A stretch of 64,000 nucleotides of DNA. Source: Alloyangia pacifica (lineage in GTDB: Bacteria; Pseudomonadota; Alphaproteobacteria; Rhodobacterales; Rhodobacteraceae). A program made the translations under genes and the position numbers. This document shows positions 1-64,000 of this stretch, in pieces (position 1 is the first letter of the stretch; every line of letters begins with the position of its first letter). The notes beneath the pieces are model-generated. The model had not been told where the DNA came from. It searched no databases and worked only from the letters and a program-made list of their open reading frames with translations. The stretch lies in assembly GCF_020524285.1 (NCBI RefSeq), contig NZ_JAIVKX010000013.1:62001-126000 (forward strand). The letters run 5' to 3'.

Positions 1-417
1 CGGGCCGCCGAACGCGGTGAGCAGGTCGCGCGCCAGCGGCGCGGCGGGCAGCCGCACGGCCAGCGTGCTGAGCCCGGCGGTGACGCGATCCGAGATGCCG
101 GCATCGTCGCGCAGCGGCAGCACCAGCGTCAGCGGGCCGGGCCAGAAGGCCTGCGCGATATTGTCGGCGGTGCCGGACCACTGCACGAGTTCCTTGGCGT
201 GCTCGATGCTGGGCACATGCACGATCAGCGGGTTGAAGCTGGGACGGCCCTTGGCCTCGTAGATCGCGGCCACCGCCGCATCGTCGCGGGCATCCGCGCC
301 GAGGCCGTAGACCGTCTCGGTCGGGAAGGCGACGAGCTTGCCGTCGCGCAGCAGCTCGGCGGCGCGGGCGATCCCCGCCGCATCGGCGGTCAGGCGCTGG
401 GTCGAGGTGTCGGGCAT
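1..417 (-). CDS. tsaC: Sua5/TsaC-family L-threonylcarbamoyladenylate synthase (3' end cut by window)
   Basis: Translating the minus strand from the ATG at 415-417 gives 139 residues that run off the left edge without a stop. They hold the YrdC-domain hallmarks: the FPTETVYGLGADA block near residues 32-44, a YEAKGRP segment, NPLIVHV, and the WPGPLT motif. The family makes threonylcarbamoyl-AMP from threonine, bicarbonate and ATP for the universal t6A37 modification of ANN-decoding tRNAs. The short N-terminus before the YrdC fold is normal. Whether a C-terminal Sua5 domain follows cannot be seen. The gene is divergent from the acyl-CoA dehydrogenase, with about 127 bases between them. Confidence 0.9.
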   Translation of the reverse strand, partial: MPDTSTQRLTADAAGIARAAELLRDGKLVAFPTETVYGLGADARDDAAVAAIYEAKGRPSFNPLIVHVPSIEHAKELVQWSGTADNIAQAFWPGPLTLVLPLRDDAGISDRVTAGLSTLAVRLPAAPLARDLLTAFGGP

Positions 418-544
418 CGGGCTATCCGTGACGCTGCGTTCCGTTTGGTCGGGGGCGAGCCATGGTCTTAGGGTCGCTCACAAATCGTGGGATCCTCCCT
501 ACCCGAGGGGACCCGCCTTGCCAACCGGGATCGGAGGACCTGCC

Positions 545-2245
545 ATGCCCTATCGCGCGCCTGTCGCTGAAATGACCTTCCTGCTCGAGGAGGTGGTCGG
601 CTTCGATGCGGTCAGCGCGACGGAGCGGTTTGCCGAGGCGAGCCCCGACATGGTGCAGGCGGTCCTGGGCGAGGCGGGGCGGATCTGCGACGAGGTCATG
701 GCGCCGCTCAACCGCGCCGGTGACCTGCAGGGGGCGAAGCTGGAGAACGGTGTGCTGCGCAGCTCGCCGGGCTTCGCCGAGGGTTATGCCGCGCTGGCCG
801 AAGGGGGCTGGGTGTCGGTCTCGGCGCCGCCGGAATTCGGCGGCATGGGCCTGCCGGTGGCGGTGGGCACGGCGGTCAACGAGATGATGGCCGGGGCCTG
901 CCTCGCGCTGCAATTGAACCCGCTGCTGACGCAGGGCCAGATCGAGGCGCTGGAGCATCATGCCAGCGAGGAGATCAAGGCGCTCTACCTGCCCAAGCTG
1001 ATCTCCGGCGAATGGTCGGGCACGATGAACCTGACCGAGCCGCAGGCGGGCTCGGACGTAGGGGCGCTGACCAGCAAGGCGGCGCCGAACGGCGACGGCA
1101 CCTATGCGGTGACCGGGCAGAAGATCTTCATCTCGTGGGGCGATTGCGATTTCGTCGGCAACGTCTGCCACCTCGTGCTGGCCCGGCTGCCCGATGCGCC
1201 CGCCGGGACGAAGGGGATCAGCCTCTTCCTCGTGCCCAAGTACATTCCCGACGCCGAGGGCGCGCCGGGGGTGGCGAACGGCCTCAAGGTGGTCAGCCTC
1301 GAGCACAAGATGGGGCTGCACGGCTCGCCGACCTGCGTGATGAGCTTCGAAGGGGCCACGGGCTGGCTGATCGGCGAGGAAGGCGGCGGCATGCGCGCCA
1401 TGTTCACCATGATGAACAATGCCCGGCTCGGCGTCGGCGGGCAGGGCATCGGCGCGGCCGAGGGCGCCTACCAGCACGCGCTTGAATACGCGATGGAGCG
1501 CAAGCAGGGGCGCTCGCCGGATGGCACCATCGTCGGCCATGCCGACGTGCGGCGGATGCTGGCGGGGATGAAGGCGGACATCCTCGCGGCCCGGTCGATC
1601 GCGCTGGCCTGCGCCGTGGCCATCGACATGGGCCGCGCCGCCGGCGAGGCCGACTGGATTGCCCGCGCCGCCTTCCTGACGCCGATCGCCAAGGCCTTCG
1701 GCACCGATGTCGGCTGCGCGGCGGCCGAGGCGGGCGTGCAGGTCTACGGCGGCATGGGCTACATCGAGGAGAGCGGCGCCGCGCAATTCTACCGCGACGT
1801 GCGGGTGACGGCGATCTACGAAGGCACCAACGGCATCCAGGCGATGGACCTAGTCGGGCGCAAGCTGATGGACGGTGGCGAGGCGGCGGCGCGGCTGCTC
1901 GACGAGATCGAGGCGCAGGCCGAGGCCGCCAAGGCGACCGTTCCCGAGCTTGCCGGTGCGGTCTGGGAGGCCGCCGAGAGCCTGCGCGAGGCGACCGAGG
2001 CGCTGGTGGCGCGCCCGATGCCGGAGCGCTTCGGCGTGGCGGTGCCCTACCTGCGCGCCTTTGCCCGCGTGCTCGGGGGGCATTTCCATCTGCGCGCTGC
2101 CGTGGCAGACCCCGCGGGAGCCCATGCGCGTCTCGCGCATTTCTACATCACGCGGCTCCTGCCCGAACACGCCGGCCTGCTGGCCCATGTCGCGCGGGGG
2201 GACGCCGAGCTGATGGCCATCACCGCCGAGGACCTTGCCGCCTGA
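545..2245 (+). CDS. acyl-CoA dehydrogenase, DmdC-like long form (566 aa)
   Basis: The start at 545 gives MPYRAPVAEM, the usual opening of this roseobacter subfamily; a longer in-frame extension to 338 overlaps tsaC and is not credible. The FAD-binding segment (TMNLTEPQAGSD, residues about 160-171) and the YEGTNGIQAMDL segment near residue 425, which carries the catalytic glutamate, are both present. At 566 residues it is far longer than the 380-400 of classical acyl-CoA dehydrogenases and has the extra C-terminal region typical of DmdC (methylmercaptopropionyl-CoA dehydrogenase of DMSP demethylation) and FadE-like enzymes. DMSP specificity cannot be decided here because no dmdA, dmdB or dmdD lies nearby. 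Its stop overlaps the MBL hydrolase start (ATG at 2245), so the two are probably cotranslated. Electrons would pass to ETF and then to the ETF-QO at 7290. Confidence 0.9.
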   Translation: MPYRAPVAEMTFLLEEVVGFDAVSATERFAEASPDMVQAVLGEAGRICDEVMAPLNRAGDLQGAKLENGVLRSSPGFAEGYAALAEGGWVSVSAPPEFGGMGLPVAVGTAVNEMMAGACLALQLNPLLTQGQIEALEHHASEEIKALYLPKLISGEWSGTMNLTEPQAGSDVGALTSKAAPNGDGTYAVTGQKIFISWGDCDFVGNVCHLVLARLPDAPAGTKGISLFLVPKYIPDAEGAPGVANGLKVVSLEHKMGLHGSPTCVMSFEGATGWLIGEEGGGMRAMFTMMNNARLGVGGQGIGAAEGAYQHALEYAMERKQGRSPDGTIVGHADVRRMLAGMKADILAARSIALACAVAIDMGRAAGEADWIARAAFLTPIAKAFGTDVGCAAAEAGVQVYGGMGYIEESGAAQFYRDVRVTAIYEGTNGIQAMDLVGRKLMDGGEAAARLLDEIEAQAEAAKATVPELAGAVWEAAESLREATEALVARPMPERFGVAVPYLRAFARVLGGHFHLRAAVADPAGAHARLAHFYITRLLPEHAGLLAHVARGDAELMAITAEDLAA

Positions 2246-3279
2246 TGAAGCCTGCCCTGCACTACCCGTTCGACACGCCGCCCGCCTGGGGCGAGGCCCT
2301 GGAAGTTGCCGAGGGGGTGCTCTGGATGCGCCTGCCGCTGCCGATGAAGCTCGATCACGTCAACGTCTACGCGCTGGACGACGGCGACGGCTGGACGCTG
2401 ATCGACACGGGCATGCACACGCCGCGGGCGCTGCGGGTCTGGGAACAGTTGCTGGAAGGGCCGCTCAAGGGCAAGCCGGTGCGGCGGGTGGTGGTGACCC
2501 ATCACCACCCGGATCACGTCGGCCTCGCGGGCTGGTTCCAGCAGCAGGGGGCGGAGCTGCTGACCACGCGGACGGCCTGGCTGTTTGCGCGCATGCTGCA
2601 GCTCGATGCGCAGGAGGCGCCGCCGCCGGAACAGGTGACCTATTGGCAGCGCTGCGGCATGGCGTCGCGCGTGCTGGAACGGCGGCGCACCGAACGGCCC
2701 TTCAACTTCGCCGATTGCGTCTGGCCGATGCCGCTCGGCTTCACCCGGCTGCAGCAGGGCGACGTGCTGCGCATGGGCGGGCGCGACTGGGAGGTACACA
2801 TGGGCAACGGCCATGCGCCCGAGCATGCGACCTTCTGGTCGAAGGACGACGCGCTGGTGCTGGCGGGGGACCAGATCCTCTCGACCATCAGCTCCAACCT
2901 CGGCGTCTATGCCACCGAGCCAGAGGCCGACCCGGTGGGCGACTGGCTCGAGGCCTGCGAGCGGCTCGGGACCATGGCGCGCGACGACCACTTCGTGCTC
3001 GGCGGGCACAAGCTGCCGTTCTCCGGTCTGCCGTTCCGCATGCGCCAGCTGATCGACAACCACCACGGCGCGCTGGAGCGGCTCGAGGCGCACCTCGATA
3101 CGCCGAAGAGCGCCGGAGATTGCTTTGCGCCGCTGTTCAAGCGCACGATCGGCGATGCGGAATACGGGCTCGCGCTGGTCGAGGCCATGGCACATTGTCA
3201 GCGCCTCTACCTCGAGGGGCGCGCAACGCGGAGCCTCGGCGAGGACGGCGCGTGGCTGTGGCAGGCGGCACGAAGCTGA
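2245..3279 (+). CDS. MBL-fold metallo-hydrolase (344 aa)
   Basis: This is a metallo-beta-lactamase fold protein with the dinuclear metal motif HHHPDH at residues about 86-91, a further metal histidine in NGHAPEH, and an aspartate in LAGDQIL. A C-terminal winged-helix-like tail follows, as in many glyoxalase-II/LACTB2-like hydrolases. It starts on the last base of the upstream acyl-CoA dehydrogenase stop codon, which suggests a role coupled to that dehydrogenase, perhaps hydrolysing a thioester product. That link is inference from position only. The exact substrate cannot be read from the sequence. Confidence 0.88.
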   Translation: MKPALHYPFDTPPAWGEALEVAEGVLWMRLPLPMKLDHVNVYALDDGDGWTLIDTGMHTPRALRVWEQLLEGPLKGKPVRRVVVTHHHPDHVGLAGWFQQQGAELLTTRTAWLFARMLQLDAQEAPPPEQVTYWQRCGMASRVLERRRTERPFNFADCVWPMPLGFTRLQQGDVLRMGGRDWEVHMGNGHAPEHATFWSKDDALVLAGDQILSTISSNLGVYATEPEADPVGDWLEACERLGTMARDDHFVLGGHKLPFSGLPFRMRQLIDNHHGALERLEAHLDTPKSAGDCFAPLFKRTIGDAEYGLALVEAMAHCQRLYLEGRATRSLGEDGAWLWQAARS

Positions 3280-3392
3280 TCTCCGACGCGGCTGCGGTAC
3301 GGGGTCGGGACTGGCTCAAGACAGGTGACAGCTGGGTGAGAATCCGCTAAGCCTCTGGTCGGAGAAGAAACGCCCGAGGGATGGACGGACAC

Positions 3393-3527
3393 ATGGCAGA
3401 CTACAAGCCCGGCAGCATGGATATCACCGCGCAGGAAGCGACCTTTCACGGCTTCATCAAGTGGGTCATCCGCACGGTCTACGTGATCATCGCGGTGCTG
3501 CTGTTCCTGGCGATCTTCAACTCCTGA
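3393..3527 (+). CDS. aa3-type cytochrome c oxidase subunit IV (44 aa)
   Basis: A 44-residue ORF reads MADYKPGSMDITAQEATFHG, followed by one transmembrane helix (about residues 25-42) and a final FNS. This matches the small bacterial subunit IV (COX4_pro_2 type) seen in Paracoccus and Rhodobacter aa3 oxidases, in which the N-terminal HGFIKW segment precedes the single helix. An in-frame ATG at 3381 would add four residues; the GAGGG stretch at 3376-3380 sits better for 3393. No other oxidase gene is nearby, as is common for this subunit. Confidence 0.88.
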   Translation: MADYKPGSMDITAQEATFHGFIKWVIRTVYVIIAVLLFLAIFNS

Positions 3528-3610
3528 TCCCCCGGGATCGCGGGAGGGGAATTCCAGCCAAGTCCGGGCGGCGGAGGAGCCGCCCGCTGACCAGTGAAGG
3601 GTCGGCTTTC

Positions 3611-4237
3611 ATGTTTCATCGCGCCACGGTTCTGGCCGCTCTCGCCGCGCTTGCGCTGGCGGGATGCACGACGCCGTCCAATCAATACCCCAATGCCACG
3701 CCCGAAGAGGTCGCCGCTGCCCGCTACGTCGATGGCGGTCCGACGAAGCTGACGCTCTACACGATGATCAACAACACCTCGAACGCCGGGGCGCATTCGA
3801 GCCTGATGATCAGCGCGCCGTCGCAGCGGGTGGTCTTCGACCCGGCCGGCTCGGTGCGGGCGCGCAACGTGCCCGAGGTGGACGATGTGCTTTACGGGGT
3901 CACACCCGAGGTGGCGGATTTCTACGCCCGCGCCCACGCGCGGGAGTCGTTCCGCGTGCGCATCCAGAGCGTCGAGGTGCCGCCGGAGGTGGCCGAGCAG
4001 GCGCTGCGCGCGGTCGAGGCCTACGGGCCGGTGTCGCAGTCGCGCTGCACCCGGGCGACCTCGTCGGTGCTGGGCGAGCTGCCGGGCTTCGAGCGCATTG
4101 GCCGGACATGGTTCCCCAACAGTCTTGCGGATGAGTTCGCGCAGCTGCCCGGTGTCACCGAGCAGGTGCTGCGCGAGGCCGATTCCGACGACAAGAGGCT
4201 GGCCGTCGCCGCCTTCGAGGAGAGCGCGGCGAACTGA
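3611..4237 (+). CDS. predicted lipoprotein of unknown function (208 aa)
   Basis: The start at 3611 gives a clean lipoprotein signal: basic N-terminus (MFHR), an Ala/Leu-rich core, and the lipobox LALAGC with Cys19. The mature part contains an AHSSLMI segment and a following VVFDPAGS segment. That pairing resembles His-containing hydrolase-like periplasmic proteins, but I do not recognise the family. It ends 5 bases before the convergent azlD stop. An upstream extension to 3461 would erase the lipobox and is rejected. Function is unknown; only an envelope location is inferred. Confidence 0.75.
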   Translation: MFHRATVLAALAALALAGCTTPSNQYPNATPEEVAAARYVDGGPTKLTLYTMINNTSNAGAHSSLMISAPSQRVVFDPAGSVRARNVPEVDDVLYGVTPEVADFYARAHARESFRVRIQSVEVPPEVAEQALRAVEAYGPVSQSRCTRATSSVLGELPGFERIGRTWFPNSLADEFAQLPGVTEQVLREADSDDKRLAVAAFEESAAN

Positions 4238-4242
4238 GCGGC

Positions 4243-4569
4243 TCAGCCCAGCAGGTAGCCGCCCGCGACCAGCGCCGCGGCGCCGCTGAGGATCGCCAGG
4301 ATCACGTTCTTGCTGAACAGGCCGACACCGAGGGTGACCGCGGCGGCAATCATGCGCACGGGGTCGGTCTGGCCACCGGTCGCGGCGGGCCAGACCACCA
4401 GCGGCGCGACCAGAGCGGGCATCATCGCCACGGCGGTATAGCGCAGGTGGCGGGTCAGCCAGGCGGGCAGGGGGCGGTCGCCGACCAGCCCGAGGAACAG
4501 AAAGCGCAGGCAGAAGCTGCCGAGCCCGAGGCCGATCACCACCAGCCAGAGATCCCCGCGGTCGATCAT
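4243..4569 (-). CDS. azlD: AzlD-family branched-chain amino acid exporter small subunit (108 aa)
   Basis: This small membrane protein has about four hydrophobic helices and the AzlD pattern: an N-terminal GLGSFCLRFLF segment, RHLRYTAVAMMPAL in the middle, and a final glycine-rich helix. It overlaps the 3' end of azlC by four bases, the standard azlCD arrangement. The pair exports branched-chain amino acids and analogues; AzlD is the obligate small partner. Family assignment is firm, substrate is inferred. Confidence 0.9.
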   Translation of the reverse strand: MIDRGDLWLVVIGLGLGSFCLRFLFLGLVGDRPLPAWLTRHLRYTAVAMMPALVAPLVVWPAATGGQTDPVRMIAAAVTLGVGLFSKNVILAILSGAAALVAGGYLLG

Positions 4570-5261
4570 TGCGCCATCCTCCGTTCGGTCTCGGCCCCGG
4601 CCATCATGCCAAGCGCGGCGGCGCAGAGCACGCCGAGGTTATAGGGCATCCAGGCGAGCAGCAGCGTGCCGAGCGTGGCGACCAGGGCCGCCACCACATG
4701 CGATCCCGTGCGCAGCGCCGGGGCGATCATTGCAAGAAAGGCGATGGGCAGGGCGAAGTCGAGGCCGAAGTCGGCCGGCACCGCCTCGCCCAGCCAGGCG
4801 CCGATCAGGGTGAAGAGATACCAGGGCGGGCAGATCGGCGTCATCGTCCCCATGAAGAAGGCGAACTTCTGGCCCAGGGTCTTCTCCGGGTGCTGCTCGA
4901 AGTGCAGCGCCGCCGAGGCGTAGGTCTGGTCGACGAGAAAATAGGCGCTCAGCGCGCGTTTCCACAGGGGCAGCCCGCCCATGTGCGGGGTGATGGCGGC
5001 GGAATACATCGCCATGCGCAGGTTGACCGCCAGCGCCGAGGCCAGCACGATCAGCGCCGGCACGTGGTCCTGCAGCATCTGCAGCGAGACGAACTGCGCC
5101 GCCCCGGCGATCACCACGACCGAGAAGGTGAGCGTCTCGAAGAGGTTCAGCCCGGCCTCGGTGGCGAGCACGCCGAAGAGCGTGCCGAAGGGTGCAATCA
5201 CCAGCAGGAAGGGCAGCCCGGCCTGAAAGCCTTGCCAGTAGTCGGATTTTTCGGTTGCCAC
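4566..5261 (-). CDS. azlC: AzlC-family branched-chain amino acid permease large subunit (231 aa)
   Basis: AzlC proteins are 220-250-residue inner-membrane proteins that work with AzlD. The sequence has the family pattern: FQAGLPFLLVIAPFGTLFGV in the first helix, GAAQFVSLQML in the second, then NLRMAMYSA and FLVDQTYASA. It lies directly upstream of azlD with a four-base overlap. The gap upstream of it (5262-5465) holds a copy of the dispersed intergenic repeat described at 5365, and no regulator gene adjoins it. Confidence 0.9.
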   Translation of the reverse strand: MATEKSDYWQGFQAGLPFLLVIAPFGTLFGVLATEAGLNLFETLTFSVVVIAGAAQFVSLQMLQDHVPALIVLASALAVNLRMAMYSAAITPHMGGLPLWKRALSAYFLVDQTYASAALHFEQHPEKTLGQKFAFFMGTMTPICPPWYLFTLIGAWLGEAVPADFGLDFALPIAFLAMIAPALRTGSHVVAALVATLGTLLLAWMPYNLGVLCAAALGMMAGAETERRMAQ

Positions 5262-5364
5262 GGGCTGCTCCTCCTCGGTCTGCCGGGCAAGCCGTAGCCA
5301 AGCCCGCGGGGAGATGCAATCGCGGCGGTGACGGGGGCGCGGGCCGTGTGACCTGCGCGGAAGA

Positions 5365-5426
5365 GGGGGCGCTGCCCCCGCCCGCCTGCGGCGGTCTCCC
5401 CCGGGATATTTCAGCCTAGGCGAAAG
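5365..5426 (+). repeat. dispersed intergenic repeat, copy A
   Basis: A GGGGGC-GCT-GCCCCC hairpin (5365-5379) is followed by the core CCCCCGGGATATTT, five bases, then TAGGCGAAAG. The same core with the same spacing recurs at 44418, 46779 and 52566. Every copy is between genes. Confidence 0.75.
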
Positions 5427-5465
5427 CCGGACAGTCGCGCCAAGCCTGCCGGTCGCGATCCGGGA

Positions 5466-6482
5466 TCAGTCGAAGGCGCCGGCGACGCGGCCGAGCAGCA
5501 TGAAGGCGCGGGCGGTGCGGGTGTTCGACAGCTCGGCGATCTCGGTGTCGGTCGCGGTCTCGGCGAAGCGCACGAAGGCGCGGTCGTAGAGGCGCAGGAA
5601 GTGGTGGGCGGCGTCGCGGAAGATCGCGTCCTGCTTCATCCGGCCCGAGCTCAGCGCCAGGGAGGCGCGGTCGCGCACGCCGCCGAGCGCCGCCACGGCG
5701 CGGCCGCGGGTGCCCTTGGCAAAGTCGCGCCAGACCTCGGGACGGGCGAGGTCGGGGCGCAGGTCGTCCATGTAGATGCCGTCCTGCGAGAGAAGCGTCA
5801 GCACGTCTTGCGAGGCCTGGATCAGCTGCGCCGCGGGCCGGTCCTTCAGCGCCCGGCGCAGGGCGGCGAAGCCCTCGAGATCCTCGGCGGTGTCGGGGAA
5901 GTTCAGCGCGCGGATGAAGTCGGCATGGGCCAGCGGCGGCTCCAGCGCCTCGGCCGGGGTGCCGAGCGAGAGCGCGGGCTGGTCGTCGGCGGGGGCGGGC
6001 TCGGCAGCCGCCGCCGGGGCCTGCGCCTGCACCAGCGCCGCCTGCGCCGCCCGGGTCGAGCCGAGCATCGCCAGCGTCGTCTCGATCTTGCGCTGCGCCG
6101 CCGCGATCTCGTCGAGCTTGCGGGCGAGGGTGCTGGCCGAGGGATCGTTGCGCCCGGTCTGCGCCTGCGTCAGGTAGGACTTGCGGATCGCCTCGATGGC
6201 GGTCTGCAGCCGGGTGCTTTCCTCGCGCATCACGCGCGAGGCGCGGGCGGTCATCGCCGCGACCCAGATTATCGCCACCGGCAGGAACACCACCATCACC
6301 GCCAGCACGAAGCCGAGCCCGCCCGGGATCGCCGGACCGAGGGCGAAGACATAGCCGCCCGAGAGGATCAGCCAGAGCAGGCTGGCGGCCAGCGCTGCGA
6401 TCTCGATCCCGGTCATGCGGCGCTTGCCGCCCTGGTCATACATGCCAAGCGGCGCGGAACGGCTGTCATTGCTGTCTGCCAT
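5466..6482 (-). CDS. conserved membrane protein of unknown function (338 aa)
   Basis: Two hydrophobic segments near residues 24-48 and 53-78 are followed by a long soluble part. Residues about 80-145 are charged and helix-prone (likely coiled coil), then comes an Ala/Pro-rich linker around 148-170, then a helical C-terminal domain. This looks like an inner-membrane anchor with a cytoplasmic coiled-coil domain. I do not recognise a named family. It follows greA by 28 bases on the same strand, so the two may share a transcript. Alignment against roseobacter genomes would show whether the linkage to greA is conserved. Confidence 0.75.
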   Translation of the reverse strand: MADSNDSRSAPLGMYDQGGKRRMTGIEIAALAASLLWLILSGGYVFALGPAIPGGLGFVLAVMVVFLPVAIIWVAAMTARASRVMREESTRLQTAIEAIRKSYLTQAQTGRNDPSASTLARKLDEIAAAQRKIETTLAMLGSTRAAQAALVQAQAPAAAAEPAPADDQPALSLGTPAEALEPPLAHADFIRALNFPDTAEDLEGFAALRRALKDRPAAQLIQASQDVLTLLSQDGIYMDDLRPDLARPEVWRDFAKGTRGRAVAALGGVRDRASLALSSGRMKQDAIFRDAAHHFLRLYDRAFVRFAETATDTEIAELSNTRTARAFMLLGRVAGAFD

Positions 6483-6510
6483 GATGCGGCGCGACCCTTA
6501 CCTGTGGGGA

Positions 6511-6981
6511 TTACTTGTAGGCGATCGTCAGGATCTCGTAGCTCTTCTCGCCGCCCGGGGTGCGGACCTCGACGCTGTCGCCCTCTTCCTTGCCGATCAG
6601 GGCGCGGGCGATGGGCGACTTGATGTTGAGCAGGCCCTTTTCGATGTTGGCCTCGTGCTCGCCGACGATCTGCCAGGTCTTTTCCTCGTCGGTGTCCTCG
6701 TCGACCACGGTGACCGTGGCGCCGAACTTCACCGAGCCGGTCAGCTTCGCCGGGTCGATCACCTCGGCCAGCGACATGACGCCCTCGATCTCCTTGATCC
6801 GGCCCTCGATGAAGCTCTGCTTCTCGCGGGCGGAATGGTACTCGGCGTTCTCCGAGAGGTCGCCATGCTCGCGCGCCTCGGCGATGGCCTTGATGATGGC
6901 CGGACGCTCCACGGACTTGAGCGTTTTCAATTCGGTCTCGAGCGCGGTGAAGCCCGCGCGGGTCATCAGTATCTTTTCCAT
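6511..6981 (-). CDS. greA: transcription elongation factor GreA (156 aa)
   Basis: The start at 6981 gives [18 protein letters not shown], the normal GreA beginning, and the usual length of about 157. The N-terminal coiled coil carries the [12 protein letters not shown] motif whose acidic tip reaches the RNA polymerase active site, and the C-terminal FKBP-like domain ends in the [16 protein letters not shown] block. GreA stimulates cleavage of backtracked RNA. A longer ORF to 7047 lacks homology-like sequence and is not used. Confidence 0.96.
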
Positions 6982-7289
6982 AGAGTCTTTCCGGAACTGT
7001 CCCGGGGGCCTGTCCCCGGCCCCTTTGTGTTTGCCGTCTAAAACCATGTGCGGTCGGTTCTGGCAAGAGTGGGGATTGTCCCGGGCTTTGGCAAGGGCGG
7101 GCTTGGCCGGCGGTGCATGGCGCGGCGATGCGCAGGGTTTCGCCGGGAAAGATTCATGCGCTGTCCACTATTATTTTCCGAAGGTCGCGACAGGCACCTT
7201 TTATGCCGCGTTTCGATTGACCTGTGCCGCGGTGCCGCGCTACGCCAATGCGCAAGATAATTACAGCTTACAGCCAGCGGAGGGCCCTG

Positions 7290-8936
7290 ATGGCCGAGGT
7301 CGAGCGCGAGTCGATGGAATATGACGTGGTGATCGTGGGGGCGGGGCCCGCGGGCCTATCGGCCGCGATCCGGCTGAAGCAGCTCGACGCTGACCTGGAC
7401 GTGGTGGTGCTGGAGAAGGGCTCCGAGGTCGGCGCGCACATCCTGTCGGGCGCGGTGCTCGACCCCTGCGGCCTCGACGCGCTGATCCCCGACTGGAAGG
7501 ACAAGGGCGCGCCGGTCACCGTGCCGGTCAAGGAAGACAAGTTCTACCTGCTCGGCGAGGCCGGCAAGGTGAGCATCCCGCACTGGCCGATGCCGAAGTT
7601 CATGTCGAACGAGGGCAACTACATCGTCTCGATGGGCAATGTCTGCCGCTGGATGGCCGAACAGGCCGAGGCGCTCGGCGTCGAGATCTTCCCCGGCATG
7701 GCCTGCTCGGAACTGGTCTACGGCGAGAGCGGCGAGATCCGCGGCGTCGTGGCGGGCGAGTTCGGCAAGGAGGCCGACGGCACCCCCGGGCCGGGCTACG
7801 AGCCGGGCATGGAGCTTTTGGGCAAATACGTCTTCCTGTCGGAGGGCGTGCGCGGCTCGCTGTCGAAGGAGGTGATCGAGAAGTACAACCTCGCCGACGG
7901 CCACTGCCCGCAGAAGTTCGGCCTCGGTATGAAGGAGATCTGGGAGATCGACCCCGCCAAGCACAGCGAGGGCCGGGTCGAGCACACCATGGGTTGGCCG
8001 CTGGGCGGCAATGCCGGGGGCGGGGCCTTCATCTACCACCTCGACAACAATCAGGTCTATGTCGGCTTCGTGGTGCACCTGAACTACCGCAACCCGCACC
8101 TCTATCCCTACATGGAGTTCCAGCGCTTCAAGCATCACCCGCATGTGGCGGCGCTGCTCGAAGGCGGCAAGCGCGTCGCCTACGGCGCGCGGGCGATCTC
8201 CGAGGGCGGCTTCCAGTCGATGCCGAAGATGGTCGCGCCCGGCGTGGCGCTGCTCGGCTGCTCGGTGGGCATGGTCAACGTGCCGCGCATCAAGGGCAAC
8301 CACAACGCCATGCTCTCGGGCAAGGCGGCGGCCGAGGCGGCCTTCGAGGCCATCAAGGCCGGCCGGGCCTCGGACGAGCTCTCGGCCTATGAGGCGGAGG
8401 TGCGCGAGGGCGCCATCGGCAAGGACCTGTGGAAGGTGCGCAACGTCAAGCCGTTGTGGTCGAAGACCGGGCTGCTCGGCTCGCTGGCCCTCGGCGGCCT
8501 CGACATGTGGACCAACAGCTTCGGCTTTTCGCTCTTCGGCACGGTCAAGCACGGCAAGAGCGACGCCGCCTCGACCGAGATGGCGGCGGGGCACCAGCCG
8601 ATCGACTATCCCAAGCCCGACGGCAAGCTCAGCTTCGACCGGCTGACCAACGTCAGCTTTTCGTTCACCAACCACGAGGAGAGCCAGCCGGCGCACCTGA
8701 AGCTCAAGGACAAACGCGTGCCGGTGCTCGACAACCTGCCGAAATACGCCGGGCCGGCGCAGCGCTACTGCCCGGCGGGGGTCTACGAATTCGTCGAGAC
8801 CGACGGCAAGACGGAGTTCGTGATCAACTTCCAGAACTGCGTGCACTGCAAGACCTGCGACATCAAGGACCCCAGCCAGAATATCACTTGGACGGTGCCG
8901 CAGGGCGGCGATGGGCCCAATTACCCGAACATGTGA
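7290..8936 (+). CDS. electron transfer flavoprotein-ubiquinone oxidoreductase (548 aa)
   Basis: ETF-QO moves electrons from reduced ETF to ubiquinone at the inner membrane. The FAD-binding VIVGAGPAGLSAA lies at residues about 14-26. A central region with GWPLGGNAGGGAF forms the membrane-associated quinone domain. The C-terminal 4Fe-4S ligands are visible: one Cys in RYCPAGVYEF (about 493) and NCVHCKTCDIK (about 517-523). Length of about 550 matches the family. The start at 7290 is preceded by AGGG-type spacing. It is monocistronic, with a strong terminator at 8968, and serves the acyl-CoA dehydrogenase at 545 among others. Confidence 0.96.
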   Translation: MAEVERESMEYDVVIVGAGPAGLSAAIRLKQLDADLDVVVLEKGSEVGAHILSGAVLDPCGLDALIPDWKDKGAPVTVPVKEDKFYLLGEAGKVSIPHWPMPKFMSNEGNYIVSMGNVCRWMAEQAEALGVEIFPGMACSELVYGESGEIRGVVAGEFGKEADGTPGPGYEPGMELLGKYVFLSEGVRGSLSKEVIEKYNLADGHCPQKFGLGMKEIWEIDPAKHSEGRVEHTMGWPLGGNAGGGAFIYHLDNNQVYVGFVVHLNYRNPHLYPYMEFQRFKHHPHVAALLEGGKRVAYGARAISEGGFQSMPKMVAPGVALLGCSVGMVNVPRIKGNHNAMLSGKAAAEAAFEAIKAGRASDELSAYEAEVREGAIGKDLWKVRNVKPLWSKTGLLGSLALGGLDMWTNSFGFSLFGTVKHGKSDAASTEMAAGHQPIDYPKPDGKLSFDRLTNVSFSFTNHEESQPAHLKLKDKRVPVLDNLPKYAGPAQRYCPAGVYEFVETDGKTEFVINFQNCVHCKTCDIKDPSQNITWTVPQGGDGPNYPNM

Positions 8937-8967
8937 GGCGCCGCACTGCAGGTTGACCCGACGAAAT

Positions 8968-8997
8968 GCCCCGGCCAAGTGCCGGGGCGAATTTTTT
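8968..8997 (+). terminator. intrinsic terminator after ETF-QO
   Basis: A perfect 8-bp stem GCCCCGGC / GCCGGGGC (8968-8975 and 8981-8988) with a CAAGT loop is followed by GAA and a run of six T. It ends 61 bases after the stop codon. Confidence 0.88.
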
Positions 8998-9047
8998 AGG
9001 AATCCGGCTCTTGCACCCGGTCGCGACTTTCCGGTAAAGCGGTCCGC

Positions 9048-9137
9048 GGAGAGGTGGCCGAGTGGTCGAAGGCGCACGCCTGGAAAGTGTGTAGGCGGGG
9101 AACCGTCTCGAGGGTTCGAATCCCTTCCTCTCCGCCA
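9048..9137 (+). tRNA. tRNA-Ser (anticodon GGA)
   Basis: The 7-bp acceptor stem GGAGAGG / CCTCTCC is closed by discriminator G and an encoded CCA (9135-9137). The D arm (GCCGAGTGG), anticodon loop CTGGAAA (anticodon GGA, reading UCC/UCU), a long variable arm (GTAGGCGGGGAACCGTCTC region) and the T arm GGTTCGAATCC are all present. The long variable arm marks class II serine tRNA. It is the adjacent integrase remnant's likely integration target. Confidence 0.96.
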
Positions 9138-9157
9138 CAAAACCTTGCGAGGTTTTG
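9138..9157 (+). terminator. hairpin directly after tRNA-Ser
   Basis: A perfect 8-bp inverted repeat CAAAACCT-TGCG-AGGTTTTG begins one base after the tRNA CCA. There is no T run after it, so it may act as a processing or termination hairpin, or as part of an attachment site. Confidence 0.6.
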
Positions 9158-9261
9158 GCGAGTTACCAAGCAAAAACAGAATGTTAGATCGATGCGACGC
9201 GCGCGATCCGTCATTTTGCCTTGTTTTGCAACACATCGCCAAACAAGCCGCTAGTGGGGAC

Positions 9262-9483
9262 ATGGCCATGACCATCATGAGGCGGGGCAGCACTTACCAT
9301 CTGCACAAGCGCGTGCCGCGCCGCTTTGAGGGCGTGGAAGAGCGCAAGAGCATCTGGGTCAGCCTGCACACGGAAGGCGATCTGAGGCATCCATGGTCGG
9401 CGATCTCCTTTGCCGGGGCGGCTCGGAGCCCTTTGCGACGGTCAACCACCACGCGGCGGTCGAACTGTAGCCTGTCCTCGTAA
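9262..9483 (+). pseudogene. remnant of a tyrosine-recombinase integrase N-terminus
   Basis: From an ATG at 9262 the frame gives about 40 residues (RRGSTYHLHKRVPRRFEGVE, then RKSIWVSLHT) that match the opening of roseobacter phage/island integrases carrying a DUF6538-type N-terminal segment. After about 9380 the reading frame turns into low-complexity Arg/Ser-rich sequence and stops at 9483. No catalytic R-H-R-Y region follows. It sits 125 bases downstream of tRNA-Ser, where a live integrase gene would be expected. I read it as the scar of a lost or rearranged island. The gap to 9600 holds nothing recognisable. Confidence 0.6.
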
Positions 9484-9599
9484 CTTGGAGTTGCCCTGCA
9501 ACGCAGCGGCGACGGTCTTTCTGGCGGTGCCGTCGCCCATCCTTCATCGCGATGCCTTTTCCAGGAGATGGTCCACAGCCCCTAGGCCCCCAACAGGGA

Positions 9600-10622
9600 T
9601 CAGCCCTCGAGGAATCCGCCGAGGACACGGCCGAGGTTGGCGCCCAGAGAAGCGCTCAGGTAGCCGCCCTCCTGCACAAAGAGCGTCGGGACCCCGGCCC
9701 TTGCGATCGCGGCGCCGATCCGGGCGAAGCCGTCCTGGGTGACCGCGAGGCCTTGGAACGGATCGTCGATCGACGCATCCAGTCCGAGCGCGACGACCAG
9801 CGCGTCGGCGCCGAAGTTGCGGACCCGTTCAAGGGCGGTCTCGAGGGCGGTAAGGTAGGCGGCATCATCGGTGCCGCGGGGGAGCGGCAGGTTCAGGTTG
9901 CAGCCCAGCCCGCGGCCCTCGCCGCGCTCTTGCGCATGGCCCCAGAAGAACGGGTAGAAGCGCGCCGGGTCGGCATGGATCGACACGGTGAGCACGTCGT
10001 CGCGGGCGTAGAAAATGCCCTGCGTGCCGTTGCCGTGGTGCACGTCGACGTCGAGGATCGCGGGGCGGAAGCCCGCCATCCGCAGGCGCTCCGCGGCGAT
10101 CCCCGAGTTGTTGAGAAAGCAGAAGCCCCCGGCCAGGTCGGCAAAGGCGTGGTGCCCCGGCGGCCGCGACAGCGCGTAGGCCGGGCCGGTGCCGGAGGCG
10201 ATGAAATCGGCACCCGAGATGGCCGCCTGTGCCGACCAATAGGCCGCGTCGAAGGTGCCCTCGGCGATCGGGCAGGCGGTGTCGGCCTGGTGGTAGCCGG
10301 CCTGGCCGATGGCGGATTTCGGGTAGCCATCGCCGCGGTTGGCGGGGTGGATGTTGGGGATCACCTCGGGGCCGGCGTCGGGGATGCGTTGCCAGCGCGT
10401 GTAGATATTGCGCAGGAACGTCAGGTACTCGGCCGAATGCAGCGCGGCGATCGGACCGAGGCCGGCGTCGCCCGGTGCCTCGAAGACGCAGCCGGCTTCT
10501 TCCGCGGCCGCCTTCAGCACCTCGATCCGGCGCGGCTGCTCGGGGCTGGGCAGGACCTGGCCGTTGGCCATGAAATGCTTGGGGTCGTGCAGCCGCTGGC
10601 GGTCGTCGAAAAAGGCTTTCAT
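9600..10622 (-). CDS. histone deacetylase family protein, acetylpolyamine amidohydrolase-like (340 aa)
   Basis: This zinc amidohydrolase of the HDAC superfamily has the RPPGHHAF motif (catalytic His157/His158), metal ligands in LDVDVHHGNGTQ (Asp191/193, His195), and a late GLDASIDDP segment supplying the third ligand. The long region before residue 100, including the IHPANRGDGYP loop, is typical of bacterial ApaH/AphA enzymes, which remove acetyl groups from acetylputrescine, acetylcadaverine and related polyamines. It is the last gene of a tightly packed eight-gene operon and overlaps the GNAT gene by four bases. With the polyamine-type transporter upstream, deacetylation of an imported N-acetylated amine is a plausible role, but that is inference. 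Confidence 0.88.
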   Translation of the reverse strand: MKAFFDDRQRLHDPKHFMANGQVLPSPEQPRRIEVLKAAAEEAGCVFEAPGDAGLGPIAALHSAEYLTFLRNIYTRWQRIPDAGPEVIPNIHPANRGDGYPKSAIGQAGYHQADTACPIAEGTFDAAYWSAQAAISGADFIASGTGPAYALSRPPGHHAFADLAGGFCFLNNSGIAAERLRMAGFRPAILDVDVHHGNGTQGIFYARDDVLTVSIHADPARFYPFFWGHAQERGEGRGLGCNLNLPLPRGTDDAAYLTALETALERVRNFGADALVVALGLDASIDDPFQGLAVTQDGFARIGAAIARAGVPTLFVQEGGYLSASLGANLGRVLGGFLEG

Positions 10623-11101
10623 CGGGTCTCCTTCAGGGCGGCGCAGCCCGTTGCGTCGAGGTGCATCTCGGTCTGTCCGTTGGCGGGCGCGAACCCCAGC
10701 CGCTCGTAGAAGCTGCGGGCGCGCGGCGTGGCGTGGTAGACGTTGAGTTTCATCTTCTGCGCACCCCAGGTGGCCTGCGCATCGCGCACCACCGCGGCGA
10801 GCAGGCGCGGGCCGAGGCCGCTGCCGCGGGTGTCCGTGTCGACCCAGAGATCCGAGACGTAGACCACCGCGCCGCCACGCGCGGTGGAGAAGCTGGGGGA
10901 ATAGAGCGCCGCGCCGACCACTCTGTCTCCTTGCTCGGCAAGGATGGCGCGGAACGCCGGGTGGGGGCCCCAGCCCGCCGCGGCGATCTGCGCGTCGCTC
11001 GCATGATGCGTGTCGCCCAGCGTGTCAGACAGTTGCGCCAGCGCGTGATTGAGCCGCCCGGCATCGTGCCGCGTCGCTTGGCGCAGGGTCGCCTCGGTCA
11101 T
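10619..11101 (-). CDS. GNAT family N-acetyltransferase (160 aa)
   Basis: The sequence has the GNAT acetyl-CoA pyrophosphate-binding loop RGSGLGPRLL (about 92-101), preceded by the DLWVDTDT strand and followed by NVYHATPRARSFYERLGF, the conserved C-terminal motif B. The length of 160 is normal. The start at 11101 overlaps the BKACE stop (ATGA), and the stop overlaps the downstream deacetylase start. A longer ORF to 11518 is a frame artefact inside the BKACE gene. It may acetylate the amine group of a pathway intermediate or protect the cell from it. Pairing an acetyltransferase with a deacetylase in one operon is notable. Confidence 0.85.
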   Translation of the reverse strand: MTEATLRQATRHDAGRLNHALAQLSDTLGDTHHASDAQIAAAGWGPHPAFRAILAEQGDRVVGAALYSPSFSTARGGAVVYVSDLWVDTDTRGSGLGPRLLAAVVRDAQATWGAQKMKLNVYHATPRARSFYERLGFAPANGQTEMHLDATGCAALKETR

Positions 11102-12024
11102 ATCGTGGTCCTCTCGCCGCCCTTGAGGCCCAGCATCGCGCGCGCCTCGACGGGGCTGGCGACCTCGCGACCGAGCTCCTCGACGATGCGGCGGATCTTG
11201 GCCACCTGCTCGGCATTGGTCCGGGCGAGCTGGCCGCGGGCGATCATCAGGCTGTCTTCGAGCCCGACGCGCACGTGCCCGCCCATGGTCGCCGCCATGG
11301 TGGTCAGCGGGATCTGGTGCCGCCCCGCCGCCAGCACCGAGAACATGTAGTCCTGCCCGAAGAGCTTGTCGGCGATCAGCTTCATGTGGCTGAGGTTTTC
11401 CGGGTCTGGCCCCATGCCGCCGAGCACGCCGAAGACGAACTGGATGAAGAACGGCGCCTTCACCAGCCCGCGGTCGGCAAAGTGGCGCAGCATGTAGAGA
11501 TGGCTCAGGTCGTAGCACTCGAACTCGAAGCGCGCGCCGCGCTCCTGCCCGAGCTCGGTGAGGATGCGCGCGATGTCACGCGGGGTGTTCTTGAACACCA
11601 GGTCGTCGGAATTTTCGAGGAAGGGCTTTTCCCAGTCGTGCCGCCAGTCGGTGATGCGGGCGGCGGCCGGGTAGAGCGCGAAATTCATGCTGCCCATGTT
11701 GAGCGAGCACATCTCGGGTTCCGCGGCCCTGGGCGCGGCGAGCCGCTCGTCGAGGCTCATCGTGGCGCTGCCACCGGTGGAGAGGTTCAGAACGGCATCG
11801 GTCGCCTGCTTGATCCGCGGCAGGAAGCCGCTGAAATGCGCCGGGTCGGCGGAGGGCCGCCCTGTCAGCGGGTCGCGCGCGTGCAGGTGCAGGATCGCCG
11901 CGCCGGCCTCGGCGGCGCCGACGGCATGGTCGGTGATCTGCTCGGCGGTGACCGGCAGGTAGGGCGACATCGACGGCGTGTGGATCGAGCCGGTGACGGC
12001 GCAGGTGATGATGACCTTCGACAT
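11098..12024 (-). CDS. BKACE family beta-keto acid cleavage enzyme (308 aa)
   Basis: BKACE (DUF849) proteins condense a beta-keto acid with acetyl-CoA, releasing acetoacetate and an acyl-CoA; the best-known member is 3-keto-5-aminohexanoate cleavage enzyme Kce of lysine fermentation. The zinc-binding HLHARDP motif lies at residues 46-52, and the N-terminal IITCAVTGSIHTPSMSPYLP segment is diagnostic. FVFGVLGGMGP and the C-terminal GLEDSLM block are also present. The class III aminotransferase just upstream (one-base gap) could make the keto acid from an amino acid. The substrate is not predictable by eye because the family is functionally diverse. Confidence 0.92.
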   Translation of the reverse strand: MSKVIITCAVTGSIHTPSMSPYLPVTAEQITDHAVGAAEAGAAILHLHARDPLTGRPSADPAHFSGFLPRIKQATDAVLNLSTGGSATMSLDERLAAPRAAEPEMCSLNMGSMNFALYPAAARITDWRHDWEKPFLENSDDLVFKNTPRDIARILTELGQERGARFEFECYDLSHLYMLRHFADRGLVKAPFFIQFVFGVLGGMGPDPENLSHMKLIADKLFGQDYMFSVLAAGRHQIPLTTMAATMGGHVRVGLEDSLMIARGQLARTNAEQVAKIRRIVEELGREVASPVEARAMLGLKGGERTTI

Positions 12025-12025
12025 C

Positions 12026-13363
12026 TCAGTGCACCCCCTGCAGCGCCGGCAGCTCGGCGGCGAATTGCGTCAGCGAGAGATCCAGCACCTGCTCGATCTC
12101 GTCGAGGTGGGTGTCGGTGGCGATCAGCGGCGGGCAGACGAGGATGTGGTCGCCCTCGCGCCCGTCGCGCGTGCGGCGCGAATAGACGATCAGCCCATTG
12201 TCATAGGCGATCTGCACAAAGCGCAGGTAGGCGTTGAGCGCTCGGGGGAGCGGGGTCTTGCGCCGGCGGTCGGCCATGAACTCGAAGGCCAGCAGCAGCC
12301 CCTTGCCGCGCACGTCGCCGATGATCTCGTGGCGCTGCATCAGCCGCTCCAGTCGGGCCTTCAGGGCGGCGCCCTGTTGCGCGGCATTGGCCACCAGCCC
12401 CTGCGCGTCGATCTCTTCGAGCACGGCGAGCCCCGCGGCGCAGCTCAGCGGGTTGCCGGCATAGGTGAAGCCATGGGCGAAGCCGCCCTGCGCCAGCACC
12501 GGATCGACGATGCGGTCCGGCGCGACGATCCCGCCCAGCGGCGCGTAGCCGGCCGCGAAGCCCTTGGATAGCGCCACGATGTCAGGGCGGGTGCCCCAAT
12601 GCTCGCAGCCGAGGAAGGCCCCGGTTCGCCCTGCGCCGGTCATCACCTCGTCCATGATCAGCAAAACGCCGTAGCGGTCGCAGATCTCGCGCACCCGGTG
12701 CATGTAGCCCTCGGGCGGGACCAGAGCGCCGGTGGAAGCGCCGCCGACCGGTTCGAGCACGAAGGCCAGCACGCTGTCGGGCCCTTCGCGCTCGATCGTC
12801 TCGGCGAGCAGGTCGGCGTAGTGATGCCCGGTCGCCGGGTCGTCGGGGTCGAGCCCGTCGAGATAGGCGCGCGGGGCGGGCACCTTGGGCATCTCGCGCA
12901 TCATCGGCGCGAAGGGCGCGGTCAGCGGCGCGTAGCCGGTGATCGCCAGCGCGCCGAGGGTACAGCCGTGGTAGGATGGGCTGCGCGAGATCACCTTCCA
13001 GCGGCTGCCCTGGTCGGTGGCGACGGCCCATTGTCGGGCCAGCTTCATCGCGCTCTCGATCGCCTCCGACCCGCCGGAGACGAAGAACACCTTGTCGAGC
13101 CCCTCGGGCATCTTCTCGGCGGTCTTGGCGGCGAGTTTCTCAGACGCCTCGGTCTCGAAATGCAGCCGGTAGCCGAAGGTGGATTTCTCCATCTGCTCGC
13201 GCATCGCCGCGAGCACGTTCTCGTTGGAATGGCCGATGTTGCAGACCATCGCGCCTGAGGAGCCGTCGAGATAGCGCTTGCCCTCGGTATCCCACATGTA
13301 GACGCCACGCGCCTGTTCGAGGACCGGCTTGCGACCCCCGCTCTGGTAAAATAGATGGCTCAT
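12026..13363 (-). CDS. class III PLP-dependent aminotransferase (445 aa)
   Basis: This is a fold-type I omega-aminotransferase. SGGSEAIESAMKLAR (about 96-110) binds the PLP phosphate, SYHGCTLGAL (130-139) carries the stacking aromatic/His, LIMDEVMTGAGRTG (235-248) has the PLP-N1 Asp238, and ALSKGFAAGYAPLG (264-277) has the Schiff-base Lys267. Such enzymes move amino groups from putrescine, beta-alanine, GABA, taurine and similar donors. It lies between the ATPase and the BKACE gene with gaps of two and one bases. A transaminase feeding a beta-keto acid to BKACE is a sensible pathway order, but the donor is unknown. Confidence 0.92.
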   Translation of the reverse strand: MSHLFYQSGGRKPVLEQARGVYMWDTEGKRYLDGSSGAMVCNIGHSNENVLAAMREQMEKSTFGYRLHFETEASEKLAAKTAEKMPEGLDKVFFVSGGSEAIESAMKLARQWAVATDQGSRWKVISRSPSYHGCTLGALAITGYAPLTAPFAPMMREMPKVPAPRAYLDGLDPDDPATGHHYADLLAETIEREGPDSVLAFVLEPVGGASTGALVPPEGYMHRVREICDRYGVLLIMDEVMTGAGRTGAFLGCEHWGTRPDIVALSKGFAAGYAPLGGIVAPDRIVDPVLAQGGFAHGFTYAGNPLSCAAGLAVLEEIDAQGLVANAAQQGAALKARLERLMQRHEIIGDVRGKGLLLAFEFMADRRRKTPLPRALNAYLRFVQIAYDNGLIVYSRRTRDGREGDHILVCPPLIATDTHLDEIEQVLDLSLTQFAAELPALQGVH

Positions 13364-13365
13364 TT

Positions 13366-14445
13366 TCAGCTCTCCGGAAGGGCCGCGCAGTCCTTGGGGC
13401 GGAAGGCGGCTTGCACCGCCTCTCCCTGGGCGTAGGGGCGTTCGTCAATCATGTTGATCGCCTGCATCTGGGTGTTCCCGACGCGCACGAAATAGCGCAC
13501 AGTCTGCCCCTGGTAGTCGACCGTCTCGACGAAAGCGGGCGCGGCGATCATGCCGGGCGTGGGGGCGCCCGCCGCCACGATCTGCAGCTTTTCGGCCCGC
13601 AGCACCAGCTTTGCGCGGCTGGCGCCGGCGAGGGCCGGGGCCTTGGCCGCGGGCACGGGAACCGCGCCGAAGAGCGGATCCTCGAGATGTACCGTGTCGG
13701 CGTCCTGACCGGTGATCCGCGCGGGCAGAATGTTCGAGGCGCCGAGGAAGCTGGCGACGAACTCGCTCGCGGGGGTGTTGTAGACCTCTTCGGGGGTGCC
13801 GACCTGCTCGATCCGCCCGGCGCTCATCACCACGATCCGGTCGGACATGGCCAGCGCCTCGGACTGATCATGGGTGACGAAGACCGTGGTTACGCCGATC
13901 TGTTCCTGGATGCGCTTGAGCTCGACCCGCATGTCCTCGCGCAGGTTGGCGTCGAGCGCCGAGAGCGGCTCGTCGAGCAGCAGCACGTCGGGCTCGATGA
14001 CGATGGCGCGGGCCAGCGCGATGCGCTGCTGCTGGCCGCCCGAGAGCGCCTTGGGGTAGCGCGTGCCGACGTCCGGCAGTTGCACGAGGTCGAGCGCCTT
14101 CTGCACGCGGCCGGCGATCTCGGCCTTCGGCACGTCGCGGTACTTCAGCCCGAAGGCGACGTTCTCGGCGACGGTCTTGTGCGGGAAGAGCGCGTAATTT
14201 TGGAACACGATGCCGAGGTTGCGCTTGTGGATCGGCACGTCGTTGACCCGTTTGCCGCCGATCAGGATCTCGCCCTCGGTCGGGTCGAGCAGCCCGGCGA
14301 TCATCCGCAGGTTCGTGGTCTTGCCGCAGCCCGAGGGGCCGAGCAGGGTGACAAAGGCGCCGTCGGGGATCTCGAGGTTGACCTCGTGCACCGCGGTGAA
14401 TCTGTGAAAGCGCTTCACGACGTTTTGGAGGGTGACGGAGCTCAT
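13366..14445 (-). CDS. polyamine-type ABC transporter ATP-binding protein (359 aa)
   Basis: This PotA-like ATPase has Walker A GPSGCGKTT (about 35-43), Q-loop VFQNYALFP, signature LSGGQQQR, Walker B VLLLDEPLSALD and H-loop FVTHDQSEA. A C-terminal TOBE_2 region of about 120 residues follows, as in spermidine/putrescine and iron-type importers. The start at 14445 gives MSSVTLQNVVKRF; the longer ORF to 14787 lies in the upstream gene's antisense frame. It energises the two permeases at 15692 and 16477 with the binding protein at 14511. Substrate is probably a polyamine or related amine. Confidence 0.93.
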   Translation of the reverse strand: MSSVTLQNVVKRFHRFTAVHEVNLEIPDGAFVTLLGPSGCGKTTNLRMIAGLLDPTEGEILIGGKRVNDVPIHKRNLGIVFQNYALFPHKTVAENVAFGLKYRDVPKAEIAGRVQKALDLVQLPDVGTRYPKALSGGQQQRIALARAIVIEPDVLLLDEPLSALDANLREDMRVELKRIQEQIGVTTVFVTHDQSEALAMSDRIVVMSAGRIEQVGTPEEVYNTPASEFVASFLGASNILPARITGQDADTVHLEDPLFGAVPVPAAKAPALAGASRAKLVLRAEKLQIVAAGAPTPGMIAAPAFVETVDYQGQTVRYFVRVGNTQMQAINMIDERPYAQGEAVQAAFRPKDCAALPES

Positions 14446-14510
14446 GTGCGGTCTGTCCTGGGTGGAATGGGAGGAAAGGGCAGGGGCGACGCGCGCCCCT
14501 GCGGGCTGCC

Positions 14511-15656
14511 TCAGTAGCCCTTTTGGACGCGCCCGAAGGTCTTCGACCAGGCCTGCTCGTGGCCGTTCCAGTAGTCGGGGTCGGCAAAGGTCAGCCCCTC
14601 CAGCGTGCCGCTGGGGTCGAAGGCCGGCAGGGTGGGGATCTTGTCGCCCAGCTCGACCTTCTGCGGGTCGAGCGCCGGCGGGTAGTTCTGGCCCTCGGCG
14701 ACGGCGATCGAGGTCTCCGGCGCGAGCATGAAGTTGAGCAGCTCCTCGCAGGCCTCGAGCGGCGAGTCCTTGATGACGAACATGCATTCCTGCCAGCCGA
14801 AGCCGTTGGGCGGATCGAAGTAGCCGATGTCGTGGCCCTGTTCCTGCAGCGCGTAGATGCGGCCCGACCAGGCCTCGGTGACGTGGATTTCCTCTTCAGC
14901 CAGAAGGCTCATCAGCTCGGCGCCCGACCCCCAGTATTTCAGCGCGAGGTCGCGATGCTTGCGGACCGCGTCCCAGGCGGCCTCCTCGTCGGTGATGCCG
15001 TTCGGGCTCTGCCCGGTCTGCAGCGCCGCGTACCACATGCGGGTGCGCCAGTCGGACCAGCCGGCGATCTTGCCCTTGTAGGCCTCGTCGATGAGGATCT
15101 TGGCGCCCTTCTCCTTGATCTCGTCATCGGAGATGTACTTGCGGTTGTAGGCGAGGCCGGTGGTGCCGTAGTCGTAGGGCACGCAGCTCAGCGATCCGTC
15201 GGTGATGTTGCGGAACACGTCGACCAGCTTGGGGATCACGTATTGCAGGTTGGGTAGGTTGTCCTCGTTGAGCTTGGTGGTCAGCCCCAGCCCGTGGTAG
15301 CGCGCATAGTCGAAGACCCCCGACAGGTGCGCGATGTTGTACTCGCCCGGCTGGCTCGCCTTGACGCGGCTGATGTATTCGTCGCCGCCGCCGAAGGTGC
15401 CATCGACCACCTCGATGCCGGTCTTGGCGGTGAACGGGTCGAAGGCGTTCTTGCGCAGCGCCTCCGAGACCACGCCGCCCCAGCCGTCGAACCGCACCTG
15501 GCTGACGCTCTGCGCCAGGGCGCGATAGGGGGTGACGAGCCCGTAGGCCGCACCGGCCGCGCCCAGCAGGCCGAGGAACGAGCGGCGGTCGAGATCGCCG
15601 TTCATGTAGCGCTCGCGCAGGCGCTCGTAGCGGGTTGTGTTGTCGATCTTCTTCAT
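14511..15656 (-). CDS. Tat-exported polyamine-type ABC substrate-binding protein (381 aa)
   Basis: The precursor begins with a twin-arginine signal: a long charged N-region, then DRRSFLGLLGAAGAA and an ALAQ cleavage site near residue 49. Many PotD/PotF-like proteins of this group are Tat exported. The mature protein contains VRFDGWGG, a CVPYDYGTTGLAYN hinge segment, and YFDPPNGFGWQECMFV, all typical of extracellular solute-binding protein family 1/8. It lies between the ATPase and the permeases in the operon. Length and signature agree with polyamine or opine-type binding proteins; the ligand is not determined. Confidence 0.9.
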   Translation of the reverse strand: MKKIDNTTRYERLRERYMNGDLDRRSFLGLLGAAGAAYGLVTPYRALAQSVSQVRFDGWGGVVSEALRKNAFDPFTAKTGIEVVDGTFGGGDEYISRVKASQPGEYNIAHLSGVFDYARYHGLGLTTKLNEDNLPNLQYVIPKLVDVFRNITDGSLSCVPYDYGTTGLAYNRKYISDDEIKEKGAKILIDEAYKGKIAGWSDWRTRMWYAALQTGQSPNGITDEEAAWDAVRKHRDLALKYWGSGAELMSLLAEEEIHVTEAWSGRIYALQEQGHDIGYFDPPNGFGWQECMFVIKDSPLEACEELLNFMLAPETSIAVAEGQNYPPALDPQKVELGDKIPTLPAFDPSGTLEGLTFADPDYWNGHEQAWSKTFGRVQKGY

Positions 15657-15691
15657 GGGTGTCTCCGTGTTGGTCGGGATGGGAGGCGGCT

Positions 15692-16477
15692 TCAGACGCC
15701 GCTCTTGCGTGAAATCGTGCGGGCGATGGCCGCGCCGAGCAGGGGCAGGCCGACGGTCATGGCGATCATCACCGTGCCGAGGGCGTTGATCTCGGGCGAG
15801 ATCGAGTTGCGCAGCATGGCGAAGATCTGCGTCGGCACCGTCTCGACCCCGCCGGGCTTCCAGAACAGCGTGCCGGTGATGTCGTCGAAGCTGATCGTGA
15901 AGGCGAAGAGCGCCCCGGCCAGCACCGCCGGCAGCATCAGCGGCAGGGTGATCTGGAAGAAGGTCTGCACCGGCGAGGCGCCGAGGCTCATCGCCGCCTC
16001 CTCGACGTCGCGGCGGATGGCGATCAGCCGCGCCTGCACCACGAGGATGACGAAGGGCAGGGTGAAGAGCACGTGACCGAAGAGCAGGAGCGCAAAGCTC
16101 TTGTTGATGCCGAGGAAGTTGAGAAACAGCAGCAGCGCGACGGCCAGCACCACCTCGGGCACGAGGATCGGGGCGATGAGCAGGGTCGAGATGACGTTCT
16201 CACCGGGCACCCGGTAGCGCACCAGCGCGAGGCTGGCGAGCACGCCGAGGGTGGTGGAGATCAGCGCGGTCAGCAGGCCCAGCACCATCGAGGTGCGGAA
16301 GGCACGCAGGATGGCGTCGTTCTGCGCCAGTTCGATGAACCAGCGGAACGAGAAACCGGTGATCGGGAAGCTTCCGAACTGCGAGGCGTTGAAGCTCAGC
16401 AGCACGACCACGGCCACCGGCAGGAACATGAAGACGTAGACGAGCAGCGCGTAGCCGCGGATCAGCTGCCAGCCCAT
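15692..16477 (-). CDS. ABC transporter permease, PotC-like (261 aa)
   Basis: Six predicted helices and the inner-membrane EAA loop EEAAMSLGASPVQTFFQITLPLMLP are typical of the second permease in polyamine importers. The start at 16477 gives MGWQLIRGY and makes an ATGA overlap with the upstream permease stop. The longer ORF to 16762 lies in the wrong frame within that gene. It forms the channel together with the 16477-17343 product. The fourth helix region contains TGTLFWKPGGVETVPTQIF, a characteristic PotC-family loop. Confidence 0.9.
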   Translation of the reverse strand: MGWQLIRGYALLVYVFMFLPVAVVVLLSFNASQFGSFPITGFSFRWFIELAQNDAILRAFRTSMVLGLLTALISTTLGVLASLALVRYRVPGENVISTLLIAPILVPEVVLAVALLLFLNFLGINKSFALLLFGHVLFTLPFVILVVQARLIAIRRDVEEAAMSLGASPVQTFFQITLPLMLPAVLAGALFAFTISFDDITGTLFWKPGGVETVPTQIFAMLRNSISPEINALGTVMIAMTVGLPLLGAAIARTISRKSGV

Positions 16478-17343
16478 CAGCCCAGCCCCTTCATCAGTTG
16501 CGCCATGCCGAGGTAGCGGTTGTAGATCATCACCAGCACGCCCAGCACCACGAGCAGCATCAGGCTCAGCGCCGAGCCCAGCGGCCAGTTCAGCTGGGTG
16601 ATGATGGCCTCGTAGACGAGGTTGGCGAACATGGCGTCGGTCGGCCCGCCCAGCACCAGCGGCGTGATGTAGGTGCCGGCGCCCAGCACGAAGCACAGCA
16701 GCCCGCCGGCGGCGAGACCGGGCAGCGACAGCGGCAGGGTCACCTGCAGGAAGGCTTCCCATTTCGTCGCGCCCAGCGAGTTGGCGGCATCCTCGAGCGT
16801 GACGTCGATGCCCTCAAGGCTGACGAAGACGTTGAGGATCATGAAGGGCAGCAGGAAGTGCACCAGACCGAGGATCACCGTGGTCTGGTTGTAGAGCATC
16901 TGCATGGGCTCGGAGATGATCCCGAGCCAGATCAGCAGCGAATTGAGCGCCCCCGACACCCCGAGGATGTTGATCCAGCTCATCGTGCGGATGATGTAGC
17001 TGATCCAGAACGGCAGCATCAGGAGCAGCAGCAGGATCGCCTTGTTGCCGCGCGAGCGGGCGATGAAATAGGCCGCCGGATAGCCCATGACCGCGCAGAC
17101 CAGCGTGGTGATCGCCGCGATCTTCAGGGTGAACAGCAGGATGTCGCGGTAGAAGGGATCGCTCAGCGCCTCGCGCCAGTTGTCGAGATAGAACCCGGCC
17201 TGGTCCGCGCCCGTCGCGGTGCGCAGCCAGAAGCTGTAGACGACGATGAACAGCAGCGGGACGAAAAGCAGCAGCCCGATCGTGGTCAGGGCGGGCGACA
17301 GCAGGATCCACGGCTGCCGCCTTTCGCGGGCTTCGATCGACAT
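16477..17343 (-). CDS. ABC transporter permease, PotB-like (288 aa)
   Basis: This is the first permease of the importer. The start at 17343 gives MSIEARERRQPWILLSPAL, a short cytoplasmic tail running into the first helix; an in-frame extension to 17430 enters the promoter palindrome and is rejected. About six helices are seen, with the EAA loop LEDAANSLGATKWEAFLQVTLP. It is the first gene of the eight-gene operon. Expression is likely controlled by the divergent LysR regulator through the 110-base gap that contains the palindrome at 17423. Confidence 0.9.
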   Translation of the reverse strand: MSIEARERRQPWILLSPALTTIGLLLFVPLLFIVVYSFWLRTATGADQAGFYLDNWREALSDPFYRDILLFTLKIAAITTLVCAVMGYPAAYFIARSRGNKAILLLLLMLPFWISYIIRTMSWINILGVSGALNSLLIWLGIISEPMQMLYNQTTVILGLVHFLLPFMILNVFVSLEGIDVTLEDAANSLGATKWEAFLQVTLPLSLPGLAAGGLLCFVLGAGTYITPLVLGGPTDAMFANLVYEAIITQLNWPLGSALSLMLLVVLGVLVMIYNRYLGMAQLMKGLG

Positions 17344-17422
17344 GCGGGCTCCCCCTGCGGTTGTGGTCCGTGCGTTTTGCTTTGACGCGACCTTGGGAAA
17401 CTGCTTTCCATTGGGCAAATAG

Positions 17423-17442
17423 ATATTCAAAATTTTGGATAT
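17423..17442. promoter_or_regulatory. near-perfect 20-bp palindrome between amine operon and LysR gene
   Basis: ATATTCAAAATTTTGGATAT reads the same on both strands except for one symmetric base pair. It contains a T-N11-A spacing and lies 11 bases before the LysR start, in the AT-rich divergent promoter region, as expected for a LysR-type autoregulatory site. Confidence 0.65.
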
Positions 17443-17453
17443 AGACGAAATTT

Positions 17454-18482
17454 ATGGTGGAGCCTGACAGTGATCCTCTGGGCGGTGCAGATGGCCGCTA
17501 CGATCCCGAGCGGATCGCGCGCGAACTGGACTGGAACCTGCTCCGGACCTTCGTCGTGCTGGCCGAGGCCCGCTCGGTCACCGAAGCGGCCGAACGCCTG
17601 CGCCTGACCCAGCCCTCCGTGTCTACGGCCCTGAAAAGGCTCGAGGATCGTATCGGCCGCAAGTTGATCGAACGCGGGCCGGGTCGCTATGCGCTGACCG
17701 AGGCCGGCGAGTTGCTCTACCGCGAGGCGCTCGACATCAACGGCTCGATCCTGAGGCTGTCGACCCTGATGCGTGAAATGACCGACGAGGTGCGCGGCCA
17801 TGTGACCATCGCCGTGGCCAGCCATGTCGTCTGCCCGATCTTTGACCAGTTGCTCGCCGATTTCCACGCCGCGCACCCGGAGGCGAGCCTGTCGATCAAC
17901 GTGGTCTCCAGCGCCGACGCGCTGGCCGAGGTCTCGGCCAAGCGCGCCTCCTTCGCGATCTGCCTGGTGCGCACGCGCAGCCCGAAACTGGAATACCGGC
18001 GGCTCTATCGCGAGTTCTTCGGGCTCTTCTGCGGACCGCGCCATCCGCTCTTTGGCCGCACGGGGCTGACCAAGGCCGATCTCGCGGGGCGGGCCACCGT
18101 CAGCTTCGACACCGATCGCCTGCAGGACGTTCTGAAGCCGGTGACGCTGATGCGGGCGCAATCGCTGCTGGGAGAGAAGATCACCGGCACCTCGTCCAAC
18201 CTCGAGGAGGTGCGGCGGATGATCATTGCCGGGCTCGGCATCGGTCCGCTGCCGGTGCATGTGGCCGCACGCGACGTGGCCGACGGGCACCTCTGGCAGA
18301 CGCCGCCCTACGACGATCTTCCGGCCATCGACGTGCACGTGGTCTGGAATCCCCGGGCCGTGAAGAACCGGGCCGAGTCGATCCTTCTGGGCATGCTGAA
18401 CGACGTGATCGAAGCCACGCCGATCGCGGCGCGCACCTACACTGGCTCCGGACTTTCACAATCCGATCGGCGGCGGGGGTGA
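17454..18482 (+). CDS. LysR-family transcriptional regulator (342 aa)
   Basis: After an unusually long 26-residue head, the winged helix-turn-helix runs from about residue 27 to 85 (LDWNLLRTFVVLAEARSVTEAAERL, QPSVSTALKRLE). The periplasmic-binding-like effector domain follows. LysR proteins are typically 290-330 residues, so both the head and a C-terminal tail rich in Thr/Ser/Arg are a little long. It is divergent from the amine-utilisation operon. The natural inference is that it senses the imported substrate or a metabolite and activates the operon through the palindrome at 17423. Confidence 0.9.
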   Translation: MVEPDSDPLGGADGRYDPERIARELDWNLLRTFVVLAEARSVTEAAERLRLTQPSVSTALKRLEDRIGRKLIERGPGRYALTEAGELLYREALDINGSILRLSTLMREMTDEVRGHVTIAVASHVVCPIFDQLLADFHAAHPEASLSINVVSSADALAEVSAKRASFAICLVRTRSPKLEYRRLYREFFGLFCGPRHPLFGRTGLTKADLAGRATVSFDTDRLQDVLKPVTLMRAQSLLGEKITGTSSNLEEVRRMIIAGLGIGPLPVHVAARDVADGHLWQTPPYDDLPAIDVHVVWNPRAVKNRAESILLGMLNDVIEATPIAARTYTGSGLSQSDRRRG

Positions 18483-18813
18483 GCTAGGGGGCAGAGCTTG
18501 AGGGTTGTCCTGCCATCAGTCATTTTGACCGGCTCTCCATTTGCGGACGCACCTTCCCGCAATGCGCGTGGTGGTCTTCGCGGATCGCGCCCCGTCCGAC
18601 GGGTGACGCGTCCCAAGCTCCCAAGCCGCAATGCATCTCGTCTGTCAGGCAGGTCGGGCACAGGGCAGGAAGAAACCGCCGCGCAAGGCGCCGATGAGTC
18701 TCCCGCCCGGATCGTGTATGATGACTGCGCCAACGCGCGCGAGCCGGTTTGACCCGGATCAACGCGGCGTGCCAACCTACGCTGCAGGCTGTCAGGGTCG
18801 AGGAGGACCTCCA
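18483..18813. other. 331-base gap between LysR gene and ftsH-like gene
   Basis: No credible gene is seen on either strand. The only recognisable signals are the FNR-like box at 18749 and the GAGGAGG ribosome binding site at 18800-18806 before the ftsH-like start. Short ORFs here lack coding character. Confidence 0.6.
18749..18762. promoter_or_regulatory. FNR/FixK-type binding site
   Basis: TTGACCCGGATCAA is a perfect match to the TTGAY-N4-RTCAA consensus of the FNR/FixK/DNR family. It lies 51 bases before the start codon of the FtsH-like gene. Binding has not been shown. Confidence 0.6.
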
Positions 18814-20724
<1,911 letters not shown>

Positions 20725-21011
20725 GGGGGAGCGCCGGAGAGAAGCCGCGTTGCGCAAGATTTCGACGGCCCCTGCGTGTCACTGGTCCGCCACGAGCTGC
20801 CGCTGGGGTGGGTCGGGCGAAGGCCGTGGATAGGAAGACCGAAATCACGCGGCGGCTAGTCCTGCCAGCGTGGCCGAGCGCCTTTCGATGAAAGGGGGCT
20901 GGCGCCGCCGGGTTCACGTCGCCAAAGGTGCCGTTCGGGGCGCAGCGATCGCCCCGCCCGCGCCGCTGATTGGCGGCCCCGGCGCCAAGTCGAACGCCGT
21001 GTTGAACGCGG

Positions 21012-21542
21012 TCAGCCCTCCTCTCGAAAGGCCGCGTGGCAGGTGTTGCAGGTGGCCGCCACATGCCACGCGGCAGAGACCGATCCGCTGCCGCTCATCA
21101 TCCCGCCTCCGCGCATCATGCCCGGACCCATCTGGGCGTCCTCCCAGCGTTTCGGCAGTCTGCCCCTTGCCGGGGTGCTGGCCTGCGCCGCGAGCTCCCG
21201 CGACCATCCTTCCAGCATCTCGGCGAAATGGGCGAAGGTTCCGAAATCGCGCCAGATGTCGTCCGCCGCTTCGCTGGGCGCACCGCCCGATCCCGGCGGG
21301 AAGAGGTCGGTCAGATGCCGGCCCGCGCCCTGCGCGACCTCCTCTGCGGCATTGCGGACCGCCCGTGGGTCGTAAGACAGCTCGCCATGCATCATGGCGA
21401 AAACCCGGTCGATCAGCTCCTCGAAGCGCTCCATACGCTCCATCCGTTCCTTGACGACCCAGGTCGCGCTCTCGTGCGCCAGCGCGGCGAAGCCAACAGG
21501 CAGCGCAAAGGCCAGAGCTGCGGTAAAGGCGACGGTTTTCAT
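21012..21542 (-). CDS. cytochrome c' (176 aa)
   Basis: An exported protein with a signal peptide (about 1-22, ending ALA) and a C-terminal class I heme-binding CNTCH at 165-169, the layout of cytochrome c' four-helix-bundle proteins. These bind NO at a five-coordinate heme and protect against nitrosative stress. The body is longer than the usual mature length of about 130. An insertion around residues 138-150 is rich in Gly and Met (six Met within 12 residues). Upstream lies the phospholipase-D-like gene on the same strand, 72 bases away. The 287 bases between it and ftsH hold no gene I can support. Confidence 0.88.
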   Translation of the reverse strand: MKTVAFTAALAFALPVGFAALAHESATWVVKERMERMERFEELIDRVFAMMHGELSYDPRAVRNAAEEVAQGAGRHLTDLFPPGSGGAPSEAADDIWRDFGTFAHFAEMLEGWSRELAAQASTPARGRLPKRWEDAQMGPGMMRGGGMMSGSGSVSAAWHVAATCNTCHAAFREEG

Positions 21543-21614
21543 GGCAATCTCCTTCTCGTGGCAGGTGCAGAGCGGTAGGTGCGTGCTTCGGCTCCGGCAC
21601 GCCTCCTGTGGTGG

Positions 21615-23126
21615 TCAGAGCTGTCCCTCGATTGGCAGGAGCGCGGAAATTCCCGCCGTTGCCCTGCGCAGGACGGAGGCACCGGGATCGGCCGAGTAGA
21701 TCTCGGTCCTTCCTCCGTACGACCACGTCCAGCGCAATTCGCCCGCCTCGCTCTGCGACAGGCGGAAAGCGTATCTCTTCAGGTCCTCCTCGATGGCCGA
21801 CAGGAAGCCGCGGGCGGCGCCGCGGCCCTCGATGAACACCCCCATCTCGGAGTTGAGGTTGATCGAGCGCGGGTCGAAATTCAGCGACCCGACGAAGCTC
21901 GTGTCGTCGTCGATGATGATCAGCTTGGTGTGCATGGTGAGCTGCGTGCCCGAGCCGGGGGCGGTTTCGCCAAGCCGCTCGAGCACGTCCGCCCGCACCT
22001 CGTATAGCTCGACCCCGGCCTCCAGCAGCGCCTTGCGGTGCCGCAGGTAGCCGCCGTGCACGTAGGGGTGATTGTTGGCCGCCAGAGAGTTGGTGACGAT
22101 CCGCACCCGCACGCCGCGCTGCGCGAGCTCGGTGAAGAGGTCTGCGCCCCAGGCGCGGGGCACGAAATAGGGGCTGATCACCGTGACCTGCGTCTGTGCC
22201 GCTGCGAGGCGCTGCACCAGCGCGTCGGCGACGCGGCGCGCGCCCGGTCCCGGCGGCAGGCGCAGTTTCTGCGGCAGGTCCGAGACCGCCCGCGCGTGGC
22301 CCCATGTCGCCGGGACCGCGCCGCTGCGCAGTTCCTGCAGGTAGGTGGAGCCCATGGCGCGGCGGTAGATTCCGGCCGCGCCGGCCTGCGCCCGCACCTC
22401 GAGCCCCGCGCGCACCTCGGCCGGATCGACCTCCTCGCGCCAGAAGGCGCCGGCGGGCACGGACCAGCGATCGCTCCAGAAGGTCTCGAAGGCACGGATG
22501 AGGTCGGTCACCGCGGGCCCGGCCTTGAAGAGATCGAAATCGGCGAACTCTGTGGTCGTGTCGACCTGGTAGTATTCGTCGGCGATGTTGCGCCCGCCGA
22601 TCACCGCCACGCCGCGGTCCACGATGAAGGCCTTGTTGTGCATCCGCCGGTTCACCCGCCCGAAGTCGAGCAGGTAGTTCATCGCCTTGGGGCTCTGCCG
22701 CGAGAGCGGGTTGAACAGCCGCACCGAGATCCGCGGATGCGCCGCAAGATAGGCGATCTGGGCATCGCTCGCGGTGGTGAAGACGTCATCGACCAGCAAG
22801 CGCACGTTCACGCCCCGGTCCGCCGCCTCGATCAGCGCGAGCGAGATCAGCGCCGCGGCGCGGTCCGGCTTGATCAGGAAGGTCTGGATATCGATCTGGC
22901 TCTTGGCGGCGGCGATAAGCGACAGCCGGGCGCCGAGCGCGTCGTTTCCGGCCACCAGAGGGTAGAAGGCCGTCTGCCCGCCGCGCCCCGAGGAGGCCGC
23001 AGAGACCCGCGTCTCGATCGCGGAAGGCGCGGCGGGCTGCGCTTCAGGCAGGACCTCGCGCGGCGTTTCGAACGGAACATAGGTGCAGGCGCAGAGGAGT
23101 GATGAAAACAGGAGTCGGAAGAACAC
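21615..23126 (-). CDS. phospholipase D/cardiolipin synthase-like lipoprotein (about 503 aa)
   Basis: Two HKD motifs are seen: HNKAFIVDRGVAVIGGRN and HTKLIIIDDDTSFVGSLN, each with the downstream Gly-Gly/Ser and Asn residues of the PLD superfamily. It resembles ClsC/YmdC-type or periplasmic PLD proteins. A GTG at 23126 would give a short lipoprotein signal with lipobox SLLCAC. The open frame continues to an ATG at 23351, but the N-terminal extension is AT-rich and unlike coding sequence. I prefer the GTG start, with no clear ribosome binding site to prove it. It probably acts on phospholipids at the membrane. Confidence 0.82.
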   Translation of the reverse strand: MFFRLLFSSLLCACTYVPFETPREVLPEAQPAAPSAIETRVSAASSGRGGQTAFYPLVAGNDALGARLSLIAAAKSQIDIQTFLIKPDRAAALISLALIEAADRGVNVRLLVDDVFTTASDAQIAYLAAHPRISVRLFNPLSRQSPKAMNYLLDFGRVNRRMHNKAFIVDRGVAVIGGRNIADEYYQVDTTTEFADFDLFKAGPAVTDLIRAFETFWSDRWSVPAGAFWREEVDPAEVRAGLEVRAQAGAAGIYRRAMGSTYLQELRSGAVPATWGHARAVSDLPQKLRLPPGPGARRVADALVQRLAAAQTQVTVISPYFVPRAWGADLFTELAQRGVRVRIVTNSLAANNHPYVHGGYLRHRKALLEAGVELYEVRADVLERLGETAPGSGTQLTMHTKLIIIDDDTSFVGSLNFDPRSINLNSEMGVFIEGRGAARGFLSAIEEDLKRYAFRLSQSEAGELRWTWSYGGRTEIYSADPGASVLRRATAGISALLPIEGQL

Positions 23127-23697
23127 TCTGTGAGGGAGTAAATGTAGTAATGAACAACCATATAGAGAATTTTGCTCAATCACCGAGGGCCAAGATGCGC
23201 AAAATTGGAGGCGCAGTCGCGATGACGCAATTCTTGCGGGTTCTGTAAATCGCGAGCGCATGCCCATAGGTTCCTTGGCATAGCATTGAAAGACCGAAAA
23301 CTTTTCAAAAACGTATATTGAAGAACAATCTTCCCGCGGCGGCGGAGACAAAGCATCGAGAGATCATTGATCCAGATCAGTGTTTTATCATAGATTTTCC
23401 TGCATGTATGCAGAACTCAGCCGCAACTGTACGGGAGGACTGCGCGGCATCTCTTTGATTTAGCGCATCTTGATTGCTGTCGGCCCGGGGTCTGAACACG
23501 CCCGCGGCTGGCGTTCCGATTATGCCCGCTCGACCGAAATGCGGGCGGTGATTTTTGAAGCCTCGAAAGCCTGATCTCCGCAAATTCGGCGGACCAAGAA
23601 CGAGTGACCTTTTTCCCTTCATTTCGTCGTGGAAGCGGCCGGGTGTTTCCAGATGCTCGCGACCCTGGCTTGCGAATTCAATGGAAGGACGAAAGAG
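23127..23697. other. 571-base AT-richer intergenic region
   Basis: This divergent region between the PLD-like gene and the DUF1254 gene is visibly richer in A+T than the rest of the window, especially 23127-23420. It holds the FNR-like site at 23367. The remainder resembles promoters and leader sequence. I see no gene, although the PLD frame stays open to 23351. Confidence 0.55.
23367..23380. promoter_or_regulatory. FNR/FixK-like site with one mismatch
   Basis: TTGATCCAGATCAG differs in the last base from TTGAT-N4-ATCAA. It lies in the AT-rich divergent promoter region between the PLD-like and DUF1254 genes. This is the second such site within 5 kb. Confidence 0.5.
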
Positions 23698-24756
23698 ATG
23701 AAACTCAAAGCATTCTTCGGCGCGGTCGCGGCTTCGGCCCTGCTGGCCAGCGCCGGCGCCGGTCTCGCGCAATCGAAACCCGGCGCCCTGCGCGAGGTCC
23801 TCGAGGGCAGGACGGTCAAGATCGACACGTCGAACTTCATCCGGGCCGCGACCAACATCGAGTTCGAGAAATACCTCGCCCTGTCTGGTGGCGTGAACAC
23901 GCTGCTGCACATCAGGGAGGTCACCTCGATCGAGCAGCAGCCGACGATCCGGATGAACCGCGACACGATCTACAGCATGGCGCTGGTCGACATCTCCGAA
24001 GGGGCCACCCTGACCCTGCCCGATGCGGGCACGCGCTACGTCTCGGCGATGGTGGTCAACCAGGATCACTACATCAACAAGGTGTTTCTCGGCGGCGGGA
24101 GCCATACGCTCGACCTCGCCACCTTCGACACGCCCTTCGTGGTGATCGTGATCCGCACGCTGGTGGACGCCTCCGACCCCGATGACCTTGCCGCCGCCCA
24201 TGCCGTGCAGGACGCGATGACGCTCGAGGCCGGCTCCGCGACACCCTTCATCGTGCCGAACTACGACATGGAAAACTTCGAGGAGGTCAAGCAGGCGGCG
24301 CTGGCGCTGTCACGCTTCACCCCCGACAGCGCCGACACCTTCGGTGCCAAGGGAGACGTGGCACCGCTGCGGCATTTCCTCGGCACCGCCTTCGGCTGGG
24401 GCGGGCTGCCCGAGGAAGAGGCATTCTACCTCAACGTCGAGCCGGGCCTGCCGGTCGACAGCTACAAGATCGAGGTGCCGGCGGATGTGCCCGTCGACGA
24501 GTTCTGGTCGGTCAGCCTCTACAACGCCAGCGGCTTCTACGAGAAGAACGCCCAAGGCGCCTACAATATCAACTCGGTCTCCGGCACGCGCAACGCCGAC
24601 GAGAGCATGACCGTGCATTTCGGCGGCTGCGAGGACGAGAGCCGGGTGAACTGCCTGCCGATCATGGAGGGCTGGAACTATTCGGTGCGGCTCTACCGCC
24701 CGCGCCCCGAGATCCTCGACGGCAGTTGGCAGTTCCCCGGCGTCGAACCGGGCTGA
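23698..24756 (+). CDS. periplasmic DUF1254/DUF1214 protein (352 aa)
   Basis: A Sec signal (MKLKAFFGAVAASALLASAG, then AGLAQ) leads to a protein with the DUF1254 signature MNRDTIYSMALVDIS near residue 80 and the C-terminal DUF1214 block (YNASGFY, then NSVSGTRNADESMTVHFGG). Family members are periplasmic proteins of unknown function found widely in marine bacteria. The start at 23698 is chosen because it begins the signal peptide; the frame is open further upstream. It leads a run of four plus-strand envelope genes. Confidence 0.88.
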   Translation: MKLKAFFGAVAASALLASAGAGLAQSKPGALREVLEGRTVKIDTSNFIRAATNIEFEKYLALSGGVNTLLHIREVTSIEQQPTIRMNRDTIYSMALVDISEGATLTLPDAGTRYVSAMVVNQDHYINKVFLGGGSHTLDLATFDTPFVVIVIRTLVDASDPDDLAAAHAVQDAMTLEAGSATPFIVPNYDMENFEEVKQAALALSRFTPDSADTFGAKGDVAPLRHFLGTAFGWGGLPEEEAFYLNVEPGLPVDSYKIEVPADVPVDEFWSVSLYNASGFYEKNAQGAYNINSVSGTRNADESMTVHFGGCEDESRVNCLPIMEGWNYSVRLYRPRPEILDGSWQFPGVEPG

Positions 24757-24823
24757 GGCAGGGGCGCTGCCGCCTTGAGGGAATCCCATTTGGACCGGGC
24801 CGAGGCCCGGAAGGAGGTGCAAG

Positions 24824-25579
24824 ATGAGACGCTTCAGACCCTGCATGACCGCGATCGGCCTTGCGCTCGCCGCCGTCGCCGCCACCGGAGCGCCCGCCGC
24901 GGCGCAGGACTGGGAGTTCCGGATCACCCCCTACGTCTGGATGGCCGGGCTCGAGGGCGATCTCGGCACGATCCCGGGCTTTCCCGCACAGTCCGTCGAC
25001 CTGTCGTTCGGCGATATCTGGGACGATCTCGAGTACGGGCTGTTTCTCTCGGGCACCGCGCGCAACGGCCCATGGGTGATTTACTTCGACGGTTCCGTCG
25101 TGCAGACGGACTCGACCGAGAAGATCGGTGGCCCGAACGTCGACAAGGTGAACATCAAGAGCGAAACCTCGACCCTGACGCTGGCCTTCGGCGGCACCGT
25201 CTCGCAGTCCTACACCCACAATCTCGATCTCTACGGGGGCTTCCGCTACTGGAACCTCGAGAACGACTACAGCGTCTACACGCCCAGCGGCCGCATCAAG
25301 CGGGAAACGGACGTCGACTGGACGGATCCGATTGTCGGCATGGCCGGGCGCTATGTGCTGAGCGACCGCTGGCAGGCCTTCGGCGCCGCCGACATCGGCG
25401 GCTTCGGCGTGGGGTCGGATTTCGAGTGGTCGCTGATGGCCGGGGTCAGCTACGCCTTTGCCGAGAATTTCTCGATGGCCTTCGGCTGGCGAGTTCTCGA
25501 TGTCGACTATGACGACGACGGCGTCGTCTATGACACCACCCAGTCCGGTCCGATCCTCGGCGTGACCTTCAGGTTCTGA
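24824..25579 (+). CDS. predicted outer-membrane beta-barrel protein (251 aa)
   Basis: A signal peptide (MRRFRPCMTAIGLALAAVAA, cleaved after AAA near residue 28) is followed by alternating polar/aromatic strands. Recognisable strand-like stretches include WEFRITPYVWMAGLEG, FRYWNLEND and YAFAENFSMAFGWR. The last residue is Phe (GVTFRF), the outer-membrane insertion signal. I would place it with OmpW/porin-like small barrels but cannot name a family. It follows the DUF1254 gene with a good GGAGG site and is followed by a terminator-like hairpin at 25591. Confidence 0.8.
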   Translation: MRRFRPCMTAIGLALAAVAATGAPAAAQDWEFRITPYVWMAGLEGDLGTIPGFPAQSVDLSFGDIWDDLEYGLFLSGTARNGPWVIYFDGSVVQTDSTEKIGGPNVDKVNIKSETSTLTLAFGGTVSQSYTHNLDLYGGFRYWNLENDYSVYTPSGRIKRETDVDWTDPIVGMAGRYVLSDRWQAFGAADIGGFGVGSDFEWSLMAGVSYAFAENFSMAFGWRVLDVDYDDDGVVYDTTQSGPILGVTFRF

Positions 25580-25590
25580 CATCCACTGCG

Positions 25591-25615
25591 GCCCCGGGCG
25601 ATGGTCGTCCGGGGC
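25591..25615 (+). terminator. hairpin after the outer-membrane barrel gene
   Basis: GCCCCGGGCGA pairs with TCGTCCGGGGC over 11 bp including one G-U pair, with a TGG loop. No T run follows, so it could be a Rho-independent-like or mRNA-stabilising hairpin. Confidence 0.55.
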
Positions 25616-25637
25616 TGATCACTCAAGGGAGGATGGT

Positions 25638-25913
25638 ATGCGGTATCTCTTACTCACCGGCGCATTGATCGCAGGCGCGCTCACCGGGGCCTGCACCGAC
25701 AATCAGGGCATCAACGCGGCGACCGGCGGGCTCGCCGGCGCGGCCATCGCGCATGAGGTCAGCGGCGGCAACAAGACCGCGGCGGCGCTCGGCGGCGCGG
25801 CCATCGGCACGGCCATCGGCGGCAGCGTGCCCACCAGTTCCAGCGGCACCAAGCTCTGCAACTACTACAACCCGCAGACCGGCGCCTCCTACAAGGCGGA
25901 GTGCCCGAGATAA
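25638..25913 (+). CDS. small glycine-zipper lipoprotein (91 aa)
   Basis: A lipoprotein signal ends in the lipobox TGAC (Cys19). The mature part has two Gly/Ala-rich segments (AATGGLAGAAIAHE and AALGGAAIGTAIGG) of the glycine-zipper type, suited to membrane insertion or oligomer formation. A short Cys-containing tail (LCNYYNPQTGASYKAECPR) could form a disulfide. Similar proteins in roseobacters are unnamed envelope components. Confidence 0.78.
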   Translation: MRYLLLTGALIAGALTGACTDNQGINAATGGLAGAAIAHEVSGGNKTAAALGGAAIGTAIGGSVPTSSSGTKLCNYYNPQTGASYKAECPR

Positions 25914-26056
25914 CGGGCGACGTGCAGACCTACTGACCTGCTTCGCGCAGGGCGCCCCACGCGGCGCCCCCTCCCTCTCGGCGCGGTGACATTCGCATCA
26001 GGCCGACCGACGTGCGCGACACGCCGGGCGGTGCTCGGCAACCGAAAGGGAGAGAC

Positions 26057-27979
26057 ATGAAACCCGCATCACTCTGGAGCACGCTGCTGCTGACGGCCAT
26101 TCCGGTCGCCGCCTCGGCGCAATTCATCCCTTCCGAGGACTCCCTCAGCGGGCTCTACCACGGCAAGACCTACTCGCCCTACGCGCAGCGCGCCTTCCCC
26201 AGCCGGGTCTTCTGGGGCGACACGCACCTGCACACGGCGCTGTCGGTCGACGCCGGGCTGTTCGGCAACACGCTGGGGCTCGAGCCCGCCTACCGTTTCA
26301 CCCGCGGCGAGGAGGTCACCTCGGCCACCGGCCTGCCGGTGAAGATGGGGCGTCCGCTCGACTGGGTGGTGATCGCCGACCATTCCGACATGATGGGCTT
26401 TTCCATCGATCTCTCCGCCGGTGCGCCCAACATCCTCAGCGTGCCGGAGGGCAAGGCGTGGTACGACGGCCTGCAGGCCGGTGGACAGGAGGCCGCCGAT
26501 GCGGCGCTCGACCTGATCACAACCTTCGCGCAGGCGAGGCTTCCCGAGCAGTTCCTCGAGGATTACGCGCCGGGGTCGAAGGTCTACAACACCGTCTGGG
26601 GCGACGTCATCGAGGCCGCTGAGCGGTTCAACGATCCGGGCAATTTCACCGCCTTCATCGGCTACGAGTGGACATCGCTCGACAAGGGCAACAACCTGCA
26701 TCGCAACGTGATCTTCCGCGATGGCGGCGACAAGGCTTCGCAGGTCGTGCCGATGGTCACCCAGCCGCCCTACGGCAGCACCGACCCGCTCGACCTCTAC
26801 CAGTATCTCGAGGACTACGAGGCCAAGACCGGCGGCTCGGTGCTGGCGATCGCGCACAATGGCAACTTGTCGAACGGCATCATGTTCCCCTTCGATCAGC
26901 AATTCACCGGCAAGCCGATCGACGAGGACTATGTCCAGAAGCGCGCCAAGTGGGAGCCGCTCTATGAGGCCACCCAGATCAAGGGCGACGGCGAGGCGCA
27001 CCCGCTGCTCAGCCCCGACGACAAGTTCGCCGACTACGAGACATGGGACGTCGGCAACCTCGACCTGACCGAGGCCAAGACTGACGACATGCTGAAGTAC
27101 GAGTACGCCCGCGAGGCCCTTAAGATGGGGCTGCAACTCGAGGACAAGCTCGGAACCAACCCCTACAAGTTCGGCATGGTCGGTTCGACCGACTCCCACA
27201 CCTCGCTGCCCGCCATCGAGGAGGAGAACTTCTTCGGCAAGGCGGCCTCGGCCGAGCCTTCGCCGACACGGATGGAGCACCCCTTCGCCAAGTCCGACAA
27301 GGGCGCCTTCGAGGGCTACCAGCTCGTCGCGTCGGGCCTTGCCGCCGTCTGGGCGAAGGAAAACACCCGCGCAGCGCTCTTCGACGCGATGGAGCGCAAG
27401 GAGGTCTATGCCACCACCGGGCCGCGCATGATGGTGCGCTTCTTCGGCGGCTGGGACTATACCGACGACGACCTGCGCTCGCGCCAGCCGGCCTTCATCG
27501 GCTACGAGAAGGGTGTGCCCATGGGCGGCGATCTGACCGCGGCGCCCGAGGGGGCCGCCGCCCCGAGCTTCATGGTCTACGCGCTGCGCGATCCGGTTGG
27601 CGCGAACCTCGACCGCATCCAGATCGTCAAGGGCTGGATGGACATGCAGGGCGAGACCCAAGAGAAGGTCTTCGACGTGGCCTGGTCGGAGGGCCGCGAG
27701 ATGGACGCCGACGGCATGCTGCCCGATGTCGGCAACACCGTCGATATCGCCGCGGCCACCTGGTACAACACCATCGGTGCCTCGGAGCTGGCGACGGTCT
27801 GGACCGATCCGGAGTTCGATCCGGCGCAGAAGGCCTTCTATTACGCGCGGGTGCTGGAGATTCCGACGCCGCGCTGGGTGGTCTACGACGCGCAGCGCTT
27901 CGGAGTGGAGATCCCCGAGGCCGCCGAGACCATCGGCCAGGAGCGCGCCTATACCTCGCCTATCTGGTACACACCGTGA
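26057..27979 (+). CDS. DUF3604 periplasmic protein, PHP-like metalloenzyme fold (640 aa)
   Basis: After a signal peptide (about 1-20, cut after ASA), the sequence has [14 protein letters not shown] (residues about 54-67), [12 protein letters not shown], and [10 protein letters not shown]. This is the ordered His/Asp pattern of PHP/DUF3604 proteins, which probably bind divalent metals. Length of about 640 is normal for DUF3604. The family is common in marine bacteria and no enzyme activity is established. It closes the run of plus-strand envelope genes and converges on the two-module lipoprotein. Confidence 0.88.
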
Positions 27980-27989
27980 TCTGAGCCGA

Positions 27990-29555
27990 TCAGGGGCGGG
28001 GCGGCAGAACGCCCCGTTCCTGCAGAAGCTGCAGCATGGCGATGATCGTGGTCGCGCCCAGATCGACCGATCCTTCGAGGCCAAAGCCGAGCCCGCCGCT
28101 GCCCATCTCCATCGGCGCGCCGGACCGGAACTGCGGGTCGAGCACACGCAGTTCCGCTGGCAGCTCCGGGCAGAGTGGCCGGTCCTGCAAGAGGTGGTCG
28201 ACGGCATCGATGAAGAGCGTGCGCGCAGCCTCGCTCCGCGCGCCCTGCCGCCCCTCGGCGACCACCGGGAGCGGCGGGTCGCGCGCCAGATCCACGAGGT
28301 GAAAGATCAGGCAGTTGTCGGTGACCGAGGCAGAGATCTCGGCGCGCACGTCCACCTCTTCGGCACGCTCCAAGGCGCCGCGCTGCCAGGAACTGTCGCC
28401 GGTCCGCTCGCAGGTGTAGCTGCGCGCATCGAGCCGGGCCAGCGCGACGAGGTTCTCGGCCTGAGCGAGGAGCTCGATGTCCTGCACCTCGACGCGCGCC
28501 CGGCAATCGTCGACCAGCACCGCTCCATTGGCCATGTCAGGCAGGCGCCGCTGCACGTCCCGCAGATCAAGTCCGGCAGTTGCCGCGATGCGGGTCGGCG
28601 AGACGGCTCTCAGGCGCAGGTCGAGACCGTAGGAGAGCGGCGGGTCGAGCGCTTTCAGGCTGTCCTCGAAACGGAAGGCGACAGTCCCGGCGGGAAGGCC
28701 GGAGTTGCCCTCACCTGCCGCTGGCAGGGCGCCCTTGTCCTGCCACAGGCCCATCAGCGCCACGAGGCGCTCCGCGTCGCTGGCGACGGAGCCGGAGAGC
28801 GCGGCGCCCATGCCTCCGTCGCCGATCTCGACCGCGCCGCCCGAGGTGAAATCCGGCGACAGAAGCGCGAGCCCCTCGGGCATCTCGGGACAGACCGGGG
28901 CCGCCTGCAAAGCCGCGTTGCCCTGCGTGACGATCGCCCGCCGCACCCTTTCGGTGATCCCGAAAAGGGTGCCCAGCCCGCCGGTGAGGCCACGGGGGTC
29001 GAGCGACAGATCGCGCAGCTCGAAGCCGACGCATTCCCCGGTGAGCCCGCCGGAGACCAGCGCTTCGAAATCCACCACCTGTGTCCAGAGATGCGCCCCC
29101 CGCGTTTCGGTTTCGCTTCCCCGGCCCTTGCAGCGGTAGAGCTCGGCCCGCACCGCGCCCTGCGCCCGCACCGCATCGCCCTCGGCCTGCGCGCTGGTCA
29201 GCCCGACCGTGAGGCCAAGGCCGCAATCGGGGTCGAGCCTGTTCGAGAGCAGCGTGGGAAGAACGCGCTGAATCTCCCGCAAGTCCACGGCAGCTTTTGC
29301 CGCGAGCCGTGTTTCGCTCTGCGGGAAGAGGCCGAGGTAGACGTGCAAGGGAAGCGTGCGGCCGGCCGCGGCGATGCTCTCAGAAATGCCGAGCGTGACA
29401 TCCGCGTCATAGAGGTCCTGCGGAAACGGCGCTTCGGACACCGGCTGAACGGCCGGCACGGTGATCTCGTCATCCGCGCAGCCCGCCACCGCCATGCCCA
29501 TCGCGAAGACCGTGGCCCGGCAGCCGCGCGCGAAAATGGACACAGGGTTCCTCAT
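27990..29555 (-). CDS. unrecognised lipoprotein made of two tandem copies of one module (521 aa)
   Basis: A lipobox AVAGC (Cys26) predicts membrane anchoring. Residues about 50-277 and 297-518 are two copies of one module. Each has a DLRE/DIQR-like helix, four cysteines, and a CPELP segment followed by a strand-rich end (GGLGF/GGMGA...EGSV/SGSV). The cysteines fall at 111, 142, 175, 222 in the first copy and 351, 382, 415, 462 in the second, an offset of exactly 240 for all four. This suggests two conserved disulfides per module. I know no family for it. It converges with the DUF3604 gene and has its own promoter side at 29556-29795. Confidence 0.75.
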   Translation of the reverse strand: MRNPVSIFARGCRATVFAMGMAVAGCADDEITVPAVQPVSEAPFPQDLYDADVTLGISESIAAAGRTLPLHVYLGLFPQSETRLAAKAAVDLREIQRVLPTLLSNRLDPDCGLGLTVGLTSAQAEGDAVRAQGAVRAELYRCKGRGSETETRGAHLWTQVVDFEALVSGGLTGECVGFELRDLSLDPRGLTGGLGTLFGITERVRRAIVTQGNAALQAAPVCPEMPEGLALLSPDFTSGGAVEIGDGGMGAALSGSVASDAERLVALMGLWQDKGALPAAGEGNSGLPAGTVAFRFEDSLKALDPPLSYGLDLRLRAVSPTRIAATAGLDLRDVQRRLPDMANGAVLVDDCRARVEVQDIELLAQAENLVALARLDARSYTCERTGDSSWQRGALERAEEVDVRAEISASVTDNCLIFHLVDLARDPPLPVVAEGRQGARSEAARTLFIDAVDHLLQDRPLCPELPAELRVLDPQFRSGAPMEMGSGGLGFGLEGSVDLGATTIIAMLQLLQERGVLPPRP

Positions 29556-29795
29556 CGGCCAGTCCCTCCCGCATGGCAGGCGCCATTTTGTAGAGTCACA
29601 TGATTCTACTGCAGAGTTTCACACAAGCCGGGTGCTCGGGACATAGGCTTGCCGCCGCCGCAGCTCGTGCCATGGCGGAACCGATGCGCGCCGGCAGTGA
29701 CATCCCGGCACGAGTCTTTTCACTTCAAATTGCGAGCGATCGGCATCGACGCGTCTCGGGAGCTGCGCCGGGGCGGCCCGGGAAGCTCGCGCGCG

Positions 29796-31049
29796 CTAGG
29801 GCTGGTCGTCGCTTTCGGCGTTCTCCGCGGCCCATGCCCCGGCTGCCTCGACGGCTACCGGAGAGCTGCTCGGCAGCACGTTCAGGTAGCTCTCGGCATC
29901 CTCTTTCGGCGGTGCCGTGCGCTGGGTCATGCGGTAGAGGGCGTAGAGGGCGATGATGGCGAAGGTCGCGGCAAGCACCAGCCAGAAGGCGTAGGGGCCG
30001 ATCACCTGCATGCCCCAGCCGGTCACCAGGGGGCCGGAGATCGCCCCGAGCCCGAAGGTGAACACCAGCCCGCCCGATGCGGCAGGCATGTCCTCGGGGG
30101 CGAGCGAGTCGTTGGTATAGGCTAGGAACAGCGCGTAGAGCGGCGTGGTGACGCCGCCCGCGATGAAGGCGGCGACGAGCAGGGCCACGAGCCCGCCCCC
30201 GGTGAGCCAGCCGAAGGCGCAGGCGGCTGCGCCCACGATCGAACCTCCGAAGATCAGCATGCGACGGTCCATCTGGTCCGAGAGCCAGCCGATCGGGTAT
30301 TGCAGCAGCAGCGCGCCAGCGAAGAGCATGGCGATGAACAGCGAGATCTGTGGCGCCGTCAGCCCGATCTCCGAGCCGAAGACCGGCCCCATGCCCGACT
30401 GTGTCGCGTAGACGCTGCCAAGCAGGAAGATGCCCACGGTGCTGAGCGGCGCGAAGTGGAAGAGCTTGAACAGGCTCATCGGCCGCGTCACCTCCACCGC
30501 CGGGACGGGGGTGATCGACAGCAGGATCGGGGCAAAGGAGATCGACACGAGGATCGAAGCGCCGATGAACAGCGCGGAGGTGCCCGCATCGCCCAGCGTC
30601 AGCAGCCCCTGCGCCCCGATGAGCCCGAGCGTCTGCGCGATCATGTAGGCCGAGAGCACCTTGCCGCGGGTCTCGTTGGTCGCCGCGTGGTTCATCCAGC
30701 TCTCGGCGGTGACGTAGACGCCGGACATGCAGAAGCCGACCAGCACGCGCAGCGCGGTCCAGGCCCAGGGTTCGGTGACCAGCGGGAAGGCGATGAGACC
30801 GGCCGACATGAAGCTGCCGAGCGCGGCGAAGACCCGGACGTGGCCGACGCGCCGGATCAGCCGCGGCGTGACCTGCGCACCCGACAGGAAGCCCACGAAG
30901 TAGCCCGAGGTGATGATCGCCAGCGCGGTGGGGGAAAACGACTCGATCGCGCCGCGCAGGCCGATCAGCGTGAAGTGCATGCCGTTGCCCAGCATGATGA
31001 GCACGATGCCGAGCAGCAGGGCCCAGACCCCGGACAAGACGGTAATCAT
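29796..31049 (-). CDS. MFS transporter, YcaD-like (417 aa)
   Basis: About twelve hydrophobic helices, with a cytoplasmic loop after helix 2 (TPRLIRRVGHVRVFA) and a central loop around residue 190-220. The N-terminus (GNGMHFTLIGLRGAIESFSP) and the SGVYVTAESWMN segment resemble the YcaD/CynX-like roseobacter efflux group. The C-terminal tail is acidic (ENAESDDQP). Substrate unknown. The gap to the leucine dehydrogenase gene (31050-31319) holds only the hairpin at 31283. Confidence 0.87.
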   Translation of the reverse strand: MITVLSGVWALLLGIVLIMLGNGMHFTLIGLRGAIESFSPTALAIITSGYFVGFLSGAQVTPRLIRRVGHVRVFAALGSFMSAGLIAFPLVTEPWAWTALRVLVGFCMSGVYVTAESWMNHAATNETRGKVLSAYMIAQTLGLIGAQGLLTLGDAGTSALFIGASILVSISFAPILLSITPVPAVEVTRPMSLFKLFHFAPLSTVGIFLLGSVYATQSGMGPVFGSEIGLTAPQISLFIAMLFAGALLLQYPIGWLSDQMDRRMLIFGGSIVGAAACAFGWLTGGGLVALLVAAFIAGGVTTPLYALFLAYTNDSLAPEDMPAASGGLVFTFGLGAISGPLVTGWGMQVIGPYAFWLVLAATFAIIALYALYRMTQRTAPPKEDAESYLNVLPSSSPVAVEAAGAWAAENAESDDQP

Positions 31050-31282
31050 GACAGGAACTCCAACGCTGCCGGGCGACTCTTCCTGCGAGCGATATCGCGC
31101 TGGCGGAGGCCGCCGCTAGCGCAGGCGCGTCATTTCCTCTGCGGTTTACGACAGAGCACGAGGTCAGCGAGCGCGGTGGCGGTCTCGGGCAGGGCAGGGC
31201 TGCCGTGCCACCCCGGCGACTTGCGGTGCAGTGACGCGGATCTCGGCAGCCAAACGGCCGCAAGGTCGGAGACAGGCGAAGC

Positions 31283-31306
31283 GGGCGGCTCCTTGGCGAG
31301 CCGCCC
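31283..31306 (-). terminator. hairpin after leucine-type dehydrogenase gene
   Basis: GGGCGGCTC and GAGCCGCCC form a perfect 9-bp stem with a six-base CTTGGC loop, 14 bases beyond the gene's stop. No T run follows on the minus strand. Confidence 0.6.
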
Positions 31307-31319
31307 GGGCATCAGGTCT

Positions 31320-32390
31320 TCAGCTGGCGAGTTGCGTGACCTTGCCTGCCGCTGCGAGGATGTCGGCGACCATCTCGTCGGCGACCTGCGTGGTGGTCTT
31401 GTGCTGGTCCCGGCTGATCTCGATGATCTGCCCGACGCGGCTGGCGATCTGCGCGAGGCGGTCGGCGCGGTACTCCGGCCCGGCGCGATGCACCTCGCCG
31501 GCGACGCTGATGATCCCGCCGGCGTTGACCACGTAGTCGGGCAGGTAGAGGCAATCGCGCTCCAGCAGCGCCTCGGCGACCGAGGGCTCGAGCAGCTGGT
31601 TGTTCGCCGCACCGCAGACCAGCTTCGCGCTCAGACGCGCCACGCTGTCGTGGGTGAGAATGCCGCCGAGGGCGCAGGGGGCGAAGACGTCGATCTGCTG
31701 CGCGAAGACGGCGTCCGGGGCGCAGAACTCTGCGCCCAGCGTGTCGCGGGCCTTTTCGACCGCGGCGGTGTTCACGTCCGACACCACCAGTTGCGCGCCT
31801 GCGGCGTGCAGCTTCTCGGCGAGGCTCCAGCCGACGTGGCCGAGGCCCTGCACCAGCACGCGGCGGCCGGTGAGGTCATCGCTGCCGAACACGGCCCGCG
31901 CGCCGACCTTCAGGCACTGGAACACGCCCTCGGCGGTGAAGGGCGAGGGATCGCCGCTGGCATGGGCGCCATGGTCGAGACCGACGGCATAGGCGGTCTG
32001 CGTGGCGACTACCGCCATGTCCTCGGGCGAGATGCCGACGTCCTCGGCGGTGTAGTAGCTGCCCTTGAACGACTCGATGGCGCGGCCGAAGGCGCGGAAC
32101 AGCGCCTCGGTCTTGTCGCTGCGCGGATCGCCGAGGATGACGGACTTGCCGCCGCCGAGGCCGAGGCCGGCCATGGCGTTCTTGTGGGTCATGCCCGCGG
32201 CGAGGCGCAGCACGTCGGTGCGGGCCTCCTCGAGCGTGGCGTAGTTCCACATCCGGCAGCCGCCGACGGCCGGGCCGAGGACGGTGGAATGCACGCAGAC
32301 AAAGGCGCGCAGCCCGGCCTCTTCGTCCTCGATGTAGACGAGCCGTTCGTAGCCGGCGGGAGCCTGTTCTTCGACGAGTTTCAGGGCCAT
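31320..32390 (-). CDS. leucine-type amino acid dehydrogenase (356 aa)
   Basis: The Glu/Leu/Phe/Val dehydrogenase fold shows AVGGCRMW, MTHKNAMAGLGLGGGKSV with Lys70 and catalytic Lys82, and the NAD-binding VLVQGLGHVGW. The length matches leucine dehydrogenase (about 360) rather than glutamate dehydrogenase (about 450). The enzyme would deaminate branched-chain amino acids to keto acids with NAD. Substrate could also be phenylalanine or valine. The gene is divergent from an Lrp/AsnC regulator, which is a typical amino-acid-sensing control. Confidence 0.9.
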   Translation of the reverse strand: MALKLVEEQAPAGYERLVYIEDEEAGLRAFVCVHSTVLGPAVGGCRMWNYATLEEARTDVLRLAAGMTHKNAMAGLGLGGGKSVILGDPRSDKTEALFRAFGRAIESFKGSYYTAEDVGISPEDMAVVATQTAYAVGLDHGAHASGDPSPFTAEGVFQCLKVGARAVFGSDDLTGRRVLVQGLGHVGWSLAEKLHAAGAQLVVSDVNTAAVEKARDTLGAEFCAPDAVFAQQIDVFAPCALGGILTHDSVARLSAKLVCGAANNQLLEPSVAEALLERDCLYLPDYVVNAGGIISVAGEVHRAGPEYRADRLAQIASRVGQIIEISRDQHKTTTQVADEMVADILAAAGKVTQLAS

Positions 32391-32637
32391 GGAATCCTCT
32401 CAAGCCGCTCAATGTGTGTGATTGCATACAGTGTGCCATGTGCCGCCGGGCCGTTGTCGCCAAAGGAATATGCCGCTTGCTGAGACGCGCGCGCTTTTCC
32501 CCACGATTTCCCGCTTTGTTGGCGATTGTCGCTCAGATATCCTCTTCCCCGGTTGCGAAGGTCCGGTGTTCGGGCCATGCGTGGCGGGTTCGAACGGCGG
32601 AGACACGGATGGTCCCGCAGATGGCGGAGGAGCCGAG

Positions 32638-33099
32638 GTGACGATTGCCCTCGATGAGCTGGATCGCAGGATCCTGCGGGTGCTGCAGACCGACGGGCGG
32701 ATCACCGTGGTCGAGCTGGCCGAGAAGGTTGGCCTCTCGCCCACGCCCTGCAAGCGCCGTCTGCAGCGGCTCGAGGACACCGGGCTGATCTCGGGCTACG
32801 TGGCGAAGATCGACCGCAAGGTCTCGGGCTTCGGCGTCACCGCCTTCATCTCGGTGGAACTGGAGCGCTCGGACGGCCCCGACGTGGAGAAGTTCCAGAA
32901 GGCGGTCTCGGGGCTCGAAGAGGTGGTCACGGGCATGCTGATGACCGGCTCGCAGGATTTCCTGCTCGAGGTGCTGGTGCGCGATCTCGAGGAATACGAG
33001 GCCTTCCTGCAGAAACGCCTGATGAAAATCCCCGGGGTGCGCAGCGTGCGCTCGCGCTTCGCGCTGCGCAAATTCATCGAAAGAACGCGGATCCCCTGA
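32638..33099 (+). CDS. Lrp/AsnC-family transcriptional regulator (153 aa)
   Basis: The start is GTG at 32638, giving a normal-length protein that begins VTIALDELDRRILRVLQ. The helix-turn-helix runs through residues about 20-48 (TVVELAEKVGLSPTPCKRRL), followed by a C-terminal RAM ligand-binding fold with GSQDFLLEV. ATG starts further upstream (32422) would add an implausible tail. It is divergent from the leucine dehydrogenase gene with a 247-base gap, so it probably controls that gene and itself. Confidence 0.9.
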   Translation: MTIALDELDRRILRVLQTDGRITVVELAEKVGLSPTPCKRRLQRLEDTGLISGYVAKIDRKVSGFGVTAFISVELERSDGPDVEKFQKAVSGLEEVVTGMLMTGSQDFLLEVLVRDLEEYEAFLQKRLMKIPGVRSVRSRFALRKFIERTRIP

Positions 33100-33145
33100 C
33101 CGGGAGGGCCGGCACCGGAGTGCCAGCCCCGAGTGTACGAGGGTC

Positions 33146-34435
33146 TCAGGCCGTCGCGGCGGCGAGCCCCTGGTCGAGGTCGGCGATGATGTCGGCCACG
33201 TCCTCGATGCCGATCGAGATGCGCACCACGTTCGGCGCCGCACCCGCCTGTACCTGCTGCTCGGGCTCGAGCTGCCGGTGGGTTGTCGAGGCCGGGTGAA
33301 TGATCAGGCTGCGGGTGTCACCGAGGTTGGCCACGTGGCTGAACAGCTTCAGGCTGCCCACCAGCTTGACACAGGCCTCGTAGCCGCCCTTCAGCGAGAC
33401 GGTGAAGAGCGCGCCGGCGCCCTTGGGCACGATGCGCTGCGCCCGCTCGTACCAGGGCGACGAGGGCAGCCCGGCGTAGGTGACCGCCTCGATGCGCGGA
33501 TCCTTTTCCAGCCATTCGGCCACCGCCTGCGCGTTCTTCACGTGCCGCTCCATGCGCAGGCCCAGCGTCTCGATCCCCATCAGCGTGTAATGCGCACCCT
33601 GCGGGTTCATCGTCATGCCAAGGTCGCGCAGGCCGACCGCGATGGAGTGGAAGGTGAAGGCCATCGGCCCCAGCGCCGCGTGGAAGGTCAGCCCGTGGTA
33701 GGCGGGCTCGGGCTGCGACAGCGAGGGGAACTTGGCCGAGGCCGACCAGTCGAACTTGCCGGAATCCACCACGATGCCGCCGGTGACCGTGCCGTTGCCG
33801 GTGAGATACTTGGTTGCCGAATGGACCACCAAGGTCGCGCCGTGCTCGATGGGCTTGCAGAGCCACGGGGTCGCGGTGGTGTTGTCGACGATCAGCGGGA
33901 TGCCCGCGGCATCGGCGATCTTCGCCATGGCATCAAGGTCGGTCACGTAGCCGCCGGGGTTGGCGATGGTCTCGCAGAACAGCGCGCGGGTGTTCTCGTC
34001 GATCGCCGCCCTCACCGCGTCCAGATCGTCGGTGTCGACGAAACTGGCGGACCAGCCGAAGCGGCGGATGGTCTGGCTGAACTGGGTGATCGTGCCGCCG
34101 TAAAGCCGCGAGGACGAGACGATGTTGCAGCCCGGCGCCATTAGCGGGAAGAGCGCCATGATCTGCGCCGCGTGGCCCGACGAGCAGGCGATGCCGCCCG
34201 CGCCGCCCTCGAGCGCGGTGACCCGGTTGGCCAGCGCCGAGACGGTGGGGTTGGTCAGCCGCGAGTAGATGTAGCCGACCTCTTCGAGATTGAAGAGCCG
34301 GGCCGCGTGATCCGCGTCGCGGAACACGTAGGACGTGCTCTGGTATATCGGCACCTGACGCGCGCCGGTGGCGGCATCGGGCTCGGTGCCCGCGTGCACG
34401 GCGAGCGTGTCGAAGCCGGGGGTCCTGTCGGTCAT
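33146..34435 (-). CDS. metY: O-acetylhomoserine sulfhydrylase (429 aa)
   Basis: This Cys/Met metabolism PLP enzyme has QSTSYVF near residue 30, SSGHAAQIMALF, IVDNTTATPW with the PLP-N1 Asp, and SATKYLTGNGTVTGG with the Schiff-base Lys near residue 211. The length of about 430 and the N-terminus FDTLAVHAGTEPD match MetY, which makes homocysteine from O-acetylhomoserine and sulfide. A related cysteine-synthase activity is possible. I searched upstream for a SAM-II riboswitch and did not see one. Confidence 0.93.
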   Translation of the reverse strand: MTDRTPGFDTLAVHAGTEPDAATGARQVPIYQSTSYVFRDADHAARLFNLEEVGYIYSRLTNPTVSALANRVTALEGGAGGIACSSGHAAQIMALFPLMAPGCNIVSSSRLYGGTITQFSQTIRRFGWSASFVDTDDLDAVRAAIDENTRALFCETIANPGGYVTDLDAMAKIADAAGIPLIVDNTTATPWLCKPIEHGATLVVHSATKYLTGNGTVTGGIVVDSGKFDWSASAKFPSLSQPEPAYHGLTFHAALGPMAFTFHSIAVGLRDLGMTMNPQGAHYTLMGIETLGLRMERHVKNAQAVAEWLEKDPRIEAVTYAGLPSSPWYERAQRIVPKGAGALFTVSLKGGYEACVKLVGSLKLFSHVANLGDTRSLIIHPASTTHRQLEPEQQVQAGAAPNVVRISIGIEDVADIIADLDQGLAAATA

Positions 34436-34653
34436 GAAATTCCTCCTCCTTACCTTGCGGCACGTTAGGCAAGAGGGGCGGTGGCGGCAATGACGATGGC
34501 GAGGGATTTGGCGGGGGCCGCTTTCTGTCGCGCCTGCCCGCGCCCCGTGCGTTCTGCCGCCACCGGTCCGCCACGTCAGGACGGTCCCGAGTGCGGGCCG
34601 GGCAGCTCCGGGGGGATGGGCGGATCAGCGCGGGGCGGGCCGGCGCGGGCGGC

Positions 34654-35373
34654 TCAGGGGAACACCAGGTAGCCGCCGCGCCCGCCGTCGAGGGTGAAGC
34701 TGGCGCTGCTGCCATTGCCCTCCTCGGGTGTCGCGAAGAGCGCGTTGCCCTGCGCCCCGTCGGTGCAGGCCAGCGCCGAGCCCATGCTGGGAAACAGCGC
34801 GGGTGGCCCGTCGAGCTGGCCGAGGCAGGTGACGCGGCTCTCGGGCAGGGTCAGCAGCAGCACGTAGTTCTCGCCATCCGAGCTGAGCACCTGTCCCAGC
34901 GCACTGCCGCCGCCATGCAGCTCGCCGACGCCCTGCTGCGCCTGTCCCGGCGGCAGGGTGGCCGGGGAGGCCGGGGCCCGCTCCACGATCGGCGGTTGGC
35001 CGAGGCGGGCAGTGGTGGCCTTCGGCGCGCTGACCACCGGCGCGCCGGGCGAGTTGCGGATCTGCCTGGTGCGGGCGGGGCTGTCGCGCTCGATGGTCAT
35101 CACCGGCTCGCGCACCGAGCCATCGGCGCCGGGCAGGCGGGTGCCGAGGTCGATCGAGACGCCCAGGCCGCCGTAGCCGCCCCAGCCCGTGTGCCAGCCG
35201 CCGCCCCAGCCGGGGCGATAGGGACGATCGGGGCGCGCGGGCCAGCCCGGACGCTCGGGCCAGCGAAAGGCAGGACTGCGCGCGGCGGCGTCGAGATCGA
35301 CGGCCGGGGATTGCGCCGACAGCGGCGCGGCGAGGGCGATCAGCAGCGGGGCGAGGCGGGGAAACCTGAACAT
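34654..35373 (-). CDS. exported Gly/Pro/Trp-rich protein of unknown function (239 aa)
   Basis: A signal peptide (MFRFPRLAPLLIALAAPLSA) leads to a low-complexity stretch (about residues 35-70) rich in Trp, Pro, Gly and Arg with repeated PGW/RPD motifs. A mostly polar C-terminal region follows, containing two Cys about 16 residues apart (VTCLGQ and LACTDG). I know no family. It sits 166 bases after xylA but on the same strand. The tryptophan-rich head might bind carbohydrate or peptidoglycan; that is speculation. Confidence 0.68.
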   Translation of the reverse strand: MFRFPRLAPLLIALAAPLSAQSPAVDLDAAARSPAFRWPERPGWPARPDRPYRPGWGGGWHTGWGGYGGLGVSIDLGTRLPGADGSVREPVMTIERDSPARTRQIRNSPGAPVVSAPKATTARLGQPPIVERAPASPATLPPGQAQQGVGELHGGGSALGQVLSSDGENYVLLLTLPESRVTCLGQLDGPPALFPSMGSALACTDGAQGNALFATPEEGNGSSASFTLDGGRGGYLVFP

Positions 35374-35539
35374 CGGGGCAACCTCCGGAAGCGAAAAGCG
35401 TCGTCCTCAGAATGGCATGCAAGCCGAGGGTGAACGCAAGCCGGAAGTTCGCAGGGCAGTTCGGCGGAAGTGTGGCGGGGAACGGTGTCGACAGGTCCGG
35501 CACGCACGCCACGCGCCGGACCCGGTGTTTCCGCGTGTC

Positions 35540-36838
35540 TCAGACGTAGCGGTTCCAGAGGTTCTCGAGCCGCTCCTGCCGTCCGGACCGCGGCTTGGGG
35601 TTGATGCCCTGATCGCGCACCCGCGCCTCGATGCTGGCGAGGTCCGAGGTCAGCAGGGCCTTGTTCGCGGGGGTCTCCCAATCGGCGTAGCGCTCGGCGC
35701 GCAGGGCCTCGAGCGTGCCGTCCTCGAGCAGCGCCGCCGCCGCCTTGAGGCCCCGGGCACAGACGTCCATCGCGCCGGCATGGCCAAGGATCAGGTCCTC
35801 GGGGTCCAGCGACTGCCGCCGCAGCTTGGCGTCGAAATTGGTGCCGCCGGTGGTGAAGCCGCCCGCCTTCAGGACCTCGTAATAGGCGCGCGCCACCTCG
35901 GGCACGCTGTCGGGGAACTGGTCGGTGTCCCAGCCGGACTGGTAGTCGTTGCGGTTCATGTCGATCGAGCCCAGAAGGCCCAGCGAGGCGGCCAGCGCCA
36001 GCTCGTGTTCGAAGCTGTGCCCTGCAAGGATCGCATGACCCTGCTCGATGTTCAGCTTCACCTCGTTTTCCAGCCCGAAGCGCTTGAGAAAGCCGTAGAC
36101 CGTGGCAACGTCGTAGTCGTACTGGTGCTTCGACGGCTCCTGCGGCTTGGGCTCGATCAGGATGGTGCCCTTGAAGCCGATCTTGTGCTTGTAGTCGACG
36201 ACCCTCGACAGGAAGGCGCCGGCCTGCTCGGCCTCGCGCGTCAGGTCGGTGTTGAGCAGCGTCTCGTAGCCCTCGCGCCCGCCCCAGAGCACGTAGTTCT
36301 CTCCGCCAAGCTTGTGGGTGGCATCCATGCAGGTCTTCACCGTGGCGGCGGACCAGGCAAAGACCTCGGGGTCGGGGTTGGTGGCCGCGCCGGACATGAA
36401 ACGGCGGTTGGTGAAGAGGTTCGCCGTGCCCCAGAGCAGGCGGGTCTTCGACCCCTCCATCTTCTGCGCGAAGTACTCGACGATCTCTTCGAGGTTGCGC
36501 GTGGTCTCGGCAAAGTCTGCGCCCTCGGGGCGCACGTCGGCGTCGTGGAAGCAGAAGAAGGGCACATCCAGCAGGTCGAACATCTCGAAGGCGACGTCGG
36601 CCTTCATCTTCGCCTTCTCCATCTCCGAGCCGAACCAGGGCCGGTCGAAGGTGCGCCCGCCGAAGGGATCGCCGCCCTCCCAAGCGAAGCTGTGCCAATA
36701 GGCGACGGCGAAGCGCAGGTGATCTTCCAGCCGCTTGCCCATGACGATCTCGTCGGGGTTGTAGTGGCGGAAGGCGAACTCGCTGTCGCCGTCCGACTGG
36801 TAGGTGAATTTCGGGATGTCTCCGAAGAAGCCCGTCAT
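35540..36838 (-). CDS. xylA: D-xylose isomerase (432 aa)
   Basis: This class II xylose isomerase of about 430 residues has [12 protein letters not shown] (catalytic His and Asp), [10 protein letters not shown], the metal-binding [20 protein letters not shown], and [17 protein letters not shown]. It converts D-xylose to D-xylulose. It is the last gene of the xylFHGA block. No xylB (xylulokinase) is in the window, so phosphorylation of xylulose must come from elsewhere. Confidence 0.96.
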
Positions 36839-36869
36839 GAGTGCCTCGTGTTGAATGGGGTTTGGGGGA

Positions 36870-37625
36870 TCAGCCGTGCGGCTGCTTGCCGAGGATGATC
36901 ATGCCGAGGATGTCCTCGTCGGTGACTTCGCCGACATTGACCGTGCCGACGAGCTTGCCGTTCTTCATCACCGAGGCGCGGTCGCAGAGTTTCATCACGT
37001 TGTGGATGTCGTGCTCGATGAGGAAGATGCCGAGGCCCTGCGCCTTGAGTTGCTCGATCAGCTCGGCGACCATCTGGGTCTCCTGCGGGCCGAGCGCGGC
37101 GGTGGGTTCGTCCATGATCAGGATGCGGGCGTTGAAGTAGACCGCGCGGGCGATGGCCACCGACTGCCGCTGCCCGCCCGAGAGCGCCTTTACCGGGTCC
37201 TGGAACTTGCGGAAGTTAGGGTTGAGCCGCGCCATGATCTTGCGCGTCTCGGCCTCCATCTGCGCATCGTCGACGAGGCCGGTGGGCGTTACCAGCTCGC
37301 GCCCCAGGAAGAGGTTCGACGCGGCATCGAGATTGTCGGCTAGCGCCAGCGTCTGGTAGATCGTCTCGATGTTGTACTTGCGGGCGTCGCGCGGGTTGCC
37401 GATCTCGGCCTTTTGCCCGTCGATCAGGATCTCGCCGCTGTCCATGCGGTAGGCGCCGGACAGGCACTTGATCAGCGTCGACTTGCCCGCGCCGTTGTGG
37501 CCGAGCAGGCCGACCACCTCGCCAGGGTAGAGGTCGACGGTGACGTGGTCGACCGCCTTGATGCCGCCGAACGAGACCGAGACGTCGCGCATCTCGACCA
37601 GCGGGGCTCCGGTTCTGTCAGCCAT
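36870..37625 (-). CDS. xylG: D-xylose ABC transporter ATP-binding protein, single-domain (251 aa)
   Basis: Walker [10 protein letters not shown] (about 43-51), signature [12 protein letters not shown], Walker [12 protein letters not shown] and the H-loop LIEHDIHNV are present. It has one nucleotide-binding domain of about 250 residues, whereas E. coli XylG has two fused domains of about 510. A homodimer would be needed. The start overlaps the xylH stop by one base (ATG at 37623-37625). Confidence 0.9.
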
Positions 37626-38917
37626 CACGCGTCTCCCGTGCGTTTGCGGTAGAGGATGTCGATGAGCACGGCGAGCACCAGCACGACGCCCACGACGATG
37701 TTCTGGAAAGGTGCGTCGACGCCGACCATGGCCATGCCCGATTGCAGCGACTGCATGATCAGCGCGCCGAGGATGGCGCCGTAGATCGTGCCGATGCCGC
37801 CCGCCAGCGCGGTGCCGCCGATCACCGCCGCGGCGATGACGCGCAGCTCGTCGAGCGTGCCGATGTCGTTGGAGTGGAACGACAGGCGGGCCGAGGCGAC
37901 CATGCCGGCGAGCGCGCAGAGCACGCCCATCACCGCGAAGACCTTGACCGTCAGTAGACGGGTGTTGATGCCGGAAAGCTCCGCGGCCTCGGGGTTGCCG
38001 CCGGTGGCGAAGATGTAGCGCCCCAGCCGGGTGCGGCGGGCGACCACGGTCATCACCACGGCCACGGCGATCAGCAGCAGCACCGAGTAGGGGATGCCGT
38101 AGCCGGCGGTGAAGCCCTCTGGCATGGTCTCGCCGCGCGCCTCGAAGGCGCGGCGCAGCACGCGGCTCGGCACCTCGTAGGCATTCAGGATCGCTACGAA
38201 GCCGAGGATCGCCACGGCCGAGAGCGCCATGAGCACGCCTTCGGCCCAGAGCGGCTTGACCGGGAACTCGTGGCTGATCCTCGCCTTGCGGGCATTGGCG
38301 ATGGCGGCCCATGCGACAAGCGTGGCGAGGACACCGAAGATCCAGCTGCCGGTGACGCCGAGCGTGCCGCCGATGCCGCCGAGGGTCTGGAACGTGTCGT
38401 CGAGCGGGCCGATGGTCTGGCCGCTGGTCAGGTACCAGGCGACGTTGCGCCAGACCAGCAGCCCGCCGAGCGAGACGATGAAGGCGGGCACGGTGAGATA
38501 GCCGACGATCCAGCCCTGGAAGGCGCCGATGAGCGCGCCGGTGAGCAGCCCGACAATGATGGCGAGCGGCGCGATGACCGGGTTGCCATAGTCGAGCCCG
38601 AGCCCGGGCAGAAGCTGCGTCTGGGTGATCGCCATCATCGCCGAGCAGGTGGCGAGCAATGCGCCGACGCTGAGGTCGATGTTGCGGGTGACGATAACGA
38701 AGACCATGCCGGTGGCCATGATCGCCACGCTGACCGTCTGGATCGTCAGGTTGAAAATATTGCGCGGGGTGAGGAAGCGGCCGTCCGTCAGGACATTGAA
38801 CACGATGCAGACCAGGATGAACGCGCCGACCATGCCCAGTAGGCGGGTGTCGAATTCGAGGGTCTGGAAGATGTTCCTGCGGCCGGCCGACGCGCCGGAG
38901 GTCTTCGCCTCTGCCAT
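37625..38917 (-). CDS. xylH: D-xylose ABC transporter permease (430 aa)
   Basis: A sugar permease of the XylH/RbsC type with about ten helices. It has [23 protein letters not shown] and [36 protein letters not shown], the long conserved EAA-like region. It is about 40 residues longer than E. coli XylH, mainly through a loop around residues 220-270. The stop overlaps xylG. A GC-rich hairpin separates it from xylF. Confidence 0.9.
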
Positions 38918-38954
38918 TGGGGCCTCGGGGGATCTGAGAATTGCGTTACGGGGA

Positions 38955-38991
38955 GCGCCCCCGCCGCGCCCGGGATCGGGGGCGGGGGCGC
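38955..38991 (-). terminator. strong hairpin between xylF and xylH
   Basis: GCGCCCCCGCC (38955-38965) and GGCGGGGGCGC (38981-38991) form an 11-bp all-GC-rich stem with a 15-base loop, inside the operon. With no T run, it is more likely an mRNA stabiliser or attenuator than a full stop; such hairpins often raise binding-protein levels. Confidence 0.6.
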
Positions 38992-39013
38992 CTCTGTCAG
39001 TCGCGTGCCGCGA

Positions 39014-40033
39014 TCAGTTGCAGGGCGCGGGGCCGTCGGTGACGCCCTGGCAGAGCGCGTCCTGGCCGATCCAGCCTGCGTCCACCACGCTCTCGAGGTT
39101 GTCCTTGGTGATCGGCACCGGCTCGAGGAACTTGGCCCAGAGCGTCGTGCCCGCCGGGGAGGTCCATTCCGCCGCACCCTCGATGTCGCTGGCCATCGTG
39201 TCGCCGGCAAGTTCGACGGCGATCTCGCCCGCTGCCTTGCCGAGCTCGCGCGCATCCTTCCAGACCGAGACGGTCTGGGTGCCGCGGGCGACGCGGTTCA
39301 GCGCGGCGTGGTCGCCGTCCTGTCCCGAGACAGGGATGCCGTCGAGCCCCTGCGCGGTCAGCGCGGCCACGGCGCCGCCGGCGGTGCCGTCGTTCGAGGC
39401 GACCACCGCGTCGACGTTGTTGTCGTTGGCGGTAAGGATCTGTTCCATGTTGCGCTGCGCGTTGGCGGGCAGCCAGCCGTCGGTATAGGCTTCGCCGACG
39501 ATGGTGATCGCGCCGCTGTCGATGGCCTCCTGCAGCACCTCCTGCTGGCCGCCGCGCAGGAAGTCGGCGTTGGGATCGGTGGGCGAGCCCTTGATCATCA
39601 CGTAGTTGCCCTCCGGCGCCGCATCGAGCACCGCGCGGGCCTGCATCCGGCCGACCTCGACGTTGTCGAAGGTCAGGTAGAAGGCGCGGCTGTCCTCGAT
39701 CAGGCGGTCATAGGCGATCACCGGCACGCCCTCGTTGGCGGCGGCCTCGACGGCGGGGATGATGGCCTGGGTGTCCTGCGCCAGGATGATCAGCGCGTCG
39801 ACGCCCTGCGCCATCAGCGACTCGACGTCCGACAGCTGCTTCGAGGACGAGGACTGCGCGTCGGCCGAGATATAGGTCGCGCCCGCGGCCTCCAGCGCCG
39901 ACTTGATCGCGGCCTCGTCGGTCTTCCAGCGCTCTTCCTGGAAGTTCGACCAGGACACGCCGACGGTCTGGGCCGATGCCGTGACGGCAAGCCCGAGTGT
40001 GATGGCCGCAGAGGCCAGCAAGGTCTTGTACAT
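39014..40033 (-). CDS. xylF: D-xylose ABC transporter substrate-binding protein (339 aa)
   Basis: A Sec signal (about 1-21) is followed by a periplasmic-binding type I (ribose/xylose) fold. Segments such as [50 protein letters not shown] and [11 protein letters not shown] agree with XylF. It is the first gene of the xyl block, and its promoter region carries the palindrome at 40117. High expression of this gene is expected, consistent with the hairpin after it. Confidence 0.93.
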
Positions 40034-40116
40034 GTTTTCCTCCCTAGGTGCCCCGGTGGGGCGTGCGCCGTTCTCCCTCGGCGCGTGGTCAGCCTGTGCT
40101 CCTTAAATTCAGTTGT

Positions 40117-40129
40117 CAAATTAAATTTG
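40117..40129. promoter_or_regulatory. 13-bp palindrome between xylF and ROK gene
   Basis: CAAATTAAATTTG is a perfect odd palindrome in the AT-rich stretch upstream of xylF. A TTAAATT block also occurs at 40103. Position and AT-rich arms fit an operator of the neighbouring ROK repressor. Confidence 0.6.
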
Positions 40130-40235
40130 CCCCCGCATATTGCCGGACAGGGCAAACATCGGCCATGAGCCGCTGAGGAGTGCCGGTTTCGCGCTCTTTC
40201 CGCGGTCCATAAGGTGTATTTTGTTCGCGAAATAA

Positions 40236-41516
40236 ATGAATTCTGGGCGCATCAGAGGCATGAACGACGAGGCGGAGATCAACGGCTGCGGCCCCCTGCT
40301 GCAGGCCCCGGAGACGGTGCAGCGCCCCTTGCGCCAGCAGGTCTTCGAGCACGTCCGGGCGCTTGGCCGCGTGCCGCGGGTGCAGGTGGCCAAGGACCTG
40401 CGGGTCAGCCCCGCCTCGGTCACCACGATCACCTCGGAGCTGATCGAGACGGGGTTTCTCGAGGAGGTGCAGGCCGCCCGGATTGGCGACAGCGGCCGGG
40501 GGCGCCCGGCGGTGGCGCTGCAGGTCCGCCCCGGCGTGCATCACGTCATGGGCGTGAAGCTGTCGGACATCGACCACACCGCGGTGCTGGCCGACCTGTC
40601 GGGGCGGGTGGTCGCCTCGGCCTCGATGCCGCGCGCGCCGGGCCAATTGTCGGTTCAGGCGGTCGGCGAGGTCACCGAGACGCTGATGCGCGACCTGTGC
40701 GACGCCGCCGGGGTCGCGCCGGAGGACTTGCACGCGATCGGGCTCGGAGTGCCAGGCTTCGTCGAGGCCGAGACCGGCCTCGTGCGCTGGTCGCCGATCC
40801 TCGCGCAGCGCGACATCGACCTCAGCGCGGCGCTGGCACAGCGGCTCGGCCTGCCGGTGCATATCGACAATGACGCCAATCTCGTGACCCTCGCCGAACT
40901 CTGGTTCGGGGCCGGGCGCAGCCTGTCGAACTTCGCCGTGGTGACCATCGAGCACGGCGTCGGCATGGGTTTCGTGATGAACCACCGGCTCTACCGGGGG
41001 GCGCATGGCATGGGCATGGAGCTGGGCCACATGAAGGTGCATCTCGACGGCGCGCTCTGCCGCTGCGGCCAGCGCGGCTGCCTCGAGGCCTATGTCGCCG
41101 ACTACGCGCTGGTGCGCGAGGCGCGCACGGCGCTGAACCTGCCCGACCTCGAGACCCGCTCGGTGCGCGCGCTGCTGGAGAGCCTGTTCAGCCAGGCCAA
41201 GGCCGGCAATCCGGCGGCGCATTCGATCTTCCGCCGCGCCGGGCGCTACCTGTCGCTGGCTCTGGCCAATGTCACCAACCTCTTCGATCCGCAGCTGATC
41301 ATCCTGTCGGGGGAACGGATGCGCTACGACTACCTCTATGCCGGGGACACGCTGGCGGAGATGAAGACGATGATGATCGAGACCGGCCGCGCCGCGCCAA
41401 AGGTCGAGATCCACGCCTGGGGCGACATGATCTGGGCGCGGGGCGCGGCGGCGCTGGCGCTGGAGACGCTGACCGGGCAGATGCTCGGCGCGGGCCGCGA
41501 GATGGCGGCGCAATGA
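40236..41516 (+). CDS. ROK-family transcriptional repressor, XylR-like (about 426 aa)
   Basis: An N-terminal winged helix-turn-helix (about residues 31-75) precedes a ROK sugar-kinase-like domain with the zinc motif CRCGQRGC. GLGVPGFVE and IDNDANLVTLAE match ROK regulators; kinase residues appear degraded for catalysis. An in-frame ATG at 40260 is an alternative start. It is divergent from the xylFHGA operon, so a xylose-responsive repressor is the clear inference. Its stop overlaps the next gene's start by four bases. Confidence 0.9.
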   Translation: MNSGRIRGMNDEAEINGCGPLLQAPETVQRPLRQQVFEHVRALGRVPRVQVAKDLRVSPASVTTITSELIETGFLEEVQAARIGDSGRGRPAVALQVRPGVHHVMGVKLSDIDHTAVLADLSGRVVASASMPRAPGQLSVQAVGEVTETLMRDLCDAAGVAPEDLHAIGLGVPGFVEAETGLVRWSPILAQRDIDLSAALAQRLGLPVHIDNDANLVTLAELWFGAGRSLSNFAVVTIEHGVGMGFVMNHRLYRGAHGMGMELGHMKVHLDGALCRCGQRGCLEAYVADYALVREARTALNLPDLETRSVRALLESLFSQAKAGNPAAHSIFRRAGRYLSLALANVTNLFDPQLIILSGERMRYDYLYAGDTLAEMKTMMIETGRAAPKVEIHAWGDMIWARGAAALALETLTGQMLGAGREMAAQ

Positions 41517-43009
41517 TCCGGGCGGTGGGTCTTCTGGCGCTTGTTCCAACGCTTGCGGCGGCGGGGCCGGTCTTCGTCGATGACAGCGCGGGACTCCCGG
41601 TGGAGCACGTCTACTCCGGCGGCTGGGAGCACTTCGTCGGCGGCGGTCTTGCCGCCTTCGATTGCAGCGGCGACGATCTGCCCGAGCTCTTCGCCGCCGG
41701 CGGCACCGCGCCCGCATCGCTTTTCGTCAACCGATCCGCGCCGGGCGGGGCGCTGCGCTTCGAGGCGGCGGAGCTGCCCGAGATGACCGGAGTCACCGGC
41801 GCCTACCCGCTCGACCTGGACAGCGACGGGCAGCTCGATCTCTTCGTGCTGCGCGTCGGGCCGAACCGCGTGCTGCGCGGGCTCGGCGGCTGTCGCTTCG
41901 AGGACGCCACCGAGGCCTGGGGCCTGCCGCAGCGCGACGCCTGGACCACCGCCTTCGCCGCGACATGGGAGCCGGGGCAGGGCTGGCCCACGGTCTTCGT
42001 CGGCAACTACGTGGACCGCTCCGACCCCGAGGGACCCTTCGAGGCCTGTGACGGCAGCGAGGTGATCCGGCCCGGCGAGACCGGCTTCGGCACGGTCGAG
42101 ACGATCGCGCCCGGCTGGTGCACCCTCTCGGCGCTGATCTCCGACTGGCAGCGCAGCGGCATGCCCGAGCTGCGGCTGTCGAACGACCGGCACTACTACG
42201 TGAAGGGCGGCTACGAGCAGATGTTCCGGCTCTCGCCGCTCGAGGAGCGCACCGATTGGGCCAAGGTCTCGCTCTGGGGCATGGGCATCGCCTCGCGCGA
42301 TCTCACCGGCGACGGGCTGCCCGAGGTGATGATGACCTCGATGGGCGACCAGCTCCTGCAGTTCAACCGCGGGACGGGGTTCGAGGATGCGCCCTACGCA
42401 CAGGGCGCCACGGCGCACCGGCCCTACACGGGGGACGACGGGCGGCCCTCGACCGGCTGGCACGCCGAGTTCGGCGACGTCGACAACGACGGGCGGGCCG
42501 ATCTCTTCATCTCCAAGGGCAACGTCGACCAGATGCCCGGCATGGCGATGGACGATCCCAATTCGCTGCTGATGCAGGGCGGGGGCGGGCGCTTTGTCGA
42601 GGTCGGGGCGGAGGCGGGGATCGCCACGATGCACCGCGCGCGCGGGGCCGCGCTCGCCGATCTGAACGGCGACGGGCGGCTTGATCTGGCGGTGGTCAAC
42701 CGGCGTGCTCCGATGGAGCTCTGGCGCAACGTGACCGAGGCGGCGGGGGGCTGGGTCGGGGTTGCCCCGGCGCAGTCTGGGGTGAACCGCGAGGGCGTGG
42801 GCGCCTGGGTCGAACTGCGCTCCGCCTCCGGGGTTCAGACGCAGGAGGTCACCGTCGGCGGCGGCCACGCGGGGGGCAGCGCCTTGCCGCTGCACTTCGG
42901 TCTCGGCGTGGAGACGGGGGCCGAGGTGCGGGTGATCTGGCCAGACGGCACCGAGGGCGACTGGCAGCCCGTGCGCCCCGGCGAGGTGATGCGGATCGAG
43001 CGCCCCTAG
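41513..43009 (+). CDS. exported FG-GAP/VCBS (CRTAC1-like) protein with ASPIC/UnbV-type C-terminus (498 aa)
   Basis: A short signal peptide (MIRAVGLLALVPTLAAAG) leads to a beta-propeller of repeated calcium-type DxDxDG loops: DLDSDGQLDLF, DLTGDGLPEVM, DVDNDGRADLF, DLNGDGRLDLA. The last ~80 residues (NREGVGAWVELRSASGVQTQEV, then PLHFGLGVETGAEVRVIWPDG) match the ASPIC/UnbV end domain. Cysteine pairs are present at about 52, 124, 182 and 203. It begins inside the ROK stop codon (ATGA) but its role need not be xylose-related. It converges on a di-heme peroxidase gene only 11 bases away. Confidence 0.87.
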   Translation: MIRAVGLLALVPTLAAAGPVFVDDSAGLPVEHVYSGGWEHFVGGGLAAFDCSGDDLPELFAAGGTAPASLFVNRSAPGGALRFEAAELPEMTGVTGAYPLDLDSDGQLDLFVLRVGPNRVLRGLGGCRFEDATEAWGLPQRDAWTTAFAATWEPGQGWPTVFVGNYVDRSDPEGPFEACDGSEVIRPGETGFGTVETIAPGWCTLSALISDWQRSGMPELRLSNDRHYYVKGGYEQMFRLSPLEERTDWAKVSLWGMGIASRDLTGDGLPEVMMTSMGDQLLQFNRGTGFEDAPYAQGATAHRPYTGDDGRPSTGWHAEFGDVDNDGRADLFISKGNVDQMPGMAMDDPNSLLMQGGGGRFVEVGAEAGIATMHRARGAALADLNGDGRLDLAVVNRRAPMELWRNVTEAAGGWVGVAPAQSGVNREGVGAWVELRSASGVQTQEVTVGGGHAGGSALPLHFGLGVETGAEVRVIWPDGTEGDWQPVRPGEVMRIERP

Positions 43010-43020
43010 GCCCCGCGCCC

Positions 43021-44349
43021 TCAGCGGTCCACCGGCAGCCCCGAGGGCACGCTGTCCGGCACGCCGAGCCGCCCCGACAGCGCCGCCGGATCGGTCAGCG
43101 TGTCGAGAAACGCCATGAGCGCCGCGATCTCCGCGGCCGTCAGCGCCGCACCCGGACCCGCCGCCGTGACCAGCGCCTGGACCTCCGCAGGGTCATCCAT
43201 CACCGCCCAGTCGGGCTTGGTCTCCGGCAGCTCGGGCAGGACGACGGAGCGCGCGTAGTGGCTCAGCCCCTCGGCCCGTGCCGCGTGGTCGGCAAGGAAG
43301 GCCGCCAGATCGTCATGCCCGCCCGCGTGGCCCCAGGGGCCGGTCTTCGCCACGTTGCGCAGCGACGGTGTGCGAAAGGCGAAACGGTCCTCCGCGCGCC
43401 CGGTCACCCGCATCCGCCCGTCGTCGCGCGCGTGATGCTCGAAGCGCTCGGCCTTGCCCGGCCCGAGCTGCGGTGCAGCCATCGCGTGGAATCCGTGATC
43501 AGTGAGAAAAGGCCCCGCGTGGCACGCCGCGCAGCCCGCATCCCCGTAGAACAGCGCCGCCCCCTCCGCCGCGGCACCGCTCAGAGGCGTCTCGCCGCGC
43601 AGCGCCGCGTCGAAGGGGCTGTCGTCGGAGCGCCACTCGAAGGCGACGAAGGCGGCGATGGCGTTGGAGATATCGGTGAAATGGATCGGCGTGCCGCCCG
43701 CCACATGCGGATAGACCGCCTCGAACCGCGTGCTGTAGGCGGGGATCGCCGCGATCCGCTGCGAGATGATGTCCCAGGCGCCGCCCTCGCCGGTGATCCG
43801 CCCCGAGCGCACCGCCTTGGAGACGTCGCTTTCGGAATAGTGCCCGGCCATCTCGTCGGGCGAGAGCACGGGGAACATGGTCTGCGCCGAGAGCACCCCG
43901 GAAAAGCCCTGCTCCATGTCCTCGGCCATCGGCGTTCGGATGCCGCCTGGGCGCGACGGGTCGGCCTCGATCCGGCCGTCGTGGAAAAGCGTGGTGAACT
44001 CATGCGCCCCGAGGTTGAACAGCGCCGTGGCATTGCGGGGAATGCGCTGCTCGGGGGTGTTCTCGGCGGTGACATGGCGCTCCGGCCCGAGCCCCAGGCC
44101 GCCCTCGCCGAGCCCGAGGCTCAGCCCGTCCGAAGTGGCAAAGCGCGGATGATGGCAGGTGGCGCAGGCGATGTTGCGGTTGCCCGAGAGGATCGGATCG
44201 TAGAACAGCAACTGGCCGAGCGCGACCTCGGCCGCATCCGTCTCGACGAAATCCACATCGCTCACGGCGCGCGGCAGGCGCGTCTCCGCACCGGCGGTGG
44301 TGCCCACAAGCAGCGTCAGCCCGACAAGGGCCATGCCCGTCCTGCGCAT
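43021..44349 (-). CDS. di-heme cytochrome c peroxidase family protein (442 aa)
   Basis: A signal peptide (MRRTGMALVGLTLLVGTTAG) is followed by two c-type heme sites, CATCH at 62-66 and CAACH near residue 270. This is the layout of CcpA/MauG-type di-heme enzymes. The length of about 440 is longer than the usual 320-380. The GNRNIACATCHHPRF and FRTPSLRNVAKTGPWGH segments are family signatures. Function could be H2O2 reduction or a MauG-like oxidation of a protein partner. The convergent FG-GAP protein is a candidate partner, by position only. Confidence 0.87.
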   Translation of the reverse strand: MRRTGMALVGLTLLVGTTAGAETRLPRAVSDVDFVETDAAEVALGQLLFYDPILSGNRNIACATCHHPRFATSDGLSLGLGEGGLGLGPERHVTAENTPEQRIPRNATALFNLGAHEFTTLFHDGRIEADPSRPGGIRTPMAEDMEQGFSGVLSAQTMFPVLSPDEMAGHYSESDVSKAVRSGRITGEGGAWDIISQRIAAIPAYSTRFEAVYPHVAGGTPIHFTDISNAIAAFVAFEWRSDDSPFDAALRGETPLSGAAAEGAALFYGDAGCAACHAGPFLTDHGFHAMAAPQLGPGKAERFEHHARDDGRMRVTGRAEDRFAFRTPSLRNVAKTGPWGHAGGHDDLAAFLADHAARAEGLSHYARSVVLPELPETKPDWAVMDDPAEVQALVTAAGPGAALTAAEIAALMAFLDTLTDPAALSGRLGVPDSVPSGLPVDR

Positions 44350-44417
44350 CGTCCTCTCCTCCCCCTCGGTGGGGTATTGATGACACGCGTACGGGGCCTG
44401 CGGCAAGCGGTGGAGAT

Positions 44418-44483
44418 GGGGGCGCCGCCCCGCCCCGCGCGGGGCGCGGACTCCCCCGGGGTATTTGCCTCTAGACGAAGGGG
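44418..44483 (+). repeat. dispersed intergenic repeat, copy B
   Basis: The GC-rich block is followed by CCCCCGGGGTATTT, five bases and TAGACGAAGG. It lies between the peroxidase start region and the sugar ATPase stop. Confidence 0.75.
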
Positions 44484-44484
44484 C

Positions 44485-45510
44485 TCAGCGCAGCGCCAGC
44501 CCCTCGGCGTCGAAGGCATGGACGTGGAGGGGCTCGAAGGCGAGGCCGCAGGGCGCGCCGGGGGTCAGATCGGTGCTGCCGATGGCGCGCACCGTGAGCT
44601 TGCCCGCGGCGCCGCAGTCGACGATCACGTAGGTGTCGGCGCCGAGGTACTCGAGCACGTCGACCGTGCCGTCGAGCTGGCCCGCGCCCGGGGCGGTCAG
44701 CGTGATGTGCTCGGGGCGGATGCCGACATGACGCGTTGCGGGGGGCATCGGATCGGCGAGGTGCAGCCCCTCGATGTCCGCGGCCATCACGTTCATCTTC
44801 GGCGAGCCAATGAACTGCGCGACGAAGAGGTTGCCGGGCCGCTCGTAGAGTTCGCGCGGGCTGCCGACCTGGCTGATCCTCCCGGCCTCCAGCACCACGA
44901 TGCGGTCGGCGAGGGTCATCGCCTCGACCTGGTCATGGGTGACGTAGATCATCGTCGCGCCGAGCGCCTGGTGCAGCTTGGCGATCTCGTAGCGCATCTC
45001 GACGCGGAGGGCGGCGTCGAGGTTCGACAACGGCTCGTCGAAGAGGAAGGCGGTGGGGTCGCGCACGATCGAGCGACCGATGGCGACGCGCTGGCGCTGC
45101 CCGCCCGAGAGGTCCTTGGGGCGTCGTTCGAGCAGCGGCTCGAGCTTCAGCACCCGCGCCGCCTCGTCGACCTTGGCCAGGATCTCCTCCTTCGGTGCGC
45201 CCGCGGACTTCAGCGAGAAGCCCATGTTCTCGCGCACCGACATATGCGGGTAGAGCGCGTAGCTCTGGAACACCATCGCAAGGCCGCGTTCGGCCGGCGG
45301 CTCGGCGGTGGCATCGCGCCCGCCGATGACGATCTGCCCGCGCGAGGTCTCCTCGAGTCCGGCGATCATCCGCAGCAGCGTGGACTTGCCGCAGCCCGAG
45401 GGGCCGACGAAGATGACGAACTCGCCCTCCTCGACGGCGAGATCCACGCCCTTGATCACCTGCGCGTCGCCGTACCATTTCTCGACGGATTTCAGCTCGA
45501 TGCCAGCCAT
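44485..45510 (-). CDS. sugar ABC transporter ATP-binding protein, UgpC/MalK type (341 aa)
   Basis: Walker [10 protein letters not shown] (37-45), Q-loop [13 protein letters not shown], signature LSGGQRQRV, Walker [14 protein letters not shown] and the H-loop [11 protein letters not shown] are present, with a C-terminal TOBE/regulatory part (about 240-341). It is the last gene of the binding protein-permease-permease-ATPase block. CUT1-type ATPases serve disaccharides and oligosaccharides. I do not see an adjoining glycosidase that would name the sugar. Confidence 0.92.
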
Positions 45511-45555
45511 GTCAGTCTTTCCTCATCAGTCTTGCGGAGGGCGCCTCGGCGCCGC

Positions 45556-46773
45556 TCATCCTTTCACCGAACCGGCGGTCAGCCCCTTGGTCATGAAACG
45601 CTCGAGTCCCAGGAACAGCACCATGATCGGCAGCGTGGCGATCACCGATCCGGCCATCAGGTGCTGGCGCGGCACCTCCGAGGAGTTCAGCGAGGCGATG
45701 CCGCGGGTCAGGGTGAACTTGCCGGGGTCGTCGAGCAGCATGAAGGCCAGCAGGAACTCGTTCCAGGCGATCATGAAGACGTAAAGCGAGACCGAGGCCA
45801 GCGCCGGCAGCGACAGCGGCAGGGTGATCTTCCAGATCACCTTGAGCCGGGACAGCCCGTCCATCAGCCCGGCCTCCTCGACCTCCGAGGGCAGGCCGCG
45901 GAAGTAGCCCTGCAGCATGTAGAGCGCCACGGGGATGGTGGTGACCGGGTAAATCAGCACGATGCCAAAGATGGTGTTGCGCAGCCCGGTCATCGAAAAG
46001 GCGATGTAGATCGGCAGCGCCAGCACGATCATTGGCACCATGTAGATCAGCAGGATCGAGCGCGAGAACACCTTCTGCCCGCGGAAGCGCAGCCGCGCCA
46101 CGGCGTAGGCGCCGGGGATGGCGAAGGCGAGGGTGATCAGCACGGTCAGCACAGAGACGTAGAAGGAGGTCCAGAGGTAGCTGCCGAAATTGTAGTCCCG
46201 CATCAGCTCGACGTAGGAGCGGAAGAGCCCGAGCCCCTGGCCCAGGTCGAGCGAGAAATCCAGCGGGTTCTGCACCAGCGCCGCCTGGTTCTTCAGCGAG
46301 GTCATCACCATCACGTAGAAGGGGATGACCACGATGGCGGTGAAGAAGATGTAGCCGAAGCCGGTGAGGAAGCGGATCACCGCGGCCTCGAAGACATGGC
46401 GGGTGAGCGCGCCCGGCACCACCTTGTCGAGGATCCTCCACAGGCCCACCCCGGTGAAGAACACCGTGGCGAGGACGCCGATCCAGCGGGCCAGCGGCGC
46501 GGCCTCCGGGTCGATGGCGATGGGCGAGAGCCCCGCCAGACCGGAGGCGAGCAGCATCACCACGCCGAGGCCAAGCGGCAGCGCGGGCCTGCCGCCGCCG
46601 CCGCGCAGGCAGGCAAGCCCCATCAGCGCCCCCCAGGGCAGCGAGAGCCAGGATGGGCGGAAGCCGGCGCCGGTGGCGAAGCTCATGGCGACCGCCACGG
46701 TGGTGGCGATGACGAAGCACCAGAGCGCGCCCAGCAACGGTGCGGTGGCATATCCGAAACGCAGCGGTCTCAT
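45556..46773 (-). CDS. sugar ABC transporter permease, MalG-like with long N-terminus (405 aa)
   Basis: The C-terminal ~270 residues are a normal CUT1 MalG-type permease with the EAA loop EEAGLMDGLSRLKVIWKITLPLSLP. The first ~130 residues add about four extra hydrophobic helices (MRPLRFGYATAPLLGALWCF, then a run of Leu/Val/Gly helices to about residue 120). MalG is normally about 280-300 residues. The start at 46773 is the first ATG that makes a membrane-like N-terminus; the frame runs on to 46866 through repeat copy C, which I reject. Confidence 0.88.
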   Translation of the reverse strand: MRPLRFGYATAPLLGALWCFVIATTVAVAMSFATGAGFRPSWLSLPWGALMGLACLRGGGGRPALPLGLGVVMLLASGLAGLSPIAIDPEAAPLARWIGVLATVFFTGVGLWRILDKVVPGALTRHVFEAAVIRFLTGFGYIFFTAIVVIPFYVMVMTSLKNQAALVQNPLDFSLDLGQGLGLFRSYVELMRDYNFGSYLWTSFYVSVLTVLITLAFAIPGAYAVARLRFRGQKVFSRSILLIYMVPMIVLALPIYIAFSMTGLRNTIFGIVLIYPVTTIPVALYMLQGYFRGLPSEVEEAGLMDGLSRLKVIWKITLPLSLPALASVSLYVFMIAWNEFLLAFMLLDDPGKFTLTRGIASLNSSEVPRQHLMAGSVIATLPIMVLFLGLERFMTKGLTAGSVKG

Positions 46774-46778
46774 TTCAT

Positions 46779-46830
46779 CCCCCTGCTTCGTCCAGAGAAA
46801 AATATCCCGGGGGTTCGGGGGCTGGCCCCC
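46779..46830 (-). repeat. dispersed intergenic repeat, copy C (inverted orientation)
   Basis: Read on the minus strand, it has GGGGGCCAGCCCCC, then CCCCCGGGATATTT, five bases, TGGACGAAGC. It fills the gap between the two sugar permease genes. Confidence 0.78.
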
Positions 46831-46873
46831 GGTCCGGCGCCGGTCAGATGCGGGTCGGGTCGGCAAGCGCGCA

Positions 46874-48118
46874 TCACAGCCCCTCCTCCCGGCTCATCAC
46901 GCGGAAGAAGAACAGCGAGAAGAGGATCAGCGACAGGAAGATCACCACCGCCACCGCCGCGCCCGCGCCGATGTTCGACAGGGCGAATGCCTGCTCGTAG
47001 ACGTTCACCGTCAGCACCCGGGTGCCGGCGTTGCCGCCGGTGAGCAGGAAGATGTCGTCGAACTTGTTGAAGGTCCAGATGAAGCGCAGCAGGAACAGCA
47101 CCGACAGGATCCCCAGCAACTGCGGCAGCGACAGGTAGCGGAACTTCTGGAAGGGCGAGGCGCCGTCCATGTCGGCGGCCTCGTACATGTCGGTGTCGAT
47201 CGACTGCATCCGGGCGAGGATGAAGAGGAACGACAGCGGGAAGTAACGCCAGATCTCGAAGAGCGTCACCATGATCAGCGCCAGCGGGCGCTCGCCGAAG
47301 AAGTTGATCGCCTGGCTGGTCACGCCCATCTGCATCAGCAGCGCATTGGCCGAGCCCGAGTAGGGGTCGAAGAGCAGGATCCAGGCGAAGGCGACGGCGA
47401 TCACCGGGGCGACGTAGGGAAAGAGGTAGAGCCCGCGCAGGATGCCCTGGCCGGTGAAGCTCTTGTCGAGCAGCATGGCGGCGAACAGCCCCATGATCAG
47501 CGCGCCGGCAGTGCCGAAGACCGTGTAGAACAGCGTCACGCCGAGCACCGACCAGAATTCCGAGCCGTCGAAGATGCGGGCGAAGTTCTCCAGCGTGAAG
47601 CTCGAGAAGGAGGTGAGCACGTTGTTGGCCTTGCCGGTGATCACCGGCTCGGTCTCTTCGACGTCCGGCCCTTCGAAATAGCTGGGGTCGGCCGCGACGG
47701 GGATGCGGATCTGGTCGCGGAAGCCGCCCTCCCAGTCGCCGAGATCGCAGCTCAGCGTGGATCCTTCGAGCGTGCAGCGCGGGTCCATCTCGGTGGCGCT
47801 CAGCCCCTCGGGCCAGGTGTCGGTCAGGGTGACGCCGGTGATCGCCTGGTCCTGCGAGGAGTTGCGCAGCCGGTAGCGCAGGTAGGCGCCCGGATCGCCC
47901 TCTTCGAGGTCGCCGCGGATGTCCTCGCGCACCACGGGGGCGGGTGGGCGCAGCTCTGCGAGGCCGATCGGCTTGAAGGCGATCCAGAACACCGCGAGCA
48001 GCGGCAGGATCACCACCAGCGCCACGGCGGCGAGGGTGGGAAAGAGCAGGCCCCAGGCGAGCCGCGCCTCGCGGCGGGCGAGCGGGCCCATGCCCTTCGG
48101 TGGAACGGGTTCCGTCAT
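46874..48118 (-). CDS. sugar ABC transporter permease, MalF-like, with inserted periplasmic domain (414 aa)
   Basis: The permease core has about six helices and the EAA loop EAADMDGASPFQKFRYLSLPQLL. Between the first helix (about 22-48) and the second (about 190) lies a ~115-residue insertion, residues about 52-165. It has RLRNSSQDQAITGVTLTDTW, WPEGLSATEMD, two cysteines (about 115 and 124) and a DGDWEGGFRDQIRIPV-like strand pattern resembling a DUF11/beta-sandwich repeat. E. coli MalF has a different loop in another place. The insertion may contact the binding protein. The start at 48118 gives MTEPVPPKG. Confidence 0.88.
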   Translation of the reverse strand: MTEPVPPKGMGPLARREARLAWGLLFPTLAAVALVVILPLLAVFWIAFKPIGLAELRPPAPVVREDIRGDLEEGDPGAYLRYRLRNSSQDQAITGVTLTDTWPEGLSATEMDPRCTLEGSTLSCDLGDWEGGFRDQIRIPVAADPSYFEGPDVEETEPVITGKANNVLTSFSSFTLENFARIFDGSEFWSVLGVTLFYTVFGTAGALIMGLFAAMLLDKSFTGQGILRGLYLFPYVAPVIAVAFAWILLFDPYSGSANALLMQMGVTSQAINFFGERPLALIMVTLFEIWRYFPLSFLFILARMQSIDTDMYEAADMDGASPFQKFRYLSLPQLLGILSVLFLLRFIWTFNKFDDIFLLTGGNAGTRVLTVNVYEQAFALSNIGAGAAVAVVIFLSLILFSLFFFRVMSREEGL

Positions 48119-48186
48119 GGACACCCTCCGGTCTTGCACGTCGAGAAATGTGGGGCGCCGGGAAAGCGCCCCGCTGTATCAATTGC

Positions 48187-49536
48187 TTACTGGATCGCGC
48201 CCAGCTCTTCGTTGAGCTGGCTGACCGCCTCGGCGGCGTCGATCTCGTCGTCGATGAAGGCGCGGACCACGCGGTTCACCGCCTGGCTGTTGACCATCTT
48301 CGAGGCCAGCGCCATCTGGTTGACGTCGCCGCCCCAGCGCTGCGCCACGTCGAGGCCGGCGACCAGCTCGTCCACCGTCTCCTCGCCGTAGAGATCGACC
48401 AGCGACGCCTGGCGGTCGACCCCGACCGGCAGCTTCGACCATTCGGTGACGAACATCTCGGGATCCTCGTCGGTGCCGCGGCGGACCGGGAACTTGCCCT
48501 CGGGGGCGATGGCCAGCGTGTCGAGATAGCCCTCGTCCATGGAGAACTTCACGAACTCCTCGGCGACATCGGTGTTGGCATCGCCGGTGATGCCGAGGAA
48601 GTTCAGCTCGGCAAAGGCGGCGCCGTCGGGATTGGACGGGCCGGAGAAGTTGGTGACGATGCCGGTCTTCCCGGCAAGCTCGGCCGAGGTCGGATCATCG
48701 GTGATGGTGGGCGGCGCGCTGTCGCGCAGGCCGGCCAGCTCGTCGAGGATGAAGGGCGACCAGATGGTCATCGCGGTGTTGCCCGAGAAATAGATCGTCC
48801 GGGCCTGATCCCAGAACAGATCGCCCGGCGGCGAGGCCTTGGCGATCGCCTTGTAGAACTCGAGCACCTCGGTGGTCGCGGCCTCGTCGAGCTCGGCGAA
48901 CCCGTCCGGGCCGACCGGCGAGACGCCGTTGGCGAGGAAGACATGCTCGAGCACCTGGCTCATGAAGGCCTCGTCGACCTTGGTCGCCGCGACGAAACCG
49001 TACATCTCGGGCGGGTTGTGCAGCGCTTCGAGCGCGGCTTCCACATTGGCGTAGCTGGTCGGCGGCTCGAGCCCGGCCTCCTCGAAGAGATCCTTGCGGT
49101 AGATGATCATCTGCGTCCAGCCGTCGGCAGGCACCGAGGCGAAGCCGTCGTCGAACTCGGCCATCTTCAGCGCGCCGGGGGCGAAGGTGGCGCCGCCCAG
49201 ATCCTCGATCACGTCGGTCGCTGCATCGGGGTCGAGAATGCCGGCCTCGGCCCAGGGCAGGGCGTAGGACAGCGGGTGGTAGATGACATCGGGCATGTCG
49301 CCGGCCGCATAGGCGGCGGTGGCGCGGGTGCCCATCTCGCTCTCGGTGACCGGGATCACCTCGACCTCGTGGCCGGTGGCCTCGGTGAAGGCGGCGGCCA
49401 TGGCCTCCTGCTTGGCAAGTCGCTCGGGCTGCTCCTCGATGGTCCAGAACCGGATCGTGTCGGCCTGGGCCATCCCGGCGGTCAGCGCCAATGCCATGGC
49501 GGTGCCGCCGAGCGCGCGGCGTTTGATGGGTGTCAT
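48187..49536 (-). CDS. sugar ABC transporter substrate-binding protein (449 aa)
   Basis: A CUT1-type extracellular solute-binding protein with signal peptide (about 1-25, cut after AQA). IRFWTIEEQPERLAKQEAMA and DVIYHPLSYALPWAEAGIL resemble maltose/glycerol-3-phosphate binding proteins. The start at 49536 is supported by AGGAGG about 7 bases upstream. Neither an alpha-glucosidase nor a LacI gene adjoins, so the substrate is unnamed. It is followed by both permeases and the ATPase. Confidence 0.9.
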   Translation of the reverse strand: MTPIKRRALGGTAMALALTAGMAQADTIRFWTIEEQPERLAKQEAMAAAFTEATGHEVEVIPVTESEMGTRATAAYAAGDMPDVIYHPLSYALPWAEAGILDPDAATDVIEDLGGATFAPGALKMAEFDDGFASVPADGWTQMIIYRKDLFEEAGLEPPTSYANVEAALEALHNPPEMYGFVAATKVDEAFMSQVLEHVFLANGVSPVGPDGFAELDEAATTEVLEFYKAIAKASPPGDLFWDQARTIYFSGNTAMTIWSPFILDELAGLRDSAPPTITDDPTSAELAGKTGIVTNFSGPSNPDGAAFAELNFLGITGDANTDVAEEFVKFSMDEGYLDTLAIAPEGKFPVRRGTDEDPEMFVTEWSKLPVGVDRQASLVDLYGEETVDELVAGLDVAQRWGGDVNQMALASKMVNSQAVNRVVRAFIDDEIDAAEAVSQLNEELGAIQ

Positions 49537-49559
49537 CGTCTTCCTCCTGTCGTTGGTCG

Positions 49560-49706
49560 TCAAACCGGCGAGTGGAAGGGGATGGGCGCGGCTTGCGTGA
49601 TGGCTGCCTGCGCGGTGGCTGAGCGAGGAAAGGCGCGCAGACGCGCGCGGCTGCCGAAATGCAGCGTGACCTCCTCCCTCGAAAACCCCTTCAACACCAT
49701 GAACAT
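49560..49706 (-). CDS. 48-codon leader ORF upstream of the sugar-binding protein gene
   Basis: An ATG at 49706 follows CAGGAGATTGTTCAG, a good ribosome binding site. The product MFMVLKGFSREEVTLHFGSR... is basic, Arg/Ala/Thr-rich and has no transmembrane segment or signal. It ends 23 bases before the binding-protein start. Its location between the LacI-like operator and the first structural gene suggests a leader peptide, but conservation is not tested. Confidence 0.5.
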   Translation of the reverse strand: MFMVLKGFSREEVTLHFGSRARLRAFPRSATAQAAITQAAPIPFHSPV

Positions 49707-49739
49707 CTGAACAATCTCCTGACCGGAGACTTGGGGCTC

Positions 49740-49749
49740 AAAGCGCTTT
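49740..49749. promoter_or_regulatory. LacI-type operator candidate
   Basis: AAAGCGCTTT is a perfect 10-bp palindrome of the kind used by sugar-responsive LacI/GalR repressors. It lies 34 bases before the leader ORF and just after a TTGCCT stretch (49755-49750 on the minus strand) that could be a -35 element. No LacI gene is in the window. Confidence 0.55.
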
Positions 49750-49798
49750 AGGCAAGGAAAAAAGACGCCGCAACGCAGCAACTTACCGGATTTTGCCG

Positions 49799-50494
49799 TC
49801 AGATTGAGACTTTTTCGAGCAGCGCCTCTCGATCGATCTGCCCGGCCTGTCCGGAAAGCGACACAGCGCCGCGCGTGACGGCGTAGAAACTGTCGGCCAG
49901 TCCCCAGGTGAAATCGAAATACTGCTCGACCAACACCACCGCCATGTCGCCCTGATCGCGCAGCTGCGCGATGACCCGGCCGATCTGCTGGATGATGTTG
50001 GGCTGGATGCCTTCCGTCGGCTCGTCGAGCAGCAGCACGCGCGGCCGGGTGATCAGCGCGCGGGCGATGGCAAGCTGCTGCTGCTGCCCGCCCGAAAGAT
50101 CGCCGCCGCGGCGCTGCAGGAAGTCCTTGAGGATGGGGAAGAGCTCGAAGATATGCGCCGGCACGCCGCGCTCGGAACGATCGAGGCAGGCAAAGCCGGA
50201 CTCGAGGTTCTCCTGCACGGTCATCAGCGGAAAGATCTCGCGGCCCTGCGGCACGTAGGCGATGCCCGCCCGCGCCGCCTGATAGGCGTTGAGGTGCTCC
50301 AGCGGTGTTCCGTCGAGGCTGATCGTTCCGCTGGAGTAGGGGTGGCGCCCGGCGATGGCCTTGAGCAGCGAGGTCTTGCCCACGCCGTTGGTGCCCATCA
50401 CCGCGGTGACCTTGCCCGGCTCCGCCGCGAGGCTGATGCCGTGGAGGATCTGGCTTTGCCCGTAGTGCAGGGTAAGGTTGTCGACTTTCAGCAT
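49799..50494 (-). CDS. urtE: urea ABC transporter ATP-binding protein UrtE (231 aa)
   Basis: A LivF-like ATPase with Walker A GTNGVGKTS, signature LSGGQQQQLAIAR and Walker B VLLLDEPTEGIQPNIIQQI; the TEGIQPNI sequence is characteristic of UrtE. Its ATG lies within the ribosome-loading zone of the 29-codon ORF at 50488 (overlap ATGCTGA), so it may be translated by coupling. The UrtDE pair drives urea import in many nitrogen-limited bacteria. A weak T-rich terminator (about 49758-49763) follows. Confidence 0.95.
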   Translation of the reverse strand: MLKVDNLTLHYGQSQILHGISLAAEPGKVTAVMGTNGVGKTSLLKAIAGRHPYSSGTISLDGTPLEHLNAYQAARAGIAYVPQGREIFPLMTVQENLESGFACLDRSERGVPAHIFELFPILKDFLQRRGGDLSGGQQQQLAIARALITRPRVLLLDEPTEGIQPNIIQQIGRVIAQLRDQGDMAVVLVEQYFDFTWGLADSFYAVTRGAVSLSGQAGQIDREALLEKVSI

Positions 50495-50577
50495 GGCATC
50501 TCACTCCATCCGCAAATCTCTTCGAAGAGATTTGCAACGTCCTTCGAAGGACGTTGCAGTTCCGCGTGTGTCTTCAT
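50488..50577 (-). CDS. 29-codon ORF bridging urtD and urtE
   Basis: The ORF starts with ATG at 50577 overlapping the urtD stop (ATGA) and stops at 50488, overlapping the first two codons of urtE. Its sequence (MKTHAELQRPSKDVANLFEE) is encoded through the double palindrome at 50512-50557. It fills exactly the gap between the two ATPase genes, so translation of urtE could be coupled to it. No family is known. Confidence 0.45.
   Translation of the reverse strand: MKTHAELQRPSKDVANLFEEICGWSEMPC
50512..50557. repeat. two overlapping perfect 24-bp palindromes in the urtD-urtE gap
   Basis: 50512-50535 (GCAAATCTCTTC...GATTTGC, centre TTCGAA) and 50534-50557 (GCAACGTCCTTC...ACGTTGC, centre TTCGAA) are each perfectly self-complementary and share two bases. 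Both can fold as 12-bp hairpins in the transcript. Confidence 0.85.
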
Positions 50578-51314
50578 CGTCCGAGGTAGACGTCGATGAC
50601 GTCCTGGTTGGCGGTCACGTGATCCAGCGAGCCCTCGGCCAGCACTGAGCCCTCGCAGAGCACCGTCACCTTGCAATCGAGCCGCCGCACGAATTCCATG
50701 TCGTGCTCGACCACCACCACCGCGTGTTTCTGCGCCGCCCGGCGCAGGAGGTCGGTGGTGTGCTCGCGCTCGGCCGGCGTCATGCCCGCGGCGGGCTCGT
50801 CGACCAGCAGCAAGCGCGGATCCTGCGCCAGCAGCATGCCGATTTCGAGCCATTGCTTCTGCCCGTGGCTGAGCTCGCCCGAGACCCGCCCGAGCTGGTC
50901 GGTCAGCCCGATCTCGGCGGCGATCTCCTCGATCCTCTCCGCCCCGGCCCTGGTCTTGTTGTAGAACAGGACGTCGAACGGCCCGCGCTTGTTCTTCAGC
51001 GCCATGGCGAGGTTCTCGCGCACGGTCTGCGCCTCGAAGACCGTGGGTTTCTGGAACTTGCGCCCGACACCCGAGCGGGCGATCTGGCTTTCCGACATCT
51101 TCAGCAACGAGACCGATTTCTCGCCCCAGAGCACGCGGCCTTCGTCGGGGCGGGTCTTGCCGGTAATGATGTCCATGAAGGTGGTCTTGCCGGCGCCGTT
51201 GGGGCCGATAATGGCCCGCAGCTCGGGCTCGCCGATGCGGAAGCTGAGGTTGTTGATCGCCTTGAACCCGTCGAAGCTGACGGAGACGCCGGACAATTCG
51301 AGCAGGGTCTTCAT
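50574..51314 (-). CDS. urtD: urea ABC transporter ATP-binding protein UrtD (246 aa)
   Basis: A LivG-like ATPase with Walker A GPNGAGKTT (about 39-47), the FQKPTVFEAQTVRENL segment typical of UrtD, signature ELSHGQKQWLEIG, Walker B LLLVDEPAAGMTPAE, and H-loop VEHDMEF. It overlaps urtC's stop (ATGA) at the 5' end and leads into the 29-codon ORF at its 3' end. Confidence 0.95.
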   Translation of the reverse strand: MKTLLELSGVSVSFDGFKAINNLSFRIGEPELRAIIGPNGAGKTTFMDIITGKTRPDEGRVLWGEKSVSLLKMSESQIARSGVGRKFQKPTVFEAQTVRENLAMALKNKRGPFDVLFYNKTRAGAERIEEIAAEIGLTDQLGRVSGELSHGQKQWLEIGMLLAQDPRLLLVDEPAAGMTPAEREHTTDLLRRAAQKHAVVVVEHDMEFVRRLDCKVTVLCEGSVLAEGSLDHVTANQDVIDVYLGR

Positions 51315-52546
51315 TTCTCTTCCTCCCCCTCGACGGTGCGATGCGCGCCCATGTCGGGGCCGAAATCGCCGACCCGCTCGGGCACCGGGTGGTGGCGGGT
51401 GAACAGATCGAAGATGCCGCCGATGCCCTTGGGCGCAAGCAATGTGACGGCGACGAAGCTGAGCCCCAGCAGCACCAGCCACCAGTCGGTCCAGTTGATC
51501 GTGTAGAAGCCGAGGTTGACGTTGGGCGCGCCGCCGCCGGTGAACCAGCTCGACAGCAGCGAGACCACGGCGGCGCCGAGCGCCGCGCCGTAGAGTCGCC
51601 CGCGCCCGCCGATGGCGACCCAGACCGCCAGGTAGATCGAGGCGATAGGGGCGATCTCGGCCGGGTTGATGATCCCGGCCTGCGGGTAGTAGAGCGCCCC
51701 GGCGAGGCCCGAGACGATGCCGGTCAGGGTGAAGATGAAGAGCTTGTAGCTCTCCACGTGGTAGCCGAGGAAGCGCACGCGGTTCTCGTTGTCGCGGATG
51801 CCGCGGATCACCGAGCCCATCTTGCCCGAGACCACCCAGGCAAAGAGCAGGTAGCCGAGGCCGAGCGCGGCCGCCGAGCCCCAGAAGAACCAGATCGAGA
51901 TCGTGGCCTGCGGCACCGCGTCGAGCCCCGGCAGGTTCTGCAGGCCCGACAGACCATTGTTGCCGCGCAGGCCGGCCTCGTTCTGAAAGAGGTAAAGCGA
52001 CAGGGCGAGCGTCATCGCCTGCGTCAGGATCGACAGGTAGACGCCGGTGACGCGGCTGCGGAAGGCGAGCCAGCCGAAGACCAGCGCGAGGATGCCGGGC
52101 ACCAGCACCACCATGGCGAGCTGCAGCGGGAAGCTGTGCGCGAAGCCCCAGAGCCAGGGGAAATCGGCGCTGCCGACCACGCCGAAGATCTGCTGGCCGA
52201 TGGCGTCGTGGATTTCCTCGGGGGTGGGCGGGATCGGTGCGTTGCGCAGGCTTTCGGCGATGATCAGCTCGGTGCGGGCGTACATCAGCCACATGCCGAT
52301 CATGTAGCCGCCGAGCCCGAAGAAGGCCATGTGGCCGAGGCTGAGAATGCCGGTGTAGCCCCAGACCACGTCCATCGCCACGGCGACCAGCATCAGGCAG
52401 AGCGTCTTGCCCAGCGTCTTGACGAAGGAGGTCGACAGGAAGCCGGTGCCGGTGGCGGGCGCCAGCACGGTCACCAGCAGCACTAAGAGCGCGAGGGCCA
52501 GCAGGAACCAGGCGACGGATTTGTTCTGCGCGAAGAAGCTGGTCAT
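51311..52546 (-). CDS. urtC: urea ABC transporter permease UrtC (411 aa)
   Basis: A LivM-like permease with about ten helices. FLGYHVESYKLFIFTLTGIVSGLAGALYYPQAGI and the EAA-like SGLQNLPGLDA segments match UrtC; the tail (DFGPDMGAHRTVEGEEEK) is polar. The start at 52546 follows from overlap with the 64-codon ORF and from loss of homology upstream; the frame extends to 52672 through repeat copy D. UrtB and UrtC form the urea channel. Confidence 0.94.
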   Translation of the reverse strand: MTSFFAQNKSVAWFLLALALLVLLVTVLAPATGTGFLSTSFVKTLGKTLCLMLVAVAMDVVWGYTGILSLGHMAFFGLGGYMIGMWLMYARTELIIAESLRNAPIPPTPEEIHDAIGQQIFGVVGSADFPWLWGFAHSFPLQLAMVVLVPGILALVFGWLAFRSRVTGVYLSILTQAMTLALSLYLFQNEAGLRGNNGLSGLQNLPGLDAVPQATISIWFFWGSAAALGLGYLLFAWVVSGKMGSVIRGIRDNENRVRFLGYHVESYKLFIFTLTGIVSGLAGALYYPQAGIINPAEIAPIASIYLAVWVAIGGRGRLYGAALGAAVVSLLSSWFTGGGAPNVNLGFYTINWTDWWLVLLGLSFVAVTLLAPKGIGGIFDLFTRHHPVPERVGDFGPDMGAHRTVEGEEEK

Positions 52547-52737
52547 GCGGTGGCTCCCTTGGTCTGCGGGGGGAGGGGGCTCTGCCTGGCGGTGCCCTGT
52601 TGGGGGCTCTCCCCCAGGATATTTCTGTCCAGACGAAGGGGCGGGCGCCGCGCGGAGCTCGTCGTGCTGCAATTGCGTCCGGCGGAGGCGATCCCTGCGG
52701 TGATGCAGGCGCGGCGGGGCGAGGTCTGCATGGCCAT
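52543..52737 (-). CDS. possible 64-codon ORF filling the urtB-urtC gap
   Basis: The ORF starts two bases after the urtB stop (ATG at 52737) and its stop overlaps the urtC start (ATGA at 52546). It reads MAMQTSPRRACITAGIASAG and continues Arg/Ser-rich, through repeat copy D. The frame match at both ends is striking but could be chance, because repeat-containing frames often stay open in this composition. Confidence 0.3.
   Translation of the reverse strand: MAMQTSPRRACITAGIASAGRNCSTTSSARRPPLRLDRNILGESPQQGTARQSPLPPQTKGATA
52566..52642 (+). repeat. dispersed intergenic repeat, copy D
   Basis: GGGGGCTCTCCCCCAGGATATTT, five bases and CAGACGAAGG lie in the urtB-urtC gap, within an already transcribed operon. 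It is the largest copy (about 77 bases). Confidence 0.78.
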
Positions 52738-52739
52738 GG

Positions 52740-54725
52740 TCAATCTCCCGCCGCGCGGCCCTTGAGGGCGACGATGCCCTTCGGGCGGAACTGGATGAAG
52801 AGGATGATGAAGAGGATCATGTAGGTCTGCGCCGCCAGCGTATTGCTGGGGTTCATCCACTCGATGCCCTTCTGCAGGATGCCGATCAGCGCGGCGCCCG
52901 CCAGCGTGCCCCAGACGTTGCCGACGCCGCCGACGACCACGGTCATGAAGCTCTGCACGATATAGTTGGCGCCCATCTCCGAGGTGACCTGCGCGTAGAG
53001 CCCGATGGCGATGCCGGCGATACCGGCGATGCCCGAGCCGAGTCCGAAGGTCAGCATGTTGATCTTGTCAGGGTTGATGCCCATCGAGGCGGCCATGCCC
53101 GGGTTCTGGGTGACGGCGCGGACCTCGAGGCCGATGCGGGTCTTGTTCAGGATGAAGAGGATCAGGCACAGGAAGACCAGCGCCAGCACGAAGATCGCGA
53201 TGCGGATGTTGGCGATGCCGGCGACGTCGTTGAGGATCCACGCCCCGTCGAGCCAGTGCGGCGAGGTGAGCGGGCGGGCCTGCGTGCCGAAGATGTTCTT
53301 GGCGAGCTGTTGCAGCGCGATGGAGATGCCGAAGGTGGCCAGCAGCGTCTCCAGTGGGCGGTGGTAGAGCCAGCGGATCACCAGCCGCTCCATCGCCACG
53401 CCCGCGGCGAAGGTGATCGCGAAGGCCAGCGGCAGGGCGACGATCAGCGACAACGTGTAGTCGGGGATGATCTGCTGCACCACGTAGCCGGTATAGGCCC
53501 CCATCATGATGAACTCGCCATGCGCCATGTTGATCACCCCCATGACGCCGAAGGTGATGGCAAGGCCGATGGCGGCGAGGAAGTAGATCGAGGCCAGCGA
53601 CAGCGAGTCGAGCCCGAAGTCCACCGCCTGCCAAAGACCGACGCGGGTGCGCACCGAGCCGAGTGCCGCCTCGGCGGCCGCGGTGATGGCGGCATCCGGC
53701 TCGGTGTATTCCTCGTAGAAGACATGGGAGGCGAGGGCGGCGGCGCGGTCCTCCTCGGTGACGCGGGCAGGGACGGTGCCCGCCTCGGCGAGCGCGGCAT
53801 AGGCGCGGGCGCGTCCGGCCTCCGAGCCGAGCTGGCCGAGGGGCACGCCCGCGACCGCGCCATCGGCGAGATTGGCGGTGAGGGCGGCCTTGATCTGCTC
53901 GCGGCTCTGCACTGGCTGGGCGAGTTCGGCGCTGACCAGGCGGGCATAGGCCTCGGCCTCGGTCAGGTCCTTGCCGGGTGTCAGTTCGCGGGCGATGTTT
54001 GCGCCCTCGGGCAGGGTTTCGGCGACGCCGGCGCGGGTGGTGAGGATCTGGTTGAGCACCGCGCGCACGTCGACGCTGAGCTCCGACGAGAGCGCCTCGA
54101 TGGCGTCGATACGTACCTCGGGGGTGGCGCCGAAGCTGGCGGTGAGCATGCCGTCGAGACGCCGCTTGCGGGCCAGCACGCCGGGGTCCTCCTCGGTCTC
54201 GATGGAGGCGCGCAGCGGCTCGATCTGGTCGGCGGAGGGGCTGCGCGCGATCGCGTCGAGCGCGGCGATGCGGTTGGTGATGTTCGGATCGGAGAGCTGG
54301 AACTGCACCAGCGCGGTGCCGATCACCCGGCGCACGCCACCATTGGGGCGGATCTGGTCGATCTCGGCGCTCGGCGCGGTGCCGGCGGACTCGCCGGTGG
54401 CGATGTCGGTCAGCGCGTAGCTGTCGCCGTCCTTCTCGGCGTAGAAGAACCGCCCGTCGGTGGTGCGCTGGTAGACCTCGCGGTCGGCCCAGGTCTGCAG
54501 GAAGGTCGGAACGGCGGGATCGCCGGAGGTGACGAGCGCCTCGATCAGCGTGCCGACGGTCTGGCGGCCGGGCTTGGCCACCTCGTCGGCGTATTGCTGG
54601 AGGATCGCCTCGAGCCCCGTGTCGGGCCCGGTGTCCGCTGTGCCGGTGTCCTGCGCGGAGGCGGTCAGCGGCGTCAGGATCAGGCAAAGCAGGAGCGCAA
54701 GACAGGAGAGAAGCGCGCGCGGCAT
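52740..54725 (-). CDS. urtB: urea ABC transporter permease UrtB, long form (661 aa)
   Basis: After a signal peptide (about 1-25), residues about 35-345 form a HEAT-like helical periplasmic domain with repeating EAL/ARAL segments. The LivH-like permease (about 360-661) has GEFIMMGAYTGYVVQQ, NIFGTQARPLTSPHWL and GGVGNVWGTLAGAALIGIL. This long UrtB type is common in proteobacteria. It lies 90 bases after the urtA stop. Confidence 0.94.
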   Translation of the reverse strand: MPRALLSCLALLLCLILTPLTASAQDTGTADTGPDTGLEAILQQYADEVAKPGRQTVGTLIEALVTSGDPAVPTFLQTWADREVYQRTTDGRFFYAEKDGDSYALTDIATGESAGTAPSAEIDQIRPNGGVRRVIGTALVQFQLSDPNITNRIAALDAIARSPSADQIEPLRASIETEEDPGVLARKRRLDGMLTASFGATPEVRIDAIEALSSELSVDVRAVLNQILTTRAGVAETLPEGANIARELTPGKDLTEAEAYARLVSAELAQPVQSREQIKAALTANLADGAVAGVPLGQLGSEAGRARAYAALAEAGTVPARVTEEDRAAALASHVFYEEYTEPDAAITAAAEAALGSVRTRVGLWQAVDFGLDSLSLASIYFLAAIGLAITFGVMGVINMAHGEFIMMGAYTGYVVQQIIPDYTLSLIVALPLAFAITFAAGVAMERLVIRWLYHRPLETLLATFGISIALQQLAKNIFGTQARPLTSPHWLDGAWILNDVAGIANIRIAIFVLALVFLCLILFILNKTRIGLEVRAVTQNPGMAASMGINPDKINMLTFGLGSGIAGIAGIAIGLYAQVTSEMGANYIVQSFMTVVVGGVGNVWGTLAGAALIGILQKGIEWMNPSNTLAAQTYMILFIILFIQFRPKGIVALKGRAAGD

Positions 54726-54815
54726 GGACGGCCCCCGGGAACAGAGTGCGGACAATGGAAAAGCGGTGTGGCGGGCGCGCTGCCGGAGCGCGCGCCCGCC
54801 TGAGGTTGGCTCAGA

Positions 54816-56114
54816 TCAGTAGTTGGACTGGATCTGCACGCAGCTCTCGGTCTCGGTGTTGTACATGCCGCACTCGAGGTCTTTCCAATCGGACTTGAGG
54901 ACAGCCGAGTCCGGCAGGAAGTCGGTCCAGGCATCGCCCGGAACCGGATCGGTCTCCGAGATGATGTCGAACTGGCCGTCGGCGCGGATCTCGCCGATCA
55001 GCACGGGCTTGGAAAGGTGGTGGTTCACGCCCATCACGGCGGTGCCGCCGGTCAGGTTCGGGTACTCCTGGCCCCACATGGCTTCGCGCACGGCGTCGAC
55101 ATCGGTGGTCTCGGCGGCGGTCACCGCGTTCACCCACATGTTGAAGCCGATGTAGTGGGCTTCCATCGGGTCGTTGGTGACGCGGGCGTCATCGCCGATG
55201 AAGGCGTGCCATTGCTCGATGAACTCGGCGTTCTCGGGGGTGTCGGCGGTCATGAAGTAGTTCCACGCGGCGAGGTGGCCGACGAGGTTCGAGGTGTCGA
55301 GGCCGGAGAGTTCTTCTTCCCCCACGGAGAAGGCCACCACGGGGATGTCGTCGGCCGAGACGCCCTGCGCTGCCAGTTCCTTGTAGAAGCCGATGTTGGC
55401 ATCGCCGTTGATCGTCGAGATCACGCCGACCTGCTTGCCGTCGGCGCCGAGCGCGACCACGTCCGACACGATGGTCGACCAGTCGGAATGGCCGAAGGGC
55501 GTGTAGTTGATGAAGATGTCCTCTTCCGCGATGCCCTTGTCCTTGAGATAGGCCTCGAGGATGCGGTTCGTGGTGCGCGGGTAGACGTAGTCGGTGCCGA
55601 GCAGGGCGAACTTCTCGACGCCAAGCTCGTCGAGGAAGTAATCGGTGGCCGGGATCGCCTGCTGGTTCGGCGCGGCGCCGGTGTAGAAGACGTTCTTCGA
55701 GCTTTCCTCACCCTCGTATTGCACCGGGTAGAAGTAGAGCGCGTTGAGCTCCTCGATCACCGGCAGCACCGCCTTGCGCGAGGCGGAGGTCCAGGAGCCG
55801 AAGATCACGTCGACCTCGTCGTTCGAGATCAGCTCGCGGGCCTTTTCCGCAAACAGCGGCCAATCGGACGCCGGATCCTTGACCACCGCTTCGAGCTCGC
55901 AGCCGAGCAGGCCGCCGGCGGCGTTCTGCTTCTCGATCAGCATCAGCATGGTGTCTTTCAGAGTGGTCTCGGAAATCGCCATGGTGCCGGAGAGCGAGTG
56001 CAGCACGCCGACCTTGATCGGGCAGTCGGCGGATTGCGCCGAGGCGGCGCCTGCAGAGATCATGGCCAGCGCGGCCACGGTGGAAAGTTTGAGTGCTTTG
56101 GTCATGTTCAACAT
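54816..56114 (-). CDS. urtA: urea ABC transporter substrate-binding protein UrtA (432 aa)
   Basis: A periplasmic-binding protein with a Sec signal (about 1-27, cut after ASA). SADCPIKVGVLHSLSGTMAISE, FGSWTSASRKAVLPVIEE, YPVQYEGEESSKNVFYTGAAPNQQ and GTDYVYPRTTNRI are UrtA signatures. UrtA normally leads the urt operon, as here. Nitrogen control is expected from the family, but I found no clear sigma-54 (-24/-12) site in the 460 bases upstream. Confidence 0.95.
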   Translation of the reverse strand: MLNMTKALKLSTVAALAMISAGAASAQSADCPIKVGVLHSLSGTMAISETTLKDTMLMLIEKQNAAGGLLGCELEAVVKDPASDWPLFAEKARELISNDEVDVIFGSWTSASRKAVLPVIEELNALYFYPVQYEGEESSKNVFYTGAAPNQQAIPATDYFLDELGVEKFALLGTDYVYPRTTNRILEAYLKDKGIAEEDIFINYTPFGHSDWSTIVSDVVALGADGKQVGVISTINGDANIGFYKELAAQGVSADDIPVVAFSVGEEELSGLDTSNLVGHLAAWNYFMTADTPENAEFIEQWHAFIGDDARVTNDPMEAHYIGFNMWVNAVTAAETTDVDAVREAMWGQEYPNLTGGTAVMGVNHHLSKPVLIGEIRADGQFDIISETDPVPGDAWTDFLPDSAVLKSDWKDLECGMYNTETESCVQIQSNY

Positions 56115-56575
56115 CCCTAGAGAGCGGGGTCTCGGCTCCGCGCGTCCCGGCTCTTGCGGCCGGTGATCTGGGCGGGTCCTCCTCCGCTTCGATTATTGTT
56201 GTGCCACAGGCGGCTGCCCTTTTGAGCTTGGTCCGCCACGGCTCCCCGTTGACGCGCCGTCGTCGCGCGCTCTCTTGAGATAACGGAGCGGTGATTGCCG
56301 GGCACATGCTTTCCGCTGGCAGGCGAAGCCCCGGGAGTGCGTGATTATTTCCTGTGCGATGACTGCTTTAGATGTCTAATATTTAATCGAAAGATATGAG
56401 GAATGAGGAGGATATCCGGCTAAACTACGGCGAATGCTCAGGAGATCGGATTCGTCACGGAGGGTTTGCCGGTTTTTTGGGCAGGTAATTTGGGGCCGGG
56501 ATCGTTTTTCTGCGCGGGGGGCTTTTCCTTCGCCCGCGAAACGGAGAACGTGAGCCTCAGAACAAAGGGATTGTC
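56115..56575. other. 461-base divergent promoter region between urtA and the ATP-grasp operon
   Basis: No gene seen. The left part is GC-rich, the right part (56340-56410) AT-rich with the palindrome at 56369. Promoters for both operons should lie here. Confidence 0.55.
56369..56380. promoter_or_regulatory. 12-bp palindrome TTAGA-TG-TCTAA
   Basis: The arms are perfectly inverted with a two-base centre. It lies in the AT-rich divergent region, 196 bases before the ATP-grasp start. It could be an operator; the protein is unknown. Confidence 0.4.
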
Positions 56576-58000
56576 ATGAGCGCCACGAAGCCAGCGATTT
56601 TCAATGAGATGTTGAACGGCGAGCAGGTTCGCTCGGCCTATCAGAACCTCGAGAAATGGTACCGGTCGATGCCGGCCGAACTGCGAAGCCTGAAGCAGAG
56701 CGAGGCCGAGGCCCTGTTCCGAAGGGTCGGGATCACCTTCGCGGTCTACGGCGAGGGCGGGGATCCGGAGCGGCTCATTCCCTTCGACATGTTCCCGCGG
56801 GTGATGACCGCCGAGGAATGGCGCAAGCTCGACCGCGGCGTGCGGCAGCGGGCGGCGGCGCTGAACGCCTTCCTGGCCGATGTCTACGACCGCCGCGAGA
56901 TCATCCGCGCAGGCAAGATCCCCGAGCACCTGGTGACCAACAACGAGGCCTTCGAGAAGGCCGCCATCGGCTTCCGCCCGCCGCGCGGCGTGTTCAGCCA
57001 TATCGTTGGCGTCGATCTGGTGCGCACCGGGCCCGACCAGTTCTACGTGCTGGAAGACAATTGCCGCACGCCCTCGGGCGTGAGCTACATGCTGCAGAAC
57101 CGCGAGATCATGATGCGCATGTTCCCGCAGCTCTTCATGGAGAACCGCATCCGCCCGGTCGACGGATACGCCGGCCTTCTCAAGAAGACCCTGGCCTCGG
57201 TGGCACCCAAGAAATGCCAGGGCGAGCCGAACATCGTCATCCTCACGCCGGGCCATTTCAACTCGGCCTACTACGAGCACAGCTTCCTCGCCGACCTGAT
57301 GGGCGTGGAGCTGGTCGAGGGGCAGGATCTCTTCGTCGAGGGCGACTTCGTCTGGATGAAGACCACGGAGGGCCCCAAGAAGGTCGACGTGATCTATCGC
57401 CGGATCGACGACGCCTTCATCGACCCGCTGTGCTTCCGGCCCGACTCGATGCTCGGCGTGCCGGGGCTGATGAGTGTCTACCGCTCGGGCGGGGTGACCA
57501 TCTGCTCGGCCCCCGGCGCGGGCGTGGCCGACGACAAGGCGATCTACACCTTCGTGCCCGAGATGATCCGCTTCTATCTCGGCGAGGAACCGATCCTCGA
57601 AAACGTGCCCACATGGCAATGCGCCAAGCCCGACGACTGCAAATACGTGCTCGAGAACCTCTCGGAGCTTGTGGTCAAGGAGGTGCACGGATCGGGCGGC
57701 TACGGCATGCTGGTCGGGCCGAAGTCCGACAAGTCGACCATCGAGTCCTTTGCCGCGAAGATCCGCAAGAACCCCGACAACTACATCGCCCAGCCGACGC
57801 TGGCGCTCTCGGCCTGCCCGACCTTCGTCGAGGAGGGGATCGCGCCGCGCCACGTCGATCTGCGACCTTACTGCCTCGTGGGGGAAACCATCGAGCTGGT
57901 GCCGGGCGGGCTGACCCGCGTGGCGCTGACCGAGGGTTCGCTCGTGGTGAACTCGTCGCAGGGCGGCGGGGTCAAGGACACCTGGGTATTGGCGGAGTGA
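56576..58000 (+). CDS. circularly permuted ATP-grasp type 2 protein (474 aa)
   Basis: Members of this CP-ATP-grasp family (formerly DUF404/DUF407) have their ATP-binding lobes reordered. Recognisable are NCRTPSGVSYMLQNRE, the IYRRIDDAFIDPLCF segment, and a C-terminal glycine-rich loop KEVHGSGGYGMLVGP. They are predicted carboxylate-amine ligases, in conserved operons with alpha-E, transglutaminase and Anbu proteins, and have been proposed to make or attach a peptide-like tag. The next gene starts after five bases. An upstream extension is not needed; the ATG at 56576 is clean. Confidence 0.92.
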   Translation: MSATKPAIFNEMLNGEQVRSAYQNLEKWYRSMPAELRSLKQSEAEALFRRVGITFAVYGEGGDPERLIPFDMFPRVMTAEEWRKLDRGVRQRAAALNAFLADVYDRREIIRAGKIPEHLVTNNEAFEKAAIGFRPPRGVFSHIVGVDLVRTGPDQFYVLEDNCRTPSGVSYMLQNREIMMRMFPQLFMENRIRPVDGYAGLLKKTLASVAPKKCQGEPNIVILTPGHFNSAYYEHSFLADLMGVELVEGQDLFVEGDFVWMKTTEGPKKVDVIYRRIDDAFIDPLCFRPDSMLGVPGLMSVYRSGGVTICSAPGAGVADDKAIYTFVPEMIRFYLGEEPILENVPTWQCAKPDDCKYVLENLSELVVKEVHGSGGYGMLVGPKSDKSTIESFAAKIRKNPDNYIAQPTLALSACPTFVEEGIAPRHVDLRPYCLVGETIELVPGGLTRVALTEGSLVVNSSQGGGVKDTWVLAE

Positions 58001-58004
58001 AGAC

Positions 58005-58958
58005 ATGCTGAGCCGGACTGCAGAACACCTTTACTGGATGGCGCGCTACATCGAGCGCACCGAAACCACCGCCCGCCTGCTGGAGGTTGGCGCGCGCAAT
58101 GCGCTGCTGCCCAACGCCACCGGCGGCTACCGCAACGACTGGGAGGCCGTGCTGCTCGCCAAGGGCACGCTCGAGCCCTTCCTCGACAAGTACAAGGAGA
58201 CCAACCAGCGCAATATCGAAACCTGGCTGTTCTTCGACTCCGATAACCCCTCGTCGGTCTATTCGTGCCTGTCGGCGGCGCGCGAGAACGCGCGGGTGGT
58301 GCGCACCGCGCTGACCGCCCCGGCCTGGGACGCGATCAACACCTCCTTCCAGGAGCTGCAGCAGCTGCACCGCACCGAGCGCAGCAAGCTGATGGTGACC
58401 GATCTGTGCGAATGGACCCTGCGGTCGTGCCAGCTGATCCGTGGTGCCATCATGTCGACGCAACTGCGCAACGACGGCTACGACTTCATGGGCATCGGCA
58501 CCACCGCCGAGCGCGCCGATAACACCGCGCGGCTGATCGACGTCAAATACTACGTGCTGCTGCCCTCGGTGAACTACGTCGGCTCGGGGCTCGACCAGAG
58601 CCAATGGGCGCTGCTGCTGCAGTCGATGACCGCGCAGCGGGCCTTCAACTGGAGCTACCAGGGCGAGATCACCGCCGCCAAGATCGCGCACCTGCTGATC
58701 CTCAACCGCCGGTTCCCGCGCTCGCTGCGCGCCTGCGTGCAATGGTATTGCGAACACCTCGACAATCTCGCCGAGAGCTACCAGACTGCCACTGCGGCGC
58801 AGGAGGTGGCGCACACGTTGCTTGACGATCTGCGTGCGGCGACCGTCGAGGACATTTTCGAGGAGGGGCTGCACGAATTCCTCGCGCGATTCATGTCGCG
58901 CAACGCCGAGGTCGCGACCACGGTGCAAGAGGTCTACCTGAGCGGAATGCCGGCATGA
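58005..58958 (+). CDS. alpha-E domain protein (317 aa)
   Basis: The alpha-E domain is an all-helical fold of about 310 residues, with MLSRTAEHLYWMARYIERTETTARLL at the start and the LARFMSRNAEVATTVQEVYL end. It occurs almost only with circularly permuted ATP-grasp and transglutaminase genes, where it is thought to act as a partner of the ligase. Conserved Glu residues lie in the first two helices. The next gene overlaps by four bases. Confidence 0.92.
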   Translation: MLSRTAEHLYWMARYIERTETTARLLEVGARNALLPNATGGYRNDWEAVLLAKGTLEPFLDKYKETNQRNIETWLFFDSDNPSSVYSCLSAARENARVVRTALTAPAWDAINTSFQELQQLHRTERSKLMVTDLCEWTLRSCQLIRGAIMSTQLRNDGYDFMGIGTTAERADNTARLIDVKYYVLLPSVNYVGSGLDQSQWALLLQSMTAQRAFNWSYQGEITAAKIAHLLILNRRFPRSLRACVQWYCEHLDNLAESYQTATAAQEVAHTLLDDLRAATVEDIFEEGLHEFLARFMSRNAEVATTVQEVYLSGMPA

Positions 58959-59794
58959 GACTTTCGATCCGACATATCACCCGCTACCGGTTCGACGAGC
59001 CGGTGCGCGGCATCGTGCAATCCCAGAAGCTGTGGCCGGCGGACTGTGCCAACCAGCGCATCCTGTCGTGGGAGGTGACCTCGCACGGCGGGCAGACCGG
59101 GGCGGAATTCGTCGACGGCGCAGGCGACATGATCCGCCTCGCCACCTGGCGCGGCCCGCTCTCGGAGGTCACGGTCGAGGTCGCAGGCGAGGTCGAGACC
59201 ACCGACTCCTATGGGGTCTTGCGCGATCACCGCGAGCGCGTGCCGCCCTCAGCCTACCTGCGTCCGACCCGGCAGGTCGAGGCGAACGCCGAGCTGAAGG
59301 CGCTGTCGGCCGTTGCCCTGAAGGGCATGGAGAACGCCAGCGCGCTCGACCGCGCCCATGCGCTGAGCCGTGCCGTCTCGGAGGCGATCGAGTACAAGCC
59401 CGGCGAGACCAAGCCGCACACCACCGCCATCGAAGCGCTTTCGGGCGGGGTGGGCGTGTGCCAGGATCACGCCCATGCGCTGATTTCCGTCGCCCATGTC
59501 GCCGAGATGCCGGCGCGCTACGTCACCGGCTACCTGCAGGCGACCGAGGATGGCACCCCGCATGAGGCCAGCCATGCCTGGGCCGAGATCTGGGTGCCCG
59601 AACTGGGCTGGGTCGGTTTCGATGCCGCCAACGAGTGCTGCCCCGACGAGCGCTACGTGCGCCTCGGCTCGGGCTACGACGCGCTCGACGCCGCGCCGAT
59701 CCGGGGCCTCGTGCAGGGCGCGACGCCGGAGGAACACCTCGAGGTCGAGGTGATCGTCAGCGCGGGGCAGTCGGGACAGCAACAGCAGCAATAG
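58955..59794 (+). CDS. transglutaminase-like cysteine peptidase family protein (279 aa)
   Basis: The Cys-His-Asp triad is seen as Cys169 (GVGVCQDHAH), His207 (EASHAWAEIW) and Asp223 (VGFDAANE). The N-terminal domain (residues about 1-100) is the bacterial transglutaminase-like N-domain. The members in this operon type probably act as peptidases or amidases on the ligase product. It overlaps the alpha-E stop by four bases. The C-terminal tail ends in a run of Gln. Confidence 0.92.
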   Translation: MRLSIRHITRYRFDEPVRGIVQSQKLWPADCANQRILSWEVTSHGGQTGAEFVDGAGDMIRLATWRGPLSEVTVEVAGEVETTDSYGVLRDHRERVPPSAYLRPTRQVEANAELKALSAVALKGMENASALDRAHALSRAVSEAIEYKPGETKPHTTAIEALSGGVGVCQDHAHALISVAHVAEMPARYVTGYLQATEDGTPHEASHAWAEIWVPELGWVGFDAANECCPDERYVRLGSGYDALDAAPIRGLVQGATPEEHLEVEVIVSAGQSGQQQQQ

Positions 59795-59936
59795 CGCGCG
59801 GCAGCCGGCCACGCGGAACGCCCGAAATTTGGGCGACGTGTCATATTGCCGTAACCCTATCCCTTCGAGCAGGATTGCCGGGGACGGGGCGCGGCGGTAT
59901 ATCGGTGCGCTGCCAATCGGAAGGACTCGGGGACAG

Positions 59937-60659
59937 ATGACCTATTGCGTGGGATTGCTGCTGGATGCGGGCGTCGTTCTGCTGTCCGACACGCGCACCA
60001 ATGCCGGGCTCGACAATATCGCGACCTATCGCAAGATGTTCCTCTTCGAGAAGGAAGGCGATCGCGCCATCGGGATCATGACCGCGGGCTCGCTGTCGAT
60101 CACCCAGACGGTAATCGCGCGGTTGAACGAGGCCAATGACGATGCCGACTCGGATCGCTCGATCCTGCGCGCGCCGGGCATGCTGCAGGTGGCCGAGATC
60201 GTCGGCGCCACCTTGTCGGATGTCACCTCCGAGGTGTCGTCGAAGATGGAGCGGATGAACCAGAGCGCCACCGCCTCGATGATCGTCGCCGGTCAGCGCA
60301 AGGGCGGGCCGATGCGCATGTTCCTTGTCTACCCCGAGGGGAATTTCATCGAGGCCACGCCCGACACGCCTTTCCTGCAGATCGGCGAGCACAAGTATGG
60401 CAAGCCGATCCTCGACCGGGTGATCTCGCCGGAGACCACGCTGGCGGATGCCGAGAAGGCGGTGCTCCTGTCCATGGATTCCACCCTGCGCTCGAACCTC
60501 AGCGTGGGCATGCCGCTCGACTTCGCGGTGATCGAGCATGACGCCCTCGCGGTGACCCGGCGGCGGCGGATCGAGCCGACGGACGAAGCCTTCCAGAAGA
60601 TGAGCCACGACTGGTCGGAAGCCCTGCGCAACGCCTTCGCCGAAATCGACGCGATCTGA
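59937..60659 (+). CDS. Anbu, proteasome-related N-terminal nucleophile peptidase (240 aa)
   Basis: The start at 59937 gives MTYCVGLLLDAGVVLLSDTR. After Met removal the nucleophile would be Thr1, with Asp17 (LSDTR) and Lys32 (ATYRKMF) as the other proteasome-type active-site residues. Anbu proteins form helical or ring-like assemblies and are distantly related to proteasome beta subunits. Its linkage to ATP-grasp, alpha-E and transglutaminase genes is known for Anbu. The 142-base gap upstream may carry an internal promoter. A longer frame to 59829 would bury Thr1 and is rejected. Confidence 0.93.
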   Translation: MTYCVGLLLDAGVVLLSDTRTNAGLDNIATYRKMFLFEKEGDRAIGIMTAGSLSITQTVIARLNEANDDADSDRSILRAPGMLQVAEIVGATLSDVTSEVSSKMERMNQSATASMIVAGQRKGGPMRMFLVYPEGNFIEATPDTPFLQIGEHKYGKPILDRVISPETTLADAEKAVLLSMDSTLRSNLSVGMPLDFAVIEHDALAVTRRRRIEPTDEAFQKMSHDWSEALRNAFAEIDAI

Positions 60660-60687
60660 CCACCCGCGTCGGGCGCGAGCTTTTTGG

Positions 60688-60703
60688 GGCGCGGTACCGC
60701 GCC
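60688..60703. terminator. perfect 16-bp palindrome between Anbu and cheD
   Basis: GGCGCGGTACCGCGCC is fully self-complementary and lies between convergent genes. A GCTTTTTGG tract precedes it. It may end transcripts from both directions. Confidence 0.5.
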
Positions 60704-60758
60704 ACTGATCCGGAGTCGGCGGCTTTTCTGTCCTCCATTCGAATCTCCGGGCGGCCTT

Positions 60759-61283
60759 TCAGAACAGGGTGATCTCGGTCGGCGGGGGCTTCGGGGGCTG
60801 GATCGGAGCGACGGCCTCGATCTCTCCGGGCACGACGAATTGCCGGACCCGCCCGTCGGCGGGCCAGAAGCGGATGCGCCGCGCGGATGTGCCGCCGGTG
60901 CTCTCCGAGGCGAGCGGGATCGCCTCGTTCTGCAGGAATTCCTTGGCAAAGGCGACGTTGGAGCCGCCGATGTCGCGCAGCTGGCTGAGCATATTGGCGC
61001 CGCCGAAGAGTTTTGCGACCAGCCGGTTCTTCTGCGCGCCCGCTTTCAGCAGCCCGTTGATCAGAAGTTCCATCGAATAGGCGCCATAGCGCACATTCTC
61101 ACCCTCCTTCCCGGCGCGCTGCGGCAGCAGGAAATGGTTCATGCCGCCGACGCCGGCGGCGGCATCGGTGAGGCAGACGGCAACGCAGGATCCCAGCACG
61201 GTCGACAGCACCTCGGAGGGGGAGGAGGAAATCCGGTACTCGCCCTGGATCACGTTCACCAGCTTTTCTGCGGTATCGCTCAT
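60759..61283 (-). CDS. cheD: chemoreceptor glutamine deamidase CheD (174 aa)
   Basis: The catalytic Cys33 (GSCVAVCL) and His50 (GGMNHFLLP) are present with the expected 17-residue spacing. The tail (VAPIQPPKPPPTEITLF) is Pro-rich. CheD deamidates Gln residues of chemoreceptors. Its start overlaps the cheB stop (ATGA). Confidence 0.94.
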   Translation of the reverse strand: MSDTAEKLVNVIQGEYRISSSPSEVLSTVLGSCVAVCLTDAAAGVGGMNHFLLPQRAGKEGENVRYGAYSMELLINGLLKAGAQKNRLVAKLFGGANMLSQLRDIGGSNVAFAKEFLQNEAIPLASESTGGTSARRIRFWPADGRVRQFVVPGEIEAVAPIQPPKPPPTEITLF

Positions 61284-62338
61284 CGCGCGGGGATCCTTCC
61301 ATTCGGGCTGTTCGAGACCGTGGCGGGCGCCGGCGCCGCGCAGGCGTTCAGCAGGGCAGGACCGATCTCCGGCAACGGGAGGGTTGTCTGCACCGCGCCA
61401 AGCTCATGCGCGGCGCGGGGCATGCCGTAGACGATGCAGCTCGCCTCATCCTGCGCGAAGGTGGTGGCGCCGGCGTCGCGCAGCGCCTTGAGACCCTGCG
61501 CGCCGTCCCGCCCCATGCCGGTGAGCAGCGCCGCGACCGCCCGCGGGGCGCCGGGCAGCGCCGAGGTGAAGAGCGCATCCACCGAGGGCATGTGCCCCGC
61601 GATCGGCTCGCCAACGCGCAGGGCGATCTTCATCGGCGTGCCGCCCGCAAGGTGCAGGTGGGCGCGGTTGCCGGCTGCGACGACAATCTGGCCATGGCCG
61701 ACCCGCGCGCCATCCTCGGCCCGCCGGACCTGCGCGGCGCATTGCCTGTCGAGCAGCCGCGTCAGGCTTTCGCCAAAGCCGCCGCCGGTGTGCTGGACGA
61801 TGAAGGTAGGCGGGCAGTCCGCGGGAAAGCTCGACAGCACGTTCAGCAGCGCATCGACCCCGCCGGTGGAGGCGCCAAGCAAGATGAACCGGTTGCTGCG
61901 CGCGGAGGTCGGGGGCGTGGGTGGTTGCGGGCCCGGATCCGGCGCCCGCGGTCCGAGCCGCCGCGTGGTGCGGGTGAGCGAACGCAGCGTGCCGACCAGC
62001 TCCTCTGGGGCGACCTCGGGGTCGATGGCAAAGAGGTCCGAACGCTTGTCCCAGGGGCTGGCGGCGGGACCGGCCGGCGCGCCGCGGGTCTTGATCACCA
62101 GCCAGCGCACGTCGAGCGTGGCAAAGAGCGCGCGCATCACCTCGAACTCCGGCAGGAGGGCGAGCCGTTCTCCGATCAGCACGGCCATCGGCTCTCGCTC
62201 CTCGACCTCGGTATAGGTCGTCATCAGGTCATGGGTTTCGGACAACAGGTCGATGAAGGCGGAGCTTCGCAGCCCGGCGGCCAGCCGCCGCCGCAGGCCG
62301 AGGTCCGGATGCGCCAGGATCAAGGATATCTTCGACAT
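61280..62338 (-). CDS. cheB: CheB-like chemoreceptor methylesterase with degenerate receiver (352 aa)
   Basis: The C-terminal esterase domain is intact: Ser157 (LGASTGGVDAL), His183 (VQHTGGGFGE), Asp278 (MGRDGAQGL). The first ~120 residues have receiver-like length and helical pattern but lack the acidic pair near residue 10 (AHPD instead) and a phospho-acceptor Asp near 55-60 (LIGERLALLPE). Regulation by CheA phosphorylation is therefore doubtful. A Pro-rich linker (about 130-145) joins the domains. The start at 62338 gives MSKISLILAH. Confidence 0.92.
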   Translation of the reverse strand: MSKISLILAHPDLGLRRRLAAGLRSSAFIDLLSETHDLMTTYTEVEEREPMAVLIGERLALLPEFEVMRALFATLDVRWLVIKTRGAPAGPAASPWDKRSDLFAIDPEVAPEELVGTLRSLTRTTRRLGPRAPDPGPQPPTPPTSARSNRFILLGASTGGVDALLNVLSSFPADCPPTFIVQHTGGGFGESLTRLLDRQCAAQVRRAEDGARVGHGQIVVAAGNRAHLHLAGGTPMKIALRVGEPIAGHMPSVDALFTSALPGAPRAVAALLTGMGRDGAQGLKALRDAGATTFAQDEASCIVYGMPRAAHELGAVQTTLPLPEIGPALLNACAAPAPATVSNSPNGRIPAR

Positions 62339-62576
62339 CTGTGCCTCCGTCATGGCGAAATCCGTGGCACGGCACATCGCGCGCGGTGCAGGGGCGCGCG
62401 CGCTCGGTCCACCTCGAACGGCGCCATCTCAGCTGTTCCCCTAGGTTTGCCTGCCGATGGATTGCCTGCAGATCGCCTTGCGTGCGCCGGGGCCCTGCGC
62501 AGCGGCCCCCGTGCAATATCCGCGGGATCTCGCCGCGTGTCCTGCTGCGGATGAAGGATACAGGCGGGGCGGCGCA

Positions 62577-62939
62577 TCAGAACAACTCTGGGGCGTTCGG
62601 TTCAAGCCCGTCTCCCTGGGTGCCGCCGAGCCTCTGGCGCAGATCGCGCAGGGGGACGACTGCCAGCGCCTCGCTCAGGTCCAGCGCGGCATCGCTGTCC
62701 AGGAGACGCGCAAGACGCTCGACGTAGCCCGCGAGCGCATCGGTGGACTGCGCCAGCATGTCGAGTTCCTGGAAGGCGGTGATCGCCACGGAGCCGAGCC
62801 GGGAATCCGCACTCCCTGAATAGAGGTGCTCCATGCCGTGCTCGAGCCTCTCCAGCCGTTGCTGCAGATGCCTGATTTCGCGCGAGAGCAGCCATGTTGC
62901 TTCATTTGCGCTGATGGGGAGGGAGGTCGGCGGGGTCAT
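62577..62939 (-). CDS. unrecognised 120-residue helical protein in the chemotaxis operon
   Basis: Mostly helical with a coiled-coil-like stretch (EIRHLQQRLERLEHGMEHLYSG), a central AITAFQELDMLAQSTDAL segment and a short ending NAPELF. It lies between cheY (four-base gap) and cheB (238-base gap), on the same strand. Small all-helical proteins with short acidic C-termini in che operons can be CheY phosphatases (CheZ-like), but key residues cannot be matched. I treat it as a candidate only. Confidence 0.7.
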   Translation of the reverse strand: MTPPTSLPISANEATWLLSREIRHLQQRLERLEHGMEHLYSGSADSRLGSVAITAFQELDMLAQSTDALAGYVERLARLLDSDAALDLSEALAVVPLRDLRQRLGGTQGDGLEPNAPELF

Positions 62940-62943
62940 GATA

Positions 62944-63330
62944 TCAGAGCTTTCCGACGACGCTCTCGATGCACTGCTTCATCGCGATCGAGGTGAAGGG
63001 CTTCTTAATCATGTTGTTGAGGCCGAGCTGCTTGGCCTGTGCGACCATGTCGGGGGTGGGCTTTCCGGTGACCAGAATGAAGCCGACCTTCTGGGTTGCA
63101 CGATTTTGCCGTACCGCCTTGAGCAACGCGAGCCCGTCCATGTTCGGCATGTTGAAATCAGACAGGACAAGATGCACAGGGCTGCCCGCCATCCTGGCCA
63201 GCGCCTTGCTGCCGTCGTTCTCCGTCAGGTAGTTCTTGATGCCGATCTCGTCGAGCGCCTGGGTGATCAGCCCGCGGCTCGTGGCCATGTCATCAACCAC
63301 CATGATACGCAGCGAATCCTTCAAACTCAT
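62944..63330 (-). CDS. cheY: CheY single-domain response regulator (128 aa)
   Basis: All receiver residues are present: Asp13/Asp14, phosphorylated Asp58 (LSDFNMPNMDG), Thr88 (LVTGK) and Lys110 (IKKPF). The short protein lacks an output domain, as in CheY. It follows cheR by nine bases. Confidence 0.95.
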   Translation of the reverse strand: MSLKDSLRIMVVDDMATSRGLITQALDEIGIKNYLTENDGSKALARMAGSPVHLVLSDFNMPNMDGLALLKAVRQNRATQKVGFILVTGKPTPDMVAQAKQLGLNNMIKKPFTSIAMKQCIESVVGKL

Positions 63331-63339
63331 TTCATTCTC

Positions 63340-64000
63340 CTAGGTCGGCCGCAGCGGGCCGGGCGTTGCGCCTTTGCGGTAGGTGGTCACACCGGCGGTG
63401 GTGAACTCGGGAAGGGCGGGACCGGACAGGCGTTCGGAGTGGCCGATGAACAGGATGCCCCCGGCGCGGAGCTTCTCGGCAAAGCGTGTCCAGAGACGCT
63501 GCTGGGTGTCCTGATCGAAATAGATCGCGACGTTGCGGCAGAAGATGGCGTCAAACGGGCCCTTGAAGGGCCAGTCGCAGATCAGGTTGAGCTCGGCGAA
63601 GCTGATCAGTGCCTTGAGCTCGGCGCTGACCTCGACCATTTCGGGCTGGCCCGGAAGCGGACGCAGCCAGCGGCTGCGAAAGTCGGCGGGCACGGTTTCG
63701 CAATCCTCCGCAGGGTAGCGCCCGCTGCGGGCTTTTCGCAGGATCGCGGGATCGATGTCGGTGGCCAGGATACGCAAATCGCGCGCCCCTGGCGGCACCC
63801 CGTCGAGCAGCGTCATGGCAATGGAGAAGGCTTCCTGCCCGGAGGAGCAGCCTGCAGACCAGATGCGAATCCGCTTCTGCGCCGCCAATTCCGGTATCAG
63901 CGCGGTGCGAAGCGTTTCGAAATGGTGCTTCTCGCGAAAGAAGCTAGTGACATTGGTGGTGAGTGCAGAGACCAGTTCCAGCCTTTCCGCCGCCTCGTCG
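63340..64000 (-). CDS. cheR: chemoreceptor methyltransferase CheR (5' end outside the window)
   Basis: The visible 220 residues start within the CheR N-terminal helices (ELVSALTTNVTSFFREKHHF) and include the AdoMet-binding WSAGCSSGQEAFSIAM, LRILATDIDPAILRKARSG and the IFCRNVAIYF segment. The internal ATG at 63888 is not the start; the frame is open to the right edge. CheR methylates glutamate residues of chemoreceptors and opposes CheB. Confidence 0.93.
   Translation of the reverse strand, partial: DEAAERLELVSALTTNVTSFFREKHHFETLRTALIPELAAQKRIRIWSAGCSSGQEAFSIAMTLLDGVPPGARDLRILATDIDPAILRKARSGRYPAEDCETVPADFRSRWLRPLPGQPEMVEVSAELKALISFAELNLICDWPFKGPFDAIFCRNVAIYFDQDTQQRLWTRFAEKLRAGGILFIGHSERLSGPALPEFTTAGVTTYRKGATPGPLRPT

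Follow-up and report, generated by a model that had tools for sequence, protein, structure and literature searches.

The window, by which we mean the whole 64,000-nucleotide stretch of DNA that was analysed, contains on its minus strand the genes urtD and urtE, and the identities of their products as urea ABC transporter ATP-binding proteins are secure (Table 1). An earlier note on this DNA described two 24-bp perfect palindromes between the genes, each centred on TTCGAA and overlapping by two bases. Both palindromes are present, but the second is 26 bp in length, and the two-base overlap is true of the 24-mers (the second of these being 50534–50557) but becomes 3 bp at full lengths. They are the longest loop-free palindromes of the window, with arms of 13 and 12, where only 0.1 palindromes with an arm of at least 11 are expected per simulated window (first-order Markov). 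The element begins 16 nt past the urtD stop. As a 47-nt RNA the double palindrome folds at −23.9 kcal/mol (z = −6.2; none of 200 shuffles equals it), but in a context of 111 nt the z score is just −1.65. At the Rfam gathering score tRNA alone is matched in the whole window, with nothing at the double palindrome, and no intrinsic terminator was called there; between 49500 and 51500 two sites were called, both at 49766–49782.

The gap is also spanned on the minus strand by a short linker ORF with the product MKTHAELQRPSKDVANLFEEICGWSEMPC, followed by a stop codon. The earlier note had this ORF start within the urtD stop, which is confirmed, its ATG overlapping the TGA as ATGA, and end within the urtE start; the stop codon does lie just inside urtE, but at 50490–50488, 4–7 nt into the gene and outside its ATG.

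Table 1 Features of the urtD–urtE junction
Feature	Position	Strand	Details
urtD	50574..51314	-	Urea ABC transporter ATP-binding protein; TIGR03411, 365.7 bits (cut-off 304.1)
urtE	49799..50494	-	Urea ABC transporter ATP-binding protein; TIGR03410, 329.1 bits (cut-off 285.8)
Linker ORF	50488..50577	-	29 codons, reads 50577–50488, urtD stop to urtE start
ATGA	50574..50577	-	Linker start codon overlapping the urtD TGA
ATGCTGA	50488..50494	-	urtE start and linker stop
GGAG	50504..50507	-	Likely Shine–Dalgarno site of urtE, read from the sequence; between element and urtE
Palindrome 1	50512..50535	.	24 bp, perfect, centre TTCGAA
Palindrome 2	50533..50558	.	26 bp, perfect, centre TTCGAA; TGC common to palindrome 1
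Dispersed-repeat core	50513..50556	.	44 bp, CAA-n5-TTCGAA-n5-TTGCAA-n5-TTCGAA-n5-TTG

A dispersed double-palindrome repeat

The double palindrome in the urt gap is one copy of a rigid 46-bp dispersed repeat with palindrome centres 22 bp apart, in which TTGCAA and TTCGAA alternate at every 11 bp; beyond the 44-bp core the copies have in common only a G-rich left and a C-rich right flank. The urt-specific control element proposed in the earlier note is not upheld, and seven of 20 Salipiger genomes have a urtD–urtE gap of 9–18 nt without the element. We use this genus name because two of the genomes (G001 and G004) match Salipiger thiooxidans and S. pentaromativorans exactly over the urtDE stretch. 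A sequence search of the element's own genome (G000) gave 49 rows, almost all of which match the palindromes only. The covariance model gave 62 rows at E ≤ 1, merged by hand to 33 places, with 150 of 2705 candidates scored and some of the places being single or decayed palindromes. Of these places 31 are intergenic, and the two within predicted genes are the weakest matches. The repeat is matched in 14 of the 41 genomes of the relatives set, including 12 of the 20 Salipiger genomes, and in none of the 16 from outside the family. In a family-wide sample of almost one genome per genus it occurs in at least 51 of 295 genomes, a lower bound since 21 candidates were scored in each. A free-arm pattern that fixes just CAA, TTCGAA, TTGCAA and TTG gave 7–30 matches in each of ten of the 20 Salipiger genomes, compared with none for the reversed control pattern. 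No plasmid copies were found at E ≤ 1e-3 with two copies as queries. The family seems to be new, as no description of it was found in a literature search that reached a minority of subscription papers. We note that G003 and G004 have palindromes (L149, L376, L389 and L399) with TTGCAA in place of TTCGAA at the centre, as if the hexamers can swap roles.

Among the 166 copies with both neighbours called, the distance to an upstream stop is at most 15 nt for 118 and at most 20 nt for 130. This set overlaps with a first one, in which 78 of 109 copies lie within 15 nt; random intergenic placements of the same 109 gave 25% within 15 nt and 30% within 20 nt. In this set 51 copies are between convergent genes and seven between divergent genes, each orientation accounting for about a quarter of the control placements. 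In the later set the 15-nt limit takes in 21 of 33 copies; three of its 34 loci (L406, L407 and L410) repeat earlier copies and are included in this figure, but are outside the hand-made linker counts for that set given below. Copies that fall in a predicted gene or lack a called neighbour on one side or both were left out (two of 168, and one of 34 in the later set), as were five of the 33 places in G000 that have no exact intergenic 46-mer and, in the first count, seven of 20 palindrome matches from the mixed-genera set. Gene starts were those of our own simple gene caller.

The two halves of each palindrome change together. The 15 double copies from G000 align over 46 columns with no gaps and show two-sided changes in nine of 18 stem pairs, values reached by none of 500 shuffles. 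Arms combine freely, 49 arm types occurring in 63 combinations among 110 copies, and among free-arm pattern copies the arm pairs are complementary in 298 of 300 cases in G006 and 89 of 100 in G009. At orthologous sites where the element is kept, arms change in pairs: 247 two-sided against 102 one-sided changes were counted in 2844 stem cells from 158 site pairs, which have sites in common and are not independent. Outside G000 one-sided changes are undercounted, since the copies there were chosen for high scores. In G000 all 18 stem pairs are intact in just eight of 28 copies, and we make no claim that mismatched intermediates are rare, since the copies from other genomes came from top-scoring matches. 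The copies in G009 and G010 look decayed, G010 having 13 weaker model rows and no pattern matches; in copy number and arm complementarity G006, G013 and G005 rank high.

Non-Watson–Crick cells read on the strand of the upstream gene comprise 15 G-U and 12 A-C in the larger set and nine and two in a smaller strict set; with strata that are too small, these counts give no sign of selection on single-stranded RNA. An outer stem closing both hairpins was considered and rejected, as the G-rich flanks before and C-rich flanks after the element pair no better than permuted flanks. The maintenance of the repeat as two perfect palindromes would reflect either selection on the hairpins or the copying of one arm from the other.

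The urtD–urtE gap and linker reading frames

The earlier note had proposed comparing the gap between urt operons. Thirteen of the 20 Salipiger genomes have a long urtD–urtE gap (79 nt in five, 73 nt in five, and 70, 46 and 100 nt) and the remaining seven a short one. The element was found in ten of the 20, as a strong match in eight and a weak one in two (G003 and G008), but not in three long and seven short gaps; the doublets of G011, G013 and G006 have different stems. Of the three long gaps without a model match, G015 keeps a remnant recognizable by eye and G004 and G018 have no clear element. The G015 gap (L134) is 33 nt shorter than that of its sister species, which leaves GAGAGATTTGC with the linker frame open. 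This comparison of sequences shows the element to be dispensable at urt, given the seven species that have a short gap without it.

Each of the 13 long gaps, of five different lengths, measures 1 mod 3. The linker frame is stop-free in every one, whereas stops interrupt the two remaining frames in four of the 13 each. ATGA is present at the urtD stop in seven of seven clade A genomes, and the six other long-gap Salipiger genomes have ATG or GTG two bases past the stop. Taken alone the mod-3 result is weak, by our own estimate about 1/27 to 1/81 if length changed independently perhaps three or four times. No general mod-3 rule is seen for urtD–urtE gaps in the 76 scorable of 80 named loci, which divide 29/25/22 between the three classes. 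Among these 80 named urtE loci the sole match to the repeat is in Maritimibacter alkaliphilus (L055, 4908–4954), where a copy lies behind urtE between convergent genes. Three outgroups have a 3-nt urtD–urtE gap. None of the element-free urt gaps, of 9–18 nt in Salipiger and 3 nt in the outgroups, is an ATGA overlap, so that a route through duplication of such an overlap is not shown at urt.

The coupling ORF of the earlier note is partly borne out, by the consistent frame at urt and by the recurrence of linkers at other loci and in other genera. At co-directional copies in short gaps there is recurrently an ORF whose start codon overlaps the upstream stop as ATGA or GTGA and which extends to the start of the next gene, often at ATGA again. 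We counted linkers in 85 distinct co-directional copies with gaps of 46–260 nt, from the discovery and later sets, requiring an end within −15 to +20 nt of the next start. Where a start overlaps the upstream stop, 17 of 22 ORFs end at the start of the next gene and five do not reach it, compared with eight of 63 for the same frame with no overlapping start (p = 5e-8). In gaps under 100 nt the counts are 12 of 13 with an overlapping start and three of 13 without (p = 5e-4; discovery copies included). Half of the gaps under 100 nt (13 of 26) have an overlapping start, compared with nine of 59 longer ones. A prediction was written before 34 further loci were opened, the predicted class combining an overlapping start with a gap no longer than 100 nt. 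Linkers were found in both new copies of this class, and also in all three of the new copies in which a start overlaps but the gap is longer; the predicted rarity of overlapping starts in long gaps held only in part (three of 13 new co-directional copies with gaps over 100 nt had one). The grammar of the element leaves room for few stops, and open frames are therefore favoured by chance: 136 of 168 elements are stop-free in all six frames, against 85% in a column-resampled null.

Two further pairs of loci may be mentioned. In two genera the element precedes a gene (at L237 and L415) that is presumably rpoC-like, as its N-terminus looks to us like that of RpoC; the 30-residue N-terminal piece has no family match. 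At L354 and L421, also from two genera, the element and a linker precede genes with similar N-termini, and the L354 gene scores as an iron–sulphur subunit, below the cut-offs of the 25 families listed.

Empty sites and likeness to known systems

At two loci relatives without the repeat show the junction in a direct form. The two genes at L275 overlap directly by ATGA in 14 of 20 genomes (counted by eye), and in G011 the element lies between two copies of CGCATGAGCC for a net gain of 86 bp; G003 has an element-like palindrome, G006, G013 and G004 have a different insert, and G008 is hard to read. At L280 a direct ATGA overlap is found in eight of 20 genomes (by eye) and other gaps in seven. Here the element lies between two copies of ATGACCG in G013 and G006 and between two ATGA in G004, is present without ATGA in G008 and is left as a remnant in G003. 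The filled sites thus carry duplications of 10 nt (L275) and 7 nt (L280). Their extra DNA is longer than the common core, with 12–21 nt on each side that bear no likeness to other copies, and a simple fixed-end transposon would not account for such flanks. In G006, G013 and G004 (L373–L375) a second repeat-like motif, TTCATCTTTCTCCAAATAC with its variants, is present at the L275 junction just upstream of the second gene, and a motif of this type lies further upstream in G014, G005, G015 and G008 (L361, L363, L364 and L372, in the tails of the upstream gene).

A link to RAYT-type Y1 transposases was rejected on the basis of PF01797, the sole profile used. This profile has no match in G000, is found in three of 20 Salipiger genomes and is absent from most carriers of the element, being present among 12 tested carriers only in G008 and in two of 15 carriers from other genera. 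We infer that the repeat spreads by a factor other than a recognizable RAYT.

Caulobacter CIR elements have been linked to DNA methylation sites, GANTC being the CcrM site; a CIR/CcrM link was rejected here, as GANTC is found in none of the 168 elements. The CIRs, which PMC2759123 mentions, are alphaproteobacterial intergenic repeats like the present one. As far as the cited sections describe them (PMC3116915, PMC12306157 and PMC8049555), REPs and REPINs, the latter being REP doublets moved by RAYTs, resemble our repeat in being short, many-copy, extragenic and hairpin-forming, in having a doublet unit and compensatory changes, and in lying in part just behind stops. The present repeat differs in that its loop-free perfect palindromes are fused through a shared GC, with a rigid 22-bp centre spacing and no spacer between units, and in that most copies have no GTAG or CGTC flank tag (GTAG/CTAC is found in the 8-nt flanks of 15 of 168 copies and CGTC/GACG in 12) and most tested carriers no Y1 transposase. 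The repeat is therefore REP-like in place and shape, and many-copy and extragenic as REPs are, but falls outside that class in transposase, tag and doublet layout. ERIC and RU elements are likewise small intergenic repeats with a mobile look and a capacity to be read as ORFs, but according to the cited part of PMC2759123 they measure 103–168 bp and fuse to other ORFs, whereas here 46 bp lie in a separate linker ORF that is joined to the gene on either side by stop/start overlaps. The ends of the linkers use the ATGA/TGATG overlaps familiar from termination–reinitiation coupling (cited parts of PMC6728339 and PMC10666635); the difference is that a mini-ORF through the repeat bridges the genes, which overlap directly at two sites in repeat-free relatives.

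Interpretation of the junction

In our view, the best reading of these comparisons is that a REP-like repeat lies behind urtD and that the linker ORF would restore coupling to urtE; the linkers themselves recur, and to the reading as a whole we assign a probability of roughly 0.7. The copy just behind the urtD stop widens the junction, which is tight in element-free relatives, to 79 nt, and a gap of this length, if untranslated, should weaken or abolish termination–reinitiation coupling. The stop-free linker ORF, beginning in the ATGA overlap and ending a few nucleotides within urtE, would provide a path across it: ribosomes leaving urtD could reinitiate at the linker ATG, translation of the linker could melt both hairpins, and the ribosomes could then reach urtE with its own putative GGAG. 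In the cited part of PMC10666635, reinitiation in E. coli and Haloferax is down by 80% or more, or lost, at 22–38 nt, so that a 79-nt gap would need either a relay or its own initiation, for which the GGAG is available. An earlier study described in the same source found coupling across 150–850 nt, and if this applies a linker or relay would be unnecessary; coupling may in any case not be needed, as urtE has the SD-like GGAG. In E. coli, REPs that lie no more than 15 nt from a stop have been reported to stall ribosomes (Liang 2015, as related in the cited part of PMC12306157).

The same features could tentatively be explained by an ordinary REP-like repeat whose linkers are the product of ATGA-junction duplication on insertion and of the scarcity of stops, with no selection for coupling. 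The two sites that have duplicated junctions and empty ATGA counterparts agree with this, as does the number of elements that are stop-free in six frames relative to the null, but duplication alone predicts that about one-third of frames would connect, whereas 12 of the 13 overlapping-start copies under 100 nt reach the next start despite differing gap lengths, and the five lengths of the long urt gaps are all 1 mod 3. We also consider it possible, although doubtful, that the element is a bidirectional pair of 3′-end hairpins which ends or stabilizes transcripts and would act as an attenuator or stabilizer between urtD and urtE. Its frequency between convergent genes (79 of 168 copies) and close behind stops, the folding of five tested copies at −17.5 to −23.9 kcal/mol and the covariation of the stems are consistent with such a role; the absence of a called terminator-like site at the urt element, the near-equal counts of G-U and A-C cells on the upstream gene's strand in the larger set (15 and 12; the strict set gave nine and two) and the occurrence of copies inside operons argue against it. 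That the hairpin is a urt-specific regulator setting the UrtD:UrtE ratio, as the earlier note suggested, seems very improbable: a strong doublet does occupy the urt gap in eight of 20 Salipiger genomes, with differing stems in three, but the repeat unit is found at some 30 other places in G000, and at urt it is weak in two genomes, undetected in three long gaps and missing from seven short ones.

Returning to the reading of a repeat bridged by a linker, a wider and more speculative extension of it would be that a trans-acting process specific to this lineage, perhaps one in which a hairpin serves as template for copying one arm from the other, maintains perfect double palindromes in a family-wide repeat with no known transposase, and that the repeat is tolerated in operon junctions because translated mini-ORFs relay ribosomes from gene to gene. 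The repeat forms a rigid, transposase-orphan double-palindrome family of the Rhodobacteraceae/Roseobacteraceae in which arms change in pairs at the same site, and this opens the origin of compensatory change in short palindromes to testing. A further suggestion is that operons may survive small insertions by way of a relay mini-ORF which overlaps its neighbours, stop to start, at either end; such frames may escape annotation because they are so short.
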